This document shows positions 1 to 64,000 of a stretch of DNA of 64,000 nt, one piece after another. The translations under genes and the position numbers were made by a program. The first letter of the stretch is position 1, and every line of letters starts with the position of its first letter. Location: positions 1 to 64,000 of the forward strand of contig NZ_KB904813.1 of the NCBI RefSeq assembly GCF_000380185.1, given 5' to 3'. The DNA is from Thiofilum flexile DSM 14609. Lineage in GTDB: Bacteria > Pseudomonadota > Gammaproteobacteria > Thiotrichales > Thiotrichaceae. Under the pieces are notes generated by a model, which saw only the letters and a program-made list of their open reading frames with translations, ran no database searches and was not told the DNA's origin.

Positions 1-273
1 CTGGGAGATAAAGCCTACAACGACTACGCTTTTGAGGACTGGTTAGCGGAGGCCAAGATCACCTTATCTCCTTTGAGAAAAAGTAACTCGAAGCGGCCGA
101 TTCCGGCCTATGTCACCTATTGGCGACAGCTCAAACGTAAGGTGGTGGAGACCACCGGAAGCTTGCTTGAGCAGCTTATGCCTAAACACATTCATACCGT
201 CACTGCTGACGGATTTCAGATTAAGCTGATGGGCTTTTTGTTAGCGTTGAGCCTAAAATTATTACTCTCATGA
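1..273 (+). mobile_element. C-terminal part of a DDE transposase (IS982-like), cut by the window edge
   Basis: The frame is open from base 1 and ends at TGA 271-273, giving 91 residues that begin LGDKAYNDY. The GDKAY motif, the basic RKSNSKR stretch and the late VETTGSLLEQL (the E-containing end of a DDE core) are typical of IS982-type transposases, which finish with a hydrophobic tail like the FLLALSLKLLL seen here. Just downstream, near 279-291, the complement reads ACCCAAGTTGCG, which could be the terminal inverted repeat of the element; the left end is outside the window. The yggX stop lies only about 10 bases further on, so the insertion probably removed any yggX terminator. Family assignment is from motif memory only. 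Confidence 0.7.
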
Positions 274-300
274 TTGGACGCAACTTGGGTTATTTAGTAT

Positions 301-567
301 CTAAGCAGGCTTATACCCCTCTACCTGTGACGCACCTTCACCAAAGAAGAATTTTTCCATCTCTTCTTCTAAAAACTTACGATCGCGTGGATTAATCGGG
401 CTTAAACGATATTCGTTTAAGAGCATCGTTTGTTGGCGTAGCCATTTTTGCCACCCTTCTTTCGATACATTTTCAAAAATACGCTGACCTAATGCCCCCG
501 GATAGGTAGGACGCTCTAAACCTTCGGCTTCTTGTTTGAGTAGTACACACTGAACCATGCGTGTCAT
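301..567 (-). CDS. yggX: Fe(2+)-trafficking protein YggX
   Basis: An 88-residue cytoplasmic protein of normal length for the YggX family. It shows the characteristic MVQCVLLKQEAEGLERP start with the single conserved cysteine, then PGALGQRIFENVSKEGW and the NPRDRKFLEEEMEKFFFG end. YggX is linked to protection of iron-sulfur clusters and labile iron during oxidative stress. Its start overlaps the end of mutY by 4 bases (ATGA-type), so both are made from one minus-strand message. That pairing is common in gammaproteobacteria and makes sense because MutY carries a 4Fe-4S cluster. Downstream the gene runs straight into an insertion sequence. Confidence 0.96.
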   Translation of the reverse strand: MTRMVQCVLLKQEAEGLERPTYPGALGQRIFENVSKEGWQKWLRQQTMLLNEYRLSPINPRDRKFLEEEMEKFFFGEGASQVEGYKPA

Positions 568-1622
568 GGTAGCTCCTTATCTAATTGCTTGAGTACGAAT
601 TGGGCAGCACTGCTTAAACCACCCTGAAAATCTTGTGCCTTGTTATACCAGACTGAGTGCGTTGCTTCCATTATCCTCGCAGGTTCTGTTTGTAACTCCA
701 GCACTACCGCGTGCATGGTAAGGTGATAGTGTGAAAAACTATGTTTGAAATCAGGCATTTTAGCTAAAGAATCCTGAGCACCTACGGTATGCGCCCACTC
801 TTTTAAAGCGGCCTGAGTATCAAATTCCGGCCAACTCCATAATCCTCCCCAAATGCCGGTAGGGGGGCGTTTATGTAAGAGCACTTCGCCTTGAGCATTA
901 CAAACCACGGCAATCCACAGTGTTTTATGAGGTAGCTCTTTTGCGGGTTTAGGGGCAGGGTAATCTTGTGGGCGTCCGGTTTTGAGTGCTGCACAGTCTT
1001 GATGGAGTGGGCAGGTGAGACAGAGCGGCTTGCTACGGGTGCAGAGTGTGGCACCCATATCCATCATCGCTTGGGTATATTCCGCATTATGTTGCTCAGG
1101 TACATGCAGTTCGGCATATTCCCAGAGTTTTTTTTGATTGGCAGGTGTACCTGTCCAGCCGTCTAACGCATGGTAACGCGCTAATACCCGTTTAACATTA
1201 CCATCTAAAATAGGATGTTTTTGCCCCAGACTGAGACTCAAAATAGCCCCCGCAGTTGAGCGTCCAATCCCCGGCAATGCTTGTACTGCCTCTAGTGTGG
1301 TGGGAAATTGCCCCTGATATTGATCACGAATGATTTGGGCGGCTTTGTGCAAATTACGCGCACGGGTGTAGTAACCCAAACCCTGCCAATGTTTCAGTAC
1401 CTGATCATCATGGGCATTGGCTAAGGTGATTACATCAGGAAAGGATTCCATAAAACGTTGATAGTACGGTATTACCGTTGTGACTTGTGTTTGTTGGAGC
1501 ATAATTTCAGATACCCAAACTCGATAGGGTGTGGGGTTTTGTTGCCACGGTAAGTCTTTGCGTCCATAGATTTGAAACCAAGCCAAAACACGGTCTGATA
1601 GAGAGGGGAAAGTTGTGCTCAA
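564..1622 (-). CDS. mutY: A/G-specific adenine DNA glycosylase MutY
   Basis: 352 residues, the usual MutY length. MutY removes adenine mispaired with 8-oxoguanine. The sequence has the N-terminal glycosylase fold with catalytic Glu39 in VSEIMLQQT, the helix-hairpin-helix LPGIGRSTAGAIL (about 116-128), catalytic Asp140 in ILDGNVKRVL, and the 4Fe-4S ligands C194-x6-C201-x2-C204-x5-C210. A NUDIX-like 8-oxoG recognition domain follows (about 230-350). It is the first gene of the mutY-yggX unit. Upstream, between 1622 and the divergent PARG gene, lies a MITE, so the two divergent promoters are now separated by inserted DNA. Confidence 0.97.
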   Translation of the reverse strand: MSTTFPSLSDRVLAWFQIYGRKDLPWQQNPTPYRVWVSEIMLQQTQVTTVIPYYQRFMESFPDVITLANAHDDQVLKHWQGLGYYTRARNLHKAAQIIRDQYQGQFPTTLEAVQALPGIGRSTAGAILSLSLGQKHPILDGNVKRVLARYHALDGWTGTPANQKKLWEYAELHVPEQHNAEYTQAMMDMGATLCTRSKPLCLTCPLHQDCAALKTGRPQDYPAPKPAKELPHKTLWIAVVCNAQGEVLLHKRPPTGIWGGLWSWPEFDTQAALKEWAHTVGAQDSLAKMPDFKHSFSHYHLTMHAVVLELQTEPARIMEATHSVWYNKAQDFQGGLSSAAQFVLKQLDKELP

Positions 1623-1735
1623 CGTCCTATATCCTTGACGAGTTGGGGAGTAAGAGAGGGGCTAGTCTAGGGAGATCTACGAGCGAGTGCTATAACAATC
1701 TACCCGTAATTCTAGTATAGAGTCCATTATTGTCG

Positions 1736-1903
1736 TATAACCTCCCAGGGCAATCGCTTGAATCAAGTTATTGATTAAATTGAGATAGTTAAAAAGTCAA
1801 AAGTAAATTTTTCATGGAAAATTGCTCTGATTACTATCTCCCATTATGCTTAACTTCTGAAATATCATAGATTTACTTCAAGCGATTGCCCTGTATAACC
1901 TCC
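1736..1903. repeat. 10-bp target-site duplications flanking a MITE
   Basis: The word TATAACCTCC occurs at 1736-1745 immediately left of the element and again at 1894-1903 immediately right of it. Perfect 10-bp duplications at both borders indicate insertion by transposition, recent enough that neither copy has drifted. Removing 1746-1903 would restore a continuous upstream region of the PARG gene. Confidence 0.88.
1746..1893. mobile_element. 148-bp MITE with perfect 17-bp terminal inverted repeats
   Basis: The left end CAGGGCAATCGCTTGAA (1746-1762) is exactly mirrored by the right end (1877-1893). The interior is A/T-rich, holds a short internal inverted repeat (GAGATAG/CTATCTC) and has no coding capacity. 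With 10-bp direct repeats on both sides this fits a miniature inverted-repeat element moved in trans by a transposase whose element shares these ends; the 10-bp duplication is compatible with some IS4-type enzymes, but no such transposase is visible here. It sits about 30 bases upstream of the PARG start codon, so it may have replaced or supplied the promoter of that operon. Confidence 0.87.
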
Positions 1904-1925
1904 TAATAAATAAAAAGGAGAAGTT

Positions 1926-2786
1926 ATGAATAATCATCGTATTACAAATCGAGTCATGATAGCCGAGCATACGTTAGCTATTATGGAAAGCGGTTATTAT
2001 GAGCATCCGCAAAGTGGAACTGTATCTATACAGGCTGACCTCGCTCATTGTGTTGAACATACACACCTATTTACTCCCGAAGAGTTGACTAACCTAGAGC
2101 CTAAACTGGGACAGTATGCACAAACGACGCTTGAGGTGGTTAATGAAACGACGCTGGAGGGAGCACTGCGCCTGAGTCAGACAAGTCAATTTAGCCGTAT
2201 TGGGGTACTGAACTTTGCCTCGGCAAAAAATCCGGGCGGCGGCTTTCTGCGTGGCAGTCAGGCTCAGGAGGAATCTTTGGCGCGTAGTAGTGGATTGTAT
2301 GCCAGCCTACAGGCGTGTCCCGCTTATTATGATTACCATCGCCACAAAAACAAAAGCTTGCTGTATTCTGATCATATGATTTACTCCCCAGCCTGTCCGG
2401 TTTTCAAGCAGGATAATGGTAGTTTACTGGCAGAGCCGTATTTGGTGGATTTCATTACTAGCCCCGCTCCTAATCATGGTGCGCTGATACGTAATGAACC
2501 GGAGGCACTGAGTCAGTTAGAGTCAGTATTTGCCCGTCGTACTAACCTGATGCTGAAGCTGGCAGCGTGGCAGGGTTGCGATGCTTTAGTGCTGGGTGCT
2601 TGGGGTTGCGGGGTGTTTGCAAATGACCCTGAGTTAGTGGCGCGTCTGTTAGCGACTGAATTGCTAGATGAGGGGGCATTTGCCCATGCCTTTAAACATA
2701 TCAGTTTCTCCATTCCAGACAACGCCCGTGATCCTGCTAATAACCATGCGTTTCAACAACAGTTTGCTAATAGGATTAAAACATGA
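1926..2786 (+). CDS. Microbial-type poly(ADP-ribose) glycohydrolase (TIGR02452 family)
   Basis: 286 residues. The PARG signature is present: NPGGGFLRGSQAQEESLARSS, with GGG at 104-106 and the catalytic QEE at 114-116. Upstream LNFASAKNP and downstream LVLGAWGCGVFANDP are the macrodomain-like ADP-ribose-binding loops. Such enzymes cleave ADP-ribose chains or ADP-ribosyl adducts in the cytoplasm. The start ATG is preceded by AAAAAGGAG at a normal distance. Its last four bases overlap the start of a NADAR-domain gene, so the two are translationally coupled and probably act on the same chemistry. Family membership is clear; the natural substrate (protein, DNA or nucleotide ADP-ribose) is not visible from sequence. 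Confidence 0.9.
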   Translation: MNNHRITNRVMIAEHTLAIMESGYYEHPQSGTVSIQADLAHCVEHTHLFTPEELTNLEPKLGQYAQTTLEVVNETTLEGALRLSQTSQFSRIGVLNFASAKNPGGGFLRGSQAQEESLARSSGLYASLQACPAYYDYHRHKNKSLLYSDHMIYSPACPVFKQDNGSLLAEPYLVDFITSPAPNHGALIRNEPEALSQLESVFARRTNLMLKLAAWQGCDALVLGAWGCGVFANDPELVARLLATELLDEGAFAHAFKHISFSIPDNARDPANNHAFQQQFANRIKT

Positions 2787-3343
2787 TCAATAGTAGAGCC
2801 GCCCTAATGGAGTATCTAGCTCTGGGCAATAGTGTAAAATATCTACATTTTTGGGGGCACACTCCTAAAGGAAAGGGGGTAGATGCAAGCTGTCTAAGCC
2901 AATGGTTTCCGGCTAGTTTTGTGCTGGATAATGTCGTATATCTGACCGCAGAGCACTACATGATGGCTCAAAAGGCGCGTCTATTTGGCAATGAAGACAT
3001 GCTCGCTGCCATTCTGACGTGCAAGCATCCGGGGGAAGCTAAGAAACTCGGACGCAAGGTGCGGAACTTCAATGCAGATACTTGGAATCAGCACTGCTTT
3101 GCCTATGTAGTCGAGGGTAATGTGGCTAAATTTGGACAGAATCCAGCTTTGAAGGCATTTTTGCTTGGAACCGGAGAGCGAGTGCTGGTGGAGGCTAGTC
3201 CACATGACTCGATTTGGGGTATCGGTATGGAAGTCAGCCATCCAGATGCGGCGAATCCGAGTAAGTGGCTTGGCAGTAATCTATTAGGTTTTGCTCTAAT
3301 GGTTGCACGTGAACGGCTGGCTCGTGAATCACTTGGCGAGTAA
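2783..3343 (+). CDS. NADAR (YbiA-like) family protein
   Basis: 186 residues. The NADAR fold is recognised from FWGHTPKGKG, CLSQWFPASFVLD, the conserved TAEHYMMAQKARLFGN, VRNFNADTWNQHCF and the late DSIWGIGM ... WLGSNLLGFALM. Members cleave N-glycosidic bonds of ADP-ribose-related or riboflavin-pathway compounds; some recently described members remove ADP-ribose from guanine and act as antitoxins to DarT-like toxins. It starts inside the stop of the PARG gene (ATGA overlap), forming a two-gene unit. No DarT-like ADP-ribosyltransferase is visible in the window. Membership is secure; a role in reversing ADP-ribosylation is inferred from the pairing. Confidence 0.88.
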   Translation: MINSRAALMEYLALGNSVKYLHFWGHTPKGKGVDASCLSQWFPASFVLDNVVYLTAEHYMMAQKARLFGNEDMLAAILTCKHPGEAKKLGRKVRNFNADTWNQHCFAYVVEGNVAKFGQNPALKAFLLGTGERVLVEASPHDSIWGIGMEVSHPDAANPSKWLGSNLLGFALMVARERLARESLGE

Positions 3344-3498
3344 TGAGCAGATTTATCCTAATATCTTCAGCACGCTAAACTGCCTTTCATCTATACAAAC
3401 TGACCTTTTATCTAACGCCTCGCCATTCATGCCACTAAATTTCCTTGTCTGTCGTACCCTAGCCATCATTAGTAATAATAAAATAAGGATACCTAGCT

Positions 3499-4095
3499 AT
3501 GATGAATTCAGAACTGCGCTCTCAGCTCATTGAAATGAAAAAACAAGTCGACCAAGCCTCTTATGAAGGGGAGGCGCTAGAGCCATTAGATCACAATTAC
3601 ACCCCCAAAATGCGCTCCCTACATGGGAATAATGCGCGTCGCCTTAATGATATTGTGGATGAGTATAGTTGGCCTTCGGTGGATCTCGTCGGTGAGGAGG
3701 GCACCTATGCGGCTTGGTCTATTGCGCAATATGCGAGTGAATGGCCTGCGCTACAGCGTAAATTCTTAGCTGCCTTAAATGTGGCGGCGGCACGTGGTGA
3801 GGCTACTCAGCGTCAATTGGCTTTTTTATTAGATCGAGTACGGTTTAATCAAGGGCAAGAGCAGTTCTATGGCACTTTCTTAGATTGGGATGCTAAGGGG
3901 GAACTAAGTGCTGATATTGAGCAGATGGAAACCTTAGATGAGCGACGTAAGGCCGTTGGTTTGCCCGCTTATGAGTTTACCCGTCAGCGTCAGATGGAGG
4001 AGGTCGCCAGATTAGGTGGCAAGGCTCCTACTGATTTTAAAGCATATAAACAGGCTCAAGTTCACTGGGCAAAAAAGTTAGGGTGGCGCTCCTAA
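3499..4095 (+). CDS. DUF6624-family protein
   Basis: 198 residues, soluble, no signal peptide. The central block, NDIVDEYSWPSVDLVGEEGTYAAWSIAQYA followed by LAFLLDRVRFNQGQEQFYGTF, matches the family currently called DUF6624 (short cytoplasmic proteins with W-P, G-x-x-G-x-x-AAW and Q-x-YGT motifs, function unknown). The ATG is preceded by AAGGATACCTAGCT, a reasonable ribosome binding site; the codon after it is also ATG, so a start one residue later is possible. It is separated from the NADAR gene by 155 bases and is probably a separate transcription unit. Confidence 0.75.
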   Translation: MMNSELRSQLIEMKKQVDQASYEGEALEPLDHNYTPKMRSLHGNNARRLNDIVDEYSWPSVDLVGEEGTYAAWSIAQYASEWPALQRKFLAALNVAAARGEATQRQLAFLLDRVRFNQGQEQFYGTFLDWDAKGELSADIEQMETLDERRKAVGLPAYEFTRQRQMEEVARLGGKAPTDFKAYKQAQVHWAKKLGWRS

Positions 4096-4236
4096 GTGCT
4101 TGGCATTGCATTGCCAGTAGGACTTCACAATAATGTTGGGTTGATAAAGTCGAAGCCGCTAGGTATTGAATCCTAGCGGTGAATCTTCCGGGGCGGCTTT
4201 GATTAGGGTTTTAAATTTTTATTGCAAGGGATTGAT

Positions 4237-5160
4237 ATGACTCGTCTTTCTTGTTTAGCCACCATTCTGGGGCTTACAACATTATTCTTATCATCAACCG
4301 CAGGCGCAAATACGTATGCGAAGGCTAATATCGAGCAACTAAGAGAGTTGGCTGGACGTGGCGATATTATGGCAATGGGTATTTTAGGTGAGCGTTATGA
4401 TGCGGGTGAGGGAGTAGCTGAAAACGATCAAGAGGCCATTCGTTGGTATACCAAAGCGGCACAGCGTGGGCATGTAAAATCCCAATATAACTTAGCTTTG
4501 ATGTATGACCAAGGTGAGGGGGTGAGTAAAGATAAGCGCCTTGCTTTGATTTGGTATCGTTTTGCGGGTGATCAAGGGCATAGTGCCGCACAGGTCAATG
4601 TGGGTGTTATGTATGATCAAGGTGAGGGGATTGCTGAAGATAATACAGAGGCCGTGAAGTGGTTTAAAAAAGCCGCCGCACAGGGCGATGCAGCAGGACA
4701 GTTTAATTTAGGGCTAATGTACTTTAAGGGTGAAGGGGTTGCCAAAGATCAAAATGAAGCCTTGAAATGGTATGCCCGTGCTGCCCAACAAGGTGATAGG
4801 GATGCTCAGTCGGCTTTAGCTCAACTGAATAATGCAGGGTTATTGAGGGTGGCTAATACGACTACCGTAGAAAAGAAAACCGAGTCCACTAAAACTAGTA
4901 CCGCTAAAAAGAGCAATGAAACCCTGTCGTCTGAGTCAAGCAAGCAAGATAAAACTTTAGCCAGCTCTGACAGTAAAACCCGTAAAGCACAGGTATTTGA
5001 TCCACCATCTAATGTAAGAACTCAACCAGGGGGTAATAAAATCTTATGTACCCTTGAGTCCAAAAAAACGATTCAAGTGAGTGGATCTGGTGAGTGGTTA
5101 GTCACTGAAGCCTGTGGTAAGCAGGGTTATATTCATTACAAGCAATTACGCTTTAAATGA
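4237..5160 (+). CDS. Secreted Sel1-repeat protein with C-terminal SH3-like domain
   Basis: About 307 residues from ATG 4237, chosen because AAGGG (4226-4230) sits 6 bases before it; an in-frame TTG at 4222 has no such site. An N-terminal signal peptide (to about SSTAGA-N) is followed by four or five Sel1/TPR-like repeats of about 36 residues, each with the A-x-x-W/Y-Y-x-x-A-A-x-Q-G pattern (about 35-205). A Ser/Thr/Lys-rich linker and a C-terminal SH3-like segment (VRTQPGGNKILCTL ... KQGYIHYKQLRF) complete it. It is probably periplasmic, where Sel1 proteins act as interaction scaffolds. Partner unknown. Confidence 0.85.
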   Translation: MTRLSCLATILGLTTLFLSSTAGANTYAKANIEQLRELAGRGDIMAMGILGERYDAGEGVAENDQEAIRWYTKAAQRGHVKSQYNLALMYDQGEGVSKDKRLALIWYRFAGDQGHSAAQVNVGVMYDQGEGIAEDNTEAVKWFKKAAAQGDAAGQFNLGLMYFKGEGVAKDQNEALKWYARAAQQGDRDAQSALAQLNNAGLLRVANTTTVEKKTESTKTSTAKKSNETLSSESSKQDKTLASSDSKTRKAQVFDPPSNVRTQPGGNKILCTLESKKTIQVSGSGEWLVTEACGKQGYIHYKQLRFK

Positions 5161-5178
5161 GAGACAAAACCTACTTTC

Positions 5179-5272
5179 TGCAAGCGCTTTGAGGTAGTAA
5201 TTAAGCCCCGTTTGTCGTACACTACTGTACATCTCAGCAATACTTCATTCGATCTTATTGCAAGCGCTTTGA
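5179..5272. promoter_or_regulatory. Two copies of a near-palindromic AAGCGCTT site
   Basis: TGCAAGCGCTTTGA occurs at 5179-5192 and again at 5259-5272, 80 bp apart (close to a whole number of helical turns). The core AAGCGCTT is a perfect palindrome, the kind of site bound by LacI/GalR-family repressors. Both lie upstream of the DUF1127 gene, and a similar site occurs at 15733-15746 in front of the 390-residue porin. No LacI-family gene is in the window. Confidence 0.4.
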
Positions 5273-5362
5273 ATAAGTTTTTCTAAGCCGTCAATTTAAA
5301 ATAAGTCGTTTGATGCATTGCAGTAAAAAGCATAATCTACACACATACAGAAGAACAAAGAA

Positions 5363-5412
5363 AGCCAAGCCCCAAGACAGCAAGTTGCTAAAAAAGATTA
5401 ATTCGCTTGGCT
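5363..5412 (+). promoter_or_regulatory. Structured leader before the DUF1127 gene
   Basis: AGCCAAGC (5363-5370) pairs perfectly with GCTTGGCT (5405-5412), and the loop contains a second small inverted repeat (AGCAA/TTGCT, about 5380-5390). The hairpin ends 12 bases before ATG 5425, so it could expose or hide the translation start. No strong Shine-Dalgarno sequence is visible, which makes leader control plausible. Confidence 0.4.
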
Positions 5413-5424
5413 GTGTAGAATGAG

Positions 5425-5730
5425 ATGTTAAGAAAAATGAATATGATGAATACAGTTAAGTCACTAGCTCAGTCAACTGTGGTGTATATGAAAAGAGCTG
5501 CTGTGCGTCGTAACCTAATGAGTTTTAGCGATGCAATGTTGGATGATATTGGTGTGTCACGCGAGTTATTGGAGCAAGGTGTAAAAGCTTACCCTTGGTT
5601 GTTAAAAGAAGACAAAGACTCAACTAGCTTCGGTAGCAACACAGTGATTAGCCAAAACTATCGTGATCAAGTATCCGATACGGCAGTAACTGCTGCTAAT
5701 GATACAAAAGAGTTCGCGCAAGCGGCTTAA
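5425..5730 (+). CDS. Small DUF1127-type protein
   Basis: 101 residues. The segment RRNLMSFSDAMLDDIGVSRELLEQG (about 30-55) matches the short DUF1127 helical motif (R-x-L-x-x-L-x-D-x-x-L-x-D-I-G-[LIV]-x-R). Such proteins in alphaproteobacteria affect RNA turnover and phosphate/carbon metabolism; function here is unknown. The C-terminal 40 residues are polar and unlike the core. Starts at 5425 or 5437 are possible; neither has a strong ribosome binding site. It stands alone, with a structured leader upstream and about 300 bases of gene-free DNA downstream. Confidence 0.72.
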   Translation: MLRKMNMMNTVKSLAQSTVVYMKRAAVRRNLMSFSDAMLDDIGVSRELLEQGVKAYPWLLKEDKDSTSFGSNTVISQNYRDQVSDTAVTAANDTKEFAQAA

Positions 5731-5979
5731 GAATGAATACCTAGTTATAGTATGTAAATACTTTAACTAAAACCGTCTCCTCCTGTTACACGATGAGATC
5801 AAGGTGGGAAGACTGCACCTCCTCTAAGGTGGTTAGATACTTCTCTCTTCACGTCACGTAGTTTAACCTACTTTGATTTTGTCGTGTATTTTATTTTAAG
5901 TAGCGGGTGAGCTAATTAAGTAATCCCACTATTCAAATAGAGCCGCAAGCACCACAGTGGCTCCATAACTAAAAGCCTA

Positions 5980-6008
5980 CGAGCCACCAACTAAGCGTTG
6001 GTGGCTCG
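5980..6008. terminator. Strong hairpin between the DUF1127 gene and the LysR gene
   Basis: GAGCCACCAAC (5981-5991) pairs with GTTGGTGGCTC (5997-6007) around a 5-base loop. It lies 20 bases past the stop of the minus-strand LysR gene, so it most likely ends the zwf-to-lysR transcript; the downstream T-tract on that strand is weak (CTTTTAG). It could also act on plus-strand readthrough from the DUF1127 gene. Confidence 0.65.
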
Positions 6009-6026
6009 ATAGCTATTTAAGAAAAT

Positions 6027-6965
6027 CTATTGCTGATTAGCCTTTTCTAAAATCCATTTCCTAAAAGCCACAACATTTTTTTGTCGTGCTCGGCTTTCTA
6101 AGCTAATCACATAATAAGCCCGACTCATTAAGGTACTAAGATTAAAAGGAATAATGAGCTTTCCTGATTGTAAGTCAGCGGCGGCTAGTGGTTCCATGGT
6201 GAGTAATACACCTTGACCTTCTGCTGCTGCATCGAGAGCTAAGGTGGCTTGGCTAAAGTGTAATCCGCGCTTAGGATCTATGCCCTCAATTTTGAACTCA
6301 CTCAACCAATCCGACCAGCTTGGTCGACCTTCGTAGCGAGTATCATCATGTAATAGCACATGATGTTTTAAATCTTCGGGAGTTTTCAGCGGATGTTCGC
6401 CTTCGAGTAGTTTAGGGCTACACAGTGGTACGGCGCGTTCTTGCTCTTTAAATAGCTTGTCAACACGACATCCGGGATAGCTTCCGCGCCCAAATCGAAT
6501 GGCAATATCAACATTATTCAAGCGCAGATCATCGGCACTAATCGTCCCTTTTAGGCTAGCTTGATCAATGAGATTAGCATCCGCCGATACTCGCATATCG
6601 ATGCGCGGATGCTTTTCTAAAAAATCGGGCAAACGCGGCATAAGCCACTTACTAGCAAAAGTAGGGGCTGTCCACACCGTAAGAGCATTACGATCCGAGT
6701 CTTGCCGCATTAAGCGCATGGCTTCGGAAAGATTCGAGAGTCCTTCTTGAATGTGAGCTAAGCCCGCCTCACCTGCCTCCGTTAATGCTAAAGCACGAGT
6801 AAGACGATGAAAGACGGGTTTACCAATATAATCTTCGAGCAATTTAATCTGTTGGCTCACAGCCGCAGGTGTGACGAACAGCTCCTCAGCAGCTTTACTA
6901 ATACTCAAATGACGTGCAGCTGCCTCGAATGCACGTAAGGCATTGAGGGGCAAATGTTCAGCCAT
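6027..6965 (-). CDS. LysR-family transcriptional regulator, GcvA-like
   Basis: 312 residues. The N-terminal winged helix-turn-helix reads LNALRAFEAAARHLSISKAAEEL and VTPAAVSQQIKLLEDYIG (residues about 7-50), which with FHRLTRALALTEAG is the GcvA/AmpR subgroup pattern. The rest is the periplasmic-binding-protein-like effector domain. It lies only 19 bases after glk on the same strand, so it is probably the last gene of the Entner-Doudoroff operon. LysR genes are more often divergent from their targets, so its target is uncertain: it may regulate this operon through a distant promoter or act elsewhere. Confidence 0.9.
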   Translation of the reverse strand: MAEHLPLNALRAFEAAARHLSISKAAEELFVTPAAVSQQIKLLEDYIGKPVFHRLTRALALTEAGEAGLAHIQEGLSNLSEAMRLMRQDSDRNALTVWTAPTFASKWLMPRLPDFLEKHPRIDMRVSADANLIDQASLKGTISADDLRLNNVDIAIRFGRGSYPGCRVDKLFKEQERAVPLCSPKLLEGEHPLKTPEDLKHHVLLHDDTRYEGRPSWSDWLSEFKIEGIDPKRGLHFSQATLALDAAAEGQGVLLTMEPLAAADLQSGKLIIPFNLSTLMSRAYYVISLESRARQKNVVAFRKWILEKANQQ

Positions 6966-6984
6966 ACCTGCTTCCTTATAATAA

Positions 6985-7941
6985 TTAAGTACGGCTCAAG
7001 ACCATAGAGCTTAAACCCACAAACGCAGGATGGGGATGGGTAATAACCATGGTCGGAATCGTCTGCATTAAATCGGTATAAATCCCTTTGTCATCAAAAT
7101 GAGCACGGAAAGACGATTTAGCAAAGGCCTCACCGAGCTTAGGTACAATACCACCGGCGATAAATACCCCGCCTGTTGCAAATAGGGTCAGTGCCATATC
7201 ACTAGCAACCGTACCTAAGAAGCCACAGAATAAATCAATGGTTTCTAATGCAATGGGGTCTTGTTCTTGTAGGGCGAGGCGAGTAATTTCTGCTGCATTG
7301 ACGTCAACACGCGGTTGTCCGGCTAAGGTCAATACGGCATTGTATAGGTTCACCATTCCAAACCCAGATAAAACCCGCTCTGCCGAAACAAAGCCTACAT
7401 CACGGCGTAGTTGAGCCAATACTTCTGATTCACGGTCATTGACAGGCGCTAAGGCAACATGTCCACCTTCACCAGAGATCGGAATAAACTGCTTATTCTC
7501 ACCATATAATAGCCCAGAAACACCTAGACCCGTACCAGGGCCTAATACCGCAATCGGGCCTTCTTTTGCTTTGCCAGTGCCTATTTTTACATAGTCATTC
7601 GCATGTAAGCGGGGAGCGCTTAGGGCTACAGCGGTAAAGTCATTAACAATTTTAAGGCTATCCAAGCCTAATTTACGCTTCACATCCAGTTGTGAAAAGT
7701 CCCAATGATTATTCGTTACATCAATGCGATCTTGATTGACAGGTGCTGCCACACAAAACGCTGCGCGACGGGGACGGGTGCCACTAATGCCGGCTTTTTC
7801 GTAATAAGTTTGCACGGCTTCAAGAGGGCCTGCAAAGTCACTACATAGTAAATTTTCAATTTTTAACGTTTCGCCATATTCATTGACTATGGCAAAACGT
7901 ACATTGGTGCCCCCAATGTCGGCAATTACTCCGTTGATCAT
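6985..7941 (-). CDS. glk: Glucokinase
   Basis: 318 residues, the length of the E. coli-type Glk family. It has the phosphate-binding ADIGGTNVRFAI at the N-terminus, VNDFTAVAL with the predicted catalytic Asp101, the GPGTGLGV loop, ISGEGGH, and FIAGGIVPKL near the C-terminus. It phosphorylates cytoplasmic glucose with ATP to give glucose 6-phosphate for Zwf. It follows eda by 12 bases in the zwf-pgl-edd-pgi-eda-glk unit. The porins plus an ABC importer upstream imply free, unphosphorylated sugar entering the cell, which fits a kinase rather than PTS uptake. Confidence 0.95.
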   Translation of the reverse strand: MINGVIADIGGTNVRFAIVNEYGETLKIENLLCSDFAGPLEAVQTYYEKAGISGTRPRRAAFCVAAPVNQDRIDVTNNHWDFSQLDVKRKLGLDSLKIVNDFTAVALSAPRLHANDYVKIGTGKAKEGPIAVLGPGTGLGVSGLLYGENKQFIPISGEGGHVALAPVNDRESEVLAQLRRDVGFVSAERVLSGFGMVNLYNAVLTLAGQPRVDVNAAEITRLALQEQDPIALETIDLFCGFLGTVASDMALTLFATGGVFIAGGIVPKLGEAFAKSSFRAHFDDKGIYTDLMQTIPTMVITHPHPAFVGLSSMVLSRT

Positions 7942-7953
7942 CGTTGCTTTTCC

Positions 7954-8577
7954 TTATTTCAAGGCCGCTGCTTGTGCGGCTAATGTTTCAATACCAGCCC
8001 AATCGTGGCGAGCCATTAAATCTTTAGGGGCTAACCACGAGCCTCCCACGCATAGAACATTGGGCAACGCGAGGTATTGAGGTGCGGTTTGCAGAGTAAT
8101 ACCTCCAGTTGGACAAAAGCTGGCGGCAGGTAGCGGGCCAAACCATGATTTTAACATGGGTATCCCTCCTGCCGCTTCAGCGGGGAAAAATTTTAAGGTG
8201 CTATAGCCTTGCTCTAATAAGAACATGACCTCACTAGCGGTCGCAGCTCCGGGTAGTAATGGCAGACCCTCGTCTTGAGCCGCTTTGACTAAGGCTTCTG
8301 TAATCCCCGGAGAGACACCGAATTTCGCCCCCGCTGCTTTCGCTGCTTTCACATCTTTAGGGGTTAGTAAAGTACCTGCACCGACCACACCACCTTCTAC
8401 TTCACTCATGGCGCGAATCGCATCGAGTGCACAAGGGGTGCGTAAGGTAATTTCTAGGGCTGGCAGGCCACCTTTGACTAAAGCTTGAGCCAAGGGCTGA
8501 GCATCGCTTAATTGCTCGACTACAATGACGGGAATGACGGGAGCTAGTTTACAAATATCGAGTGTACTTAAAGCCAT
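7954..8577 (-). CDS. eda: 2-keto-3-deoxy-6-phosphogluconate aldolase
   Basis: 207 residues, the normal length. Class I KDPG/KHG aldolase with catalytic Glu42 in LEITLRT and the Schiff-base Lys129 in LKFFPAEAAGG; the GAGTLL and PGAATASE loops are intact. It splits KDPG into pyruvate and glyceraldehyde 3-phosphate, the final Entner-Doudoroff step. Its ATG overlaps the pgi stop by one base (TAATG), indicating translational coupling. Confidence 0.96.
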   Translation of the reverse strand: MALSTLDICKLAPVIPVIVVEQLSDAQPLAQALVKGGLPALEITLRTPCALDAIRAMSEVEGGVVGAGTLLTPKDVKAAKAAGAKFGVSPGITEALVKAAQDEGLPLLPGAATASEVMFLLEQGYSTLKFFPAEAAGGIPMLKSWFGPLPAASFCPTGGITLQTAPQYLALPNVLCVGGSWLAPKDLMARHDWAGIETLAAQAAALK

Positions 8578-10235
8578 TATAGTGTCTCCTCTTGGCGTAA
8601 TTGGTGAATATGCTCAATCAGACCCCGTGTTGAACTATCAAGTGAGTCTGGAATAGGAGCACCGGCTACAATGGGTTGTAAGGCTGTCGCTAGTTTTTTA
8701 CCTAGCTCAACACCCCATTGATCGTAAGAATTGATATTCCAAATAATACCCTGCACAAATACCTTATGCTCAAACAGCGCCACTAGCATACCTAAGGTAT
8801 AAGGGTCTAAGGTTTTATACACTAACATGGTAGAGGGGCGATCACCCTTAAAGGTACGGTGCGCCACTAGCTCCTCAATAGCCTCTGGTTTAGCGCCACT
8901 GTCTTGCATTTCAGCGCGTACTTCATCTGCGGTACGTCCAAAGGCTAAAGCATTAGCTTGAGCAAGAGCATTAGTCATTAAAACGGTCTGATGCTGATAA
9001 AGTCCGGGTATAGGCTTGGCGTGATGATCATTCGCAGCGAGCAAAAAGTCTACTGGAATAACGTCAGTGCCTTGGTGAATCAGTTGGAAGAATGAATGTT
9101 GAGAGTTAGTTCCGGGTTCACCCCAGACAATAGGGCCGGTTGTGGTACTCACCGCTGTGCCATCTCGTGTTACTGATTTCCCATTGGACTCCATGTCTAG
9201 CTGTTGCACATAGGCAGGAAAACGGGCGAGACGTTGGTCATAGGGCATTAACCCCACGGTGGGATAGTTCAAACCATTACGCCGCCAGACACCAATTGAA
9301 GCTAAGAGTACGGGTAAGTTTTGGGCGAGAGGAGCCGTACGGAAATGCTCATCCATCGCTTTGGCACCATCCAGCAGGGCCTGAAAGTTTTTCGCCCCGA
9401 CGGCTATAGCAATCGACAAACCTACCGATGACCATAGTGAATAACGTCCACCCACCCAATCCCAAAAGCCAAATACACGACTATCATCAATCCCAAATTG
9501 GCGCGTGCGCTCTAGATTGGTCGAAACGGCTACTAAGTGTTTACCACTGTTTTCCTCGCCAATACCCACTTTTAGCCACGCCAAAGCGGTAGCAAAATTT
9601 AGCATAGTCTCGGCAGTGGTGAAGGTTTTGGAGGCAATAATCAACAGCGTGGTTTGAGGATTTAGTTTGGCTAAGGTGTCGGCAATATGTGCGCCATCCA
9701 CATTAGACACAAAATGCGTGCGAGGGCCATCGTGATAGGGGGCGAGGGCTTGAGTGACCATTACAGCCCCTAAGTCTGAGCCACCAATCCCAATATTCAC
9801 CACATCAGTAAAGGCTTGCCCATTTGAAGCAAGGTATTCACCTTTACGCACTTGCTCAGCAAAGGCTAGGAAGCGCTCTTTGACTTCAGCAACCTCGGCA
9901 TTCACATCTTGACCATCAATGATCAAATTGGCATTAGCGCCACCCCGTAAGGCGGTATGCAGGACTGCTCGATGTTCAGTGCTATTAATTTTTGCCCCAC
10001 TGAGCATTTGGTCGCGCCAATGTTCAACTTTGGCAGCTTTAGCCAGAGCTAATAAAGCGTTTAATGCCGCTTGATCAATCTTTTCCTTAGAAAAATCAAG
10101 CAATAAATCGTGAAAATGAGCGGAGTACTTCGCAAAACGGTTAGGATCTTGTGCAAATAGTTCGCGCAAGTGTACTGGTTTTAAGCGTTTTGCTTGTTGT
10201 TGGACTTCAGCCCATTGAGAAGCTAACTCTGTCAT
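8577..10235 (-). CDS. pgi: Glucose-6-phosphate isomerase
   Basis: 552 residues, close to E. coli Pgi. Both family signatures are present: DWVGGRYSLWSSVGLSIA (about 260-280) and the C-terminal GVELGKKLATAL, along with NIGIGGSDLGAVMV and SQHSFFQLIHQGTDVIP. It interconverts glucose 6-phosphate and fructose 6-phosphate. Here it lets fructose 6-phosphate made by the neighbouring fructokinase re-enter through glucose 6-phosphate into Zwf, which explains its place inside an Entner-Doudoroff operon. It lies 9 bases after edd. Confidence 0.97.
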   Translation of the reverse strand: MTELASQWAEVQQQAKRLKPVHLRELFAQDPNRFAKYSAHFHDLLLDFSKEKIDQAALNALLALAKAAKVEHWRDQMLSGAKINSTEHRAVLHTALRGGANANLIIDGQDVNAEVAEVKERFLAFAEQVRKGEYLASNGQAFTDVVNIGIGGSDLGAVMVTQALAPYHDGPRTHFVSNVDGAHIADTLAKLNPQTTLLIIASKTFTTAETMLNFATALAWLKVGIGEENSGKHLVAVSTNLERTRQFGIDDSRVFGFWDWVGGRYSLWSSVGLSIAIAVGAKNFQALLDGAKAMDEHFRTAPLAQNLPVLLASIGVWRRNGLNYPTVGLMPYDQRLARFPAYVQQLDMESNGKSVTRDGTAVSTTTGPIVWGEPGTNSQHSFFQLIHQGTDVIPVDFLLAANDHHAKPIPGLYQHQTVLMTNALAQANALAFGRTADEVRAEMQDSGAKPEAIEELVAHRTFKGDRPSTMLVYKTLDPYTLGMLVALFEHKVFVQGIIWNINSYDQWGVELGKKLATALQPIVAGAPIPDSLDSSTRGLIEHIHQLRQEETL

Positions 10236-10244
10236 GGTGGTAAT

Positions 10245-12062
10245 CTACACTAAATTATCATTAAACAGGACGCTAGCCCCTTGAGAGGCAGGGCTAACGG
10301 CGGCTCTAAATACACCAAATAACTCACGTCCTAAACCACTTTCATGCAGGTGATTAGGGAGAGTCGCGGGTGTACGTGTGCTTAGATCGACGCCTAGTAC
10401 CTCTAAGGTTCCCGCATTTGCATCCAGACGAATCATATCGCCATCTTGGATACAAGCGATCATGCCACGATCTAAGGCCTCAGGGCTGACATGAATAGCG
10501 GCTGGGACTTTTCCACTAGCCCCCGACATACGCCCATCCGTGACTAGGGCGACTTGATAACCACGCTCTTGAATCAGGCCAAGGATCGGGGTGAGACCGT
10601 GTAACTCCGGCATGCCGTCGGCTTTGGCTCCTTGAAAGCGCACCACACACACGACATCACAGTCTAACTCGCCTGCATCAAAAGCGGCTTTAACCTCTTC
10701 TTGCTCAGAGAATACCCGCGCCGGTGCTTGGATAATATGGCGTTCTGGTTTCACCGCTGATACTTTAATCACGGCCTCGCCTATATTGCCCTGTAGACGT
10801 TGTAAACCACCAGTGGCTTGGAAAGGCTCGGTAATAGGACGTACAACATTGGCATCAAGGCTGGTTGCTGTACCTTCACGCCATACTAGCTCTAAATTAT
10901 CGTCTAAGAAGGCTTCTTGGGTGTAATGATGTAAACCTTGTCCTACAATAGTCTGCACATCATCGTGTAATAAGCCGCCCTGTAAGAGTTCGCGCACCAT
11001 GAATTGTAATCCACCCGCTGCGTGGAAATGATTCACATCAGCAGCACCATTTGGATACACACGGGCTAATAAAGGGGTGATCTTCGATAAATCAGAAAAA
11101 TCTTCGAGGGTAATAATAATCCCTGCAGCACGTGCCATAGCGACTAAATGCAATAATAGATTAGTCGATCCACCCGTTGCATTTAAGCCTACCATGCCAT
11201 TCACAAACGCTTTGGCATCTAAAATATCAGCAGTAGTAACACCGGAGTTCGATAGTTTAACGGCTTGAGCTGCCCCTGCTTTAGTGAGGGCATCGCGTAG
11301 AGGAGTATTCGGATTAACAAAGCTAGAGCCGGGGAGTTGCAGCCCCATAAACTCCATCAGCATTTGATTGGTATTGGCAGTGCCGTAGAAGGTGCAAGTA
11401 CCGGCTGCGTGATAAGAGCGCATTTCTGAGGTCAATAGCTCATCGCGCCCACATTTCCCAGCGGCATATTGTTGGCGTACTTTGGCTTTTTCATCATTAG
11501 AAATACCCGACACCATAGGGCCTGCGGGTAGGAATACGGCGGGTAAGTGACCAAAAGTAGCGGCTGCTATGACTAAGCCGGGTACAATTTTGTCGCAAAC
11601 CCCTAAGAAAATGGCTGCATCAAAGACATTATGCGAGAGCGCTACCGCTGCCGACATCGCAATCACATCACGCGAAAATAGTGATAGCTCCATGCCGGGC
11701 TGGCCTTGCGTGACTCCATCGCACATGGCGGGTACACCACCGGCGACTTGAGCACTTGCCCCCATAGAGCGCACGGTTTGTTTGATCAGTTGTGGATAGG
11801 TTTCAAAGGGCTGATGGGCTGACAGCATATCGTTGTAGGCCGTCACAATACCAATATTGCGGGTTTCTACTTTGACTTGTAGGCGTTTGTCAAAGTCTGA
11901 ACTGGCTGCGACCGCGTGGGCGAGATTGCCACAGGCCATAGAACGCCGCCCACCATTTTGGCGGTTGCGTTGCATGACTTCAAGATAATGAGCCCGTGTG
12001 GGACCACTACGCTCAATAATGCGCGTAGTTACGGCCTGTAACGTAGAATGTAGTTGAGTCAT
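10245..12062 (-). CDS. edd: Phosphogluconate dehydratase
   Basis: 605 residues, typical for Edd of the IlvD/Edd family. It converts 6-phosphogluconate to KDPG using an iron-sulfur cluster; the cysteine motifs [24 protein letters not shown] and [14 protein letters not shown] are intact, as is the C-terminal [18 protein letters not shown]. It is the defining enzyme of the Entner-Doudoroff pathway and lies between pgl (17 bases upstream) and pgi. There is no gnd in the window, so the cluster is built for cleavage rather than for the oxidative pentose branch. Confidence 0.97.
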
Positions 12063-12079
12063 AAGACCTCCTGCTAGCT

Positions 12080-12748
12080 TTAGGGTGCATAATGCACCGT
12101 CACGGCCTGTTGTAATACTACACGCACTGGCATTGCGGTTATCTCAGAGAGATCCGCTAAGGCTTGTTGTAGTACTACCTTTTTTTCAGCGCCCGTGATC
12201 AGAATATGCAAGTGTTGTGCCGAGCTTAATAGACTCCACGTCAAGCTAATGCGCGGTTCCGGCACATTAGGGGCATGGATAATACTACTTAAGGCAGAGT
12301 TATCGGGGTCTAGTGCAGCTATTAACTCATCTGCATGCGGAAATAATGAGGCTGTATGCCCATCGGTTCCCATACCTAACACCACCACGGTCAGGGGTTT
12401 GATCGCAGCCAGTACTGCGTCACTCACCAAATGACCATCGGTATAAAGCGGAATAAAGGTAGCAGCACTTGCCCGATTCTGTAATAAGCTATTTTTAAGC
12501 AGTCGAGCATTAGAGCGCTCGTGATTTTCATCCACTAAACGCTCGTCTGTTAAGGTAACATGAATATTATTCCAAGCCAAAGGAACCGAGTTAAGTTGCT
12601 CAAAGAAAGGCGCAGGTGTCGTGCCACCAGGTACAGCTAAATTGGCATAGCCTGAGGCGCTAAGACTCGTAGTTAGCTCTTGAGCAATGGTTTGTGCTAG
12701 AGAGCGAAACAGCGTAGGGCGGTCTGAGTATTCGATAAAATTCATCAT
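12080..12748 (-). CDS. pgl: 6-phosphogluconolactonase (DevB/SOL type)
   Basis: 222 residues, the usual DevB length. Recognised from [14 protein letters not shown], the VTLTDERLV loop and [16 protein letters not shown]. It hydrolyses the lactone produced by Zwf. The start overlaps the zwf stop by 4 bases (ATGA type), so the pair is coupled and their products act consecutively. Confidence 0.95.
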
Positions 12749-14211
12749 ACCACCATCTCGCGCCAGCGCCGTCCGTCACGTGCCATTAGTTCTAGAGCTG
12801 CAATCGGGCCTTCACTACCAGATTCGTAAGTGCTCGGTGCTATATTGGAATCTTCCCAAGCATTTAAAATTGGATCGATCCAACGCCATGCAGCTTCCAC
12901 TTCATCGCCGCGCATAAATAGTGTCTGATCACCGCGCACTACATCCATTAAGAGACGCTCATAAGCATCGGGCATCCGCCAGTCAGGGCCTAACCCTTCT
13001 GCATAAGTCATGTCTAATGTTGTGGTGCGTAAACGGAAACCACCAGGCCCTGGGTCTTTGGTCATAATATTTAATTGTAGACCTTCATCCGGTTGCAGAC
13101 GAATAATGAGCTTATTGCATTGCAAGGGGGTATTAGGGAAGACGCTATGGGCTGGCTCTTTAAAGGTAACGACGATTTCTGTTAAACGGCTGCGTAAACG
13201 TTTGCCGGTGCGTAAGTAAAAAGGTACACCCGCCCAACGCCAGTTATCAATCTCTGCTTTAATCGCTACATAAGTTTCAGTATGGCTATCAGGATTGCCA
13301 GCCTCTTCGACATAGCTAGGATCTTCGCCACGTGCTAGATATTGAGCACGCACAGTATTACGTTGCACTTCTTGGCCTTTTATGGGGCGTAAAGAGCGCA
13401 ATACTTTCAGCTTCTCATCCCGTACTGCATCCGCATTAAAGGCATAGGGTGCTTCCATCGCCATTAAGCATAATAATTGGATGAGGTGATTTTGTACCAT
13501 ATCGCGCATAGCGCCAGAGGTATCGTAATAGCCACCGCGAGTACCTACGCCAATGGTTTCAGCGGCAGTAATTTGCACATGATCTACTGCACTAGCATTC
13601 CACAGTGGCTCAAACAGGGCATTAGCAAAGCGTAAAGCCATGAGGTTTTGTACGGTTTCTTTGCCGAGATAGTGGTCGATACGGTAAATGCGTTGTTCGT
13701 TAAAGGCGGTTGTAATTTCGTGATTAAGTTTTTGAGCACTTGCTAAGTCATGACCTAATGGTTTTTCAACAACCAGACGATCATTAGGGCCATTTAAGCC
13801 AACATGCGCCAGCCCTTGAGCTATAGTACCAAATAGAGATGGGCCTACTGATAGGTAATACATCCGAATGCGATCTGGGTATTCATTGAGCAAATCACGT
13901 AATCCATCCCAACCATCGGGTTTAGTCACATCATTGTGTAGGTGGTGGAGGCGGTTGAGAAAGCGCTCAACAATTTCAGGTTTCAGTTCCGCAGCAGGGA
14001 TGAATTTATTAAGCGCATTGAGGGCGAATTCACGAAATTGTTCTTGATTATAGTCCAGACGTGATAAGCCAATAATGCGAGCTTGTTCTGGCATTTGTCC
14101 GCTGGCATCACGACGAAACAGCGCGGGGAGCAGTTTACGTTGAGATAAATCACCAGTTGATCCGAAGATCACCATATCAAACGGGAGAACGGGTATAACT
14201 TTACTAGTCAT
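12745..14211 (-). CDS. zwf: Glucose-6-phosphate 1-dehydrogenase
   Basis: 488 residues. NADP-binding IFGSTGDLSQRKLLPAL at the N-terminus, the active-site RIDHYLGKE (about 177-185) and EKPLGHDL are all present. It oxidises glucose 6-phosphate to 6-phosphogluconolactone. It is the first gene of zwf-pgl-edd-pgi-eda-glk-lysR; the 250-base gap upstream separates this unit from the porin/fructokinase/frc genes on the same strand, so it probably has its own promoter. Confidence 0.97.
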   Translation of the reverse strand: MTSKVIPVLPFDMVIFGSTGDLSQRKLLPALFRRDASGQMPEQARIIGLSRLDYNQEQFREFALNALNKFIPAAELKPEIVERFLNRLHHLHNDVTKPDGWDGLRDLLNEYPDRIRMYYLSVGPSLFGTIAQGLAHVGLNGPNDRLVVEKPLGHDLASAQKLNHEITTAFNEQRIYRIDHYLGKETVQNLMALRFANALFEPLWNASAVDHVQITAAETIGVGTRGGYYDTSGAMRDMVQNHLIQLLCLMAMEAPYAFNADAVRDEKLKVLRSLRPIKGQEVQRNTVRAQYLARGEDPSYVEEAGNPDSHTETYVAIKAEIDNWRWAGVPFYLRTGKRLRSRLTEIVVTFKEPAHSVFPNTPLQCNKLIIRLQPDEGLQLNIMTKDPGPGGFRLRTTTLDMTYAEGLGPDWRMPDAYERLLMDVVRGDQTLFMRGDEVEAAWRWIDPILNAWEDSNIAPSTYESGSEGPIAALELMARDGRRWREMVV

Positions 14212-14404
14212 GGAGGGTTATTGTCCTATTTAGTGGTGGTAAGCGCATAATAGACTTTAACAGAAAGATTTAGAAATAGAATTTAAGGGGGTAGCAAGCT
14301 GATAGTGTCAAAAATAAAGCAGATACGCAAAGATCATTAATAAGGCAGAAATCTTATTCTGATAGTCTTAGGTTTGAATTGAAAGAGCGAAAAGGGACGG
14401 GGCA

Positions 14405-14448
14405 GAACAAAGCCACCCCGCCTCATCACGAAAAACTAGTTGTGATGA
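14405..14448 (-). terminator. Possible terminator after the 390-residue porin
   Basis: Just past the porin stop, TCATCAC and GTGATGA (about 14424-14448) pair around AAAAACTAGTT, and next to them lies an imperfect C/G-rich pairing (CGGGG ... CCCCG, about 14398-14421). There is no clear T-run, so this is a tentative call for the end of the porin transcript before zwf. Confidence 0.35.
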
Positions 14449-14463
14449 ATGAACGTTGTTTGA

Positions 14464-15636
14464 TTAGAAATCGTAGTTAAAGCGAACACGAGCAGAGGTA
14501 TCTTTTGCTGTTGTGCCATCATTGTATTTTGCTTTAGCGGTACTCGCTGCAAAAGTAACGTGTGCATTTTTAGTGCCCATTAAAGGTACTTTATAAGCGG
14601 CATAGAGCATATCTTCTTTACCACCAAAATTACCACCAACCTCACTACCACCACCAGCTATAGATCTTCTATCAGCACTATTGTCATTACCACCATCACG
14701 GTTTTGCTTGTCATGTACATAACCTGCACCAAAACGACCGCGAGTCATATTGACACCATAAGAAGTTCTTTTTTCATCTTCGTAGGCAACACCTGCTGCA
14801 GTAGTACCAGAGTGTCTGCCTTGGGCAATGTTAAAGTTAGCATCAAAACTACGAGGTGTATCTTTGAACATTGTTGTACCAGCAGTAATACCAAAACCCT
14901 TAGTTTCGAGCAATTGCTCGCCAGTAGCAGCACAAGTGCCGCTAGCATTACTGTCTTGCTTACATTTACCATAGTCATAACCTGCCGCGACACGGAAGCG
15001 ACCGGCGTCAAACTTCACTACAGGACGAATACCAGTAGCCTTTACACCGTTCTTTTCACCATAAGAACCACCCAGTTCAACTTGGGTTTTGCCAATATTA
15101 AAGTGTGCGGCACCTTGTACTGGATGGCCATCAGCATAGACAACAGGGACAACAGTCTTAGAGCCATCAGTCTTTGTATATGTGGTATCAACACCTGTAT
15201 CACGACCACGCATAATATTAGCACTGTAGCCGAATTTACCATCTGCTTTATTAGCAACGGTGTCTCTACCTAGTGGGAATAGGTCAATACCTTCAAAACG
15301 GCCTAATTGAATATCCCACGCTTTTTTACCAAATTTAATATAGGTATCATCTGTGGCATTGTTTCTACCATTAGAAAAGCCAAATAATGGCTGGACTACT
15401 GCTTCAACGAAGGAGCCATTATCCTGATTGATACGAGCTTTAGCATTTAATTTAATGCGTCCGCCTTCAGTAAAAGACTTAGTTGAGCTAGAAGCACCTT
15501 TTGCGGTAGTTTTTTGGTGAGTGATATCATATTCAGCATCACCATCAATGTTAAAAGTTTTTTCAGCAGCCACTGCGCCCATGCTCATAATGGTTGCGAT
15601 AACAGCGACTAAGCTCACTTTCCAGTTCGTTTTCAT
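14464..15636 (-). CDS. Outer-membrane sugar porin (paralogue 1)
   Basis: 390 residues with a Sec signal peptide (MKTNWKVSLVAVIATIMSMGAVAA) and a body of alternating polar/hydrophobic strands ending in aromatic VRFNYDF, a classic beta-barrel C-terminus. The segment YIKFGKKAWDIQLGRFEGIDLFPLGRD is shared nearly word for word with the second porin (16780-17937), and DGDAEYDI plus NGSFVEAV resemble RafY-type glycoporins. The position among frc and fructokinase genes supports a sugar channel. An AAGCGCTT palindrome lies about 95 bases upstream. The precise substrate cannot be read from sequence. Confidence 0.8.
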   Translation of the reverse strand: MKTNWKVSLVAVIATIMSMGAVAAEKTFNIDGDAEYDITHQKTTAKGASSSTKSFTEGGRIKLNAKARINQDNGSFVEAVVQPLFGFSNGRNNATDDTYIKFGKKAWDIQLGRFEGIDLFPLGRDTVANKADGKFGYSANIMRGRDTGVDTTYTKTDGSKTVVPVVYADGHPVQGAAHFNIGKTQVELGGSYGEKNGVKATGIRPVVKFDAGRFRVAAGYDYGKCKQDSNASGTCAATGEQLLETKGFGITAGTTMFKDTPRSFDANFNIAQGRHSGTTAAGVAYEDEKRTSYGVNMTRGRFGAGYVHDKQNRDGGNDNSADRRSIAGGGSEVGGNFGGKEDMLYAAYKVPLMGTKNAHVTFAASTAKAKYNDGTTAKDTSARVRFNYDF

Positions 15637-15732
15637 GGGTTAAACCCTCGTGTTTAATAAAGCGATATAATGGATAAATGATAACCAAAAACAAATAGTT
15701 AAGTTTAAAAGTTATCAGAAATGGCTAACAAA

Positions 15733-15746
15733 TAAAAGCGCTTTGG
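15733..15746. promoter_or_regulatory. AAGCGCTT palindrome upstream of porin 1
   Basis: TAAAAGCGCTTTGG carries the self-complementary core AAAGCGCTTT, the form of a LacI/GalR-family operator, and resembles the two sites at 5179 and 5259. It lies in the 149-base gap between the fructokinase stop and the porin start, where the porin promoter should be. Confidence 0.35.
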
Positions 15747-15785
15747 TTCAGCAGTAAAACATTAATCAACCATTATTCTTTTCTG

Positions 15786-16721
15786 CTATGCCGTAACTTC
15801 CTCTAAAAAGGGTAAATTAGCACCCCGTCTGGAGCAGGTAATGGCAGCTGCTTTAACCGCAAACTGACAGATTTCAATTAAATCTTGTTCAGTTAGTGTT
15901 GCTAAGCGTTGAATAGCAAACGCTTGTTTTTGCTTCAGGCCATATAAAGTGGCAGCTTGAAGCGTATCGCCGGCTCCTACGGTATCGACGACGGTGATTT
16001 TTGGGGCTGTAACCTCAACTGTAGCAGAGTGATTAAATGCCCAAACACCTTTAGAGCCACGAGTAATAATGACTAAAGAGGTTCCCTGTGCTAACCATTC
16101 TTGCGCTTTTTGTTGTGGATCAGCATGGGGATATAATAAATCGAAGTCCTCATCACTGATTTTGATGAGGTTAGCACAAGCTGCAAACTGCGCAAAACGG
16201 CTCCGCCAAACTGACATATCGGGTTCTACCGTCGGGCGAATATTAGGGTCATAGCTAATAAAACACTGCCCTTTAGCCCGTTGTGCTAGTGCTAAATAAG
16301 CATCAGCAGTAGGGGTGGTCACAGTAGTATAAGAGCCAAAATGCAGCGCCTCGACAGGGGCAAGATCAATTTCAGTATCGTGTGGCGTCAGTATCCGATC
16401 AGCAGCACCATTACCATAAAAGGCATACTGTGGCACGCCATCAGCACCATGCTCAATAAAGCCAAGCGTAGTAGGAGCAGATTTATGGATAAGGTGTCGA
16501 GTATCGACTTTTTCTTGTTCTAATACCGTTTGCAGGCGTTGACCCAAGAAATCATTCGATAAACCAGTGAGTAAGGCAACTGAGGTTTTTAGACGGGCAA
16601 GGCCAATCGCCACATTAAAGGGCGATCCGCCAGCCACAGCTAAGAGAGGAAAAGTAGTGAGCGTTTCTGAGTGATGCTCCTTAAAAACATCAAATAAAGC
16701 TTCACCGCAAATAACGATCAT
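15786..16721 (-). CDS. Fructokinase, PfkB/ribokinase family
   Basis: 311 residues. MIVICGEALFDVF at the N-terminus and GGSPFNVAIGLARL (about 31-45) are the PfkB sugar-site signatures; VDTVGAGDTLQAATLYGL (about 245-262) carries the GAGD anion hole and catalytic Asp. It is closest in style to ScrK/CscK-type fructokinases and would make fructose 6-phosphate, which Pgi in the next operon turns into glucose 6-phosphate. It lies between two porin paralogues downstream of the frc ABC importer. Another hexose or ketose substrate cannot be excluded. Confidence 0.86.
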   Translation of the reverse strand: MIVICGEALFDVFKEHHSETLTTFPLLAVAGGSPFNVAIGLARLKTSVALLTGLSNDFLGQRLQTVLEQEKVDTRHLIHKSAPTTLGFIEHGADGVPQYAFYGNGAADRILTPHDTEIDLAPVEALHFGSYTTVTTPTADAYLALAQRAKGQCFISYDPNIRPTVEPDMSVWRSRFAQFAACANLIKISDEDFDLLYPHADPQQKAQEWLAQGTSLVIITRGSKGVWAFNHSATVEVTAPKITVVDTVGAGDTLQAATLYGLKQKQAFAIQRLATLTEQDLIEICQFAVKAAAITCSRRGANLPFLEEVTA

Positions 16722-16779
16722 CTTAAATCTACCTCTTAACTAGCTGTGGTTTGTATTGAACTAATGATTCTAATGAAAA

Positions 16780-17937
16780 TTAGAAGTCATAGTCAAAACG
16801 AGCTTTTAACAAATTGGCTTTAATTTGGTCGCCACTATCGTATTTAGCTTTAGATGTATCTGCAGAAAACGTTACAGATGCATCTTTAGTACCCATTAAA
16901 GGTACAGTGTAAGCAGCATAGAAGGTATCTTGTTTACCAATATTGTTGGTTTTGTCATGCATATAACCTGCACCAAAACGACCTCTTGAACCATTCAGGC
17001 CATAAGAAGTCATTTTGTTGCCACTATCAGTACTAGAGGCACCTAATGCTGTTACACTAGTAGTTTTTACTTTACCTTGAGCAATATTAAAATTGGCCTT
17101 AACTGTACCAACAGTGGTTCCTGCTGTAATACCAAAGCCTTGTGTTTTTGTTTTAGTAGTTCCGGCAGTAGCACTTGCTACGGTATAGTCTTTTTGTAAT
17201 AGATCGTAACCAGCAGCAATACGGAAACGACCGGTATCAAATTTTACGACAGGACGTAATAGGGTGGTTTTATTGACAGTACCTACGTTATCAGTATAGC
17301 TGCTTTCGCCATACCCACCCATTAGTTCGACTTTGGTTTTACCAATATTGAAATGTGCAGCACCTTGTACTGGCGTACCATCTGTTCTGGCACCACCTGT
17401 ATTGCCATCACGACCACGAGCAAAGTCAGCCATATAGCCTAAACCACCAGCACGGTAGGTGGCTGAGGCTGGACTGGTAATGTTGCTAGCACGGGTAGGT
17501 GCGTCATCGAAGGTATCGCGACCCATTTGTGAACCAGTGGGGAATAGATCAATACCTCTAAAGCGGCCTAATTGAATATCCCAAGCTTTTTTACCAAACT
17601 TGATGTATTGGTCGCCTTGGTTTTGGCCAGTTTGAGTGCCGGTGTTAAATCTAAAGCGCGGAGCTGCAACAGCCTCAACGAAAGAACCATTAGCATTGTC
17701 AATATGGTATTTAGCTTTTAATTGAATATAACCGCCCTCAGCAGTATTTTTCACAGAAGTATCACCAGCACCAGTATCACCATCTTTGAAGGTGGCTTTA
17801 CCAGAATTAATATCGTACTGAGCAGACCCACCAATAACAAATGGAAGTGGGTCGGCGTCGGCAGCCGTTGCACCGAAACTTACTAAAAATGCAGTTAAAC
17901 CAGCAACAACGCTCATTCTTAAACTAGTTTTCATCAT
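16780..17937 (-). CDS. Outer-membrane sugar porin (paralogue 2)
   Basis: 385 residues, with signal peptide ending near SFGATAA, a beta-barrel body and aromatic C-terminal ARFDYDF. It shares DQYIKFGKKAWDIQLGRFRGIDLFP, PVQGAAHFNIGKT and RGRFGAGYMHDKTN with the porin at 14464-15636, so the two arose by duplication; the loops between strands differ in length and composition. It follows frcA by about 280 bases and precedes fructokinase. Two paralogous barrels in one locus suggest two sugars or different expression levels. Confidence 0.8.
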   Translation of the reverse strand: MMKTSLRMSVVAGLTAFLVSFGATAADADPLPFVIGGSAQYDINSGKATFKDGDTGAGDTSVKNTAEGGYIQLKAKYHIDNANGSFVEAVAAPRFRFNTGTQTGQNQGDQYIKFGKKAWDIQLGRFRGIDLFPTGSQMGRDTFDDAPTRASNITSPASATYRAGGLGYMADFARGRDGNTGGARTDGTPVQGAAHFNIGKTKVELMGGYGESSYTDNVGTVNKTTLLRPVVKFDTGRFRIAAGYDLLQKDYTVASATAGTTKTKTQGFGITAGTTVGTVKANFNIAQGKVKTTSVTALGASSTDSGNKMTSYGLNGSRGRFGAGYMHDKTNNIGKQDTFYAAYTVPLMGTKDASVTFSADTSKAKYDSGDQIKANLLKARFDYDF

Positions 17938-18051
17938 ATGTACCTTTTACTACTAACATAAGTGTGCCTATTCCGTCGAAGCACACGAATAAATGGAAAT
18001 GAGAGTTCACAAGGGGTAGCAGAAAAGTCACGGACACCTTGCGACTTCATA

Positions 18052-18081
18052 GGGAGTAGTCTATTTTTTAAACTACTACCC
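18052..18081. promoter_or_regulatory. Inverted repeat upstream of porin 2
   Basis: GGGAGTAGTCT and AAACTACTACCC pair imperfectly around TATTTTTT, in the 283-base gap between frcA and the porin start. It could be an attenuator/terminator that lowers readthrough from the ABC genes into the porin, or an operator; no decisive T-run follows on the minus strand. Confidence 0.35.
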
Positions 18082-18220
18082 AAAATGGCTTCCTAAACGT
18101 ATTTATACCACTTTATAGCACATTAGCAACAGTCTATTGCATTTAAGCAACAAAAGCACTACTTATGATAAAATTCCGACTAAATGTCTCTTTTTGGACA
18201 CATGACAAAACTAACTAAAC

Positions 18221-19021
18221 CTATGCCACATAGGCTCCAGCGGGGTGATCATTAGGATCTAGTGCTCCGGTCATGATCGCTACACCCTCGGCCATCGTGT
18301 GGGTTTTAGGGCTAATAATGGCAATACGTTTGCCTAAACGATGCACATGTATCCTATCTGCCACTTCCCATACATGCGGCATATTGTGGCTAATGAGCAC
18401 AATAGGCATCCCTCTAGAGCGCACATCCTTAATCAATTCTAAAACCCGCCGGGATTCTTTTACCCCTAAAGCAGCGGTCGGCTCATCCATAATAATCACC
18501 CGACTACCAAAGGCGGCAGCGCGTGCCACAGCTACCCCCTGACGTTGCCCGCCGGATAGGGTTTCGACGGGTTGATTCAAGGTTTGAATCGTCAACAGTC
18601 CGAGTTCGGATAATTTGGCACGTGCGTCTTCTTGCATCGACTTACGATCTAACATACGCAAGTACTTACCTAGAAAACCCGGTTTCAGCCGTTCACGCCC
18701 TAAAAACATATTATCGACAATATCTAGGGAAGGAGACACCGCGAGATTTTGATACACCGTCTCAATTCCTGCGAGTCGAGCCTCCATCGGATTAGTAAAC
18801 TTTTGTGGTTTACCATCTAGATAAATCTCACCCGCATCGGGTGTAATAGCACCTGAAAGCGCTTTGATCAAGGATGATTTCCCAGCACCATTATCACCAA
18901 TGACAGCGAGTACCTCAGCAGGGTATAAGTCAAAGTCGGAGTGATCCAGTGCGGTGACACGACCATAGCGTTTGACCAAACCAGAGGCTTTTAAAATCGG
19001 GGTACGAGTTGCTTCAGTCAT
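18221..19021 (-). CDS. frcA: Sugar ABC transporter, ATP-binding protein (FrcA-like)
   Basis: About 266 residues from ATG 19021, preferred because AAGGTG lies 6-7 bases before it and it starts right after the permease stop; an upstream ATG at 19042 would overlap the permease. It has a single ABC domain: Walker A GDNGAGKSSLIKAL, signature LSGGQRQGVAVARA, Walker B VIIMDEPTAAL, and switch His in VLISHNM. Single-domain ATPases of this kind go with CUT2-type importers such as FrcBCA, rather than the double-domain XylG/RbsA type. It powers sugar import through the permease next door. Confidence 0.9.
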   Translation of the reverse strand: MTEATRTPILKASGLVKRYGRVTALDHSDFDLYPAEVLAVIGDNGAGKSSLIKALSGAITPDAGEIYLDGKPQKFTNPMEARLAGIETVYQNLAVSPSLDIVDNMFLGRERLKPGFLGKYLRMLDRKSMQEDARAKLSELGLLTIQTLNQPVETLSGGQRQGVAVARAAAFGSRVIIMDEPTAALGVKESRRVLELIKDVRSRGMPIVLISHNMPHVWEVADRIHVHRLGKRIAIISPKTHTMAEGVAIMTGALDPNDHPAGAYVA

Positions 19022-19023
19022 GA

Positions 19024-20100
19024 CTACACCTTCCGAATCCATTGATCTAATGCCACGGCCACAATAATCAGCACCCCAATAGAAAACTCTTGCCAGAGTA
19101 CATCTACACCCGCGAGTGCGAGACCATTACGAAATACGCCTACCACCAGTGCGCCAATGAGCGTACCAAAAATAGCACCGCGCCCACCAAATAGACTAGT
19201 GCCACCAATCACCACTGCTGTAATGCTATCAAGATTAGCATTCACTCCCGCCTGTGGACTCACCGAGCCAATACGACCGATTAAAGCCCACGCCGCTAAT
19301 GCCGCGATAATACCCGCCACAATATATACGGAGAGCAAGACATGTTTAGTTTGAATACCGGCTAATTGCGCGGCTTGTGGATCATCACCTGTGGCATAGA
19401 CATGTTTTCCCCAAGCGGTTTGATTGAGGGCATACCATAAACCAGTAAAGAGCAAAATCAGCATAATCGAGCCGACTGTAATTCGCGCACCCCATAGATC
19501 AAACGTTACCCCTGTCCATTGTAAGAGGGAGGCATTAGCGCTGATATCTTGGGAGCGAATGGTTTCACTTTCGGAGTACCATAAGGTCAGGGCAAAGAAA
19601 ATGCTCCACGTACCTAAGGTGACAATAAATGGCGGGAGGCGAAAACGAGTAATCAATAAGCCATTAATACCCCCACAAATTGCCCCCGTAATCAGGCCAA
19701 TCATTAAGGCAAAGATGGAGGGAACCCCATATTCAATAGCAAAGCGCCCCATCACGACCGAGGACAACACCATAATCGCCCCCACCGAGAGATCAATCCC
19801 AGCAGTTAGAATGACTAGGGTTTGGGCGGCACCTAACATGCCCACAATAACAACTTGTTGCAGAATCAGGGAGAGGTTAAAGGCTGATAAAAAGCGACTG
19901 CCTACTATTAAATAGAAAATCGTAATGGCTAGCAGTAAAACAGCAGCCGGTGCCGCCGTCGGGTAGTTATGCATAAAACGTTGGGCACGTTCTAAAAACG
20001 TCAAACGTTCAGGTTCAAATGAAGCCACCGTGCCACTAGCAGCGGCAGCGACTTTTTCAAATTCAGCAGTAGGGGATCCACTAGACTGAGAGGTGGACAT
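19024..20100 (-). CDS. frcC: Sugar ABC transporter permease (FrcC-like)
   Basis: 358 residues with a cytoplasmic N-terminal extension of about 40 residues and 8-10 hydrophobic segments. The CUT2 permease signature is clear: GAAQTLVILTAGIDLSVGAIMVLSSVVMG and TAVVIGGTSLFGGRGAIFGTLIGALVVGV. It forms the inner-membrane channel of the frc importer with the ATPase and binding protein. It follows frcB by about 100 bases in the same direction. Confidence 0.92.
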   Translation of the reverse strand: MSTSQSSGSPTAEFEKVAAAASGTVASFEPERLTFLERAQRFMHNYPTAAPAAVLLLAITIFYLIVGSRFLSAFNLSLILQQVVIVGMLGAAQTLVILTAGIDLSVGAIMVLSSVVMGRFAIEYGVPSIFALMIGLITGAICGGINGLLITRFRLPPFIVTLGTWSIFFALTLWYSESETIRSQDISANASLLQWTGVTFDLWGARITVGSIMLILLFTGLWYALNQTAWGKHVYATGDDPQAAQLAGIQTKHVLLSVYIVAGIIAALAAWALIGRIGSVSPQAGVNANLDSITAVVIGGTSLFGGRGAIFGTLIGALVVGVFRNGLALAGVDVLWQEFSIGVLIIVAVALDQWIRKV

Positions 20101-20197
20101 GGCTTTCCTCCTTAATGCGGGAGCTAATTAGAATGAGAAGAGTCACTCGATACAAGGCTGAGAGCTAGCCTTGTATCTTGGTTAATGATTTAGTGAA

Positions 20198-21220
20198 TCA
20201 GCCCCAGCACTTTTTAGCGCCTTCTTCAGCATTGATAGAGTTCAGGCCATCCACAGGCTTATCCGTAATTAACTCCACACCCGTATCAAAGAAACTTAAG
20301 CCCTCTGTAGTGGTTGGTTTAGTGCCATCTTTCGCAAAGGCCGCTATGGCTTCAACCCCTTTTGATGCCATTAAGAGCGGAAATTGCATTGAGGTAGCCC
20401 CAATCACGCCCGCTTTAACATTAGCCACACCCGGACAACCACCATCAATAGAGACGATGAGTACATCTTTTTCTTTGCCGAGAGCTTTTAAGCCTTCATA
20501 AGCACCCGCTGCGGCGGGTTCATTAATGGTGTAAACCACATTGATACTCGGATCTTTTTGCAGCAAGTTTTCAATCGCACGCCGTCCACCTTCTTCAGAG
20601 CCATCGGTGACATCACTACCTACAATGCGCTTATCGTCCTCATCGCCCATGCGCTTAGGATCTTTGAGATCAATCCCAAAGCCTTTTAAAAAGCCTTGAT
20701 TCCGTGCCACATCGACACTGATTTGGCTGGTGCTTAAGTCGAGTAGGGCAATTTTGGCATCAGCAGCCTTATCGCCTAAGGTTTTAGCCGCCCACTGACC
20801 AATGAGTTCACCTGCTTTAAAGTTATCGGTGGCAAAAGTAATATCAGCCGCATCAGCAGGTTCTAATTCGGTATCTAGGGCAATGATTAGCAAACCAGCT
20901 TCACGTGCTTTTTCAATGGCAGGCACAATAGCTTTAGAGTCGCTCGGTGTAATCAGAATACCCTTAGCGCCTGCAGAAATGAGGTTTTCAACAGCTTGTA
21001 CTTGAGTGTCATTATCACCGTCTTTTTTACCTGCGAAGCTGCGTAACTCCATACCGAGTTCTTTCGCTTTGGCTTCAGCACCTTCTTTCATTTTAACGAA
21101 GAAGGGGTTGGTATTGGTTTTAGTGATTAGACCGACAATAACAGGGTCTGCTGCTTGAGAGGCGAGGGGTAGCATAAAACAAGTAGCCAAGGCTAAAGCC
21201 AGCGTAGTTTTCTTAAACAT
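20198..21220 (-). CDS. frcB: Periplasmic sugar-binding protein of the frc importer
   Basis: 340 residues with a signal peptide ([24 protein letters not shown]). It is a type I periplasmic binding fold: [51 protein letters not shown], and [14 protein letters not shown] near the hinge. The combination is the FrcB (fructose/ribose/mannose) subgroup. GGAGGAG stands 8 bases before the ATG, a strong ribosome binding site as expected for an abundant binding protein. First gene of frcBCA, divergent from a ROK regulator. Confidence 0.9.
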
Positions 21221-21339
21221 CTTAAATCTCCTCCAGAGATGTTTTGAGTCAAGTTGTAGCGGTAAGCACAGGAGCTAGTTCAAGGAATTAGCCCAACTGT
21301 ATAGTAAACAAGGTTAATCAGCCGATACAAGCTTGTCAA

Positions 21340-21364
21340 TAACTAAATCAATTTGATTTAGTTA
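21340..21364. promoter_or_regulatory. 25-bp perfect palindrome, likely ROK operator
   Basis: Twelve bases, TAACTAAATCAA (21340-21351), are followed by a central T and their exact reverse complement (21353-21364). It sits between the divergent frcB and ROK genes, 94 bases before the ROK ATG and 119 before frcB. ROK repressors (Mlc, NagC) bind A/T-rich dyads of about this length, so this is the obvious control site for both transcripts. Confidence 0.72.
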
Positions 21365-21458
21365 AATGGTAAGCCTATGCTGGAACCCTATTTGGATGGG
21401 ATTAAAGCTCTAAGGTGCAGTACAAAGTGTGAGCAGTGCTTAGGGTGTTAGGAGGACT

Positions 21459-22715
21459 ATGAGCAAACAAATTAAAAACCGCGATCAAGGCTGCAATTTA
21501 ATTGGAGTAGGGCAATACAATGAACGCTTAGTCTTACAACTCATCCGCCGCACGGGTAGCTTGCCTAAAGCAGAAATCGCCCGCCGTACCGCTTTAAGTG
21601 CTCAAACCGTGAGCGTCATTATTCGCCGTCTAATGAATGAGGGATTACTCAGCGAGCAAGAGCGTCAGCGTGAAAAAGGTAAACTCGGTCAACCCGTGAT
21701 TCCTATTACTCTCAACCCAGAGGGGGCGTATTCTATTGGGATTAAAATCGGGCGACGCAGTCTTGATACCATCCTGATTGATTTCACGGGGGCGATTCTA
21801 AAACGTTTATCTCTCCCTTATCTCTATCCCGATCCTAGTGTAATTTTTCCACAAATTAATCAAGATATTCAGGCTCTCATGCGTTTTCTAAAGCCTGAAC
21901 AACGTACTCGCTTGCTTGGTATTGGGGTTGCAGCCCCCTATAATTTAGGCGGTTGGCAAAGTGAGGCACATATTCCGCCTGAGATCACTCAGCAATGGCA
22001 TGACATCGATATTAAAGAACGTATTCAGACTAAACAAACCTTGCCAGTATGGTCTGTTAATGATGCGACTGCCGCTTGTATTACTTCCTTAGAGTGTCGA
22101 GGAGGTGCGCCCTTTAATAATTATTTATATATTTTCTTAGGTACTTTCGTGGGCGGTGGGGTGGTACTGAATCGCTCTTTATTTTTAGGTTCCCATAATA
22201 ATTCAGGGGCTATTGGTTCCATGCCCCTACCGACAGGACTATTCAAAACCCCATCCACTGCGCCTGCGCAATTGATTAACTGTGCCTCACTGTATTTATT
22301 AGATGAGGCCTTGCAAGCGCAGGGGCAAAACCCTGAGAATGTATTTCAGCAATTAGCGGAATTACCCGCAGCAAAAATACCCCCTGAACTCTATCACATC
22401 TTTCAACAATGGTTAGATCAAGCGGCTATGTGCTTGGCGTATACCATCGCCTCAGCGGTGAGTGTCATAGATTTTGAGGGTGTGGTAATCGATGGTTTAT
22501 TACCTGCCCCATTGATTGAGCAGGTAAAGACTAAAGTGGAACAGGCGCTTAAACAAATCGATAGTGAAGGGCTTGCACAACCCCATATTATTGCGGGTGT
22601 TATCGGTGCCGAGGCGCGAGCATTAGGCGGGGCATTAGTACCTTTTTATGTCAATTTTGCCCCCGATCGAGAAGTGCTGTTACGCACCGAACGTGAAACC
22701 ATTTCACTCGCTTAA
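21459..22715 (+). CDS. frcR: ROK-family transcriptional regulator of the sugar locus
   Basis: 418 residues. An N-terminal winged HTH (LPKAEIARRTALSAQTVSVIIRRL, about 35-60) is followed by a sugar-kinase-like ROK fold (IGVAAPYNLGG, FLGTFVGGGVVLNRSLF, SHNNSGAIGSMPL). The cysteine-rich zinc motif of classic ROK proteins is not evident. AGGAGG precedes the ATG. It is divergent from frcBCA and faces the palindrome at 21340-21364, so it very likely senses the imported sugar or its phosphate and represses uptake. The frcR symbol follows the alphaproteobacterial arrangement; orthology is inferred from synteny. Confidence 0.85.
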   Translation: MSKQIKNRDQGCNLIGVGQYNERLVLQLIRRTGSLPKAEIARRTALSAQTVSVIIRRLMNEGLLSEQERQREKGKLGQPVIPITLNPEGAYSIGIKIGRRSLDTILIDFTGAILKRLSLPYLYPDPSVIFPQINQDIQALMRFLKPEQRTRLLGIGVAAPYNLGGWQSEAHIPPEITQQWHDIDIKERIQTKQTLPVWSVNDATAACITSLECRGGAPFNNYLYIFLGTFVGGGVVLNRSLFLGSHNNSGAIGSMPLPTGLFKTPSTAPAQLINCASLYLLDEALQAQGQNPENVFQQLAELPAAKIPPELYHIFQQWLDQAAMCLAYTIASAVSVIDFEGVVIDGLLPAPLIEQVKTKVEQALKQIDSEGLAQPHIIAGVIGAEARALGGALVPFYVNFAPDREVLLRTERETISLA

Positions 22716-22759
22716 ACTTAAAAAAACAACATAACTATCCAGCTAGTAAGTAGGTATAC

Positions 22760-22865
22760 CAAAGTAATCGGGTATTTCTGGAGCAGTCTTGGCGGCAGGG
22801 ATGCCGCCTTGTAGCGTACACGGATGTATTCACAGCGGCTGCCGAAGAAAGACTCGATTACTTTG
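22760..22865. repeat. REP-like structured intergenic element
   Basis: CAAAGTAATCG (22760-22770) is mirrored by CGATTACTTTG (22855-22865). Inside is a strong hairpin, GGCGGCA/TGCCGCC (about 22791-22808), and a second weaker one around CAGCGGCTGCCG. The compact 106-bp structure between two unrelated genes resembles dispersed palindromic repeats with a GCGGCATCCnTGCCGCC core known from several gammaproteobacteria. Only one copy is in this window. Confidence 0.55.
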
Positions 22866-22916
22866 ACTCAAGTACTTATGTGGATATGACGTATTATTTT
22901 CACCCTAGGAGGCATT

Positions 22917-24254
22917 ATGCAAAACACCACCAAACCTGATCCTAATCTGCATCGTATTGTAATTGTAGGTGGAGGCGCAGGCGGCTTAGAATTAGCAACC
23001 TTATTAGGCGATACCTTAGGCCGTCAACGCAAAGCCGCTATCACCTTAATTGATAAAAGCCGTACCCATATCTGGAAGCCTAAGCTGCATGAGATTGCAG
23101 CCGGTAGTATGGATATTAATCTGCACCAATTGGATTATTTAGCCCAAGCCCATTGGCATCATTTTCAATTTCGGATTGGTGAAATGACCGGCTTAGATCG
23201 GGAAAATCGCTTAGTCCATTTAGCCCCTTATGTGGATGAAGAAGGTAAACAAGTCACGGCTGAACGTAGCTTTGGCTATGACACTTTAGTGATTGCCGTG
23301 GGAAGCCGTACCAATGATTTTGGGATTCCGGGTGTGACAGAAAACGCTATTCGCCTTGATTCTCCTGAGCAAGCGGAGCGCTTCCATCGTAGCTTAGTGA
23401 ATGCCTGTATTCGCGCCCATGCTCAAAACGCCCCGCTTAAACCTGGTCAATTACAAATTGCTATTATCGGTGCCGGAGCCACCGGAGTAGAGCTAGCAGC
23501 AGAGCTGCGCCATACCATGCGCGGCATTATTGCCTATGGTTTGGATAATGTGAATCCGGACAAAGATGTGGTGCTGACCATTATTGAAGCGGGTGAACGT
23601 ATTCTGCCTGCATTGCCTGAGCGTTTGGCAAAATCGGTGACCGATATTTTAAATAAGCTAGATATTAAACTACGCACCTCCGCCAAAGTTATTGAAGTCG
23701 CACCGGATGGAGTGAAGCTGGCGGATGGCGCTTTTATTCCGGCTGAATTAATTGTGTGGGCAGCGGGTGTACGTGCGCCAGTCTTTTTGCAACGTTTAGG
23801 CTTAGAGGTTAATAAGATTAATCAGCTTGTGGTTAAACAAACCTTACAAACGACACAAGATGAAAATATTTTTGCCATGGGTGATTGTGCGGCCTGTCCT
23901 TGGCCTGAGCAAGGACCTAATGCGTGGATTCCACCGCGTGCTCAAGCCGCCAATCAACAAGCAACCCATTTATCCAAACAAATCCGTCGCCGCTTAAATG
24001 GTCAAGCCTTAGAGCCGTGGAAATATAAAGATTTTGGCTCTTTGGTTTCAGTCGGGGAGCATTGGGCGTCGGGTGGCTTAATGGGCAATATATCGCAAGG
24101 GACTTTCTTTATTGATGGTTATGTTGCACGTTTAATGTATAACTCATTATATAAAAAGCATCAGCTAGCGCTACATGGTTTCCTAAAGGTAGCTTTGGAT
24201 ACGGTGAGTAATTTTATTCGCCGCACCTCGCGTCCTACGATTAAGCTGCATTAA
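22917..24254 (+). CDS. ndh: Type II NADH dehydrogenase (NDH-2)
   Basis: 445 residues. The first Rossmann motif IVGGGAGGLELATLLG (FAD) and the second IIGAGATGVELAAELR (NADH) are intact, and FAMGDCAACPWP is the C-terminal FAD contact. IWKPKLHEIAAGSMD is typical of bacterial NDH-2. It is a peripheral inner-membrane flavoprotein that passes electrons from NADH to quinone without pumping protons. AGGAGG lies 8 bases before the ATG. It is monocistronic, with a REP-like element just upstream. Confidence 0.92.
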   Translation: MQNTTKPDPNLHRIVIVGGGAGGLELATLLGDTLGRQRKAAITLIDKSRTHIWKPKLHEIAAGSMDINLHQLDYLAQAHWHHFQFRIGEMTGLDRENRLVHLAPYVDEEGKQVTAERSFGYDTLVIAVGSRTNDFGIPGVTENAIRLDSPEQAERFHRSLVNACIRAHAQNAPLKPGQLQIAIIGAGATGVELAAELRHTMRGIIAYGLDNVNPDKDVVLTIIEAGERILPALPERLAKSVTDILNKLDIKLRTSAKVIEVAPDGVKLADGAFIPAELIVWAAGVRAPVFLQRLGLEVNKINQLVVKQTLQTTQDENIFAMGDCAACPWPEQGPNAWIPPRAQAANQQATHLSKQIRRRLNGQALEPWKYKDFGSLVSVGEHWASGGLMGNISQGTFFIDGYVARLMYNSLYKKHQLALHGFLKVALDTVSNFIRRTSRPTIKLH

Positions 24255-24278
24255 TAAGCTACCGATATAGGGGCAGGC

Positions 24279-24788
24279 CTAGTTATTTGCCCCTACTTCT
24301 ATAGGAATAATCGCTTCACCGATGACATTCACTTCCTGCAAATTATTCCCCGCTCCCCCGCGATCAATCACAATAAAGTCACTTTGAGTACCTAATACTA
24401 ATTGAAAGTGATGCCAGGTATTTTTAGCTAAATTAATTCCTTGCTGCCCATTGGTAATAAAGAGTTGTAAATCGTCCACCTGCACCTGATCTGAGATTGG
24501 GGCTACCAGTACCAAAAAGGGGCGTGAGTTCAGCGGTAAAAAAGCTTGGCTACCTAAGGGGTGGCGCTCCATCTTAATAATTTTATGTGGTAAGGGGATG
24601 GGATTAGAGCGAAATACATTGACTATGGTACGCCCATTTTGATCACTAGTATCGGCCTGAACTAAATCATGATAGCGCATGGTTAGCCCTTCATTAATCG
24701 GGTAGTGATGAGCTTTTTCGAGTTCAATCACCTGCCCAAAAGCAGCAAAATTTTCAGCAGTAAGAGGTTCAGGACGTAGTATGCGCAT
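24279..24788 (-). CDS. allA: Ureidoglycolate lyase
   Basis: 169 residues, the AllA length. Landmarks are LTAENFAAFGQVIE at the start, TIVNVFRS, MERHPLGSQAFLPL, the F-x-x-x-VAP beta strand and TWHHFQLVL, forming the cupin-like AllA fold. It splits ureidoglycolate to glyoxylate and urea. It is divergent from puuE, and the three genes allA, puuE and alc together cover allantoin to glyoxylate. Confidence 0.92.
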   Translation of the reverse strand: MRILRPEPLTAENFAAFGQVIELEKAHHYPINEGLTMRYHDLVQADTSDQNGRTIVNVFRSNPIPLPHKIIKMERHPLGSQAFLPLNSRPFLVLVAPISDQVQVDDLQLFITNGQQGINLAKNTWHHFQLVLGTQSDFIVIDRGGAGNNLQEVNVIGEAIIPIEVGANN

Positions 24789-24910
24789 AGTAAATCTACA
24801 CCATAGGATAGCTAAAAAATAATGATGTGCCGCTAACTAAAATCCCGTCAACTTTTATTTTTAAACCCGCAAACCTGTTTTGCTAATCGTGCTAGTAGTC
24901 TTAGAGCGAG

Positions 24911-25882
24911 ATGACTACACTGAGCAAAAAATTGGGAGCTTTTCTTTTTATGCAGTCTGCTGTCTATCCTCGTGACCTAAAAGGCTATGGTGCTCAGCCA
25001 CCACACGCACAATGGCCTAATCAAGCTAAAATTGCCGTACAGTTTGTCCTGAACTACGAAGAGGGTGCCGAAAACTGTGTCTTACACGGCGATGCTGGAT
25101 CAGAACAATTTTTATCAGAAATTATAGGGGCAGCCGCTTTCCCTGATCGCCATTTAAGTATGGAATCGATCTATGAATACGGTTCACGGGTCGGAGTATG
25201 GCGTCTGTTAAAAGAATTTGAAAAACGCCAGTTACCCCTGACCATTTTTGGTGTTTCGATGGCGTTAGAACGCTCCCCCGAAGTGACTCAGGCGTTTGTC
25301 GAGTTGGGACATGAAATTGCCTGTCATGGCTGGCGTTGGATTCATTATCAAACCATGGATGAAGCGACTGAGCGTGAACATATGCGTAAGGGAATGGAAA
25401 TCATCGAGCGTATGACAGGGCGGCGTGCTTTAGGTTGGTATACCGGACGCGATTCACCTAATACGTTGCGCTTAGTGGCGGATTATGGTGGCTTTGCGTA
25501 TAGCTCGGATTATTATGGTGATGATTTACCCTTTTGGACACAGGTGACTAAAACCAATGGTGAAGTCGTTCCTCAGTTGATTGTACCCTACACCTTAGAT
25601 ACTAATGATATGCGCTTTGCTACCCCGCAAGGTTTTAATACTAGTGAGCAGTTTTATCAGTATTTAAAAGACTCCTTTGATGTGTTGTATGCCGAGGGGG
25701 AAGATAGTCCGAAAATGCTGTCGATTGGTATGCACTGCCGTTTGTTAGGGCGTCCCGGACGCATCCGCGCCTTACAGCGCTTTTTAGATTATATCGAGCA
25801 ATATGATCGTGTCTGGGTGTGTAAACGTATTGATATTGCTAACCATTGGCATAAGCAACATCCTTTTACTGCGAGGGCGTAA
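24911..25882 (+). CDS. puuE: Allantoinase PuuE (polysaccharide-deacetylase type)
   Basis: 323 residues. PuuE landmarks YPRDLKGYGAQPPHAQWPN, FVLNYEEGAENCVLHGD, the NodB-like GHEIACHGWRWIHYQ and GWYTGRDSPNTLRLV are present. It is the metal-independent allantoinase converting allantoin to allantoate, unrelated to the amidohydrolase AllB. The family's usual N-terminus corresponds to about residue 14 (ATG 24950), so the true start may be internal; the site before 24911 (GAGCGAG) is somewhat better than the one before 24950. Followed by alc 155 bases on. Confidence 0.92.
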   Translation: MTTLSKKLGAFLFMQSAVYPRDLKGYGAQPPHAQWPNQAKIAVQFVLNYEEGAENCVLHGDAGSEQFLSEIIGAAAFPDRHLSMESIYEYGSRVGVWRLLKEFEKRQLPLTIFGVSMALERSPEVTQAFVELGHEIACHGWRWIHYQTMDEATEREHMRKGMEIIERMTGRRALGWYTGRDSPNTLRLVADYGGFAYSSDYYGDDLPFWTQVTKTNGEVVPQLIVPYTLDTNDMRFATPQGFNTSEQFYQYLKDSFDVLYAEGEDSPKMLSIGMHCRLLGRPGRIRALQRFLDYIEQYDRVWVCKRIDIANHWHKQHPFTARA

Positions 25883-25952
25883 GCAGCTAGCTCAGTAATT
25901 ATCTATGTGAGAAATAGCTAGGTGGTATGAATGTTGCCTTGAAATGACTCAC

Positions 25953-26000
25953 AACGATTACAAGAAAAGAGGCTATGACCTTGATACGTATGTAATCGTT
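25953..26000 (+). promoter_or_regulatory. Inverted repeat in the alc leader
   Basis: AACGATTAC (25953-25961) and GTAATCGTT (25992-26000) are perfectly complementary, 30 bases apart, ending 37 bases before the alc ATG. It could be an operator for a ureide-responsive repressor or a leader hairpin. No regulator gene is adjacent. Confidence 0.35.
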
Positions 26001-26037
26001 AGTTCCTTAAGTATTTGTCTTTGTTTGGAGGATCATT

Positions 26038-27078
26038 ATGGCTTTACCCGGACTCGGCGCACCGATTATGGCTTCTGCGGCAGATTTACCCGATTGGGCG
26101 AAACGCTCAACAAACCTTGCGAATGCGGCCATTGGAGCTAAAGCATTATTTGCCACCGATGAGTTTTTTGCTCCTTTGGAGCGGATGTTAAACCCTGAAC
26201 CTGCTGTATTTACCCCCGGACTCTATGATGATCATGGGAAATATATGGACGGCTGGGAGACACGCCGTAAACGTACTACCGGCTATGATTGGTCACTCAT
26301 TAAGTTAGCACGAGCCGGAGTCATTGAAGGCTTTGATATTGATACCAGTCACTTCACGGGTAACTATGCCCCTGCAGTATCGATTGAAGGTACGGCTTGT
26401 GACAGTGATGACCCGGAAGTATTAAAGCAAGCCGAGTGGACAACCTTATTACCCTCGACTTCGTTAAAAGGCAATAGCCATAATCTGGTGAAGATTGCTA
26501 ATACCCAAACATGGCGCGTATTGCGTATTAATATGTATCCCGATGGCGGTATTGCTCGCCTACGAGTCTATGGTCGCCCGATGGGAGTATTTGATTACTC
26601 ACAACCTAATACCATTTATGACCTGATTGCCCTAGAAAATGGTGGGCGAGCGGTGGCGTGGAATGATGCCCATTATGGCGAACCCACCAATCTCATTATG
26701 CCCGGACGCGGAATTAATATGGGGGATGGTTGGGAAACACGCCGCCGTCGTGAGCCGGGTAATGATTGGTGCATTTTACAATTAGGTGCTGCGGGTATCG
26801 TCGAGTCGATTGAGATCGATACAGCACATTTCAAAGGTAATTTCCCCGACCGGTTTTCGATTCAAGCTGCACGTATGGAAGGTGGGACAGATCAGTCGGT
26901 GATTACCCAAAGTATGTTCTGGGATTACCTCATTCCAGAACAGAAGTTGAGTATGGATACGATTCATCGCTTTAAAGAGCAAGTGTTGAATATCGGTGCA
27001 ATCACTCATATTCGGTTGAATATTATTCCCGATGGGGGTGTTTCTCGCCTCAGACTATGGGGGAGGGTGGTGGCCTGA
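26038..27078 (+). CDS. alc: Allantoicase
   Basis: 346 residues built from two tandem allantoicase domains: YMDGWETRRKRTTGYDWSLIKL ... GFDIDTSHFTGNYAP in the first half and MGDGWETRRRREPGNDWCILQL ... EIDTAHFKGNFPD in the second, each ending in an IPDGG/YPDGG-RLR motif. It hydrolyses allantoate to ureidoglycolate and urea. GGAGG lies 7 bases before the ATG. It probably shares a transcript with puuE and is ended by the terminator at 27182. Confidence 0.94.
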   Translation: MALPGLGAPIMASAADLPDWAKRSTNLANAAIGAKALFATDEFFAPLERMLNPEPAVFTPGLYDDHGKYMDGWETRRKRTTGYDWSLIKLARAGVIEGFDIDTSHFTGNYAPAVSIEGTACDSDDPEVLKQAEWTTLLPSTSLKGNSHNLVKIANTQTWRVLRINMYPDGGIARLRVYGRPMGVFDYSQPNTIYDLIALENGGRAVAWNDAHYGEPTNLIMPGRGINMGDGWETRRRREPGNDWCILQLGAAGIVESIEIDTAHFKGNFPDRFSIQAARMEGGTDQSVITQSMFWDYLIPEQKLSMDTIHRFKEQVLNIGAITHIRLNIIPDGGVSRLRLWGRVVA

Positions 27079-27181
27079 GGTCATTCCGATGGAAGGTATA
27101 ATAATTGTGCTAGTTGCTATGAAACTTTCTTGCCCTAGTGACGTCTTAATCTTTGCCTATTTATGACTCTCTCAACACTCG

Positions 27182-27205
27182 CGCCCACTTCGGTGGGCGT
27201 TTTTT
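27182..27205 (+). terminator. Rho-independent terminator after alc
   Basis: CGCCCAC-TTCG-GTGGGCG is a 7-bp GC-rich stem with a stable UUCG-type tetraloop, followed directly by six Ts (27200-27205). It lies about 100 bases after the alc stop. Confidence 0.9.
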
Positions 27206-27273
27206 ATTCTGTACTTGCACCGCTTAAGATTTTGCTAGACGATGTGAATTTTTAGGCGAGCGCAGAAAGCAAT

Positions 27274-28182
27274 ATGACTCACAGTGTCCTTGATCGAGTC
27301 TCACCCTATCTATTACTGATTCTCACCACCTTATTTTGGGCTGGTAATTTTAATCTAGCACGTGCTGTGAGCACTCAAGTACCCCCAATGAGCTTATCGT
27401 ATTGGCGTTGGACTATTGCAGCTTTATTATTATTACCTTTTGTCTGGAAGCATTTAATAGCGACTTGGAACATATTTAAGAAAAATTGGCTATTAGTAAG
27501 CGCTTTAGCTTTATTAGGTGTGACGGGTTTTAATAGCTTGGTCTACCTAGGTCTGCAAACCACGACAGCTATTAATGGCGTTTTAATGCAATCGGTTTGT
27601 CCTATTTTTATTATTATTTTAGCCACGTTTTTACTGGGAGAGCGAGCTACAGGTTTACAATGGTTGGGAATTATTACTTCATTACTAGGTGTAGTGATTA
27701 TTTTAGTACGTGGTGATATTCAAGTATTAAAGACTTTATCTTTTACCTATGGCGATTTAATTTTATTAGTAGCCGTACTAAGCTGGGCGCTCTATACCGT
27801 TTTATTAAGAAAGCTACCTGCCGCACTAAAAGGGTTGCCTATATTGGGTTATACTATAGTACTAGGCAGCATGATGATTTTACCCTTATATTTATATGAG
27901 ACCTATGCTTTAAATCATCCTATGCCAATTACGTGGGTGAGCATGGGTAGCATTGCTTATGTGGCAATATTTCCTTCTTTACTAGCCTATTGGTTTTGGA
28001 ATTATGCCACTGCTAAACTAGGTGCTGGTCGTACCGGACAGTTTACTCATTTAATCCCAGTATTTGGTTTAACCATTGCTACGCTGCTATTAGGCGAGCG
28101 CTTGTATAGCTTTCACTGGCTAGGTGGGGCGTTAGTTGCGCTAGGGTTGGTTTTATCTAATTGGAAAAGTAAGGCAGCATAA
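27274..28182 (+). CDS. EamA/DMT-family transporter
   Basis: 302 residues with about ten transmembrane helices in two EamA repeats. Typical wording is PYLLLILTTLFWAGNFNLARA at the start, LLGVTGFNSLVYLGLQ, FLLGERATGLQWLGIITSLLGVV at the end of repeat 1, and LLGERLYSFHWLGGALVALGLVLS at the end of repeat 2. These inner-membrane proteins export metabolites such as amino acids or purines; the substrate cannot be told from sequence. It stands alone between two terminators. Confidence 0.88.
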   Translation: MTHSVLDRVSPYLLLILTTLFWAGNFNLARAVSTQVPPMSLSYWRWTIAALLLLPFVWKHLIATWNIFKKNWLLVSALALLGVTGFNSLVYLGLQTTTAINGVLMQSVCPIFIIILATFLLGERATGLQWLGIITSLLGVVIILVRGDIQVLKTLSFTYGDLILLVAVLSWALYTVLLRKLPAALKGLPILGYTIVLGSMMILPLYLYETYALNHPMPITWVSMGSIAYVAIFPSLLAYWFWNYATAKLGAGRTGQFTHLIPVFGLTIATLLLGERLYSFHWLGGALVALGLVLSNWKSKAA

Positions 28183-28198
28183 TTAGATGGCATCAGCT

Positions 28199-28230
28199 AA
28201 AGTTGAATATTTTTATCAATACTCAACTTT
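28199..28230. terminator. Bidirectional terminator hairpin
   Basis: AAAGTTGAATATT (28199-28211) pairs with AATACTCAACTTT (28218-28230) with one mismatch. It sits between the convergent EamA and methyltransferase genes, with A/T-rich flanks on both sides, so it probably serves both transcripts. Confidence 0.6.
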
Positions 28231-28251
28231 AACAATAGAATGGTAATTAAA

Positions 28252-29745
28252 TTAAATAGCCCCACCTTGTTTGAGCAGGGGTAAGATCTCACTATGCCAT
28301 TTATTAGCAAGATTGATTAAATGATTTTTCATTGGTGTACCTTTTAAGGTCTCACCTTTATGATTGATAGTCATTTGTTTACTTTCGAGATCTTGGAAGA
28401 CTGCTTGAGCGAGGCGACTAGCTTCTTGAGTCTTGAGCTGCAAGGCCATGGCATAGAACTGAGCTTCAAATGGTTTGAGACGTAAGCTAGAACGCGCATG
28501 AGGCAGGGCTATCAGAGATTGATTATGCTTAATCAATGTTTGATTAAATCGAGCGGCAACCTTATTAACATTAGCATAATAGGGGGTAACCATATTCGCT
28601 TGATAAAGCTGTAATAAAGCATTCATAGTATCGCGGCGATTATTACCATTAGTTAAAGTACTAAAGGTACAAACGCCAGCTGATAAATGATCAACCAGAC
28701 TACGATATAAATCTTTAGGAAGTGCGGGTTTAAAATTAAAGGCAGCATCATCAAAGCGAGCAGGTTTAGCTAACATCCATTGGCTATCATTAAACCAGCG
28801 TAATCTAGCGCTATTATCTAAATGTCCGACCGCTCCACGAGTAAAAATATCACGCCTAAAAATAGTATTTTGCATAATATCTAAATAGAGTTCGCGGGTA
28901 TCATTATCTTGAATATGTGCCAGTAATTGATTCGTCGTCGGGGCGAGTTGGGTACGGGCTAAGGCATCCGTAGCGGCTGCACCACCGATAAATTCTAATT
29001 TAGCTTGTCTGAGCCATTGGGCAATTTCAGTAAAGTAAAAAGCACGCCAGCCTTCATGTAAATATTCATGTACTAAATAATGGCGATCTTTAGCAATTAA
29101 CCCATCTAAGCGCTTTTGAATAACGTTTTCATTAGTGGCAAAGAAGCGTGGTTTTGCCGCTTGGAGCTGTTGAATTAATTTTACCGCCTTATCAAAGCGT
29201 TCAAGGCTAGAGCCACTGAATTGCTTACTGGTGGCATAGAGTAGTTTTTGAATCGGCTCTGCCATGGACCAGCCGGGTTTGGCATTATAGCTATTATAAA
29301 CAATCCCACCTGCTTTAAGATGATGTTCACAAATATCCACAATATGCTGACGATTCTCATCGGATACCCATGTAAATATACCGTGCAGAGCAATGAAATC
29401 ACATTCTGGGAGAAACAGTGGCTCAGCATTTAATTGAGCAAAGCTTCTTTCTAAAAAGGTAATATTGGTTAGGCCGGCCTCAGTAGCAAGATTTTGTGCC
29501 TGTGCAATATGCGTAGGATTAAAATCAACCGCAATAAACTGAGCGTGTGGATAGTTAGCTGCCATAATGAGGCTAGTCATACCATAACCACAGCCAAGTT
29601 CTAGATAAGTAAAGGGTTTTTCTAGATTGATTGTTTGAATACCATGAGTAACAGCACAAAGGCTTAAAAAATTAGGCTCTTGCTCACGGTAATAACCCGC
29701 AGTGTATTCAATATCGGATTCGTAGCCTTCCATCCACGTTTGCAT
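28252..29745 (-). CDS. SAM-dependent methyltransferase with regulatory domain
   Basis: 497 residues. The N-terminal Rossmann methyltransferase has motif I YLELGCGYGMTSLIMA (about 48-63) followed by FIAVDFNPTHIAQA and ITFLERSFAQL. A middle segment (about 210-300) matches the methyltransferase regulatory domain found with class I enzymes of this type, and a helical C-terminal part of about 200 residues follows. Related proteins are annotated as protein-lysine or small-molecule methyltransferases; the target is unknown. It is monocistronic. Confidence 0.8.
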   Translation of the reverse strand: MQTWMEGYESDIEYTAGYYREQEPNFLSLCAVTHGIQTINLEKPFTYLELGCGYGMTSLIMAANYPHAQFIAVDFNPTHIAQAQNLATEAGLTNITFLERSFAQLNAEPLFLPECDFIALHGIFTWVSDENRQHIVDICEHHLKAGGIVYNSYNAKPGWSMAEPIQKLLYATSKQFSGSSLERFDKAVKLIQQLQAAKPRFFATNENVIQKRLDGLIAKDRHYLVHEYLHEGWRAFYFTEIAQWLRQAKLEFIGGAAATDALARTQLAPTTNQLLAHIQDNDTRELYLDIMQNTIFRRDIFTRGAVGHLDNSARLRWFNDSQWMLAKPARFDDAAFNFKPALPKDLYRSLVDHLSAGVCTFSTLTNGNNRRDTMNALLQLYQANMVTPYYANVNKVAARFNQTLIKHNQSLIALPHARSSLRLKPFEAQFYAMALQLKTQEASRLAQAVFQDLESKQMTINHKGETLKGTPMKNHLINLANKWHSEILPLLKQGGAI

Positions 29746-29836
29746 TGCTGTTACCCCTTAAATCAGCTTGGCTTAGAACAGTGCCTGGTGCCGTTGTTAT
29801 TAGTAATGGGTAGGCACTGCATTTTATAAAAAATCT

Positions 29837-29853
29837 ACTTTATCCGATAAAGT
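29837..29853. promoter_or_regulatory. 17-bp perfect palindrome upstream of the methyltransferase
   Basis: ACTTTATC-C-GATAAAGT lies in the gap between the BepA-like gene and the methyltransferase, about 92 bases before the methyltransferase ATG on its own strand. The loop is too short for a good hairpin, so an operator is more likely than a terminator. A longer inverted repeat, CAGTGCCT ... AGGCACTG, lies nearby at about 29780-29819. Confidence 0.4.
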
Positions 29854-29885
29854 GTAATTTATCGCTGCTTAGATAACAAGCAATA

Positions 29886-31292
29886 CTAAAACTTCTCTAA
29901 CTCCTTTTTAATAGCTTCAGCCTGTTTTATTTCGGCTAAGCGTTGGGTAATCACTTGACGATTGGCGGGAGTGGGGCGGGTTTTTTGGGCTTGTTCGAGT
30001 GTGAGTTTAGCTTGTTTATAGGCACCTAAGCGTAAAGAGCGTTCCGCAACGGCAATCATAGCATCGGCTGAATAGCCTAATTTCTGCGCTAGCTGTTGTT
30101 TATACTCTAAAAACTCTAGGCTGGTGGTTTCCGTGAGCTTAGCACTATTCACAAATTGCCAGGCTTTGCTTGCTTGCCCCTGAGCAACTAATGCTTCTGC
30201 AACAGGTATGAGTAGGGCAGAGGTAGTGCCTAGTCTGACGGAGCTTAGAAAACGTTTTAGGGTATCGCTGTAACGTTGATTAGCATTTAAAGCTTGGGCT
30301 TGTACCACGGCTGTTGTTGGATTGGTGGGTAGTTTCTGGCTCGCAGCTAATGCTTGTGCGGCTTGGTTATAGCGCAAAGTGGTGAGGGTACGGTTATAGT
30401 TTTGTAGCAACGGATCAATGCCATTATTATCTTGACGCGCTAGAAAGCGGATTTTAGTTTGCATGAGTTTAAAGCCCATACTATCTGCGGTAGTGCGGCG
30501 TCCGAATTGATTAATACTGCTACGCACATCACTTAAACGCTCAATACCTAAAGGATGGGTGCTGAGGTATTTAGTAATATCGCCATAAATACTGGATTGT
30601 CCCCGCTCTAATTGCTCTAAAAAATCGGCTAGAGTATTAGGGTCAAAACCTGCTCCTGCCAAAATACGTAAGCCTATGCGATCTGCTTCGGTTTCATGGG
30701 CACGGCTATAGCTGAGCTGTTGGTGCATATTGGTGGCAAGTGTCCCCACAATGAGAGCTTCAGCAGCGTCAGAGTTACTTTTAGAGGCGGCAGCGCCTGC
30801 TAATAAACCTAAACCTGTGATCCAAGGAGTGGCTTTAGAGGCTTGTAATTGGCGTGCAGTATGGCGTTGGGTGATATGGGCAACTTCGTGAGCCATGACC
30901 GCCGCTAATTCACTTTCAGAGCGCACACGAGTAATAAGACCTGAATTAATAACTACTACCCCACCGGGCAGTGCATAAGCATTGACACTATTGTCTTGTG
31001 CTACCCCAAAATAAAAAGGGCTAAAGCGTCCGCTGGCATGTTGCACTAGGCGTTGCCCTAATTGATTAATCCACTCGACTATCTCTGGATCTTCAATAAA
31101 GCGCTGACTTTGGCGTAGTTCTCGGAATAATTGACGCCCGAAGTTAATTTCTTGTTTAGGGTTTAAAGCAGTATTGGCAGGGCTACCTAATTCGGGTAGT
31201 TTTTCGATATTAGGTAGAGTAAGAGGGGTATCTGCAAGGGCTGAACTCATACCCCATAATACGCTGATTAGTGTAATGAAAACGCCTTTCAT
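29886..31292 (-). CDS. Periplasmic M48 metalloprotease, BepA-like
   Basis: About 468 residues from ATG 31292, chosen because a signal peptide (MKGVFITLISVLWGMSSALA) starts there; a longer reading from 31346 would bury it. The zinc site is HEVAHITQRH, with a downstream ETEADRIGLRIL supplying the third ligand. The C-terminal half is TPR-like. BepA clears stalled LptD and BAM complexes in the periplasm, and this matches its layout of protease plus TPR. Confidence 0.85.
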   Translation of the reverse strand: MKGVFITLISVLWGMSSALADTPLTLPNIEKLPELGSPANTALNPKQEINFGRQLFRELRQSQRFIEDPEIVEWINQLGQRLVQHASGRFSPFYFGVAQDNSVNAYALPGGVVVINSGLITRVRSESELAAVMAHEVAHITQRHTARQLQASKATPWITGLGLLAGAAASKSNSDAAEALIVGTLATNMHQQLSYSRAHETEADRIGLRILAGAGFDPNTLADFLEQLERGQSSIYGDITKYLSTHPLGIERLSDVRSSINQFGRRTTADSMGFKLMQTKIRFLARQDNNGIDPLLQNYNRTLTTLRYNQAAQALAASQKLPTNPTTAVVQAQALNANQRYSDTLKRFLSSVRLGTTSALLIPVAEALVAQGQASKAWQFVNSAKLTETTSLEFLEYKQQLAQKLGYSADAMIAVAERSLRLGAYKQAKLTLEQAQKTRPTPANRQVITQRLAEIKQAEAIKKELEKF

Positions 31293-31442
31293 AGTGCTTA
31301 ATCCGTGGTTATTTGGATATAAGTGTAGGATAAAGAGGCAATTCAATGCTGTAACTGCCCCGCTTTATGTGGGATTGCTTGACAGTGAGTTAGGTTTTTT
31401 AGAATATTAGAACTTATTAATATTTACTAGAGATGTAGTACT

Positions 31443-31781
31443 ATGTTTGGTGTTCAAGAGATTGATGCCGCTACTTTGCAGCAACGACTAGCACAAGGTG
31501 AAAAATTACGTTTAATCGATGTGCGTTCTGAGGCTGAGTTTGCTCAGGGCATCATTCCCGGTGGTGAGTTTATGCCTTTGCATACCGTGCCTTTAAAGCT
31601 AGATGAGCTAAAGGCGAGTGCTGATCCGATTGTGTTTTATTGTCGGAGTGGTCAGCGCTCTGCTCAAGCCTGTTTGTTTCTAAAGCAAAATACAGGTGTA
31701 GAGGCATTGAATTTATACGGGGGGATTATTGCGTGGTATCAAGCCGGTAATCCGATTGCACACCCCAACAAAGCAGCATAG
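31443..31781 (+). CDS. Single-domain rhodanese
   Basis: 112 residues, one rhodanese domain: LIDVRSEAEFAQGIIPG at the start and the active-site loop FYCRSGQRSAQA with the persulfide-carrying cysteine. No signal peptide, so cytoplasmic. The next gene, 25 bases on, is a DsrE2-like protein. Rhodanese and DsrE2 form part of a cytoplasmic persulfide relay (with TusA) in sulfur oxidisers; TusA itself is not seen here. Confidence 0.88.
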   Translation: MFGVQEIDAATLQQRLAQGEKLRLIDVRSEAEFAQGIIPGGEFMPLHTVPLKLDELKASADPIVFYCRSGQRSAQACLFLKQNTGVEALNLYGGIIAWYQAGNPIAHPNKAA

Positions 31782-31806
31782 TAGGCATTATTTAAAGGTA
31801 TAGGAC

Positions 31807-32271
31807 ATGGCAAAGAAATTAGCGATTATCGCTACTAAGGGTACATTAGATTGGGCTTACCCCCCTTTTATTTTAGCATCTACCGCCGCCGCATTAGGAT
31901 ATGACGTGCAAATCTTCTTTACCTTTTATGGGTTGCAATTGCTGAAAAAGAAAATGAATCTGCAAGTAACCTCCCTTGGTAATCCGGGTATGCCTATGCC
32001 CATCCCTATGCCAGTATTACTTCAGGCTTTGCCGGGAATGCAAACCATGATGACCACTATGATGAAAAAGAAAATGAAGAGTAAGGGTATAGCCAGTGTG
32101 GAGGAGTTACGTGAGCTGTGCCAAGAGGCTGATGTGAAATTGATTGCTTGCCAAATGACGGTGGATCTCTTTGAAATAGAGCCTAGTGAATTCATTGAGG
32201 GCATAGAGTATGCCGGCGCGGCTACCTTTTTTGAATTTGCGGGTGAGTCTGATATTTGCCTGTATATTTAA
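31807..32271 (+). CDS. dsrE2: DsrE2-like sulfurtransferase
   Basis: 154 residues. KKLAIIATKGTLDWAYPPFILASTAAALGYDVQIFFTFYGL opens the DsrE/DrsE2 fold; a methionine/lysine-rich middle and VKLIACQMTVDLFEI follow, with the conserved Cys of ACQMT. Such proteins carry persulfide sulfur between rhodanese, TusA and the sulfite-producing systems. The hydrophobic middle (MPMPIPMPVLLQALPGM) is characteristic of DsrE2. Same transcript as the rhodanese gene. Confidence 0.82.
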   Translation: MAKKLAIIATKGTLDWAYPPFILASTAAALGYDVQIFFTFYGLQLLKKKMNLQVTSLGNPGMPMPIPMPVLLQALPGMQTMMTTMMKKKMKSKGIASVEELRELCQEADVKLIACQMTVDLFEIEPSEFIEGIEYAGAATFFEFAGESDICLYI

Positions 32272-32361
32272 GAGCAGAGTTTATGATGAATATCGCAATA
32301 TAGTGCTAGATGCTGCATGATGAGCACCCGTATTTATAGGATGTTTATTTAGGAGTAGCTT

Positions 32362-32976
32362 ATGAAGTTAGCCATTATTAGTGGTAGTCATCGTTTAAAT
32401 TCTCAAAGTGAGAAAGTAGCCAACTATGTTAAAGAGGTGGCTTTAAGCTCAGGAGTAGCCAGCAGTGCTGAGATCATTAGCCTTGCGGGTAATCCTATTC
32501 CCTTATGGGATGAGGGCGTGTGGGCCAATGAAGAGCGTTGGCAGCAAGTCTTATTACCCATTCAAACGGTCTTGCGTAATAGTGATGCCATCATTGTGAT
32601 AACTCCTGAGTGGCATGGGCAAGTTCCCTCTGGTTTGAAGAACTTAATGCTATTGTTAGGGGTTCAGGAGGTAGGGCATAAGCCTGCATTAATTATTAGT
32701 GTGTCAGGATCTGACGGCGGAGCCTACCCAGTCGCTGAGTTGCGGATGAATAGTTATAAAAATAATCGAATTTGTTATTTACCAGAACATTTAATCATAC
32801 GTAAGGTCAATACGGTATTTAATGCTAACCCTGCAGATAATGATGCCTCCGCTCAGGATTATTTCCATAAGCGTCTAGTGTGGGATTTATCATTATTACA
32901 GGCTTATGCAAAGGGTCTCAGTCAAGTGCGAGCTAGCGCTGAGATTAACCCTAAGGACTACCCCTTCGGTATGTAA
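32362..32976 (+). CDS. NADPH-dependent FMN reductase family protein
   Basis: 204 residues, flavodoxin-like fold: LAIISGSHRLNSQSEKVANYV is the FMN phosphate loop and VITPEWHGQVPSGLKNLM the second flavin loop. AGGAGTAGCTT precedes the ATG. Members reduce FMN, quinones or chromate; specificity is unknown. It follows dsrE2 by 90 bases. Confidence 0.82.
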   Translation: MKLAIISGSHRLNSQSEKVANYVKEVALSSGVASSAEIISLAGNPIPLWDEGVWANEERWQQVLLPIQTVLRNSDAIIVITPEWHGQVPSGLKNLMLLLGVQEVGHKPALIISVSGSDGGAYPVAELRMNSYKNNRICYLPEHLIIRKVNTVFNANPADNDASAQDYFHKRLVWDLSLLQAYAKGLSQVRASAEINPKDYPFGM

Positions 32977-32999
32977 TTTAATTTAGGAATAAAGGTCGC

Positions 33000-33869
33000 G
33001 TGAAAGCTCAACAACGCTGGTTAAATCGGTTAGGTGCATTAAGTTATTTCCATGATGAGCTGTATGCCGAGCGTCGTAATGAAATTCGTTGGTTAGTTGA
33101 GGAATACACAGAAATCCCGATTCCTCATTTACCGGCTGCTTTTGATGGTTTTACCATCATACAATTAACCGATACCCATCTGCGTCCTTTCACGCAATTA
33201 GAACATATTGAACGGGCTGTACAACGCACTAATGCTTTACAGCCCGACCTAGTCGTCTTGACTGGGGATTATGTCTGGCACGATGAACATGATATTTTGG
33301 ATCTCGTGCCTGCCCTAGCACGGTTGAATGCTAAGTATGGTGTCTTTGCCGTCCTTGGCAATCATGATATTAAAACCGATGCGGGACTCATTGTGCAGAC
33401 CTTTGAGCGTCACGGGATTCCCGTGTTACGTAATCAAGGTCTAGATCTGGAGCAGGGGGGGCAAGTATTGCACCTTGCGGGGATTGATGATGGTTGGTTG
33501 GGACAGCCTGATATTAAAACCACCTTAGCTGGTTTAAAACACGATAGTACTCCGGTGGTTTTATTAGCCCATGAGCCGGATATGTTGGATTGGTATGCCC
33601 ATGATACACGTATTTCTTTACAACTTTCAGGACATACGCATGGTGGTCAAGTGCAAGTTAAGCCCGGAAGCCCTATTGTTACACCTTATCTAGGACGCAA
33701 ATATGTGCAGGGTTTATATCGGGTGAATGAGTCGTGGGTTTATACCAGTCGTGGGATTGGATCAACAGGCATACCCTTGCGGCGTAACTGTGCGCCGGAA
33801 ATTACCCATTTGACTTTAGTTCGCGAGCAAATACCTGTACTAAACGATAAAATGCGCGTATCGACCTGA
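33000..33869 (+). CDS. Calcineurin-like metallophosphoesterase, YkuE type
   Basis: 289 residues from GTG 33000 with AAAGG in front. All metal-binding blocks are present: QLTDTHLRPF, LTGDYVWHDE, VLGNHDIK, LLAHEP and SGHTHGGQVQ. There is no signal peptide or lipid anchor. YkuE-like proteins hydrolyse phosphodiesters or lipid-linked phosphates, and this subgroup often lacks a known substrate. Probably cotranscribed with the flavin reductase 23 bases upstream. Confidence 0.85.
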   Translation: MKAQQRWLNRLGALSYFHDELYAERRNEIRWLVEEYTEIPIPHLPAAFDGFTIIQLTDTHLRPFTQLEHIERAVQRTNALQPDLVVLTGDYVWHDEHDILDLVPALARLNAKYGVFAVLGNHDIKTDAGLIVQTFERHGIPVLRNQGLDLEQGGQVLHLAGIDDGWLGQPDIKTTLAGLKHDSTPVVLLAHEPDMLDWYAHDTRISLQLSGHTHGGQVQVKPGSPIVTPYLGRKYVQGLYRVNESWVYTSRGIGSTGIPLRRNCAPEITHLTLVREQIPVLNDKMRVST

Positions 33870-34033
33870 GGGGTAGAGCACTCATCGTAGTATAAGTTAG
33901 GTTAATATATACTTAGATAAGTTTCAGTTGGTCAGAAGATTTTCCTTTGGGAGGGGAGAGTCGCTACACTAGTAAAAGGCGATTTACAGTCATGGCAATC
34001 TAAATATTAATAATAAAAGTATTGCCACCCATC

Positions 34034-34047
34034 CAGGCTTAAGCCTG
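34034..34047. promoter_or_regulatory. 14-bp perfect palindrome before pilG
   Basis: CAGGCTTAAGCCTG has no central spacer and lies 34 bases before the pilG start, in the 211-base gap after the phosphoesterase. It is in the place where a repressor site for the Chp cluster would be expected. Confidence 0.4.
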
Positions 34048-34080
34048 ATATTAATCACAATAAAATAAAGAGCTGTAAGT

Positions 34081-34542
34081 GTGAGTAACTCGAATAACCA
34101 TATAAAAATAGATACCGATGCGCTTGCCGGACTCAAGGTGTTGGTAGTTGATGATAGTAAGACCATTCTACGGACGGCTGAGGCTCTGCTTTCTGAGTAC
34201 GATTGTTGGGTAGCGACCGCTCCCGATGGCTTTGAGGCATTGCCTAAAATTACTGCCTTTAAACCGGATGTTATCTTTATCGACATTATGATGCCGCGTT
34301 TAGATGGCTATCAAACCTGTGCGTTGATTAAGGCTAATCGTGCTTATAAACATATTCCGGTCATTATGTTATCGAGTAAAGATAGTATTTTCGACCTAGC
34401 ACGCGGGCGTTTGGCTGGTTCAGATAAGTATTTGACCAAGCCTTTCACCCGCCAAGACCTGTTATCATCTATTCAAACGTATGTTATTGATGAGCGCGCC
34501 CGCCATAAGCAGGATCAAACTCCCGCCATACAGGAGTCTTAA
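34081..34542 (+). CDS. pilG: Twitching-motility response regulator PilG
   Basis: 153 residues, GTG start. A single receiver domain: acidic pair VVDDS (24-25), phosphoacceptor Asp68 in FIDIMMPRLDG, Thr/Ser in MLSSKDS, and Lys in YLTKPF. The first receiver of the PilGHIJ-ChpA signalling array that controls type IV pilus extension. First gene of the cluster; the C-terminal tail of about 20 polar residues is longer than in Pseudomonas PilG. Confidence 0.88.
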   Translation: MSNSNNHIKIDTDALAGLKVLVVDDSKTILRTAEALLSEYDCWVATAPDGFEALPKITAFKPDVIFIDIMMPRLDGYQTCALIKANRAYKHIPVIMLSSKDSIFDLARGRLAGSDKYLTKPFTRQDLLSSIQTYVIDERARHKQDQTPAIQES

Positions 34543-34546
34543 GGTT

Positions 34547-34918
34547 ATGGCCCATATACTCATCATAGATGATTCGCAAGTAGAGGCGCGTATGCTGAAA
34601 GGCATGTTAGAACATGCCGGGCATACCGTGAGTCATGCCACCAATGGTTATGAGGGTATTGAAATCGCTAAGGTAGAGAATCCCGACTTAATTCTCATGG
34701 ATGTGGTCATGCCATTAATTAATGGTTTTCAGGCCACCCGTGAGTTAAGTCGTGCGCCCGAAACACAGCATATTCCGATTGTGGTGTGTAGTTCTAAAGA
34801 CTCTGATACCGATTTTCTCTGGGCAAAACGTCAAGGAGCACGCGGGTATTTGATTAAGCCCATTCGTGCTCCTGAGCTTTTGACATTAGTAAAACGTTTT
34901 GTGCTGGAGCAGGGTTAA
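34547..34918 (+). CDS. pilH: Response regulator PilH
   Basis: 124 residues from ATG 34547, preceded by GGAG and AAGG; a longer upstream reading has no receiver homology. MAHILIIDDSQVEARMLKGML, Asp52 in LILMDVVMPLING, SSKDSDTD and YLIKPIR identify a complete receiver close to PilH. In Pseudomonas it tunes ChpA output by competing for phosphoryl groups. Starts 4 bases after pilG and ends one base into pilI (TAATG). Confidence 0.88.
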   Translation: MAHILIIDDSQVEARMLKGMLEHAGHTVSHATNGYEGIEIAKVENPDLILMDVVMPLINGFQATRELSRAPETQHIPIVVCSSKDSDTDFLWAKRQGARGYLIKPIRAPELLTLVKRFVLEQG

Positions 34919-35472
34919 TGGCGTCACCTTATGAGTTATTGGTGGGTCTAGCCTTATTACGTGAACGCAAACGTAAGTTAGATCAGGCAGAAAATCATAC
35001 TCTAGAGGCTTGGTCGGCTTTGATGGTGCGTATTGGGACACTGGTGTGTTTGATTCATCGTAATGATGTAGATGAGATTATTTCGCTGGAAAGTAGCACT
35101 CCAGTGCGCGGAGTCGCACCTTGGGTAGCAGGCTTGGGATATTTTCGCGGGCAATTGTTGAATTTAATCGATTTAAAAGTTTTTTTTTCCTTAGGCGATG
35201 CAGGCTATTCACCTGGGGCGCGTATTTTAGTGGTGCGTGGTACGTCAGAATGGTTAGGGCTGAGGGTAGATGAATTGATTGGTATTCGCCATATCTGGCC
35301 CGATACGGCACGCATTGATCCTCAATCAGCTCTTAAAACGGTATTGGGTATTTATGAAGAACAATCCTTGCTAGTCGATAATGAACCTATGCAAGTACTG
35401 GATATTAAAACATTAGCGATGCACCTCAATGATGGTGGATCAGCCATTAATACGCATTGGCAAACCAAATAA
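34918..35472 (+). CDS. pilI: CheW-like adaptor PilI
   Basis: 184 residues with one CheW domain (about 40-170): LVCLIHRNDVDEII, WVAGLGYFRGQLLNLIDLKVFF and LGLRVDELIGIRHIW. It couples PilJ receptors to the ChpA kinase. Coupled to pilH by a TAATG overlap. Confidence 0.88.
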   Translation: MASPYELLVGLALLRERKRKLDQAENHTLEAWSALMVRIGTLVCLIHRNDVDEIISLESSTPVRGVAPWVAGLGYFRGQLLNLIDLKVFFSLGDAGYSPGARILVVRGTSEWLGLRVDELIGIRHIWPDTARIDPQSALKTVLGIYEEQSLLVDNEPMQVLDIKTLAMHLNDGGSAINTHWQTK

Positions 35473-35488
35473 TTAAGAAGAATGCACT

Positions 35489-36775
35489 ATGTCGTCAGTT
35501 CATAAACAGCTCCTTAAACCTATTCATAGCGGCACCGTGTGGGGGCCTCTTATTTTATTAGTACTCTGTTTTGTGGGACTGATGACACTCTTACTCATCG
35601 ATAAAAGCCAAGTAGAAGCGGCACGGGTACATGCCCTAACGTGGGCCCTAGGGCTGGTTTCTATGGCACTGATTGCCTGGCTGAGTTTTTTATTTTACCG
35701 CTTTTCCTTCCAGCGTAACTCGCAAATTCGTAGCGAAACCGAACAGCAAAAAGCCATTCTCCATTTACTGGATGAGATGAGTACCTTGGCAGAAGGGGAT
35801 TTAACCATACGGGCAACCGTCACGGAGAATATGACCGGAGCCATTGCCGATTCGGTTAATTTTGCCGTTGATGCCTTACGTGCTTTGGTAATAAAGATTG
35901 ACGATACCTCTAGTCGGTTGAATAATTTTGCTCAGGAAGCGGATAATCGGGTTTCTAAACTCTCCAAAGCCAGTACCGGGCAAGCGAAAGAAATTGGTGT
36001 CGCTACGGCTGCCATTGCAACCATGGCACAAGCAATTCAGAAAGTATCGCGTAATGCGGCAGCATCGACTAAGGTCGCGGGTAAGTCGTTGGAAATCTCG
36101 CAGGCGGGCGCTCATACCGTACGTAATACCATTCAAGATATGGTGACAGTACGCGAGCAGATTCAGGCGACCTCTAAACGCATTAAGCGCCTCGGCGAAA
36201 GCTCGCAAGAGGTGGGAGATATTGTGCGGGTGATGAATGATATTGCTGAGCAAACCAATATCTTAGCTTTGAATGCCTCGATACAGACCTTTGGTAATAA
36301 TAATGCGGGCAAGGGGTTTGAGCGTGTAGCGGATGATGTGCAGCAATTGGCACAACGGGCAGCGGAAGCGACACGTAAAATTGATGTGTTAGTCCGTGCC
36401 ATCCAAGCCGATACCCAAGAAGTTATTTCCTCGATGGAGCAGACGACGGCTAAAGTAGTCGCCAGCTCACGTAATGCCGAATCAGCCGGGGCGGCTTTGG
36501 ATGAGGTAGAGCAGGTTTCGATTAGTTTGGCACGTTTAATTGCTAATATTTCTGATGCATCGCATAAACAGGCGGATATGTCGGTGAAAGTGGCTGATAC
36601 CATGTCAGCTATTCAGGAAGTAACGCGGCAAACGACCCAGTTTTCTCAAGAAACGAATAAATTGGTATCAAGTTTAAATGATACGGCGGCTGAAATGCGA
36701 CGCTCGATAGCTGATTTTAAGTTATCGGATGATGATATTTCTAAAAAGAAAGTAAATGGATATCGCTCGATATAG
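35489..36775 (+). CDS. pilJ: Pilus chemoreceptor PilJ, minimal form
   Basis: 428 residues, far shorter than the roughly 680 of Pseudomonas PilJ. Two transmembrane helices (about 20-36 and 48-70) are separated by only about a dozen residues, so there is almost no periplasmic sensor. The remainder is a HAMP-like linker and a cytoplasmic signalling coiled coil with the conserved tip around DIAEQTNILALNASIQ and GFERVADDVQQLAQRAAEATRKI. It should dock PilI and ChpA. Without a ligand domain it must sense pilin contacts in the membrane, another partner or nothing at all. Confidence 0.88.
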   Translation: MSSVHKQLLKPIHSGTVWGPLILLVLCFVGLMTLLLIDKSQVEAARVHALTWALGLVSMALIAWLSFLFYRFSFQRNSQIRSETEQQKAILHLLDEMSTLAEGDLTIRATVTENMTGAIADSVNFAVDALRALVIKIDDTSSRLNNFAQEADNRVSKLSKASTGQAKEIGVATAAIATMAQAIQKVSRNAAASTKVAGKSLEISQAGAHTVRNTIQDMVTVREQIQATSKRIKRLGESSQEVGDIVRVMNDIAEQTNILALNASIQTFGNNNAGKGFERVADDVQQLAQRAAEATRKIDVLVRAIQADTQEVISSMEQTTAKVVASSRNAESAGAALDEVEQVSISLARLIANISDASHKQADMSVKVADTMSAIQEVTRQTTQFSQETNKLVSSLNDTAAEMRRSIADFKLSDDDISKKKVNGYRSI

Positions 36776-36825
36776 TAACGATATAATCATTATAATAATG
36801 AGCGGAAACAGCGAGAATAATAACT

Positions 36826-38646
36826 ATGATTTCTAATAAGTCGGGTTTAGCAAGTCGTTTAGGTTGGATCATGGGGGAACTCGAGGCCAAAATTAATAAA
36901 AGCCAAGTCGATTTCAGCCACTTTACCAAAGAAAACGATGAGGCTGCTTTAGAGCAGACCTTACACAATTGGGAAGAAATTTTAGGGGTACTAGACGTAT
37001 TAGGGGCCGAAGGCGCGTTTATGTTAGCGCGTGAAATCACCCTATTATTAGCGGCACTGGCACAAAATAAAATTGCCCGTAAGCCTGAGACCTATCAAAT
37101 CACGGCAGACGGTATGGTGCAAATAGTCGAGTATTTGCATCATTTACAAGAAGGCTATGCTGATCTGCCGGTTATTATTTTACCGACTCTCAATAATTTA
37201 CGTGCTGCCCGTGAAGTCGATTTACTCTCTGAGCATTTAGTATTCCTACCCGAAGAGGGCATGATTACCAATGAGCAAATTGGTACGCGTGAATACACCG
37301 AATTGACTGGTGAGCGTTTATCAGATGCGTGTAAACGGTTACGCGCTCACATGCAAAAAGCATTGCTCAGTTGGTTCAGAGGACAAGAGGTTACCGATAA
37401 TCTAGCCACGATTCGCAAAGTCTCCAATAAAATGCTGACCCTCAATCGCTCCGAGCGGTTAAGAGCTTTATGGTGGGTGACTTCGGCTTTAACCCAAGCG
37501 CTAGAAAATAATAAATTAGAGCATAATGGCGCAGTGAAAATGCTCCTAGGGCGTATGGAACGCGAGATTCGCCGCTTTGGAGAGTCGGGAGAAGCGCTAT
37601 ATAACCAAATCGTACCGGATGAACTGATTAAAAACTTACTATATTACGTAGGTTTAGCAGAGCCGGGTGCTTCTCTTTTAGATCGTGTGAAAGATACCTA
37701 TCAATTAGATATGTATTTACCACGCGGCGAGAGTTTAGAGCAATTACGTCATTACTATACCATGCCAGGTCGTGAGTTATGGCGAGCGGTTGCGGGGTCT
37801 ATGAATGAAGAAATTAAACAATCGATTAAACTGATTGAGAGTTTAGAAAAAGAAGACACTGAACAGACTCCAACCGTACTGAAATTAATTAGCCGTAGTA
37901 CTAGTCTTGCCCAAGCCTTTAGTATGTTAGGGTTAGGGCGTGCAGCGGAATATACCGAGCTATTTGCTAAATCATTATCTAATAAAGCTAAAAATAAAGT
38001 CGTACTCAAGCGCGATGCTTTAATGCAAATGAGTGCTTTTTATTTGCGTTTAGAGCGTATTCTCAAAGAATATGCGGAAACGGGCTATGATATTACTGAG
38101 CAAGTATTTGCCCAAGATGCTACCTATGATCCTGAAACCACACGAGGAGCCTTACGTGCTGCCTTAGCGGAGTTAGGCCGTGCGAATACGGAGCTGATTG
38201 CGTTTAGTAAGGAAGAGGATGCTTTCTTCCGGTTACATGATGTGATTAAAAACTTACGTGATATTTCCGGCACCTTGACCATGATGGATGCACAGGAAGT
38301 ATTGCCACTGTCTAATGCTGTCGCTTATTACCTACAGAATGACTTACGTGATAAGCGCCGTATGCCGAGTACCGAGGAAATGGCGACCTTGGCAGATATT
38401 CTTACCTTGCTAGAAGCCATCTTGTCAGCCTCTGGACAAAACGAGGATTATTTACCTCTCGTCCCAGTAGGGTATGAAAAAGTAAAACTCTTGGATAGGT
38501 TCACTGATTTGGATCTAGCCGCTTACTCACATTTAGCTGAAGCCGAAGTCGAATGGGAAAATAAAAAAAAAGCAAGACGCACAATTCCTGCGAACCTATA
38601 TCAGAGGATGCGGACCTCGACTTCTTTGTCTGGCCTAAGAGCTTAG
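36826..38646 (+). CDS. FimL-like / ChpA N-terminal Hpt-type protein
   Basis: 606 residues, all-helical, without kinase or receiver domains. Content and position correspond to the N-terminal part of Pseudomonas ChpA, which is paralogous to the stand-alone protein FimL: an opening LHNWEEILGVLDVLGAEGAFMLAREI, a middle KVSNKMLTLNRSERLRALWWV and later RSTSLAQAFSMLGLGRAAEYTELFA, DVIKNLRDISGTLTMMDAQEV. The Hpt-like helices carry no obvious phosphorylatable H-x-x-K-G. It lies 29 bases before chpA. Either chpA is split here, or this is a FimL orthologue kept beside its partner; the latter links cAMP and pili in Pseudomonas. Confidence 0.72.
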   Translation: MISNKSGLASRLGWIMGELEAKINKSQVDFSHFTKENDEAALEQTLHNWEEILGVLDVLGAEGAFMLAREITLLLAALAQNKIARKPETYQITADGMVQIVEYLHHLQEGYADLPVIILPTLNNLRAAREVDLLSEHLVFLPEEGMITNEQIGTREYTELTGERLSDACKRLRAHMQKALLSWFRGQEVTDNLATIRKVSNKMLTLNRSERLRALWWVTSALTQALENNKLEHNGAVKMLLGRMEREIRRFGESGEALYNQIVPDELIKNLLYYVGLAEPGASLLDRVKDTYQLDMYLPRGESLEQLRHYYTMPGRELWRAVAGSMNEEIKQSIKLIESLEKEDTEQTPTVLKLISRSTSLAQAFSMLGLGRAAEYTELFAKSLSNKAKNKVVLKRDALMQMSAFYLRLERILKEYAETGYDITEQVFAQDATYDPETTRGALRAALAELGRANTELIAFSKEEDAFFRLHDVIKNLRDISGTLTMMDAQEVLPLSNAVAYYLQNDLRDKRRMPSTEEMATLADILTLLEAILSASGQNEDYLPLVPVGYEKVKLLDRFTDLDLAAYSHLAEAEVEWENKKKARRTIPANLYQRMRTSTSLSGLRA

Positions 38647-38675
38647 ACCCTCCTGATGCACAACAGGATATAATT

Positions 38676-41600
38676 ATGGCTGATACTACAGTGGTCGAGG
38701 TGGTTGGGGCTGAGATCTACGACATCTTTGTAGAAGAGGTTGGAGAAATCATTGAGTCGTTACAGGCGTCAGTACCGACTTGGCAGCAAGCTCGTCATGA
38801 TTTTAAATTACTAACCGAGATTCGTCGCGGCTTTCATACACTGAAAGGCAGCGGACGTATGGTGAGTGCTATGGCACTCGGTGATTTTGCTTGGGCTTAT
38901 GAATCCATGCTCAATCAGGTCTTATCGGGAGTAGTGGAGGCCAATGATGATTTAGTTGCACTACTGAATTATGGGGTTGAGCAACTAGCCGCTAGAAAAG
39001 CTTTTTTTCTAGAAGCCTGTATTGCGGATGAGATAGTCAAAGCCGATGTAAAACGAGTTGAAGGTTTCTTGGCTGGGGAGCCGTTGGCATTACCCCCTAT
39101 GTCTACAGTGGCTGAGCCTACGGAGGCTATTACCGCTACTCATCCTGAAGTATCGCTGCAGGATGAGGTGGGTGCTGATACGACTAACTCTTCTACGTCT
39201 GAGCCTAATTTAATCGTACTCGACTTCGGAGCGCAGGAGTTTGTACGTGCCTTTGCTGCAGAGGCTCAGGAGAAAATTGCGAACTTGCCAGAGCCTGCGC
39301 CTAAACCTGAAAATGAAGAACCCGATTGGCTTAAGTTTGAGCAAGATGGCTTAATTGACTTTACCTCTATACTAGCCGAGCAGGACAGTAATACGCCTGC
39401 GTTAGCGCAGACAGCTATTGTCAGTGAGCCTGAAGTAGAAGCCACACCTGTAGAGATACAGGAACAAAAAGCACCGGTTATACCAGAGCATAAGGTTGCC
39501 GCTGTCCCTAAAGACTTACCACCGCTAGTAGTAGACAGTGAGAATCTAGTTATTCTGAAATTGTTTTGGGAGGAAGTCCCTGATCAATTACAGGAATTGG
39601 ATCGCTATTTTAATGCTTTACAGGTTAATCCTAATAATAAAGAGCTGCGTTTAAAGCTAGAGCGCCTATTGCATACCATCAAAGGTGGTGCGCGAATGGC
39701 GCAGCTTAGTGCCATCGGTGATATCGCACATCAAGCAGAAAGTAGCTTAGCCGAAACGACAGACACGGTAACGCCGGCTGTCTTAGAAACCTTACAAACA
39801 CAGATTGATCAATTAAATAGCCTAGCAGAGCACTATGAGGCGCAGACAATAGCAGCTACGGATGATACTTCCCAGGAGCCTGCTAACCTTGAGTCCTATG
39901 AAGAATTTAGAGTAGAGACTCCCGCCGCTATTCACCCATCGGCTGAGCCAGTCAGTATTGAGGCTGTACCGGTTCAACATGATGTAGTTCATGCAGTTAA
40001 TAATGATGAGTTAGGTTTAGTTGCTGAAGTAGCAGAAGTCAGAGCGGAGCCAGAGCCATTAAAGCCAGCGCCTGTTATTAATACGCATGTAGTCGCACCG
40101 ATCCCGGCACCAGAAAAAGTAACGGTTGTATACGATAGTATTTTAGAGCAGGTAATAGCGGAGCAAGCTGAGCAATTAGTAGGTTTGAGTATTACCCAAG
40201 CGCCATTAGCACCATTAAATGATAATACGACTAAACCACTAGAGGATGACCCGCTCCAAAGTGCTACGATCCAAGATCAAGTCCGCTTACCGACCGCCTT
40301 TTTAGATCGCGTTATTGAACACTCCAGCACGATGAATGTTCAACAAAGCCGTACCCATGAGCGTGTTCACTCCTTAGGGGCAGATGTCGGTGAGTTAGGG
40401 CGTACTGTAGCGCGGTTACGGCATTTATTACGCTCTTTAGAACTAGAAACCGAAGCACGCGTCCATGCAGGCATTGTGCAACAGACCCAACGCGCAGGCT
40501 TTGACCCCTTAGAGATGGATCAATATTCCGAGCTACAACGCTTATCAAGAGCGCTCGCTGAGAGTATGAATGACTTAATTAATATTGAGGGCGACCTGAC
40601 CAATCAGCTTCGTAAAGCTGAGCAAGGTTTAATGGAAAGTATTCAAGGCGGACGCAAAATCTATCAAGATCTGCTCTCGACCCGCCTGATTGCTATCAAT
40701 GTTTTAGTCCCCCGTCTCAAGCGGGTAGTGCGTCAAACAGCACAAGAATTAGGCAAACAAGTTGATTTAGTGATTCATGGCGATGAGAGCGAACTAGATC
40801 GGCATTTATTACAACGCTTGACCGCTCCTTTAGAGCATTTATTACGCAATGCCTTAGCTCATGGCATTGAAACACCGGAGGAGCGTGAAGCTAAAGGTAA
40901 AAACCCTCAAGGTTTAATTACCCTAGAAGTGGTACAGGCCGATGCTGAACTAGTGATTCGTGTCATTGACGACGGGGCAGGGTTGAATCGTGCGGCCTTA
41001 CGCCAACGCGCGATTGAAAAAGGCTTTATTAAACCCCATGAAGAAATTAGTGATGAGAAGCTTGACCGCCTGATTTTACAACCCGGCTTTACCACTGCGA
41101 CCACCGTTAGCCAAATTGCGGGGCGCGGGGTCGGTATGGACGTGGTGTTCTCTGAGATTAAATCATTAGGGGGCAGTTTACTGATTGAATCGGTACAGGG
41201 TTTAGGGGCGACCTTCTCGCTACGTGTACCCTTTACCATGGCCTCGAATCCGGTGCTCTTTATTAATGTGCAAGGACAAACTTATGGTCTTGCTATGGGT
41301 AATATTCAAGGTTTGATTCGTCTGAGTGGCGAAGAGGTGAAGAAGAAACTCAATCAACCGCATGAGCATTTAGTCTTTGACGGTATTAAGTACCCCTTGC
41401 GTTATCTCGGACAAGCCTTAAAGCTACGGGGATTACGCGATATTCAGTCCGACACTATGTTCCCGATTTTATTTACCCTACTCAATGGACAAGCCAGAGC
41501 ATGGGTAGTGGATGTGATAGTCGGGCGGCGTGATGCGGTGATGCAGTCCTTAGGGGTTTTATTTAAAAATTGCTCTTTATATTCAGCAGCTACCATTACG

Positions 41601-42110
41601 CCTGATGGTCAAGTGGTGTTATTGCCTGATTTACATGAGCTAGTGCGCGCACCTTTACCGGTTAGCCAAACTAATCCTACGGCTACTACCGGCACGGTAA
41701 TGAAACGGGCAAATGATCAATCCCGTATTATGGTGGTCGATGATTCTATTACCGTACGTAAAGTGACCGAAAAATTCTTAGTCGCCGAAAGTTTTGCGGT
41801 GGAAACGGCAAAAGATGGTATGGAGGCATTAGAAAAATTACGTGACTTTAATCCAGACCTGTTATTACTCGATATTGAAATGCCGCGTATGGATGGTTTT
41901 GAGTTATTACGCCATATTCGCCAAACACCAGAGTGGAAGCATTTATTGGTTATTATGATTAGCTCGCGTACCGCTGAAAAACATCGTGAACATGCCACTG
42001 CTTTAGGAGCCAGTGACTTCTTAGGTAAGCCTTATCAAAACCAAGCACTACTCGATAAAATCCGTGAGTTATTAGAAGGCGGAACTTTACTTAAAGGGCT
42101 AACAGCATGA
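38676..42110 (+). CDS. chpA: Hybrid chemotaxis histidine kinase ChpA
   Basis: 1144 residues. In order: an Hpt domain with His54 in FHTLKGSGRM; a long acidic/proline linker; a second Hpt with His333 in LHTIKGGARM; another linker (about 390-540); a CheA-type dimerisation/HATPase region (LEHLLRNALAHGIETPEE near 730, DDGAGLNR, GRGVGMDVV); a CheW-like domain (about 865-1000); and a C-terminal receiver with VVDDS near 1020 and LLLLDIEMPRMDG near 1065. Pseudomonas ChpA has many more phosphotransfer domains, so this is a compact form. It overlaps chpC by 4 bases. Confidence 0.93.
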   Translation: MADTTVVEVVGAEIYDIFVEEVGEIIESLQASVPTWQQARHDFKLLTEIRRGFHTLKGSGRMVSAMALGDFAWAYESMLNQVLSGVVEANDDLVALLNYGVEQLAARKAFFLEACIADEIVKADVKRVEGFLAGEPLALPPMSTVAEPTEAITATHPEVSLQDEVGADTTNSSTSEPNLIVLDFGAQEFVRAFAAEAQEKIANLPEPAPKPENEEPDWLKFEQDGLIDFTSILAEQDSNTPALAQTAIVSEPEVEATPVEIQEQKAPVIPEHKVAAVPKDLPPLVVDSENLVILKLFWEEVPDQLQELDRYFNALQVNPNNKELRLKLERLLHTIKGGARMAQLSAIGDIAHQAESSLAETTDTVTPAVLETLQTQIDQLNSLAEHYEAQTIAATDDTSQEPANLESYEEFRVETPAAIHPSAEPVSIEAVPVQHDVVHAVNNDELGLVAEVAEVRAEPEPLKPAPVINTHVVAPIPAPEKVTVVYDSILEQVIAEQAEQLVGLSITQAPLAPLNDNTTKPLEDDPLQSATIQDQVRLPTAFLDRVIEHSSTMNVQQSRTHERVHSLGADVGELGRTVARLRHLLRSLELETEARVHAGIVQQTQRAGFDPLEMDQYSELQRLSRALAESMNDLINIEGDLTNQLRKAEQGLMESIQGGRKIYQDLLSTRLIAINVLVPRLKRVVRQTAQELGKQVDLVIHGDESELDRHLLQRLTAPLEHLLRNALAHGIETPEEREAKGKNPQGLITLEVVQADAELVIRVIDDGAGLNRAALRQRAIEKGFIKPHEEISDEKLDRLILQPGFTTATTVSQIAGRGVGMDVVFSEIKSLGGSLLIESVQGLGATFSLRVPFTMASNPVLFINVQGQTYGLAMGNIQGLIRLSGEEVKKKLNQPHEHLVFDGIKYPLRYLGQALKLRGLRDIQSDTMFPILFTLLNGQARAWVVDVIVGRRDAVMQSLGVLFKNCSLYSAATITPDGQVVLLPDLHELVRAPLPVSQTNPTATTGTVMKRANDQSRIMVVDDSITVRKVTEKFLVAESFAVETAKDGMEALEKLRDFNPDLLLLDIEMPRMDGFELLRHIRQTPEWKHLLVIMISSRTAEKHREHATALGASDFLGKPYQNQALLDKIRELLEGGTLLKGLTA

Positions 42111-42577
42111 AATTACCCTCCGTCGACAGTTTAAAATGTGCCGTCTTACGTTTATACGAAGGTAATTTAATTTTCCCCATTAGCTTATTAGCGGAGTTAG
42201 TAACTAATGGCGAATTAGAAGAAGCGGCGGTTCAGGAATTGGAAGGCTGGCTAGTATGGCGTAGTCGACGTGTACCCGTAATCGCTTTAGAGTCACTTTG
42301 TAAAACCCATTATGATTCTAGTGGTACTGACAGTAAGTATTTAATTTTACATACTGTCTCGACTGATGCGGGTTTACCTTTTATAGCCATCCGAGTACAG
42401 GGTGGCATGCAAATTGTCGATTTAAAAGAAGACAATTTACGCAATGATTATAGCGGTAATCTACAACGCTGCCCTTATTTTGCACGGCAAGTGCGTATTT
42501 CTAAGCTATTGTGTTTTATTCCCGATCTACCCGCGATTGAGAAAATGCTAGTCGATGTTTTGCAGGTTAAGAGTTAG
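42107..42577 (+). CDS. chpC: CheW-like protein ChpC
   Basis: 156 residues, a divergent CheW domain (CAVLRLYEGNLIFPISLLAELV ... WLVWRSRRVPVIALESLC). In Pseudomonas ChpC is the second CheW-type adaptor after ChpA and can link other receptors to the array. Translationally coupled to chpA (ATGA overlap). Its 3' end overlaps the convergent apaH by 11 bases, leaving no room for a terminator between them. Confidence 0.78.
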   Translation: MKLPSVDSLKCAVLRLYEGNLIFPISLLAELVTNGELEEAAVQELEGWLVWRSRRVPVIALESLCKTHYDSSGTDSKYLILHTVSTDAGLPFIAIRVQGGMQIVDLKEDNLRNDYSGNLQRCPYFARQVRISKLLCFIPDLPAIEKMLVDVLQVKS

Positions 42578-43400
42578 TATTTAGCGCTTGATTACAATTC
42601 ACACTAGTATGCTGCTCAGTCTCAAGGCAAAACGCGGTGAGTTGACCACTCCAAACACAGCCTGTATCTAAGGCTACTACTTCAGGGCTTACATAATAGC
42701 CTAAGGTTGACCAATGCCCAAAAATAACTCTGCTACCTAGCGCTTGACGTTTAGGGTATTCAAACCAAGGTATTAAACTCTTATCGACTATCTGTGCGGG
42801 ATTACCCTTTTCATAAAAATTAAGGCGACCATCACTATGGCAATAACGCATGCGAGTTAAGACATTCATGCTAAAACGCTGTCGCTCTATATCACTGCCA
42901 AAACTAGTACTCCATTGATCAGGCATATCACCATACATCTGACTAAGCCAAGTACTAGGATCTGGCTGTTGCAGCTCCTGCTCCACTTCAACCGCACAAC
43001 GTGCCGCCATCAGCAAATCCCATTGTGGGGCAATACCTGCATGGACTAAGGCGGCTTGTTTACTAGGTTCGTAATGTAATAATGGTTGACGACGTAGCCA
43101 TTGTATTAATTCAGCATAATCGGGAGCAGTAATCAGTGCTTGCAGGCTTTTATGGGGTGTACGCACCCCATAAAAACTCGCTATTAAACTAATATCGTGA
43201 TTACCTAATACGGTAAGCGCTGTTTTTTGCTCGCAAAGCTGTTTAACAAAACGGAGGGTTTCTAGTGATTCTGTGCCACGACTGACTAGGTCGCCTGCAA
43301 ACCATAATTGATCTTGATTGGGGTTAAATTGAATAGCATCGAGAAGTCTTAATAATGCGCTGTAACAGCCTTGCAGATCGCCAATTGCATACGTTGCCAT
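42567..43400 (-). CDS. apaH: Bis(5'-nucleosyl)-tetraphosphatase, symmetrical
   Basis: 277 residues, ApaH length. The phosphoesterase blocks IGDLQGCYSAL, FAGDLVSRGTESL, VLGNHDISLI and the late FGHWSTLGYY, ALDTGCVWSGQLTAF are intact. It hydrolyses Ap4A to two ADP and also removes Np4 caps from RNA. It is separate from its usual ksgA/apaG neighbours here. Confidence 0.95.
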   Translation of the reverse strand: MATYAIGDLQGCYSALLRLLDAIQFNPNQDQLWFAGDLVSRGTESLETLRFVKQLCEQKTALTVLGNHDISLIASFYGVRTPHKSLQALITAPDYAELIQWLRRQPLLHYEPSKQAALVHAGIAPQWDLLMAARCAVEVEQELQQPDPSTWLSQMYGDMPDQWSTSFGSDIERQRFSMNVLTRMRYCHSDGRLNFYEKGNPAQIVDKSLIPWFEYPKRQALGSRVIFGHWSTLGYYVSPEVVALDTGCVWSGQLTAFCLETEQHTSVNCNQALNTNS

Positions 43401-43430
43401 AAGAAAAATGAGTGGGGTAGATCAAAAAAA

Positions 43431-43452
43431 GCAGCGCTCAAAAGAGCGCTGC
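43431..43452 (-). terminator. Rho-independent terminator after the BI-1 gene
   Basis: GCAGCGCTC-AAAA-GAGCGCTGC is a perfect 9-bp stem; on the minus strand it is followed directly by seven Ts (complement of 43424-43430). It lies 32 bases past the stop of the Bax-inhibitor-like gene. Confidence 0.92.
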
Positions 43453-43483
43453 GGATAGAAAATATATTTATTTCTAACTAAGC

Positions 43484-44194
43484 TTAGTCACTACTACCTA
43501 ATGACATTAATAGTTGCACTAAATAATAGAAGAGTAAGGCTACACTAGAGAATAAACCTAAGGAAGCCGCTACATATTGATCAGTATGGTATTCATGAAT
43601 AATTTGTGAGGTGCTATATAAAATAGCCGCTGACGCAAATACAACCATGATAGCCGCAAATACCCAGCCCAGATTAAAGCCAAATAACATACTAGCTAAA
43701 ATCACACCTAAAGCGACAAAGCCGCCAATAGTTAGAATAGGGCCTAAGAAAGAAAAGTTTTTCTTAGTAGTAAAGGCGGTAAAGGTAATCCCTCCTGCTA
43801 AGGCTAAAGTCATTAAGCCTGCTTGAGGAATAACATTAGGGGCATAGTTATAGGCAATATAGAGCAAAGGCATGAATACAATCGCTTCAGCAACGATGAA
43901 TACACCTAAACCTAAATATTGTTTCTCGCGTGACATAGGGCTACGTGCCCAATTATCAGCGACATAAGAAACACCCATGAATAACGCTATTACAACAAAC
44001 CACATCCATTTATTAGCGGCTAAAACGCCTACAAAGGATTTAGCTACACCAGAACTAATCAATAAGGTTTCTATCCCAGCAAAAGCGAGTATCGCTAAGC
44101 CTAAGTGTAGATAAGTACGTTTAATAAACGTTGAGCGTTCCGTATCGCTCGCATTGGCAACAATAGTGCCACTATCCATATCTAAATATGCCAT
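43484..44194 (-). CDS. Bax inhibitor-1 / YccA-family membrane protein
   Basis: 236 residues with seven transmembrane helices, starting at ATG 44194 (GGAG 8 bases before). ATLGLFSSVALLFYYLVQLL at the end and WARSPMSREKQYLGLGVFIVAEAIVFMPLLY in the middle are BI-1 family patterns. Bacterial YccA protects SecY from FtsH; other members are pH-dependent calcium channels. Single gene ended by the terminator at 43431. Confidence 0.88.
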   Translation of the reverse strand: MAYLDMDSGTIVANASDTERSTFIKRTYLHLGLAILAFAGIETLLISSGVAKSFVGVLAANKWMWFVVIALFMGVSYVADNWARSPMSREKQYLGLGVFIVAEAIVFMPLLYIAYNYAPNVIPQAGLMTLALAGGITFTAFTTKKNFSFLGPILTIGGFVALGVILASMLFGFNLGWVFAAIMVVFASAAILYSTSQIIHEYHTDQYVAASLGLFSSVALLFYYLVQLLMSLGSSD

Positions 44195-44280
44195 CAATCA
44201 ATCTCCTCGATCATCATCGTTATTTGGCTTAAATAGCCTTATCATAGAGTAAAGTCAATTTTTTGTGAAAAAACTACCTA

Positions 44281-44988
44281 TTACATACGGATCATAATGG
44301 GGTCAATACCCATGGCTGAAATAGATTGCCGCCAACGATTTGCGACACCTTGATCTTTAGTAGGGCCAATACGAATACGATACCAAACCTGACCATTGAC
44401 ATTGGCCTGTTCAATACGGGTATTCATGCCGTATTTACGGGCTTTAGCTTGCATATCTAGCGCAGGTGCTTGGGAGCGATAGGCTCCTAACTGAAACATA
44501 AAATTACCAGAAGCGGCTGCATCGTCCGTTGAATTAGCCGATTTAGCCGGAGCTTTTTCGGCGCTAGCTTTAGTGGTTTTGTCGGATGTCACTTTTTTAT
44601 CAGCTGTTGTGGCAGCAGGGGTGGCAGTAGGATTTTCCTCCGCTAACATAATGGGGGCTAAAGACTCATCCATACTAATAACCGGTAACACAGCATGATA
44701 GCTAAATCCGAGGCGGTTATCTGCTGGCGTTGTAGCTGGAGCAGGAGCCGTGGTTAAAGGCGTACTCGCAGGTTTTGTGGATGCGGTAGCTGAAGTCGCG
44801 GCTGTAGTATTGTTAACCGCCTTATCGGTAGGAGGGGCTGCATTGGTAGTGATATTACCGCCCATAATATTAAACATGACAATACCAGCTAATAAGCCTA
44901 CCGCCACACCACCCAACATCCAACTGATACCATACTGGGAGTTTTCAGTACGTGTGCTCTCTTCTTTAAAATCTTTAGTCATATCCAT
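44281..44988 (-). CDS. SPOR-domain membrane protein
   Basis: 235 residues: short cytoplasmic N-terminus, one transmembrane helix (ISWMLGGVAVGLLAGIVMFNIM, about 23-45), a long Ala/Thr/Pro-rich periplasmic linker and a C-terminal SPOR domain (NFMFQLGAYRSQAPALDMQ ... WYRIRIGPTKD, about 160-235). SPOR domains bind denuded peptidoglycan at division sites; the layout and position beside priA match FtsN-like proteins in many gammaproteobacteria. The essential FtsN segment cannot be judged by eye. Confidence 0.82.
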   Translation of the reverse strand: MDMTKDFKEESTRTENSQYGISWMLGGVAVGLLAGIVMFNIMGGNITTNAAPPTDKAVNNTTAATSATASTKPASTPLTTAPAPATTPADNRLGFSYHAVLPVISMDESLAPIMLAEENPTATPAATTADKKVTSDKTTKASAEKAPAKSANSTDDAAASGNFMFQLGAYRSQAPALDMQAKARKYGMNTRIEQANVNGQVWYRIRIGPTKDQGVANRWRQSISAMGIDPIMIRM

Positions 44989-45115
44989 GAATCCCCAAAG
45001 GGCGAGGGTTATTGTTAGTCAAGTCTATCAAAGTGGAAAGGGATATCCCAACCCTATATCCTAATCCACTAATGTTGCGTGACTTAAAGGTATACCGCAA
45101 GTTAGCAGTCTAAGT

Positions 45116-47320
45116 TTAGGTTAAATCTAGAGGATCAACATCAATAGACCAACGTGTATTAGCGGGAAATTTCAATTGCTTAATAGTATGAGTCAGATAA
45201 TTGAGTAAAGTATGTAATGCTTTACGATTAGCGGATTGTAATAGCAGTTGAGTGCGATAACGTCCCGCGCGTTTTTCTAACATTGCCGTAGTAGGGCCTA
45301 ATAAAATGACCCCTCCTAAGCCAAATAGTTGTAAATGCTCAGCCATTTTATCTAATACGTCCAAGGCATCATTTAATTCTGGAGCATTAGCCCGTAGTAA
45401 TGCTTGATAACCAAAAGGCGGATAATGCCAGCGCCTACGTTCTTCCAATAATTGCCGCGCGAATAGTGTATAGCCCTGTGCTAATAAAGTAACTAAAGCC
45501 GGATTTTCGGGATGATTGGTTTGAATAATCACTTGCCCGGCTTTATCACTGCGTCCAGCCCGCCCCGCGACTTGTACTAATAACTGACCGAAACGTTCAC
45601 GGGCATGATATTCCGAACTTAATAAAGCAGCATCTGCTTCGAGAACCACCACTAAGGTTAGATTAGGAAAGTCATGCCCCTTGGCTAGCATTTGTGTGCC
45701 TACTAAAATGGCTGTGGGGTGCTCATGAACTTGTTGCAAACGCTCGGCTAATGCCCCTTTTCGAGCGGTACTATCACGGTCAATGCGAATAATGGGGATA
45801 GTAGGAAAGGTTTGCGAGAGAACCAGCTCTAGGCGTTCCGTACCTTGCCCTTGGGTGACTAAATGGTGATGACCACATTGAGGGCAGTGCTCTGGTACTA
45901 GTTTTTCTACGGAGCAATGATGGCAAATTAATTTACCTTGCCGTGCATGGTAGGTCATATTGGCACTGCAATGTTCACACTGCCCCGACCAGCCACACGA
46001 TGAGCACATCAGTAAAGGGGCAAAACCACGCCGATTGATAAAGAGCATTACTTGCTCTTGACGCGCTAGGGTGTCCTTAATCATGGAGAGCGTGGTACTA
46101 GAGAGGCCACTGCGTAAGGTTTGCCCGCGAATATTTTGTAATTGCACACTCGGTGGTTTGGCAGTTCCCGGACGTTGGGCTAAATGAAAATAATGAAAGC
46201 GCCCACTATCCGCATTGTGTAAGGTTTCCAGTGCGGGAGTAGCTGAGCCTAATATAATCGGAATATTGAGCATGTGCGCCCGTTTAATGGCTAGGTCGCG
46301 TCCGTGATAACGAAAACCCTCTTGCTGTTTAAACGATAAATCATGCTCCTCATCAATAATAATCAAGCCCAAATTAGGGCAGGGGGTAAATACCGCTGAG
46401 CGAGTGCCAATGATAATCCGTACTTGTTGCTGTTGTGCTTGTAGCCATGCTTGCAAGCGCTCTTGATCGGTTAGCCCTGAGTGTAAACAGACCATGCGCT
46501 CATGGGGATAGTGAGTACGAAAGCGCCCTAATAGTTGTGGGGTTAGACTGATTTCAGGGACGAGTACTAGCACCTGTTTACCTTGCGCCAAAATTGGTGC
46601 CATGACACGCAGATAGACCTCGGTCTTACCACTACCTGTGATGCCATGTAATAGGGTTGGTTTTAACTCGGCTTGAGTAATGGCGTGCTGAATACCCTCA
46701 ATAGTGGCGAGTTGCTGAGGGGTTAAAGTCAAATGAGGAGCAGTGGCAATATGCTCTAAGGGAGCTGGGGGTAACGTTGTACTAGCTACTAAGCCTTTGG
46801 CCTCTAAATGGCGCATAGTGACTCGCCAACCATTACCTGCCCAAGCCGCCACCGCGTCTTCGCTCACATAGCCGCCCTGAGCTTTCAGCCATTCATAGAG
46901 AGCTAATTGACGTTTGGCGCGTTGTAGTTCGGTAGGCGATTCGGTGGCGGTGAGTTGCCACCAAATAGGTAGATTGAGGGGGCGTTGCTGGCGTAATAGG
47001 CTAGGTAAGGCGGTAAATACGACCTCACCAATAGGTTCATGGTAATACTTAGCCGCCCAGTCTAATAGCTCCACGAGATGAGCATCTAAGATCGGCTCAT
47101 TGTCCATTAGCCGGGTGATGGCTTTTAGCTTTTTAGGATCAGCCAAGGTCGGAGTAGGGCTACTGCCCATCACCACTCCTACGGTAGTTCGCCCTGCTAG
47201 TTTGATTTCTAAACGTGAGCCAAGAGGAATCGAGCCTTGGGTAGGATCATAACTGTAATCAAGCGTACTATAAAAGGGGCGTTGCACCGCCACATGGACA
47301 ACAGGAGGCAAAGTATTCAT
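45116..47320 (-). CDS. priA: Primosomal replication restart helicase PriA
   Basis: About 734 residues from ATG 47320; an in-frame GTG at 47326 is the alternative. The N-terminal DNA-binding part (VAVQRPFYSTLDYSY) is followed by Walker A LHGITGSGKTEVYLR, DEEH box IIIDEEHDLSFKQQEG, the zinc region with paired cysteines (CSSCGWSGQCEHC ... CHHC ... CPQCGHH) and helicase motifs VGTQMLAKGHDFP and QVAGRAGRSDKAG. It reloads the replisome at stalled forks. Neighbour to the SPOR gene as in many relatives. Confidence 0.95.
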   Translation of the reverse strand: MNTLPPVVHVAVQRPFYSTLDYSYDPTQGSIPLGSRLEIKLAGRTTVGVVMGSSPTPTLADPKKLKAITRLMDNEPILDAHLVELLDWAAKYYHEPIGEVVFTALPSLLRQQRPLNLPIWWQLTATESPTELQRAKRQLALYEWLKAQGGYVSEDAVAAWAGNGWRVTMRHLEAKGLVASTTLPPAPLEHIATAPHLTLTPQQLATIEGIQHAITQAELKPTLLHGITGSGKTEVYLRVMAPILAQGKQVLVLVPEISLTPQLLGRFRTHYPHERMVCLHSGLTDQERLQAWLQAQQQQVRIIIGTRSAVFTPCPNLGLIIIDEEHDLSFKQQEGFRYHGRDLAIKRAHMLNIPIILGSATPALETLHNADSGRFHYFHLAQRPGTAKPPSVQLQNIRGQTLRSGLSSTTLSMIKDTLARQEQVMLFINRRGFAPLLMCSSCGWSGQCEHCSANMTYHARQGKLICHHCSVEKLVPEHCPQCGHHHLVTQGQGTERLELVLSQTFPTIPIIRIDRDSTARKGALAERLQQVHEHPTAILVGTQMLAKGHDFPNLTLVVVLEADAALLSSEYHARERFGQLLVQVAGRAGRSDKAGQVIIQTNHPENPALVTLLAQGYTLFARQLLEERRRWHYPPFGYQALLRANAPELNDALDVLDKMAEHLQLFGLGGVILLGPTTAMLEKRAGRYRTQLLLQSANRKALHTLLNYLTHTIKQLKFPANTRWSIDVDPLDLT

Positions 47321-47407
47321 ACGCACAGTTTACCGCAAAAAGAGCGCCACATCATGAGCTGGATATAGCGATATACTCAGCGCTTTGATGCTCATAAGGT
47401 AAAAATC

Positions 47408-48205
47408 ATGTCCGAAGCCAGCGCTATCCATGAGTTATTAGCACTCATGCAACGTTTACGCGATCCCTTAACAGGTTGTCCGTGGGATAAACGCCAGACT
47501 TGGCAAACCCTATTGCCCTATACCTTGGAAGAGGTTTATGAGGTTGCCGATGCGGTCGATGGTAATGATGCCAAGGCACTTCAAGACGAGTTAGGGGATT
47601 TATTATTCCAGATTGTATTCATGGCACAAATCGCAGAAGAGCAGGGCTTATTTAATTTCAATGATATAGCCCAAGGGATTACCCAGAAAATGCAACGCCG
47701 CCATCCGCATATTTTTGGCGATACCACCTTTGCCAATGAAACCGAACAAAAACAAGCTTGGGATGCTATTAAAGCACAAGAACGCGCGACAAAAGAGCCT
47801 ACAGCACCCTCCCTATTTGCCAATATACCGACTACCTTGCCCACGCTACAGCGTAGTCAAAAACTACAAAAACGCGCGGCACGAGTAGGTTTTGATTGGG
47901 AACATTGGCAACAGGTATTGCCTAAAATTCAAGAGGAATTGGATGAGGTAGTGGAGGCTATAGAGCAGGGAGAACCTTTTAGCCGGATTGAGGAAGAGGT
48001 GGGGGATGTCATTTTTGGTACGACGAATTTAGCGCGGCTATTAGGCGTGAGTGCGGATAATGCCTTGCGCTTAACAAATCGTAAGTTTGAGCAGCGCTTT
48101 TTAAAAGTAGAAGTATTATTGCAAGAGCAGGGTATTAGTTTAGAGCAGGCGACTTTAAAGCAAATGGATGAGGCTTGGGAGCAGGCTAAACAATTTGAAT
48201 CATAA
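47408..48205 (+). CDS. mazG: Nucleoside triphosphate pyrophosphohydrolase MazG
   Basis: 265 residues with two MazG domains. The first has LRDPLTGCPWDKRQTWQTL, YTLEEVYEVADAVD and DELGDLLFQIVFMAQIA; the second has QEELDEVVEAIEQ and EEVGDVIFGTTNLARL. The E-E-x-x-E and E-x-x-D metal ligands are intact. It hydrolyses (d)NTPs to NMP and pyrophosphate, a house-cleaning role. Followed by an 840-base gene-free region. Confidence 0.94.
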   Translation: MSEASAIHELLALMQRLRDPLTGCPWDKRQTWQTLLPYTLEEVYEVADAVDGNDAKALQDELGDLLFQIVFMAQIAEEQGLFNFNDIAQGITQKMQRRHPHIFGDTTFANETEQKQAWDAIKAQERATKEPTAPSLFANIPTTLPTLQRSQKLQKRAARVGFDWEHWQQVLPKIQEELDEVVEAIEQGEPFSRIEEEVGDVIFGTTNLARLLGVSADNALRLTNRKFEQRFLKVEVLLQEQGISLEQATLKQMDEAWEQAKQFES

Positions 48206-48222
48206 ACAGCACAAAAAAAAGA

Positions 48223-48242
48223 AGCTCCAACGAATTGGAGCT
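48223..48242 (-). terminator. Minus-strand terminator in the mazG-ruvA gap
   Basis: AGCTCCAA-CGAA-TTGGAGCT forms an 8-bp stem; on the minus strand it is followed by a short CTTCTTTTTTTTG tract (complement of 48211-48222), while on the plus strand there is no T-run. It therefore ends a minus-strand transcript coming from the gene-free region or from ruvA readthrough, not mazG. Confidence 0.75.
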
Positions 48243-48301
48243 AAGCTTTAAATAACAAGAGACACTCGTTATTCATTTTATTGTTGTTGTTATTAAAAAC
48301 T

Positions 48302-48321
48302 CCCCCCAACTGAATGGGGGG
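48302..48321 (-). terminator. C6/G6 hairpin with minus-strand T-run
   Basis: CCCCCC-AACTGAAT-GGGGGG; read on the minus strand the stem is followed by AGTTTTTAA. It is the second hairpin from the left in the series between mazG and ruvA. Confidence 0.55.
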
Positions 48322-48456
48322 TGATAAATTGAGAAGTACTGTTAAGATTTCACTCGATCATGAAACTCTAGCTAGTAACATCTCATCGGGGCTTATGGTT
48401 TGGGTTCTTATTATTGTTGTTAATTTTTTATTTTAATCACCAACCAGAGCCTTGGA

Positions 48457-48573
48457 TAAAATGCCCCCTGTTTTTGACGCAGGGGGTATCGGAATCGAGG
48501 CGTGGCGGACATTTTATTTTTATTAGAGTTTAGGTCCACTCTCCACCTCTTAGGGCTTGCTGTTGATCGTTAT
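48457..48573 (-). repeat. 117-bp direct repeat, copy 1 (putative ncRNA unit)
   Basis: Identical at all 117 bases to copy 2. It begins with the hairpin CCCCCTG/CAGGGGG (48464-48486) and contains AGAGT/ACTCT and the A-rich tract AATAAAAATAAAA on the minus strand. Read on the minus strand, the hairpin comes last and is followed by CATTTTA, like a weak intrinsic terminator. Both strands carry only very short open frames (about 20-37 codons) without ribosome binding sites. Strand assignment is tentative. Confidence 0.6.
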
Positions 48574-48596
48574 AATTCTTGTTATCAGTTCGTCCT

Positions 48597-48713
48597 TAAA
48601 ATGCCCCCTGTTTTTGACGCAGGGGGTATCGGAATCGAGGCGTGGCGGACATTTTATTTTTATTAGAGTTTAGGTCCACTCTCCACCTCTTAGGGCTTGC
48701 TGTTGATCGTTAT
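48597..48713 (-). repeat. 117-bp direct repeat, copy 2 (putative ncRNA unit)
   Basis: Second identical copy, 140 bases downstream of the first, with a unique 23-base spacer (48574-48596) between them. Complete identity points to recent duplication or active gene conversion; flanks are unrelated, so it is not simply part of a larger duplicated block. Confidence 0.6.
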
Positions 48714-49008
48714 TGCCTTAGCAGGTGCAAGTTTCTTATTATTTTGATACTTAGACTCGCTACCTACTTTGGACTGCTAGTTTGTTATTGTTATTATTCC
48801 CTTAGCCGCTTTCTTATTGTTTTGTTGTTGTTTTTGTTTTATTCCGTCCTTGTTGATTTCTATATTGCAATGGCTGTGCCAACTTATGAAAATATTTATA
48901 AGTTATTGATATTTAAGTGTTATATTAATGTGCTTGAAAATTTCTAGGACGTTGACAGAGCTTGTGCCACTGTCAGGAAGTGACACAATTGACGAAATCG
49001 GCTAAAAG

Positions 49009-49055
49009 AAGTGACAAGTGGGTGACAGCTAACAGGATTGTCAGTTTTGTCACTT
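49009..49055 (-). terminator. Nested inverted repeat across the ruvA stop codon
   Basis: AAGTGACAA (49009-49017) pairs with TTGTCACTT (49047-49055), and inside it TGACA (49023-49027) pairs with TGTCA (49039-49043). The right arm contains the ruvA stop. On the minus strand the hairpin is followed by CTTTTA, so it may end the yebC-ruvCA transcript. More TGACA/TGTCA words lie at 48952-48990. Confidence 0.5.
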
Positions 49056-49646
49056 AAGACTAGAACGTAGGGCTTGGCGAATCATTTCTTCCACGCTCAA
49101 GCCTTGATCTTTATAAGCAGCAATCATTTTTTCGGCTTGGGGGGCTTTATAACCGAGTGCCAGTAGTGCATTGAGGGCTTCATCAGCAGGATCGATGTTA
49201 GCTGTACGCAGAGGGGCATGGGATAATCCTGTATCCGAGGGTTTAGGCAAGCGATCCTTGAGTTCGACCACCAAACGCTCCGCCGTTTTCTTTCCCACTC
49301 CCGGAATACGACTCAGGGCATTAATATCTGCCGCATGAATAATTTGATACAGCTCCGTCGTGGTCATACCCGATACGATGGCGAGTGCCAATTTTGGCCC
49401 TACTCCATTGACCTTGAGTAATTGACGAAAGGTACTACGCTCATCGAGTGAGACAAAGCCATATAAGGTATGGGCATCTTCACGTATAGCTAGATGAGTA
49501 TAGATAAGGACTTCAGCGTCTGATTCCAGCGGTAGAGCATAGAATACATTCATAGAGGCTTGGAGTTCATAACCTATACGATTGACCTCGACCATAAGCT
49601 CGGGCGGTTGCTTGAGAAGTACTTTCCCGCGTAAAGAGCTAATCAT
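49050..49646 (-). CDS. ruvA: Holliday junction DNA helicase subunit RuvA
   Basis: 198 residues, normal length. N-terminal OB fold ([29 protein letters not shown]), tandem helix-hairpin-helix [15 protein letters not shown] and [20 protein letters not shown], and the flexible C-terminal domain ([21 protein letters not shown]) that binds RuvB. It overlaps ruvC by 4 bases. No ruvB follows, unlike the usual ruvCAB order; the operon ends here. Confidence 0.96.
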
Positions 49647-50149
49647 TGCAGACCTGCTTGTTGGATACGATTATTGAGATGGCTAGCATGACTGTGACAA
49701 ATCGCTACGGCTAAAGCGTCCGCACTATCGGCTTGTAATTTACCGTGCAGATTCAGCAAATATTTGACCATATGTTGCACTTGAGTTTTATCCGCAGAGC
49801 CTTTGCCTACGGTGGCTTGCTTGACTTCGCGTGGACTATATTCATGCACACTCAAATGCTGAACTACCGCCGCACAAATCGCGGCACCACGTGCTTGTCC
49901 TAATTTCAAAGCACCCCCAGCATTGGTGGCGACGAAAATACTTTCGATAGCTAACTCATCCGGCTGATAGAGTTTAATGAGGTCGGTGATACCATTGAAA
50001 ATCATGCCCAAGCGCTCAGGAATAGGGCGGTCGCCTAATTTAATGCAATCACTGTGTACATGTAGCAAGCGCTGCCCATCACTATCAATAATCCCAACCC
50101 CCGTAAAGCGTGAGCCGGGATCAATGCCCATAATGCGTCTATTCTTCAT
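49643..50149 (-). CDS. ruvC: Holliday junction resolvase RuvC
   Basis: 168 residues. Metal-binding acidic residues are in [14 protein letters not shown] (Asp10), [23 protein letters not shown] and [11 protein letters not shown]. It cuts four-way junctions after RuvAB migration. The start overlaps the yebC end by 11 bases, so translation is coupled. An internal start at MGIDPG (50131) is possible but leaves out family-typical residues. Confidence 0.96.
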
Positions 50150-50891
50150 CGTCGTCTAAGAGTTCGACAGGAATATCACCGTTATGGAAGACTTCTTGAA
50201 CATCGTCTAGCTCTTCAAGCATATCGATCAGTTTTAATAAACGTTCACCATTCTCAAGATCGACGGCAGTGAGATTATCCGCCCGTTCGGTCACTTCAGC
50301 ATCATCAGGCTCTAAGCCTGCTTTAGTCAGAGTAGCCACTAATTCCGCATAGTTGTCCGGTGTAGTTAGGACTTCAGCAGAGCCATCATCTGCCATCACC
50401 ACATCATCCGCACCCGCTTCAAGGGCTGCATCCATGAGTTTGTCTTCATTTACACCGGGGGCATAGCTCAATACACCAAGCTTATTAAACATATAGCTAA
50501 CGGAGCCACTAGTGCCCATATTGCCACCATGTTTACTCAAGGCGTGGCGTACTTCAGAAACAGTACGGTTTACATTGTCAGTGGCAGTGTCAATGATAAT
50601 AGCAACCCCACCAGGGCCATAGCCTTCATAGCGCACTTCATTATAGTTTTCAGCACCTAACTCACCGGAGCCACGCTTACAAGCACGTTCAATGGTGTCT
50701 TTAGGCATATTTGCTGCATAGGCTTTATCTACCGCTAAACGTAAACGTGGAGACGCATTAGGATCAGAGGTTTTACCTTCACGGGCAGCAACGGTGACTT
50801 CTCGAATGAGTTTGGTCCAAATCTTACCGCGCTTTTTATCTACAGCCGCTTTTTTGTGTTTAATATTCGCCCACTTACTATGGCCTGCCAT
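50139..50891 (-). CDS. yebC: YebC/PmpR-family protein
   Basis: 250 residues, fully typical: [25 protein letters not shown] at the start, [37 protein letters not shown] and the acidic C-terminus. YebC acts as a DNA-binding regulator and, in recent work, as a factor relieving ribosome stalling at proline stretches. It is the first gene of yebC-ruvC-ruvA, the standard arrangement. Confidence 0.96.
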
Positions 50892-50984
50892 TACATTTTA
50901 CCTGTCGTCAATTCTGCAAAAATGGCAGATAGTTTAGCATAAAATCGGAGTTTGTAAGCGCCCTTGTTTTTGGTGAAAAAATCT

Positions 50985-51011
50985 AATAAGCTAGTCATGT
51001 GACTAGTTATT
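50985..51011. promoter_or_regulatory. Palindromic operator of the toxin-antitoxin pair
   Basis: AATAAG-CTAGTCA-TG-TGACTAG-TTATT is a 27-bp dyad with perfect CTAGTCA/TGACTAG arms and matching A/T flanks (one mismatch). It ends 13 bases before the antitoxin ATG, where a Phd-type antitoxin would bind to autorepress. Confidence 0.75.
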
Positions 51012-51024
51012 TAAAGGTGTGATT

Positions 51025-51282
51025 ATGCAAGCCTGGGCTGTTCAAGATGCTAAATCGCGTTTTAGTGAGTTTTTGGATGCGTGCCTTGAGCAAGGGCCGC
51101 AAGTGGTGACACGCCGTGGAGTTGAGGAGGCCGTATTAGTTCCTGTAGAGGTCTGGCGCAGGCTTCAGGTGGCTGCAAAGCCGTCCTTAAAAGACTTATT
51201 GTTGTCTGATATCGGGCGGGGTGATTTAGTGCTGCCGAAGCGTGGGCAAGCTCGTAGAAGAAATGTGCAAGAGATTCTATAA
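51025..51282 (+). CDS. Antitoxin, Phd/YefM family
   Basis: 85 residues from ATG 51025, with AAAGG (51013-51017) 7 bases before it. MQAWAVQDAKSRFSEFLDACLEQGPQVVTRRGVEEAVLVPVEVWRRL is the Phd/YefM N-terminal DNA-binding fold, and the C-terminal 30 basic residues would wrap around the toxin. The toxin gene begins three bases after its stop codon. The palindrome at 50985-51011 is its probable binding site. Confidence 0.9.
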   Translation: MQAWAVQDAKSRFSEFLDACLEQGPQVVTRRGVEEAVLVPVEVWRRLQVAAKPSLKDLLLSDIGRGDLVLPKRGQARRRNVQEIL

Positions 51283-51285
51283 GTC

Positions 51286-51696
51286 ATGTATTTATTAGAT
51301 ACGAATGTGGTTTCTGAATTGAGGCGAGCTAAACCGCACGGAGCTGTCCTAGCTTGGTTGCAATCGGTGGATGATAAGGATTTGTATCTCTCATCGGTGA
51401 CATTAGCTGAGATTCAGGCAGGTATAGAGCTGACCCGTGATCAAGATCCACAACGAGCCATTGAATTAGAAGCTTGGTTAGATCAGGTAGCGGATACTTA
51501 TAATATTTTATCTTTGGATGGGCTAGCTTTTAGGGCTTGGGCAAGGCTGATGCATAAAAAGTCTGATACTTTGTATGAAGATGCCATGATTGCCGCCATT
51601 GCCCAAGTGCATAAGCTGATAGTGGTGACTCGCAATGTGGCAGATTTTAGTAATTTCGATATTCAGTTGCTGAATCCGTTTGAATATAAAGGCTAA
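51286..51696 (+). CDS. PIN-domain toxin, VapC/FitB type
   Basis: 136 residues. The PIN nuclease acidic residues are visible in MYLLDTNVVSELRR (Asp5), TLAEIQAGIE (Glu), YEDAMIAAIAQ (Asp) and VTRNVADFSNFD. FitB-like toxins cleave specific tRNAs or other RNAs; the target is unknown. Coupled to the Phd-type antitoxin with a 3-base gap, which is the FitAB arrangement. Confidence 0.92.
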   Translation: MYLLDTNVVSELRRAKPHGAVLAWLQSVDDKDLYLSSVTLAEIQAGIELTRDQDPQRAIELEAWLDQVADTYNILSLDGLAFRAWARLMHKKSDTLYEDAMIAAIAQVHKLIVVTRNVADFSNFDIQLLNPFEYKG

Positions 51697-51698
51697 AT

Positions 51699-52121
51699 TT
51701 ATCCTATCGCCTTGGTAACCGCAGGTGCAATCAGCTTGTGCATCGGTGCGACGGGGAGCATGTATAGCTTTCCTAGCCAATTGTGGACATGAACGATGGT
51801 TGTTACCGTGACAATAGTCTGCTCAGCGGATTTTCTGTCGCAGCTAATCGATACTACTACATTCAAATGCTTGTCATTATCGCCCACTAGTACCTCATCT
51901 GCTGTGATCTCAAGCAATGTGAAGATGCCAAGACGATCTCCTACCTTGTAAGTTGCTTCAGCCTTATTCAGATCAAAACTACCCAAACCACCTGAGTTCT
52001 TTAAGCCTAGCAACTGTGCGACGCTATTACGCAGTTTCATGCAGGTCTCCACCCATTGGGGAGTCGCCTGCATTGCCCGTATAAGTTGCTCCAGTGCGCT
52101 CAGATTAGGCTGAGCAGCCAT
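51699..52121 (-). CDS. DUF2867-family protein
   Basis: About 140 residues from ATG 52121. VGDRLGIFTLLEITADEVLVGDNDKHLNVVVSI and VTTIVHVHNWLGKLYMLPVAPMHKLI are the DUF2867 pattern, usually found fused to or beside short-chain dehydrogenases. The ATG overlaps the stop of an upstream broken FAD-oxidoreductase frame (TGATG), so it was or is the downstream partner of that gene. It is convergent with the PIN toxin, two bases apart. Confidence 0.8.
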   Translation of the reverse strand: MAAQPNLSALEQLIRAMQATPQWVETCMKLRNSVAQLLGLKNSGGLGSFDLNKAEATYKVGDRLGIFTLLEITADEVLVGDNDKHLNVVVSISCDRKSAEQTIVTVTTIVHVHNWLGKLYMLPVAPMHKLIAPAVTKAIG

Positions 52122-52336
52122 CACGCCCTAAATTCGGCAAATTCACGCTCCAGAATGGCAATGCGCAGGTCTGGCTGCAGCCGCTTGAGGTAATAGGCAC
52201 TCCACAAGCCAGTGAATCCAGCCTCGATAATGCAGACATCCATAGCCATATCCCCCGGCAGGGCAGACCACCGGGAAGGTAGACCACCAATATCGGCGTA
52301 CCAGAAACTGATCCGGCCATTAAGAATGATGTCAGA
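52121..52336 (-). pseudogene. N-terminal fragment of an FAD-dependent oxidoreductase (copy A)
   Basis: The minus-strand frame reads NGRISFWYADIGGLPSRW, then LPGDMAMDVCIIEAGFTGLW, SAYYLKRLQPDLRIAILERE and ends EFAEFRA-stop. This is the start of a DAO-type amine/amino-acid oxidase: a short leader, the dinucleotide-binding GAGFTGLW loop (first Gly changed to Glu) and the first helix-strand, stopping just where GFGASGRNGG should follow. About 85% of a normal 430-470-residue enzyme is missing, so it is a remnant. A homologous remnant lies at 53231-53362. Confidence 0.75.
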
Positions 52337-52406
52337 CTCTCCTAATTAAAGGGATACAATCCGCCGCCAAAGCCGTATACTGATTCAATCAAGTGACGTC
52401 ATCGAT

Positions 52407-52574
52407 TGCATCCGATCCCTCCTCCCTCCTACCACACTTCGAGGTATCAACATGAATATTCCGAAAGCCATACTGGTCATCGGATTCAGTTATATCCGGT
52501 CCCTCCTCCCCCCTACCACACTTCGAGGTATCAACATGAATATGCCAAAAGCCATACTGGTCATCGGATTCAGT
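52407..52574 (+). repeat. 84-bp tandem duplication over the crystallin gene start
   Basis: 52407-52490 and 52491-52574 are the same sequence with a few substitutions. Each copy contains CTCCTCC, CTACCACACTTCGAGGTATC, a start codon and the first 13 codons. The unit is 28 codons, so the frame stays open through both copies. Confidence 0.9.
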
Positions 52575-53114
52575 CTGTTCAGCGCGTCTGCCGTTCAGGC
52601 AGATTGTAAGGTCTACGAACACATCAATTATGGTGGTGCAGCCCTCACTCTGGTATCAGGGCAGAATATTGCCAACATCGGTTCATCATGGAACGACAGG
52701 ATTTCCTCGATCCAAGTCAATAACAGCTGCCGTTTGATTGCCTACCAGAACATCGACTACAAAGGCGACCGATGGGTTTTCGCTGCCAATAGCAGTTTTA
52801 TCGGCAATATCTGGAATGACCAGATTTCCGCCCTACAATGCCAGTGCTCGGAACCACCGCGCCCGGCCTGCCAGATGTATGAACATGCCAACTTTGGCGG
52901 CGGCGTACTCCCCGTGAGCGGCAACATGCCCTGGGTCGGTAATAGCTGGAATGACAAGGTCTCTGCCGTAGCAGTCCCCTCATCCTGCACGCTGACGATC
53001 TATCAGCACAGCAACTACGGGGGCGACAACCGAACCTTTACACCGGGCAATACCGCCTATGTCGGCGATTTTTGGAACGATCAGGCTTCCTCAGCCAAAT
53101 GTAGCTGCAACTGA
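52536..53114 (+). CDS. Secreted beta/gamma-crystallin-like protein
   Basis: 192 residues from ATG 52536 (GAGG 8 bases before); a second start at 52452 lies in the upstream duplicate and would add 28 residues. A signal peptide (MNMPKAILVIGFSLFSASAVQA) is followed by two double-Greek-key domains joined by a Cys/Pro linker. Each has CxxYEHxNFGG or YQHSNYGG strands, and the calcium motif WND-x-x-S-S/A appears four times (SWNDRISS, IWNDQISA, SWNDKVSA, FWNDQASS). Bacterial crystallins bind Ca2+ on the outside. Richer in G/C than its neighbours, and flanked by gene debris, suggesting acquisition. Confidence 0.88.
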   Translation: MNMPKAILVIGFSLFSASAVQADCKVYEHINYGGAALTLVSGQNIANIGSSWNDRISSIQVNNSCRLIAYQNIDYKGDRWVFAANSSFIGNIWNDQISALQCQCSEPPRPACQMYEHANFGGGVLPVSGNMPWVGNSWNDKVSAVAVPSSCTLTIYQHSNYGGDNRTFTPGNTAYVGDFWNDQASSAKCSCN

Positions 53115-53230
53115 TGCCACTGCAACCATGAGCTGATTGGCTGCAGGCGTCAGTCCCTCAGACTGATGCCTGCTCTGCTAGCCGTGCCAGATCAGTGGCA
53201 AATGCCTCCACAGTTTCAGGCTTTGCTCCC

Positions 53231-53362
53231 TCAGGTGCTCCGGTAGCTGATGCAGACATCCACAGCCATATTCCCCGACAGGGCAGACCGCAGGGGTGGC
53301 AGGCCACCACCGTCAGCAGGCCAGAAACCAATCCGGTCATTGACTAGCCCCTTGCCAGTCAT
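53231..53362 (-). pseudogene. N-terminal fragment of an FAD-dependent oxidoreductase (copy B)
   Basis: From ATG 53362 the frame reads MTGKGLVNDRIGFW, PADGGGLPPLRSALSGNMAVDVCI and then loses homology (SYRST-stop). NDRIGFW-ADGGGLP-RSALSGNMAVDVCI aligns with NGRISFWYADIGGLPSRWSALPGDMAMDVCI of copy A, so both come from the same kind of gene. The nucleotide-binding glycine loop is already missing. Confidence 0.7.
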
Positions 53363-53544
53363 GCCACTCTCTCCAGACAAAATTCCATAGTACGCATCCC
53401 GTCCATTGCCCGGCCAGCCCGCAAAGCGGCTAGATATTGGTTGTATTTTAACCCGTCCGGAGGTTTTTGTTCCTTCGGGTGGACACAATTGTTATTAACC
53501 TCCTAAATAAATAGGAGGCAAAAACAAACTGTTAAACTAGCTCC

Positions 53545-53721
53545 ATGAAAAGTAGAGATACCCGACAGTTAAACCTCGCTGCCCAAACCGAAAAACGCGC
53601 GATAGCATTTCGTATACGCGAACAAGGCTATACCCAAAAGGCCATTGCCGCCGTAGTAGAGGTTCATCGCAGTACCCTAAAAAGCGTTGCGGTTTCAGCC
53701 ATCAGTTGCCTATTTAATTAG
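53545..53721 (+). pseudogene. IS630-type transposase N-terminal remnant
   Basis: 58 codons starting MKSRDTRQLNLAAQTEKRAIAF, then RIREQGYTQKAIAAVVEVHRSTLKS. This is the helix-turn-helix start of an IS630-family transposase (normally about 350 residues), ending abruptly in unrelated residues. GTTAAACTAG and a CCTCCTA/TAGGAGG inverted repeat just upstream (53499-53540) may be the element's end. Confidence 0.65.
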
Positions 53722-53737
53722 TGGCTTAATATAGGCC

Positions 53738-55744
53738 TTATTCACCATAACCCAGTACTAATTCACCGCTACATCCGGCATGCTCTGGACTCCCCACTAA
53801 TAACTTACCACTCAATTGGGCATGGGATAGTTGCAGTAGAATGGGCGCGGTACAGCTTTTATCATTATCACTCCAAGCCAGACTGAGCTGCCCTAGTGGA
53901 TGGTATAGTTGCTCATGTGTGACACTGCCTAGCCAGATGATCTGCTTGCTTCCATCAGGTTCTATCACCTGTTGTGGATAGAGCCGAAGCACAAAGCGCC
54001 CATTAGCATCAGGTTTTTGCAGCGTAAATCTTTGCGCTCGCCCCGCCTGTAGTTTGGGGAGCACGGGCAATTGTTCTATAGGTGTATTCCCCATGACTAC
54101 CTCATTCATACTGGCAAGAGAGAGGTGAGGGGCTATCTGCCAATCGGGCAAAATGGCTTGCAACTGCACCAAATTACCTTTCCATTGCAGTATAAAGGGT
54201 TCCTCATGTGCGCCATGTAGATCTTGGCGGTAAGCCGGTAGACTAGCCCAGCCCCCTTGTAGCCAAGGTTGAGTCAGGGTAATCGGTAGAGGAGGTTGGC
54301 GTTGGTATTTCTGCTCGGCATTATCCCAGCTACTATACACATGCCAGCTTGTGAGCAGGATATAGCTCAAGCCAGCTCCTAATATCACTTTTTGAGTGAG
54401 TGCTGAAGTCACATTCTCTTGCCGAAATACTTCAGCAAATACCAATACCAGCAAAGTACTAAAAAATAGGCTCCCCAACACATCCGAAGGCCAGTGTGCT
54501 CCCAGATAAATGCGTGATAATGAAATTAAGCCTGCCAGTAGGGTGAGTATTAGTACGGTTAAATAGCGCTTATAGCCTTGCCAGCCTTTTAGAGTAAACC
54601 AGATCAGCAAACCTGCCAAGAGAGCGCTGAATCCAGCATGCCCACTAGGGAAGGAATAAACATCACCCCCTGCATAGAGATCCACCAAGGGGCGCGGACG
54701 CTGTAATAGATTTTTAGTGCCAAAGATAAAGATAGCGTCTACTAACATAGCCAACACTATGCCACCCAGCAATTGATAGCTGCGTTGCCAGAGCAATACA
54801 CCTAGCACCACGATGACCACCCCACTAATGACCAGCACATCACCGGATAGGGTAGCTACCAGCATGGGTATATCTGACCAATCAGTGCGTAACCCCTGCA
54901 AGCCCTGACTCAGAGCACTATCCAACCCATCTAGCCCGCTTTGTCTTATTACACTGACAAATACAAAAATTAGCCCACTAGTCGCTAACCCCAGTAGCAG
55001 ATACATACTCGCTTCTTGTCGAAATCCAGCATACTCCGCCAGAATCAAGCGCCCTAATAGACCATTACGCCAAGTCGGGTGCTGTTGAATTTTATGCTCC
55101 AGTGCTTGCTGCCAACGGGGTAAATAATAAATCCCCAAGCGAATCACCCGATTCACTAGCCAGATCAAAAGCATACCTAGTAGTAATAATAGGCCGACTG
55201 TAACGGCTAGACGTCGACTAACACCGGCTAGCAATGCTAGTAGCCAACCCGCCGACATACTAGGTAACAAATGAGTCGCAGCCCAAGCAAACGCCGATAC
55301 CGCATTCAATACACTAAAGCGCAGTGGATTCATGCCCATCATCCCCGCGATACCGGGGACGACCGCTTTTACCCCCGGAATGAAGCGCCCAATTACCACA
55401 CTCTTACCGCCATGATGGGTGAAATAATCCTGCCCCTTATGGAGCAAACTCTGATAGCGCGAAAACGGCCAGACTCCATATAAGCGCTCACGGTAATGGT
55501 GTCCGATCCAATAAGACACCGCATCGCCTACGATAGCACCTAAGGCAGTAGCCAGAAAAATAGGCCAGAAACTGAGTTTGCCCAACCCCACCAATCCACC
55601 TAGCCCCACCAGTACAATAGTGCTAGGTATAAATAGCCCCACAACTAACAATGCCTCTCCAGCACTGATGAGAAAAGCTAACTCTATGGCTAACCAGGGA
55701 TGTTGAGCGGTGTAGTCCATGATAGTTTGCAGATAGGCGTGCAT
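53738..55744 (-). CDS. DedA - PAP2 phosphatase - LssY_C fusion membrane protein
   Basis: 668 residues in three parts. Residues about 1-215 form a DedA/VTT domain with EALLVVGLFIPSTIVL and GRFIPGVKAVVPGIAGM. Residues about 240-440 form a PAP2 phosphatase with the catalytic triad K-x6-RP (KNLLQRPRP), PSGH (YSFPSGHAG) and SR-x5-H-x3-D (SRIYLGAHWPSD). The C-terminal 190 residues match the LssY_C domain, probably periplasmic. DedA proteins scramble or flip lipid carriers and PAP2 enzymes dephosphorylate them, so the fusion suggests coupled recycling of a lipid phosphate such as undecaprenyl pyrophosphate. Confidence 0.87.
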   Translation of the reverse strand: MHAYLQTIMDYTAQHPWLAIELAFLISAGEALLVVGLFIPSTIVLVGLGGLVGLGKLSFWPIFLATALGAIVGDAVSYWIGHHYRERLYGVWPFSRYQSLLHKGQDYFTHHGGKSVVIGRFIPGVKAVVPGIAGMMGMNPLRFSVLNAVSAFAWAATHLLPSMSAGWLLALLAGVSRRLAVTVGLLLLLGMLLIWLVNRVIRLGIYYLPRWQQALEHKIQQHPTWRNGLLGRLILAEYAGFRQEASMYLLLGLATSGLIFVFVSVIRQSGLDGLDSALSQGLQGLRTDWSDIPMLVATLSGDVLVISGVVIVVLGVLLWQRSYQLLGGIVLAMLVDAIFIFGTKNLLQRPRPLVDLYAGGDVYSFPSGHAGFSALLAGLLIWFTLKGWQGYKRYLTVLILTLLAGLISLSRIYLGAHWPSDVLGSLFFSTLLVLVFAEVFRQENVTSALTQKVILGAGLSYILLTSWHVYSSWDNAEQKYQRQPPLPITLTQPWLQGGWASLPAYRQDLHGAHEEPFILQWKGNLVQLQAILPDWQIAPHLSLASMNEVVMGNTPIEQLPVLPKLQAGRAQRFTLQKPDANGRFVLRLYPQQVIEPDGSKQIIWLGSVTHEQLYHPLGQLSLAWSDNDKSCTAPILLQLSHAQLSGKLLVGSPEHAGCSGELVLGYGE

Positions 55745-55780
55745 GGGGAACGGTGTCCTGTGTAGATGTAGGGATTAGTA

Positions 55781-56581
55781 TTAGTCTAGTTCGGCAATCG
55801 GTTTACCTGTTTTTTCCATTTGTGTCTCGCGGTAAACAGCCACTATCAACACAATAGCAAAGAATGCTGAGGAGCCAATAGTACCTAGATCTAGCCCGCC
55901 TTTGTCGTGCGATTTAGTTAACCAATCACCAAAAGTCGCACCAAATGGGCGAGTCAACACAAAGGCTAGCCAAAACAGCAAGGTGCCAGATACTTTAGTG
56001 TATAAGTGTAGTAGAGCAATAAGGAGCAGTATACCGGAAATCAGGGCAGCACTCGCCGCAAAACCCAAGCCTAAATCATCCGCCACAAAATCACCCGCTG
56101 CGGTGCCTAGGGTATTCGCAATGAGGAAGGCTAGCCAGTAAAAAACCTCTACCGGCGTATTGCTAACATATTCCACATTGATGGACTTCTCACGCCAATA
56201 CCATGCTAATAAGACCACTAATAGCAAAATCACCAATAAGGCAGAACCTGCCATATAACCTAGCCCTAGGGTGCGATCAATGAAGTCCGATATAGCCGTT
56301 CCAGCAATAGCGGAGGCTGTAAAGGTCAGCCAGTAAGTGATCGGCTCATAACGTCGGATAGCCAACTTAGCACCCAACAGCACCAGAAATAGACCCATGA
56401 AAATCAGGATAGTAGTGCCATAACCGAGGTTATAGGTCATGGAAAACATGTCCGCTCCTGTTTCCCCTAGCGTGGTCGAGGCGATCTTAATGACCCAATA
56501 CAGCAGGATAATGTGTGGTACACGATTGATCAGTGTGTCGGTTAAATCAATCGCTTGGCTACTCAAGTTTGTATTACTCAT
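55781..56581 (-). CDS. COG4705-type membrane protein, paralogue A
   Basis: 266 residues, about eight transmembrane helices. A two-helix unit repeats four times, each with an aromatic opening and an acidic end: YWVIKIASTTLGETGAD, YWLTFTASAIAGTAISD, YWLAFLIANTLGTAAGD and FWLAFVLTRPFGATFGD. The family is uncharacterised (membrane-anchored, COG4705). A paralogue of the same length lies at 57236-58036. It is divergent from the PepSY gene, with two direct-repeat boxes in the gap (56650-56666 and 56727-56743). The intramembrane acidic residues suggest cation handling; this is inference. Confidence 0.75.
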   Translation of the reverse strand: MSNTNLSSQAIDLTDTLINRVPHIILLYWVIKIASTTLGETGADMFSMTYNLGYGTTILIFMGLFLVLLGAKLAIRRYEPITYWLTFTASAIAGTAISDFIDRTLGLGYMAGSALLVILLLVVLLAWYWREKSINVEYVSNTPVEVFYWLAFLIANTLGTAAGDFVADDLGLGFAASAALISGILLLIALLHLYTKVSGTLLFWLAFVLTRPFGATFGDWLTKSHDKGGLDLGTIGSSAFFAIVLIVAVYRETQMEKTGKPIAELD

Positions 56582-56649
56582 TGATAAGAACCCTTAGTTG
56601 CATTTAGCAATCTCGCTTGTTTTTAGATCGGAGCATGATGCAGGGCAAC

Positions 56650-56666
56650 ACTTAAAAGAGACTTAG
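56650..56666 (+). promoter_or_regulatory. Response-regulator box 1: ACTTAA-N5-ACTTAG
   Basis: Two hexamers with 11-base period, ACTTAA-AAGAG-ACTTAG, in the gap between COG4705 paralogue A and the PepSY gene. The same pattern (ACTTAG-TAATG-ACTTAG on the minus strand) occurs at 58173-58189 in front of the response regulator. Direct repeats of this spacing are typical of OmpR/PmrA/QseB-type dimers. Confidence 0.6.
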
Positions 56667-56726
56667 AGCTAGCGCAGAAATAAGGACAGGGCAGTATTTA
56701 AGAGCGAGATAATGTTTTTTCGCGCA

Positions 56727-56743
56727 CTAATCTCTAACTAAGT
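56727..56743 (-). promoter_or_regulatory. Response-regulator box 3 (degenerate): ACTTAG-N5-GATTAG
   Basis: On the minus strand, ACTTAG-TTAGA-GATTAG, a second copy in the PepSY/COG4705-A gap with one weaker half-site. It lies 73 bases before the PepSY ATG. Confidence 0.45.
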
Positions 56744-56815
56744 TTTAGGCACTAGGCTTTGAGTTACACCATTAGCGTGTATTGTTATTGATAGCTTAAA
56801 AAAAGGAATCTGATT

Positions 56816-57160
56816 ATGAAAAGGGTAAACAAATTAATTCTTACGGGTTTTGTTGCTTCTACATTAATGAGTGGCGCTGCCTTTGCTGATAATGATAGTG
56901 CGGCGGCGGCCTCAGCTGCTATTAGTCTAAATGATGCTGTCGCGAAAGCATTACAAGCGACTCCCGGAACCGCTGTAGGGGTTGATTTCTCTACGGAAAA
57001 AGGCCAGAACGTTTGGGAGGTAGAGATTATTGCTGCTGACCAAACCAGCCATGAAGTTCAAATTGATGCTGCCAATGGTTCAGTCGTAAAAAATGCGGTG
57101 GATAATGAGCAAGATGATGAAGATGAGGGCGACAAAGACGATGATGGCGATAAGAAATAA
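56816..57160 (+). CDS. Periplasmic PepSY-domain protein
   Basis: 114 residues: signal peptide (MKRVNKLILTGFVASTLMSGAAFA), one PepSY domain (SLNDAVAKALQATPGTAVGVDFSTEKGQNVWEVEIIA ... VQIDAANGSVV, about 35-95) and a very acidic tail of Asp/Glu/Lys. PepSY proteins next to QseBC/PmrAB-like systems are often regulated by them and bind or buffer cations or peptides in the periplasm. AAAAAGGAATCTGATT precedes the ATG. The acidic tail could chelate divalent cations; inference. Confidence 0.85.
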   Translation: MKRVNKLILTGFVASTLMSGAAFADNDSAAAASAAISLNDAVAKALQATPGTAVGVDFSTEKGQNVWEVEIIAADQTSHEVQIDAANGSVVKNAVDNEQDDEDEGDKDDDGDKK

Positions 57161-57194
57161 TTCAGCTAAGTTTTAAATAGGCTGACTGATCTAA

Positions 57195-57229
57195 GGCTCG
57201 CAAATACCCCAGTTGTTTGCGAGCCTTTT
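57195..57229 (+). terminator. Terminator after the PepSY gene
   Basis: GGCTCGCAAA (57195-57204) pairs with TTTGCGAGCC (57216-57225), followed by TTTTCT. It lies 35 bases after the PepSY stop and also just past the stop of the convergent COG4705 paralogue B. Confidence 0.85.
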
Positions 57230-57235
57230 CTATTG

Positions 57236-58036
57236 TTAGTCAGTAGTTAGCGTTTTAGGAGCATCTACACGAAATAGGGTCAAATAGCCAACCAGTATGG
57301 CAATAGCTACTAGAAACACCTCACTGGTTACTACCGTTCCTAGTCCCAACCCACCCGCATTCACGGGTTGAGCTAACAGGTCGCCTAGAGAAGCACCTAA
57401 TGGGCGAGTAATGATATAAGCCAACCAAAATGCCAGTACGCTATTGAGTCCAAGCAGGTAATAGCCCAAGGTAATAAGCAGAATGGCAGTACCGAAAATT
57501 AGTGCTGAAACCGCATATCCCAGCCCCAGACTTTCCGCCATTAGATCACCCGCAGCCGTACCTAGTGCAAACGTAACTAGAATGGCAGCCCAGTAAAACA
57601 ATTCACGTCTTAGGGTACTGATACTATGGATCGATAGCGAGCCTTCTTTCCAGTACCACAAGGCGAAGGTCAAGATCAGAGCAAGACTAAAACCAGCCGT
57701 TGACGATGTCAGTGGAATATTCAAATTATCAGTTAGGTTATCGGTAATCAGAGTACCAACAATACTGACCATGACGACGGTCAGCCAGTATAACCAAGGA
57801 ATATAGCTTTTGGCGCGTAGCTGTAGAAAGAGGATAATCCCTAGTACCATACTCATCAGAATAGAGGTGGTCGGCAGCCCGAAATGTAGATTGAAAATCA
57901 GATAATCCGCGCCAGTTTCTCCTACTGTGGTGGCTAGAATTTTTATAATCCAGAAAAACAAGGTGATAATAACCGGCACCTTGATGGCAAGGGCAGGGTC
58001 TGTAGGTAATGCCCCTGATGTTGTAATGTCAGCCAT
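57236..58036 (-). CDS. COG4705-type membrane protein, paralogue B
   Basis: 266 residues, the same length and fold as paralogue A: FFWIIKILATTVGETGADYL, VMVSIVGTLITDNLTDN, FYWAAILVTFALGTAAGDLMAESLGLGYA and FWLAYIITRPLGASLGDLL are the four acidic-ended repeat units. It is divergent from the two-component system, with box 2 (58173-58189) between them. Function unknown; see paralogue A. Confidence 0.75.
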   Translation of the reverse strand: MADITTSGALPTDPALAIKVPVIITLFFWIIKILATTVGETGADYLIFNLHFGLPTTSILMSMVLGIILFLQLRAKSYIPWLYWLTVVMVSIVGTLITDNLTDNLNIPLTSSTAGFSLALILTFALWYWKEGSLSIHSISTLRRELFYWAAILVTFALGTAAGDLMAESLGLGYAVSALIFGTAILLITLGYYLLGLNSVLAFWLAYIITRPLGASLGDLLAQPVNAGGLGLGTVVTSEVFLVAIAILVGYLTLFRVDAPKTLTTD

Positions 58037-58172
58037 AGGAAATCTCCAGAAAGCTAGTGAATGTTGATGAGTGGGGCAGAATAGCCCCGATGAATTTGGC
58101 AGGTTAAAGTCTGGATGTTAAAAATTAGCTGGTGCTTAGTTAGTGAGGGGGAGCGCTGGTGTTAGTTTGTTT

Positions 58173-58189
58173 CTAAGTCATTACTAAGT
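58173..58189 (-). promoter_or_regulatory. Response-regulator box 2: ACTTAG-N5-ACTTAG
   Basis: Plus strand CTAAGT-CATTA-CTAAGT, that is ACTTAG-TAATG-ACTTAG on the minus strand. A perfect direct repeat with 11-base period, 45 bases before the response-regulator ATG and 137 before COG4705 paralogue B. It probably gives autoregulation and controls the divergent gene. Confidence 0.65.
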
Positions 58190-58233
58190 TTTCTGTTTTA
58201 TGATCTAGGTTTGGTGTCGGTAGGATAGGAGCC

Positions 58234-58899
58234 ATGCGTATTTTACTGGTAGAGGATGATGGGCTGATCGGTGAGGCGGTTGGACAGGCACTTAAAGATG
58301 AAGCCTATGCCCTAGATTGGGTCAGGGACGGTGAGCAGGCTTTAGGGGCAATTCAGATTCAAGAGTATGGGCTTATTCTGCTGGATTTGGGCTTGCCCCG
58401 TCGGGATGGTTTTGCGGTGTTGCAGCACTTGCGGCAGACCAAGCAGCTAGTACCTGTGATTATTATCACCGCTCGTGATTCCGTAGAAGAACGGATTAAG
58501 GGATTAGATTTCGGTGCTGATGACTATCTGGTTAAACCCTTTGCCATTAATGAGCTATTAGCCCGCATGCGAGCCATTATTCGCCGTCATCAGGGTAATG
58601 CTAACCCAGTGCTCAGTAATGGAGTTATTTGCCTAGATCCTGCCACCCGTGAGGCTCAGCGTGAAGCGGAGGAGCGTATTCAGCTTTCGGCACGGGAATA
58701 TGCCTTATTACATGCGCTGATGTTGCGCCCCGGTAGTATCTTGTCACGCTCGGAGTTAGAGGAGCGTATTTATGGCTGGAATGAAGAGGTGGAAAGCAAT
58801 GTGGTCGAGTTTCTGATTCATTCCCTGCGTCGTAAGCTGGGCAAGGATGCGATTAAAAATATACGCGGTTTGGGGTGGATGGTGAGTAAAGCTGTATGA
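58234..58899 (+). CDS. OmpR-family response regulator (QseB/PmrA-like)
   Basis: 221 residues. Receiver domain with VEDDG, phosphoacceptor Asp51 in LILLDLGLPRRDG, and the KPF lysine; then a winged-helix OmpR DNA-binding domain (LSAREYALLHALMLRPGSILSRSELEERIYGW ... VVEFLIHSLRRKLG). Wording is nearest QseB/PmrA. Overlaps the kinase by 4 bases (ATGA). Candidate targets are the direct-repeat boxes at 56650, 56727 and 58173. Confidence 0.92.
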   Translation: MRILLVEDDGLIGEAVGQALKDEAYALDWVRDGEQALGAIQIQEYGLILLDLGLPRRDGFAVLQHLRQTKQLVPVIIITARDSVEERIKGLDFGADDYLVKPFAINELLARMRAIIRRHQGNANPVLSNGVICLDPATREAQREAEERIQLSAREYALLHALMLRPGSILSRSELEERIYGWNEEVESNVVEFLIHSLRRKLGKDAIKNIRGLGWMVSKAV

Positions 58900-60212
58900 A
58901 ATACCCGTATTCGCTGCAAAGAGCTTTGAGCCGTTGGATTATGTTGTCTACGGTGCTGTTTGCTTTGCTAGGCGGAACGATATCGGGCTTCAATGCTTAT
59001 CATGAGGCGCGTGAATATCAGGATATGCACCTGCAGCAGGTGGGCAGTTTATTAGAAGCAGGTAGCGTCAGACCAAAGAAGTTGCCTCAAAACCAAGTAG
59101 ATCAGCAAGATAAACATGAGGATGAAATCTTGTTGGTACTGCAATTAGATACAGCTCCGCTAGATTACCGCGAGCTAACCGAAAAACTGCCAGATGGTTT
59201 ACATACTCTCAACTGGCAAGGGCGTGAATGGCGTACTCTATTAGTGACACATGCACCGGAGCGTTTTGCAGTAGCGCAACTGACAGAAATTCGCAATGAA
59301 CTAGCACTAGAAAGCACCCTACAATCTGTCTTACCGCTCCTGTTATTGACCCCTGTTTTATTGCTGTTAGTACATGGGGTCATTCGCTATAACCTAAGGC
59401 CAGTAACACGGCTCGCTAACAAGGTGGATGCTCGTCATGAGCAGGATCTAACGCCATTAGAGGATAGTCGAATTCCGCAAGAGCTTATGCCCTTTATTCG
59501 TTCCCTCAATCATCTCCTAATGCGCGTGGGGCAAAGTATGGCTCAACAGCGGCGTTTTGTGGCAGATGCTGCCCATGAATTGCGTACTCCGTTAACAGCC
59601 TTATCCTTGATGGCTGAAAATGTGGCTCGTGCTCCTGATCTGGAAACGGTTAGAGAACGCCTACAGCCCTTACAAACCAGCCAGCAACGGATGCAAGCAC
59701 TGGTAAATCAGCTATTGGGGTTGGCACGTTTGCAGGGGCGTAAACCTGTCGAGCTTAAGCCCACTAGATTATTGGCTTGTGTACAAAGTGTGGTAGCCGA
59801 CCTCTATCCATTAGCCGAGTCACGCCAGATTGATTTGGGTATGAACCGTCAAGCAGATTTAATAGTTGCGGATGATGAGGGTAGTCTGGCGCAGTTGATA
59901 CGTAATGGATTGGAAAATGCCCTGCGTTATACTCCAGTAGGGGGACGGGTCGATATTGAGCTATATCAGGAGGGCAAGTGTGCGGTGCTACAGATTTGTG
60001 ATACTGGCTTCGGTATTCCAGAGACTGAACTAGAGCGGGTCTTTGAGCCTTTCCACCGTGCTGCGGTACACAGTGAATCCGGCTCCGGCCTAGGACTCAC
60101 CATTAGTCGGGAAGTAGCTCAACGTTTGGGTGGGCAAGTATGGTTACAGAATCAGCCTAAGGGTGGGCTATGCTTCCATTACCAACAGCCCCTGCTAGAG
60201 GAGCCATCATAG
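58896..60212 (+). CDS. Sensor histidine kinase (QseC-like)
   Basis: 438 residues. Two transmembrane helices (about 15-35 and 145-165) enclose a periplasmic sensor of about 110 residues. A HAMP-like stretch is followed by the H-box FVADAAHELRTPLTAL with His227, N-box IRNGLENALRYTP, G1 ICDTGFGIPE and G2 GSGLGLTISREVA. It lies in an operon with the response regulator. The signal is unknown; the PepSY protein and acidic-repeat membrane proteins nearby hint at cation or envelope stress. Confidence 0.92.
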   Translation: MKYPYSLQRALSRWIMLSTVLFALLGGTISGFNAYHEAREYQDMHLQQVGSLLEAGSVRPKKLPQNQVDQQDKHEDEILLVLQLDTAPLDYRELTEKLPDGLHTLNWQGREWRTLLVTHAPERFAVAQLTEIRNELALESTLQSVLPLLLLTPVLLLLVHGVIRYNLRPVTRLANKVDARHEQDLTPLEDSRIPQELMPFIRSLNHLLMRVGQSMAQQRRFVADAAHELRTPLTALSLMAENVARAPDLETVRERLQPLQTSQQRMQALVNQLLGLARLQGRKPVELKPTRLLACVQSVVADLYPLAESRQIDLGMNRQADLIVADDEGSLAQLIRNGLENALRYTPVGGRVDIELYQEGKCAVLQICDTGFGIPETELERVFEPFHRAAVHSESGSGLGLTISREVAQRLGGQVWLQNQPKGGLCFHYQQPLLEEPS

Positions 60213-60218
60213 CTTTGC

Positions 60219-60383
60219 TTAGATCTCCATCATCACAAAATCATCTTTTCCTACCCCACAATCAGGGCAGTGCCAATCACTAGGCACATCTTCCCAGCGT
60301 GTACCAGCGGGAATGCCATCTTGAGGCCAGCCTTTTTCTTCTTCATATACCCAACCACATACAATGCACATCCACGTTTTCAT
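60219..60383 (-). CDS. Rubredoxin
   Basis: A 54-residue protein: MKTWMCIVCGWVYEEEKGWP, then QDGIPAGTRWEDVPSDWHCP and DCGVGKDDFVMMEI. The iron ligands are C6-x2-C9 and C39-x2-C42, with the aromatic core (W, Y, W, F) in place. AGGAG precedes the ATG by 6 bases. It carries single electrons in the cytoplasm, often to oxygen- or superoxide-reducing partners; no partner is adjacent. Convergent with the sensor kinase. Confidence 0.93.
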   Translation of the reverse strand: MKTWMCIVCGWVYEEEKGWPQDGIPAGTRWEDVPSDWHCPDCGVGKDDFVMMEI

Positions 60384-60442
60384 TGTTACTCCTTTAATAG
60401 TTATTGAGTCAAATGCGACAAAGCGATCAGGTTCACGTTTTT

Positions 60443-61462
60443 CTAGGATTGAGCCTGCCTAAACTCTTCGATTGGCTTAGTCAAAAGGTGTGATATTACA
60501 TGCTTCACGCTCTCACTTCTCAATACATCGCGTGAAGGACCTGCGAATTTGGGATCGTGCATAATAATATGAATGAGCGCAAGTGTTGGCTTCCAGCCCG
60601 CGTGCTTAAAGGCATCTTGCAACCCTTCAACATGCGTTCCTCCCTCAACCGATGCTAAACCATTGACCCAAGAGATGTACTTCGTTTTTCTTTGTGAGTC
60701 TCCTAGTGTAGCGACCTGTACCTGAATTTTATTTGACATACCTTCAAAATAAAACGCTATGGGTAGCTTATCAGCGAGGGCGGGGGTTCTATAATGAATA
60801 TAGGCTAAATCTAGTAAGCCTCGGTATGCAATAAACCGCTCCTGCTGATACTCAACGATAAGCCTCGGATAAAAGTGAGCCAACTCAAACATCGTTTTCC
60901 TTAAATCAAAGTGATCTAGTGAGTATCCTTGAAAAATCTCCCTATCCAGTTGGAACTCTAGCGTAGTTCCACTAGAGCCTAGGTATTTTTGTTCAGAGGC
61001 TTTACCTAATATTTTTCCCTTGCCAAAGCGTTGCTTCCAGATTGATGAGCCGTTAGAGCTAGTTACGTTTATAAATTCTGACGCAGCGTTAATGGCCGCT
61101 AATCCAAGCCCACCTCCAACTAAATGAATATGTGGTGCGTGATTGTCAGCAGTCGGTGAATTATGTCGATGAGTAAAATAAAATTCTGCCAATGAAAGGT
61201 TTGGATCGGGGGAAGGCTTATCATAAGGCAGGCCAGGACCGTCATCTGAAACCCAAATGATTTTCTCATTAAAGCCTACTTGTACTTTGGTAGCGTTTCC
61301 AGCAAGGTATTGGTCGACAGCATTTGCAACAACCTCGTAAATGGCATGATTAACCGCTAAAGAATTAATCTCTCCAAAAAACATTCCCGGTCGTTTGCGA
61401 ATAGCCTCAACAAGGGAGAGCGCTTTTGTATTTGCGGGATTATACTCTTCCATTAAACTCAC
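60443..61462 (-). CDS. Stand-alone GyrB-type GHKL ATPase with transducer domain
   Basis: 339 residues, matching only the 43-kDa ATPase half of GyrB/ParE. ALSLVEAIRKRPGMFFG, IYEVVANAVD with catalytic Glu43 and Asn47, WVSDDGPGLP (Asp73/Asp74-x-G-x-G), LVGGGLGLAAINAAS, and the transducer motifs SVEGGTHVEGLQDAF and HDPKFAGPSRDVL. The QTK loop that senses ATP in gyrase is replaced by GPSR, and no TOPRIM or DNA-cleavage region follows. It overlaps a broken HEAT-repeat gene by 23 bases. It could be an orphan regulator of gyrase or part of an accessory system. Confidence 0.78.
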   Translation of the reverse strand: MSLMEEYNPANTKALSLVEAIRKRPGMFFGEINSLAVNHAIYEVVANAVDQYLAGNATKVQVGFNEKIIWVSDDGPGLPYDKPSPDPNLSLAEFYFTHRHNSPTADNHAPHIHLVGGGLGLAAINAASEFINVTSSNGSSIWKQRFGKGKILGKASEQKYLGSSGTTLEFQLDREIFQGYSLDHFDLRKTMFELAHFYPRLIVEYQQERFIAYRGLLDLAYIHYRTPALADKLPIAFYFEGMSNKIQVQVATLGDSQRKTKYISWVNGLASVEGGTHVEGLQDAFKHAGWKPTLALIHIIMHDPKFAGPSRDVLRSESVKHVISHLLTKPIEEFRQAQS

Positions 61463-61797
61463 CTTCTAGTTCATCAATGAGTACATTCAAGATACTGATG
61501 TCATTTCGTTTTGCTAGACCAACCAATGCCTCGCCCCTTATTTTATAATCATCATCTAATAACTTTTTGTGCAAGGCATTTCTAGTTGCTTGAGTATCCA
61601 TCTCGCACTGGCTTCCTAACCCAAAGGTAGCCCAGTTACGAACATCATAGTTTTCATCGTTTTTTATTAGCCTTAGAAAACTCAATTTCAGAGCCGCGTT
61701 TATGTAACTCACTAATAATATCCCAATATAGTTGTTGGTCATTTTCATGATAAGCAAGATTAATTAAATCTGCTGTTTTTTTGTCGCTAAATTCCAT
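61440..61797 (-). pseudogene. HEAT-repeat protein broken by deletion and frameshift
   Basis: From ATG 61797 (GAGGTGAG in front) the frame reads MEFSDKKTADLINLAYH ... YWDIISELHKRGSEIEFSKA and stops soon after (KKR-stop). In another frame the later part continues RLIKNDENYDVRNWATFGLG, DTQATRNALHKKLLDDDYKIRG and EALVGLAKRND. Both halves belong to one family of small HEAT-repeat proteins of about 220 residues; the middle (roughly 100 residues) is missing and the join is out of frame. The ATPase start lies 23 bases inside its 3' end. Confidence 0.7.
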
Positions 61798-61977
61798 TTG
61801 AATACTCACCTCACTAATTCATAACACTTTATTAGACGAAGCCCTCTCACGATATTAACGTAAGAGTGTAGAAAGAGGGATAGTTTTTAGTATTTTAAAC
61901 GAGTTTTTCGCAAGACGGCTGTAAGTCTCTAGGGGAAGCGGTATGATTTTGTTTAATGAACTATTAGGTAGCACTAC

Positions 61978-62445
61978 ATGGTTACTATTGGCTCGCTCTC
62001 CCGTGAGCAGATGGCAGAAGTATTTCCATTTCTAGCAGAGAAGTTTCGTGGTCGTCGAGGTGTGATCAAAGAGCTGACACATACTCAGCCTGACTTCGTG
62101 TTTTGGATTTTCCCTGATGGTAGGCTGCACGATGCAAGAGAAGCTCACGCACAGAATGTTCCAAAGGGCTACGCGCATATTCTGAAAGATGAGCCGGACT
62201 ATGGCGGCTTCCTGCGTGGTCGTATTGTCACATCATGTGGTAGGCAGCTAGTCGTCGTTTATTGTCGACCCGACGCATTAGCGCTGCCTGGTGAAAAAGT
62301 AGTCCAATTTATGAGAGGAATGCGTCAGTTACCCATTCCTTTGGTAAGAGATGCGATTGTCATCAGTGACAATGCAGATCTCTACGGAACAATGGTTGAT
62401 ATGGCAGTGCGTGAGTTGGAGTCAGTTCAACCATTAGAGCCTTAG
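61978..62445 (+). CDS. Uncharacterised small protein
   Basis: 155 residues, soluble, one clean open frame. I do not recognise a family. Visible features: a moderately conserved-looking centre FVFWIFPDGRLHDAREAHAQ and GYAHILKDEPDYGGFLRGRIV, a hydrophobic strand QLVVVYCRPDAL, and an amphipathic C-terminal helix. No signal peptide or membrane helix. No strong Shine-Dalgarno sequence precedes ATG 61978; TTG or later starts are possible. Confidence 0.6.
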   Translation: MVTIGSLSREQMAEVFPFLAEKFRGRRGVIKELTHTQPDFVFWIFPDGRLHDAREAHAQNVPKGYAHILKDEPDYGGFLRGRIVTSCGRQLVVVYCRPDALALPGEKVVQFMRGMRQLPIPLVRDAIVISDNADLYGTMVDMAVRELESVQPLEP

Positions 62446-62509
62446 AAGTATTCATTTGGAAAGTGATCTACCCCGCCAAAAATGGATAGTCTAAAAAGCG
62501 AGGGAGGAT

Positions 62510-63010
62510 TCAATTAACAAAGGTTGCTTTTACCCGTTTTGAAACGAGCATATAGGGTACCCATACCAGCGTAGTGAGAAGCGAACGCCCTAACTCTCGA
62601 ATGGTTTCAGTGTCGAATATAGGTTCATTGGGGAGAACGAGTTTTATAGCCAATGCATCGATAAAAACGAACACCAGACTAAAAAATAGTATACCAATGT
62701 ACCATTTCGGAAATGCTATTTTCTTGGAGAAGAATAAAAAAGCGATAAATATCGACACAAGAATCAACCCTCCATTTATTATTATTTCCGCCCATAGAAT
62801 AGGTGCCCAGAGCGGATGGTAAGCTCCAGTGCCAGGTGTAGTTAGAGCTTCCCAAGACCCATTAGAGAACATCTCTGAATAAATAGGAAAAGTTTGTGTA
62901 GCAATACGCAGCGGTGAAATGATGACTCCTAACCCTACGAGAATAAGCCATCCACTTAAACCTTTAAGTTCTTTTTTTTCTGTCATATCATTTGCCTTAT
63001 TACCTAACAT
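62510..63010 (-). CDS. DUF2569-family membrane protein
   Basis: 166 residues with four transmembrane helices. The KGLSGWLILVGLGVIISPLRI start and the later helices (WAEIIINGGLILVSIFIAFLFF, WYIGILFFSLVFVFIDAL) match the DUF2569 pattern (GIGGWL ... opening). Function unknown. It probably starts at ATG 63010 or at 62989 (MTEKKE), the latter preceded by AAAGGCAAAT. Confidence 0.7.
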   Translation of the reverse strand: MLGNKANDMTEKKELKGLSGWLILVGLGVIISPLRIATQTFPIYSEMFSNGSWEALTTPGTGAYHPLWAPILWAEIIINGGLILVSIFIAFLFFSKKIAFPKWYIGILFFSLVFVFIDALAIKLVLPNEPIFDTETIRELGRSLLTTLVWVPYMLVSKRVKATFVN

Positions 63011-63323
63011 TAAATTACGGCGCTATATTGGAGTGGGAAATATGTCACATACTAACTAATATTGTATCGTTAATATCTGATAAAAGTAACTTCTATTTGT
63101 CATATCCTATATTACCAGATGTTGCTCTGGAAACTCTATGGGTTTTTTAGTATTAACCCTCTAAATAAAGAGGTGATAATGTTAAACTAATATCTGTTTA
63201 TTTTTTATATAAATCAATAATTTGATTGGTATACTAGTTACTGTTTTATTAGTGGGCTAATATCACTCCTCCGCGTCTATTTCAAAGGAGTGATACTATT
63301 CCTAAAACCTCAGATAGGCTCAA
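63011..63323. other. Gene-free region before the polysaccharide lyase
   Basis: A/T-rich. It holds the motif TTAACCCTCTAAATAAAGAG (63154-63172) followed by GTTAAACTAA (63181-63190), similar to the sequence just upstream of the IS630 remnant at 53496-53540, and a 10-bp perfect inverted repeat at 63261-63295. No gene seen. Confidence 0.6.
63261..63295. terminator. Hairpin after the polysaccharide lyase gene
   Basis: TATCACTCCT (63261-63270) pairs exactly with AGGAGTGATA (63286-63295). It lies about 30 bases past the lyase stop on the minus strand, a likely transcript end though a T-run is lacking. Confidence 0.5.
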
Positions 63324-64000
63324 TTAACGCTTAGGGAAATTGATATTAAATTGTATAGGTTTAACTATCACAGGACGTGGATGAATAAAACGTCGCACCT
63401 GATTAGCTTGGTTACTCGGTAGGCTGGCTTGTTGCACGGGAGAGGCATTTCTTAAATAGGCGGGCATTTGGCGGCTAATACTAAAATCATCAAAATCCGC
63501 CGTACTATTCCAACGCGGTGCCCACTCATGATGAGCGCCACCGTGATAGGTGCCAAAGATAAACGAATCAATTTGCCCATAATTACCATAGCGCCACAAC
63601 ATATCGCGCTTATCGACTAGTGGCTTACCGTTGACCCAGACCTGATACAGCCCATTACGTTGTCCACCCGTATTGAGGCGGATGCGCTGAGTGATCACTT
63701 GCCAAGCATCGGGTTTAATAAAGTTACCTGTTGACCAAAAATGACCCCAGCGATTTTCTTTCGGCATATCGACATAATAGAGATAAGGCACTAATTCTCC
63801 CTCTCTGACCCACATCAGCCGTGCTGTCCAGCCTTTGCCATCAGTGGGGATCACCCCATTGGCATACTTACCCTTGCCACTGGCAAAACCGGGGAGTTTA
63901 CCCCCTAAATTAAAATCAAAATTCCCATTAAAGCGTACCTTATAGGTGAGCCAATACTCATCAGCAGGTGGCAGATGCACCATAAATTGTGCGCCACTGT
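63324..64000 (-). CDS. Polysaccharide lyase (alginate-lyase-like, PL14 type), 5' end outside window
   Basis: The frame runs past the right edge (upstream codons read SGAQF before the internal Met at 63983), so only about 225 C-terminal residues are present. YWLTYKVRFNGNFDFNLGGKLPG, DGKGWTARLMWVREG, GHFWSTGNFIKPDAWQVITQRI, VNGKPLVDKRDMLWR and FIFGTYHGG are typical of the jelly-roll lyases that act on alginate or polyglucuronate. The C-terminal tail after DDFSISR is poorly conserved. Likely secreted, though the signal peptide is not in view. Confidence 0.8.
   Translation of the reverse strand, partial: SGAQFMVHLPPADEYWLTYKVRFNGNFDFNLGGKLPGFASGKGKYANGVIPTDGKGWTARLMWVREGELVPYLYYVDMPKENRWGHFWSTGNFIKPDAWQVITQRIRLNTGGQRNGLYQVWVNGKPLVDKRDMLWRYGNYGQIDSFIFGTYHGGAHHEWAPRWNSTADFDDFSISRQMPAYLRNASPVQQASLPSNQANQVRRFIHPRPVIVKPIQFNINFPKR

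Follow-up and report, generated by a model that had tools for sequence, protein, structure and literature searches.

A putative sigma54-dependent Hfq decoy RNA with repeated modules in Thiofilum flexile and other Thiotrichales

The repeat and its predicted transcription unit

The DNA analysed here, a 64,000-nt stretch of a Thiofilum flexile DSM 14609 contig (hereafter the window), carries an 844-bp intergenic region between mazG (plus strand, stop at 48205) and ruvA (minus strand, 3′ end at 49050) that contains no credible gene. Within this region lie two copies of a 117-nt unit, at 48457-48573 and 48597-48713, which are 100% identical, are offset by 140 nt from start to start and are separated by a 23-nt spacer (48574-48596). 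An exact repeat of this kind is not a product of chance. An earlier sequence-only reading had reported two identical units with a 23-bp spacer and a strong hairpin each, located in a gene-free region of about 840 bp, and all of these particulars are borne out, with a GC hairpin near the minus-strand 3′ end of each copy. That reading also proposed looking for copies elsewhere; none are present in the 3.79-Mb genome, where the unit is confined to this single locus. Two plus-strand open reading frames, of 54 and 101 aa, that run through the repeat were rejected as spurious because they overlap the structured module and nothing seen in relatives supports them. Elsewhere in the window, the plus strand encodes a Phd/YefM antitoxin and PIN-domain toxin pair (51019-51696) and a beta/gamma-crystallin-like protein (Pfam Inhibitor_I36 / Crystall; 52452-53114), and the coding region just before the latter shows an apparent short internal repeat.

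The proposal that the locus specifies a minus-strand regulatory RNA is supported. The unit folds with z scores of -1.9 and -2.0 on the minus strand, whereas on the plus strand it folds no better than shuffled sequences (z = -0.5). A sigma54 (-24/-12) promoter that was overlooked in the sequence-only reading, along with the enhancer sites and ARN tracts that also define this locus, is found on the minus strand at 48881-48866 (TGGCACAGCCATTGCA). No other site on the two strands of the window matches TGGCACR-N4-TTGCW without mismatch, and transcription is predicted to start near position 48855. The same element lies upstream of homologous RNAs. The boxes there were selected at two or fewer mismatches, so their base conservation in part reflects how they were chosen, and some of the loci overlap. 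Between the promoter and the upstream activating sequences (UAS) is a minus-strand match to the IHF consensus, TATCAATAACTTA (48899-48911), a consensus that also occurs in 21 of 58 homologous promoters compared with 1.8% of shuffles.

A terminator scan yielded two intrinsic terminators, both on the minus strand. One is the hairpin CCCCCCATTCAGTTGGGGGG followed by AGTTTTT (stem 48321-48302), and the other, at 48215-48242 (stem 48242-48223), is formed by AGCTCCAATTCGTTGGAGCT and TCTTTTTTTT and ends the predicted transcript (fold of 48284-48210, z = -4.4). The earlier claim of four hairpins that terminate best on the minus strand thus stands with regard to the strand and falls with regard to the number. 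Inside the repeats, CATTTTA rather than a U tract comes after the GC hairpins, so that these hairpins probably do not terminate transcription. The full-length RNA would span 48215-48855, or about 640 nt, and comprise a leader, the two identical modules, a degenerate unit and the terminators.

Each 117-bp copy might instead be an independent minus-strand sRNA gene, as was first proposed when the locus was described as a small-RNA pair, and this arrangement would fit both the two identical hairpin units and the existence of single-module short genes in relatives (see below). However, both copies lie behind one sigma54 promoter, neither has a promoter or terminator of its own, and the sigma70-like matches inside the modules are weak (9/12 positions) and about as frequent as in shuffles. 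Moreover, relatives have one to three modules per transcription unit, including cases with two or three behind a single promoter, and tandem independent genes are therefore highly improbable. Because there is a single upstream sigma54 promoter and terminators are found only at the end, the repeats are best read as internal modules, namely two building blocks of one undescribed minus-strand regulatory RNA.

Module structure and distribution

In copy 1 (48597-48713, minus strand), the linker CAGCAAGCCC is followed by a two-part stem, P1/P2, which closes an A-rich (ARN)n loop at 48664-48654, and then by the GC hairpin P3. Copy 2 (48457-48573) is identical and has its ARN loop at 48524-48514. A covariance model of the module matches the two copies at 48704-48591 (105.5 bits) and 48564-48451 (104.5 bits). 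Downstream, at 48302-48404, is a unit that contains AAGCCCCGATGAGA and TCTCA, appears structured (fold z = -3.7) and ends in the first of the two terminators. It has no ARN loop, and its designation as a degenerate third unit was made by eye, as the covariance model gives no match there.

The covariance model retrieved matches in 56 of 63 genomes of the Thiothrix family of sulfur bacteria (the whole sample for the order), representing all eight genera, and in none of 366 other gammaproteobacterial genomes. Named species among the matches are Thiothrix lacustris, T. eikelboomii, T. caldifontis, T. fructosivorans and Ca. T. singaporensis, and there are also Thiotrichaceae MAGs. Pattern matches on contigs outside Thiotrichaceae came from Planctomycetota, Uhrbacteria and Microgenomates, where by our estimate about four are expected by chance. 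In relatives, a long form with one to three modules is found in the ruvA-mazG interval or, close to the end of a contig, next to one of the two genes, and its synteny with both is kept in Thiothrix. Short paralogs at separate loci carry one module in roughly 150-200 nt, and each is equipped with a sigma54 box, a UAS and a terminator of its own. In two loci of T. lacustris (L010 and L059) and one of T. fructosivorans (L104), such short genes are paired at a distance of 1.4-2.9 kb, and at L010 a separate sigma54 promoter and UAS precede each of the two.

The order of elements in modules from relatives is the same as in T. flexile: linker CAGCAAGCCC, stem P1, stem P2, ARN-tract loop and GC hairpin P3. 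Among 19 aligned modules, 96.5% of the cells at paired positions can pair and 10 of the 15 base pairs show compensatory changes, a result that shuffles never reach. In a larger set of 83 distinct modules, 95.8% of cells are paired and compensatory changes occur at all 15 pairs, compared with 29-54% pairing when partners are slid (29-58% for both alignments together). Since the 83-module alignment was built by the covariance model and is fitted to the structure, the 19-module alignment is the cleaner test. The stems are indeed conserved in relatives, a point on which the sequence-only reading had made its proposal depend in part.

These data also bear on whether the repeat is a non-functional or mobile intergenic element of the REP or MITE kind. 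Several loci in Thiothrix genomes hold module copies, as might be expected of such an element. However, nearly every inspected copy is preceded by its own sigma54 promoter and UAS, compensatory changes keep the base pairs intact, and the T. flexile genome has one locus only, all of which leaves this explanation with hardly any credibility. The copies are identical here whereas neighboring modules in relatives are clearly diverged, which hints at duplication or gene conversion of a module in the recent past, with a gain of putative binding sites.

ARN tracts and a predicted role in Hfq titration

The most prominent sequence feature of the predicted RNA is its content of AAnAAnAA motifs. There are 26 in about 640 nt, compared with a mean of 3.75 and a maximum of 14 among 1000 dinucleotide shuffles (0/1000 reach 26); the rest of the minus strand, about 63 kb, has 54. 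These motifs group into eight A-rich (ARN)n tracts that are predicted to be largely single-stranded, with an unpaired probability of 0.89 compared with 0.44 elsewhere in the RNA. Four tracts are located in the A-rich leader (48733-48838), at 48838-48822, 48821-48811, 48798-48782 and 48743-48733, with mean unpaired probabilities of 1.00, 0.98, 0.93 and 0.63, respectively. In addition to the two module loops, one tract (AACAACAATAATAAGAA, 48405-48421) separates the degenerate unit from module 2 and a last one lies at 48278-48294 (AATAACAACAACAATAA), each of these two with a mean unpaired probability of 0.79. The unique spacer between the modules contributes one AAnAAnAA motif (AACAAGAA).

Across the RNA family, AR-N-AR-N-AR is present in the P2 loop of 84 of 86 modules, and 68 of the 86 have four such triplets. 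The N positions of the loop vary between modules (for example AATAACAATAA, AATAAAAATAA and AACAACAATAA) while the A positions hold, as would be expected if the loop were bound by a protein surface that reads A-R-N, for instance the Hfq distal face. Stretches of (ARN)n are known to bind this face, and the 407-nt CrcZ RNA of P. aeruginosa titrates Hfq through six of them (PMC4063720). Hfq was found in 60 of the 63 family genomes, and the T. flexile protein aligns to P. aeruginosa Hfq over 71 residues with the distal-face segment SIYLVNGIKLQG unchanged. In one genus (g7, G038-G046), most genomes encode a diverged paralog (65.8-72.5 bits) in addition to Hfq, which is possibly relevant to Hfq sponging. 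The A-rich single strands might also act as spacers. As judged from sequence, the RNA is probably a CrcZ-like Hfq decoy.

Similarities to the CrcZ, CrcY and CrcX RNAs of Pseudomonas and Azotobacter extend beyond this shared tract type and distal-face segment. Both groups have a sigma54 promoter, NtrC-type activator sites and IHF sites (here predicted), both place several (ARN)n stretches in an RNA of a few hundred nucleotides (six in CrcZ, eight in T. flexile), and both include long and short paralogs within one genome. Nevertheless, the T. flexile RNA differs from CrcZ in its repeated P1/P2/P3 module with linker CAGCAAGCCC, its location between ruvA and mazG rather than downstream of or beside cbrB, and its probable control by PilR. 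The UAS are also distinct: TGTCA-N5-TGACA in T. flexile versus the CbrB subsites TGTTAC/GTAACA (PMC6296734). According to the literature, only Pseudomonas and Azotobacter have the CbrAB system (PMC8871633). Neither CbrB nor CbrAB was recognized among the sigma54 activators identified in the T. flexile genome, and CbrB was on this ground rejected as a candidate activator.

To our knowledge, the CrcZ sponge RNA has been reported only from Pseudomonas and Azotobacter. Consistent with the earlier view that the locus belongs to no described family, a search of the window against Rfam gave no match at gathering thresholds, including that of CrcZ (RF01675, cut-off 95 bits), and permissive thresholds brought only weak CrcZ or Hrs1 matches. 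The best score of the CrcZ model was 19.4 bits, to an A-rich tract of a relative (locus L006). Crc, the partner protein in Pseudomonas, is an ExoIII relative without catalytic residues. The only homolog of ExoIII size in the T. flexile genome retains CGDWNIAH and FSDHAP where Crc has CGSLYVAH and FSQHAP, and its best PDB match is an exodeoxyribonuclease; no catalytically dead Crc was found in the genome. On the basis of the model score below the cut-off, the different neighbors and activator sites, and the catalytic residues kept by the ExoIII homolog, the RNA is like CrcZ in its proposed action yet is not CrcZ.

Sponges of the CsrB/RsmZ type are likewise non-coding decoys of repeated hairpins under two-component control, and the repeated hairpins, intergenic location and likely response-regulator control of the T. 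flexile RNA are consistent with one that titrates CsrA/RsmA. However, those RNAs act through GGA loops, whereas the loops here are ARN, and the lack of GGA enrichment (10 versus 9.8 in shuffles for GGA and 4 versus 3.8 for ANGGA) makes a CsrA sponge very unlikely indeed.

A stronger case can be made for an Hfq-dependent base-pairing sRNA, in which the linker CAGCAAGCCC, present once per module, would serve as a multi-copy seed for mRNA pairing, with GGGCUUGC-type sites near the start codons of shared genes as its partners, and the ARN tracts would only hold Hfq. The linker is the most conserved unpaired stretch of the module, with 75-84 of 86 modules agreeing at each of its eight columns GCAAGCCC, and the short single-module forms, which have a terminator of their own, resemble ordinary sRNAs. 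In folds of the long RNA, however, the linker is only 50-64% unpaired, and ARN tracts fill nearly every module loop. Furthermore, classical Hfq-bound sRNAs engage the proximal face with a U-rich 3′ end and do not have many distal-face ARN tracts, and we consider the pairing-seed explanation unlikely. The linker copies in T. flexile (48693-48702 and 48553-48562, minus strand) belong to an element that hardly varies within the RNA family. It has no role in the sponge model and is possibly a seed for pairing or a further site of protein binding.

Enhancer sites and the candidate activator

Upstream of the promoter, an enhancer region at 48953-49052 (minus strand) contains seven TGTCA/TGACA half-sites. 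Among them is the palindrome TGTCACTTCCTGACA (48985-48971), positioned 104 bp upstream of the sigma54 box. Homologous RNA promoters have about four TGTCA/TGACA sites per 200 bp compared with 0.58 in background from the same loci, and their palindrome is mostly 101-105 bp upstream of the sigma54 box. The exact palindrome occurs at two sites in the T. flexile genome: upstream of the RNA and in the 200-bp gap between pilR and the pilin gene pilA, where it lies 101 bp upstream of the pilA sigma54 box. Among pilR-adjacent pilin promoters from T. flexile and relatives, 9 of 11 carry the palindrome 76-101 bp upstream of sigma54. The RNA promoter therefore has the same UAS as the pilA promoters at about the same distance, although the latter drive a pilin mRNA.

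Six recognizable sigma54-activator genes are present in the genome: NtrC and RtcR (named by curated cut-off), an NtrX-like gene, a PilR-like gene and two without assignment. The PilR-like gene sits between a histidine kinase gene and a type IV pilin gene, and was named by these neighbors and its orthologs because NCBIfam has no PilR model. Since the exact UAS is common only to the RNA and the pilR-adjacent pilA promoter, with similar spacing to sigma54, PilR is a fairly likely activator and the best candidate, given that the RNA is real. A point against it is that one genome (G045) has PilR and no RNA match.

The same Hfq decoy could be governed by another sigma54 activator, such as an unassigned NtrC-type regulator at loci L043 or L044, with PilR using a similar site only at pilA. 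This arrangement is suggested by two MAGs, G041 and G042 (both 96% complete; loci L085, L015 and L177-L182), in which the RNA and an intact UAS are present and no PilR ortholog was detected. The sole gene with a sigma54-activator domain seen in G041 is NtrX-like, while both the L043 and the L044 regulator have an ortholog in G042. However, no TGTCA-N5-TGACA is found in the L043 or L044 loci, including the tupA sigma54 promoter divergent to L043, and in T. flexile the exact palindrome is limited to the two promoters described above. A different activator is thus rather unlikely, and PilR remains our preferred candidate.

Two other observations were made on sigma54 sites. At L175:2724 (plus strand), the site TGGCATAGGGATTGCT lies upstream of tupA, which encodes a tungstate-binding-like protein and is divergent from an unassigned sigma54 activator gene. 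In loci L017, L018 and L021, near-identical sigma54 boxes without TGTCA sites precede apparent rtcB genes, as expected for control by RtcR; these boxes look like rtcB-type gene promoters and were rejected as RNA genes.

The best explanation for the repeat, to which we assign a probability of roughly 0.7, is that its copies are two modules of a sigma54-transcribed Hfq decoy RNA of about 640 nt whose activator is most likely PilR. According to this model, PilR of the PilS-PilR system would bind TGTCA-N5-TGACA about 100 bp upstream, and sigma54 RNA polymerase would transcribe the non-coding RNA from the minus strand. In each module, the loop of the two-part stem P1/P2 would expose a single-stranded (ARN)n tract, with P3 after it, and the module loops and linker ARN tracts together would bind the distal faces of several Hfq hexamers. 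Synthesis of the RNA would then withdraw Hfq from A-rich translation-initiation regions and free those mRNAs, the putative targets, as CrcZ does in Pseudomonas.

We know of only one well-characterized case in which an ARN decoy titrates Hfq, that of CrcZ, which is tied to CbrAB and Crc in Pseudomonadaceae. In the open-access literature, we found nothing on a PilR-controlled Hfq decoy RNA or on small RNAs of Thiothrix. There is perhaps an even chance that Thiotrichales have family-wide modular Hfq sponges under PilS-PilR control that operate without Crc or CbrAB, arose independently of CrcZ, link the type IV pilus and surface sensing to translation control by Hfq, and have a dosage tuned by module duplication. 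Such a second family would have its own architecture, regulator and order-level distribution, and it offers 86 natural module variants together with clean predictions for the Hfq distal face, PilR and sigma54. Within the literature searched, no regulatory RNA family would have been described earlier from filamentous sulfur bacteria of the Thiothrix type. If true, Hfq sponging would have more than one evolutionary origin and could be coupled to other signals, in this case apparently pili.
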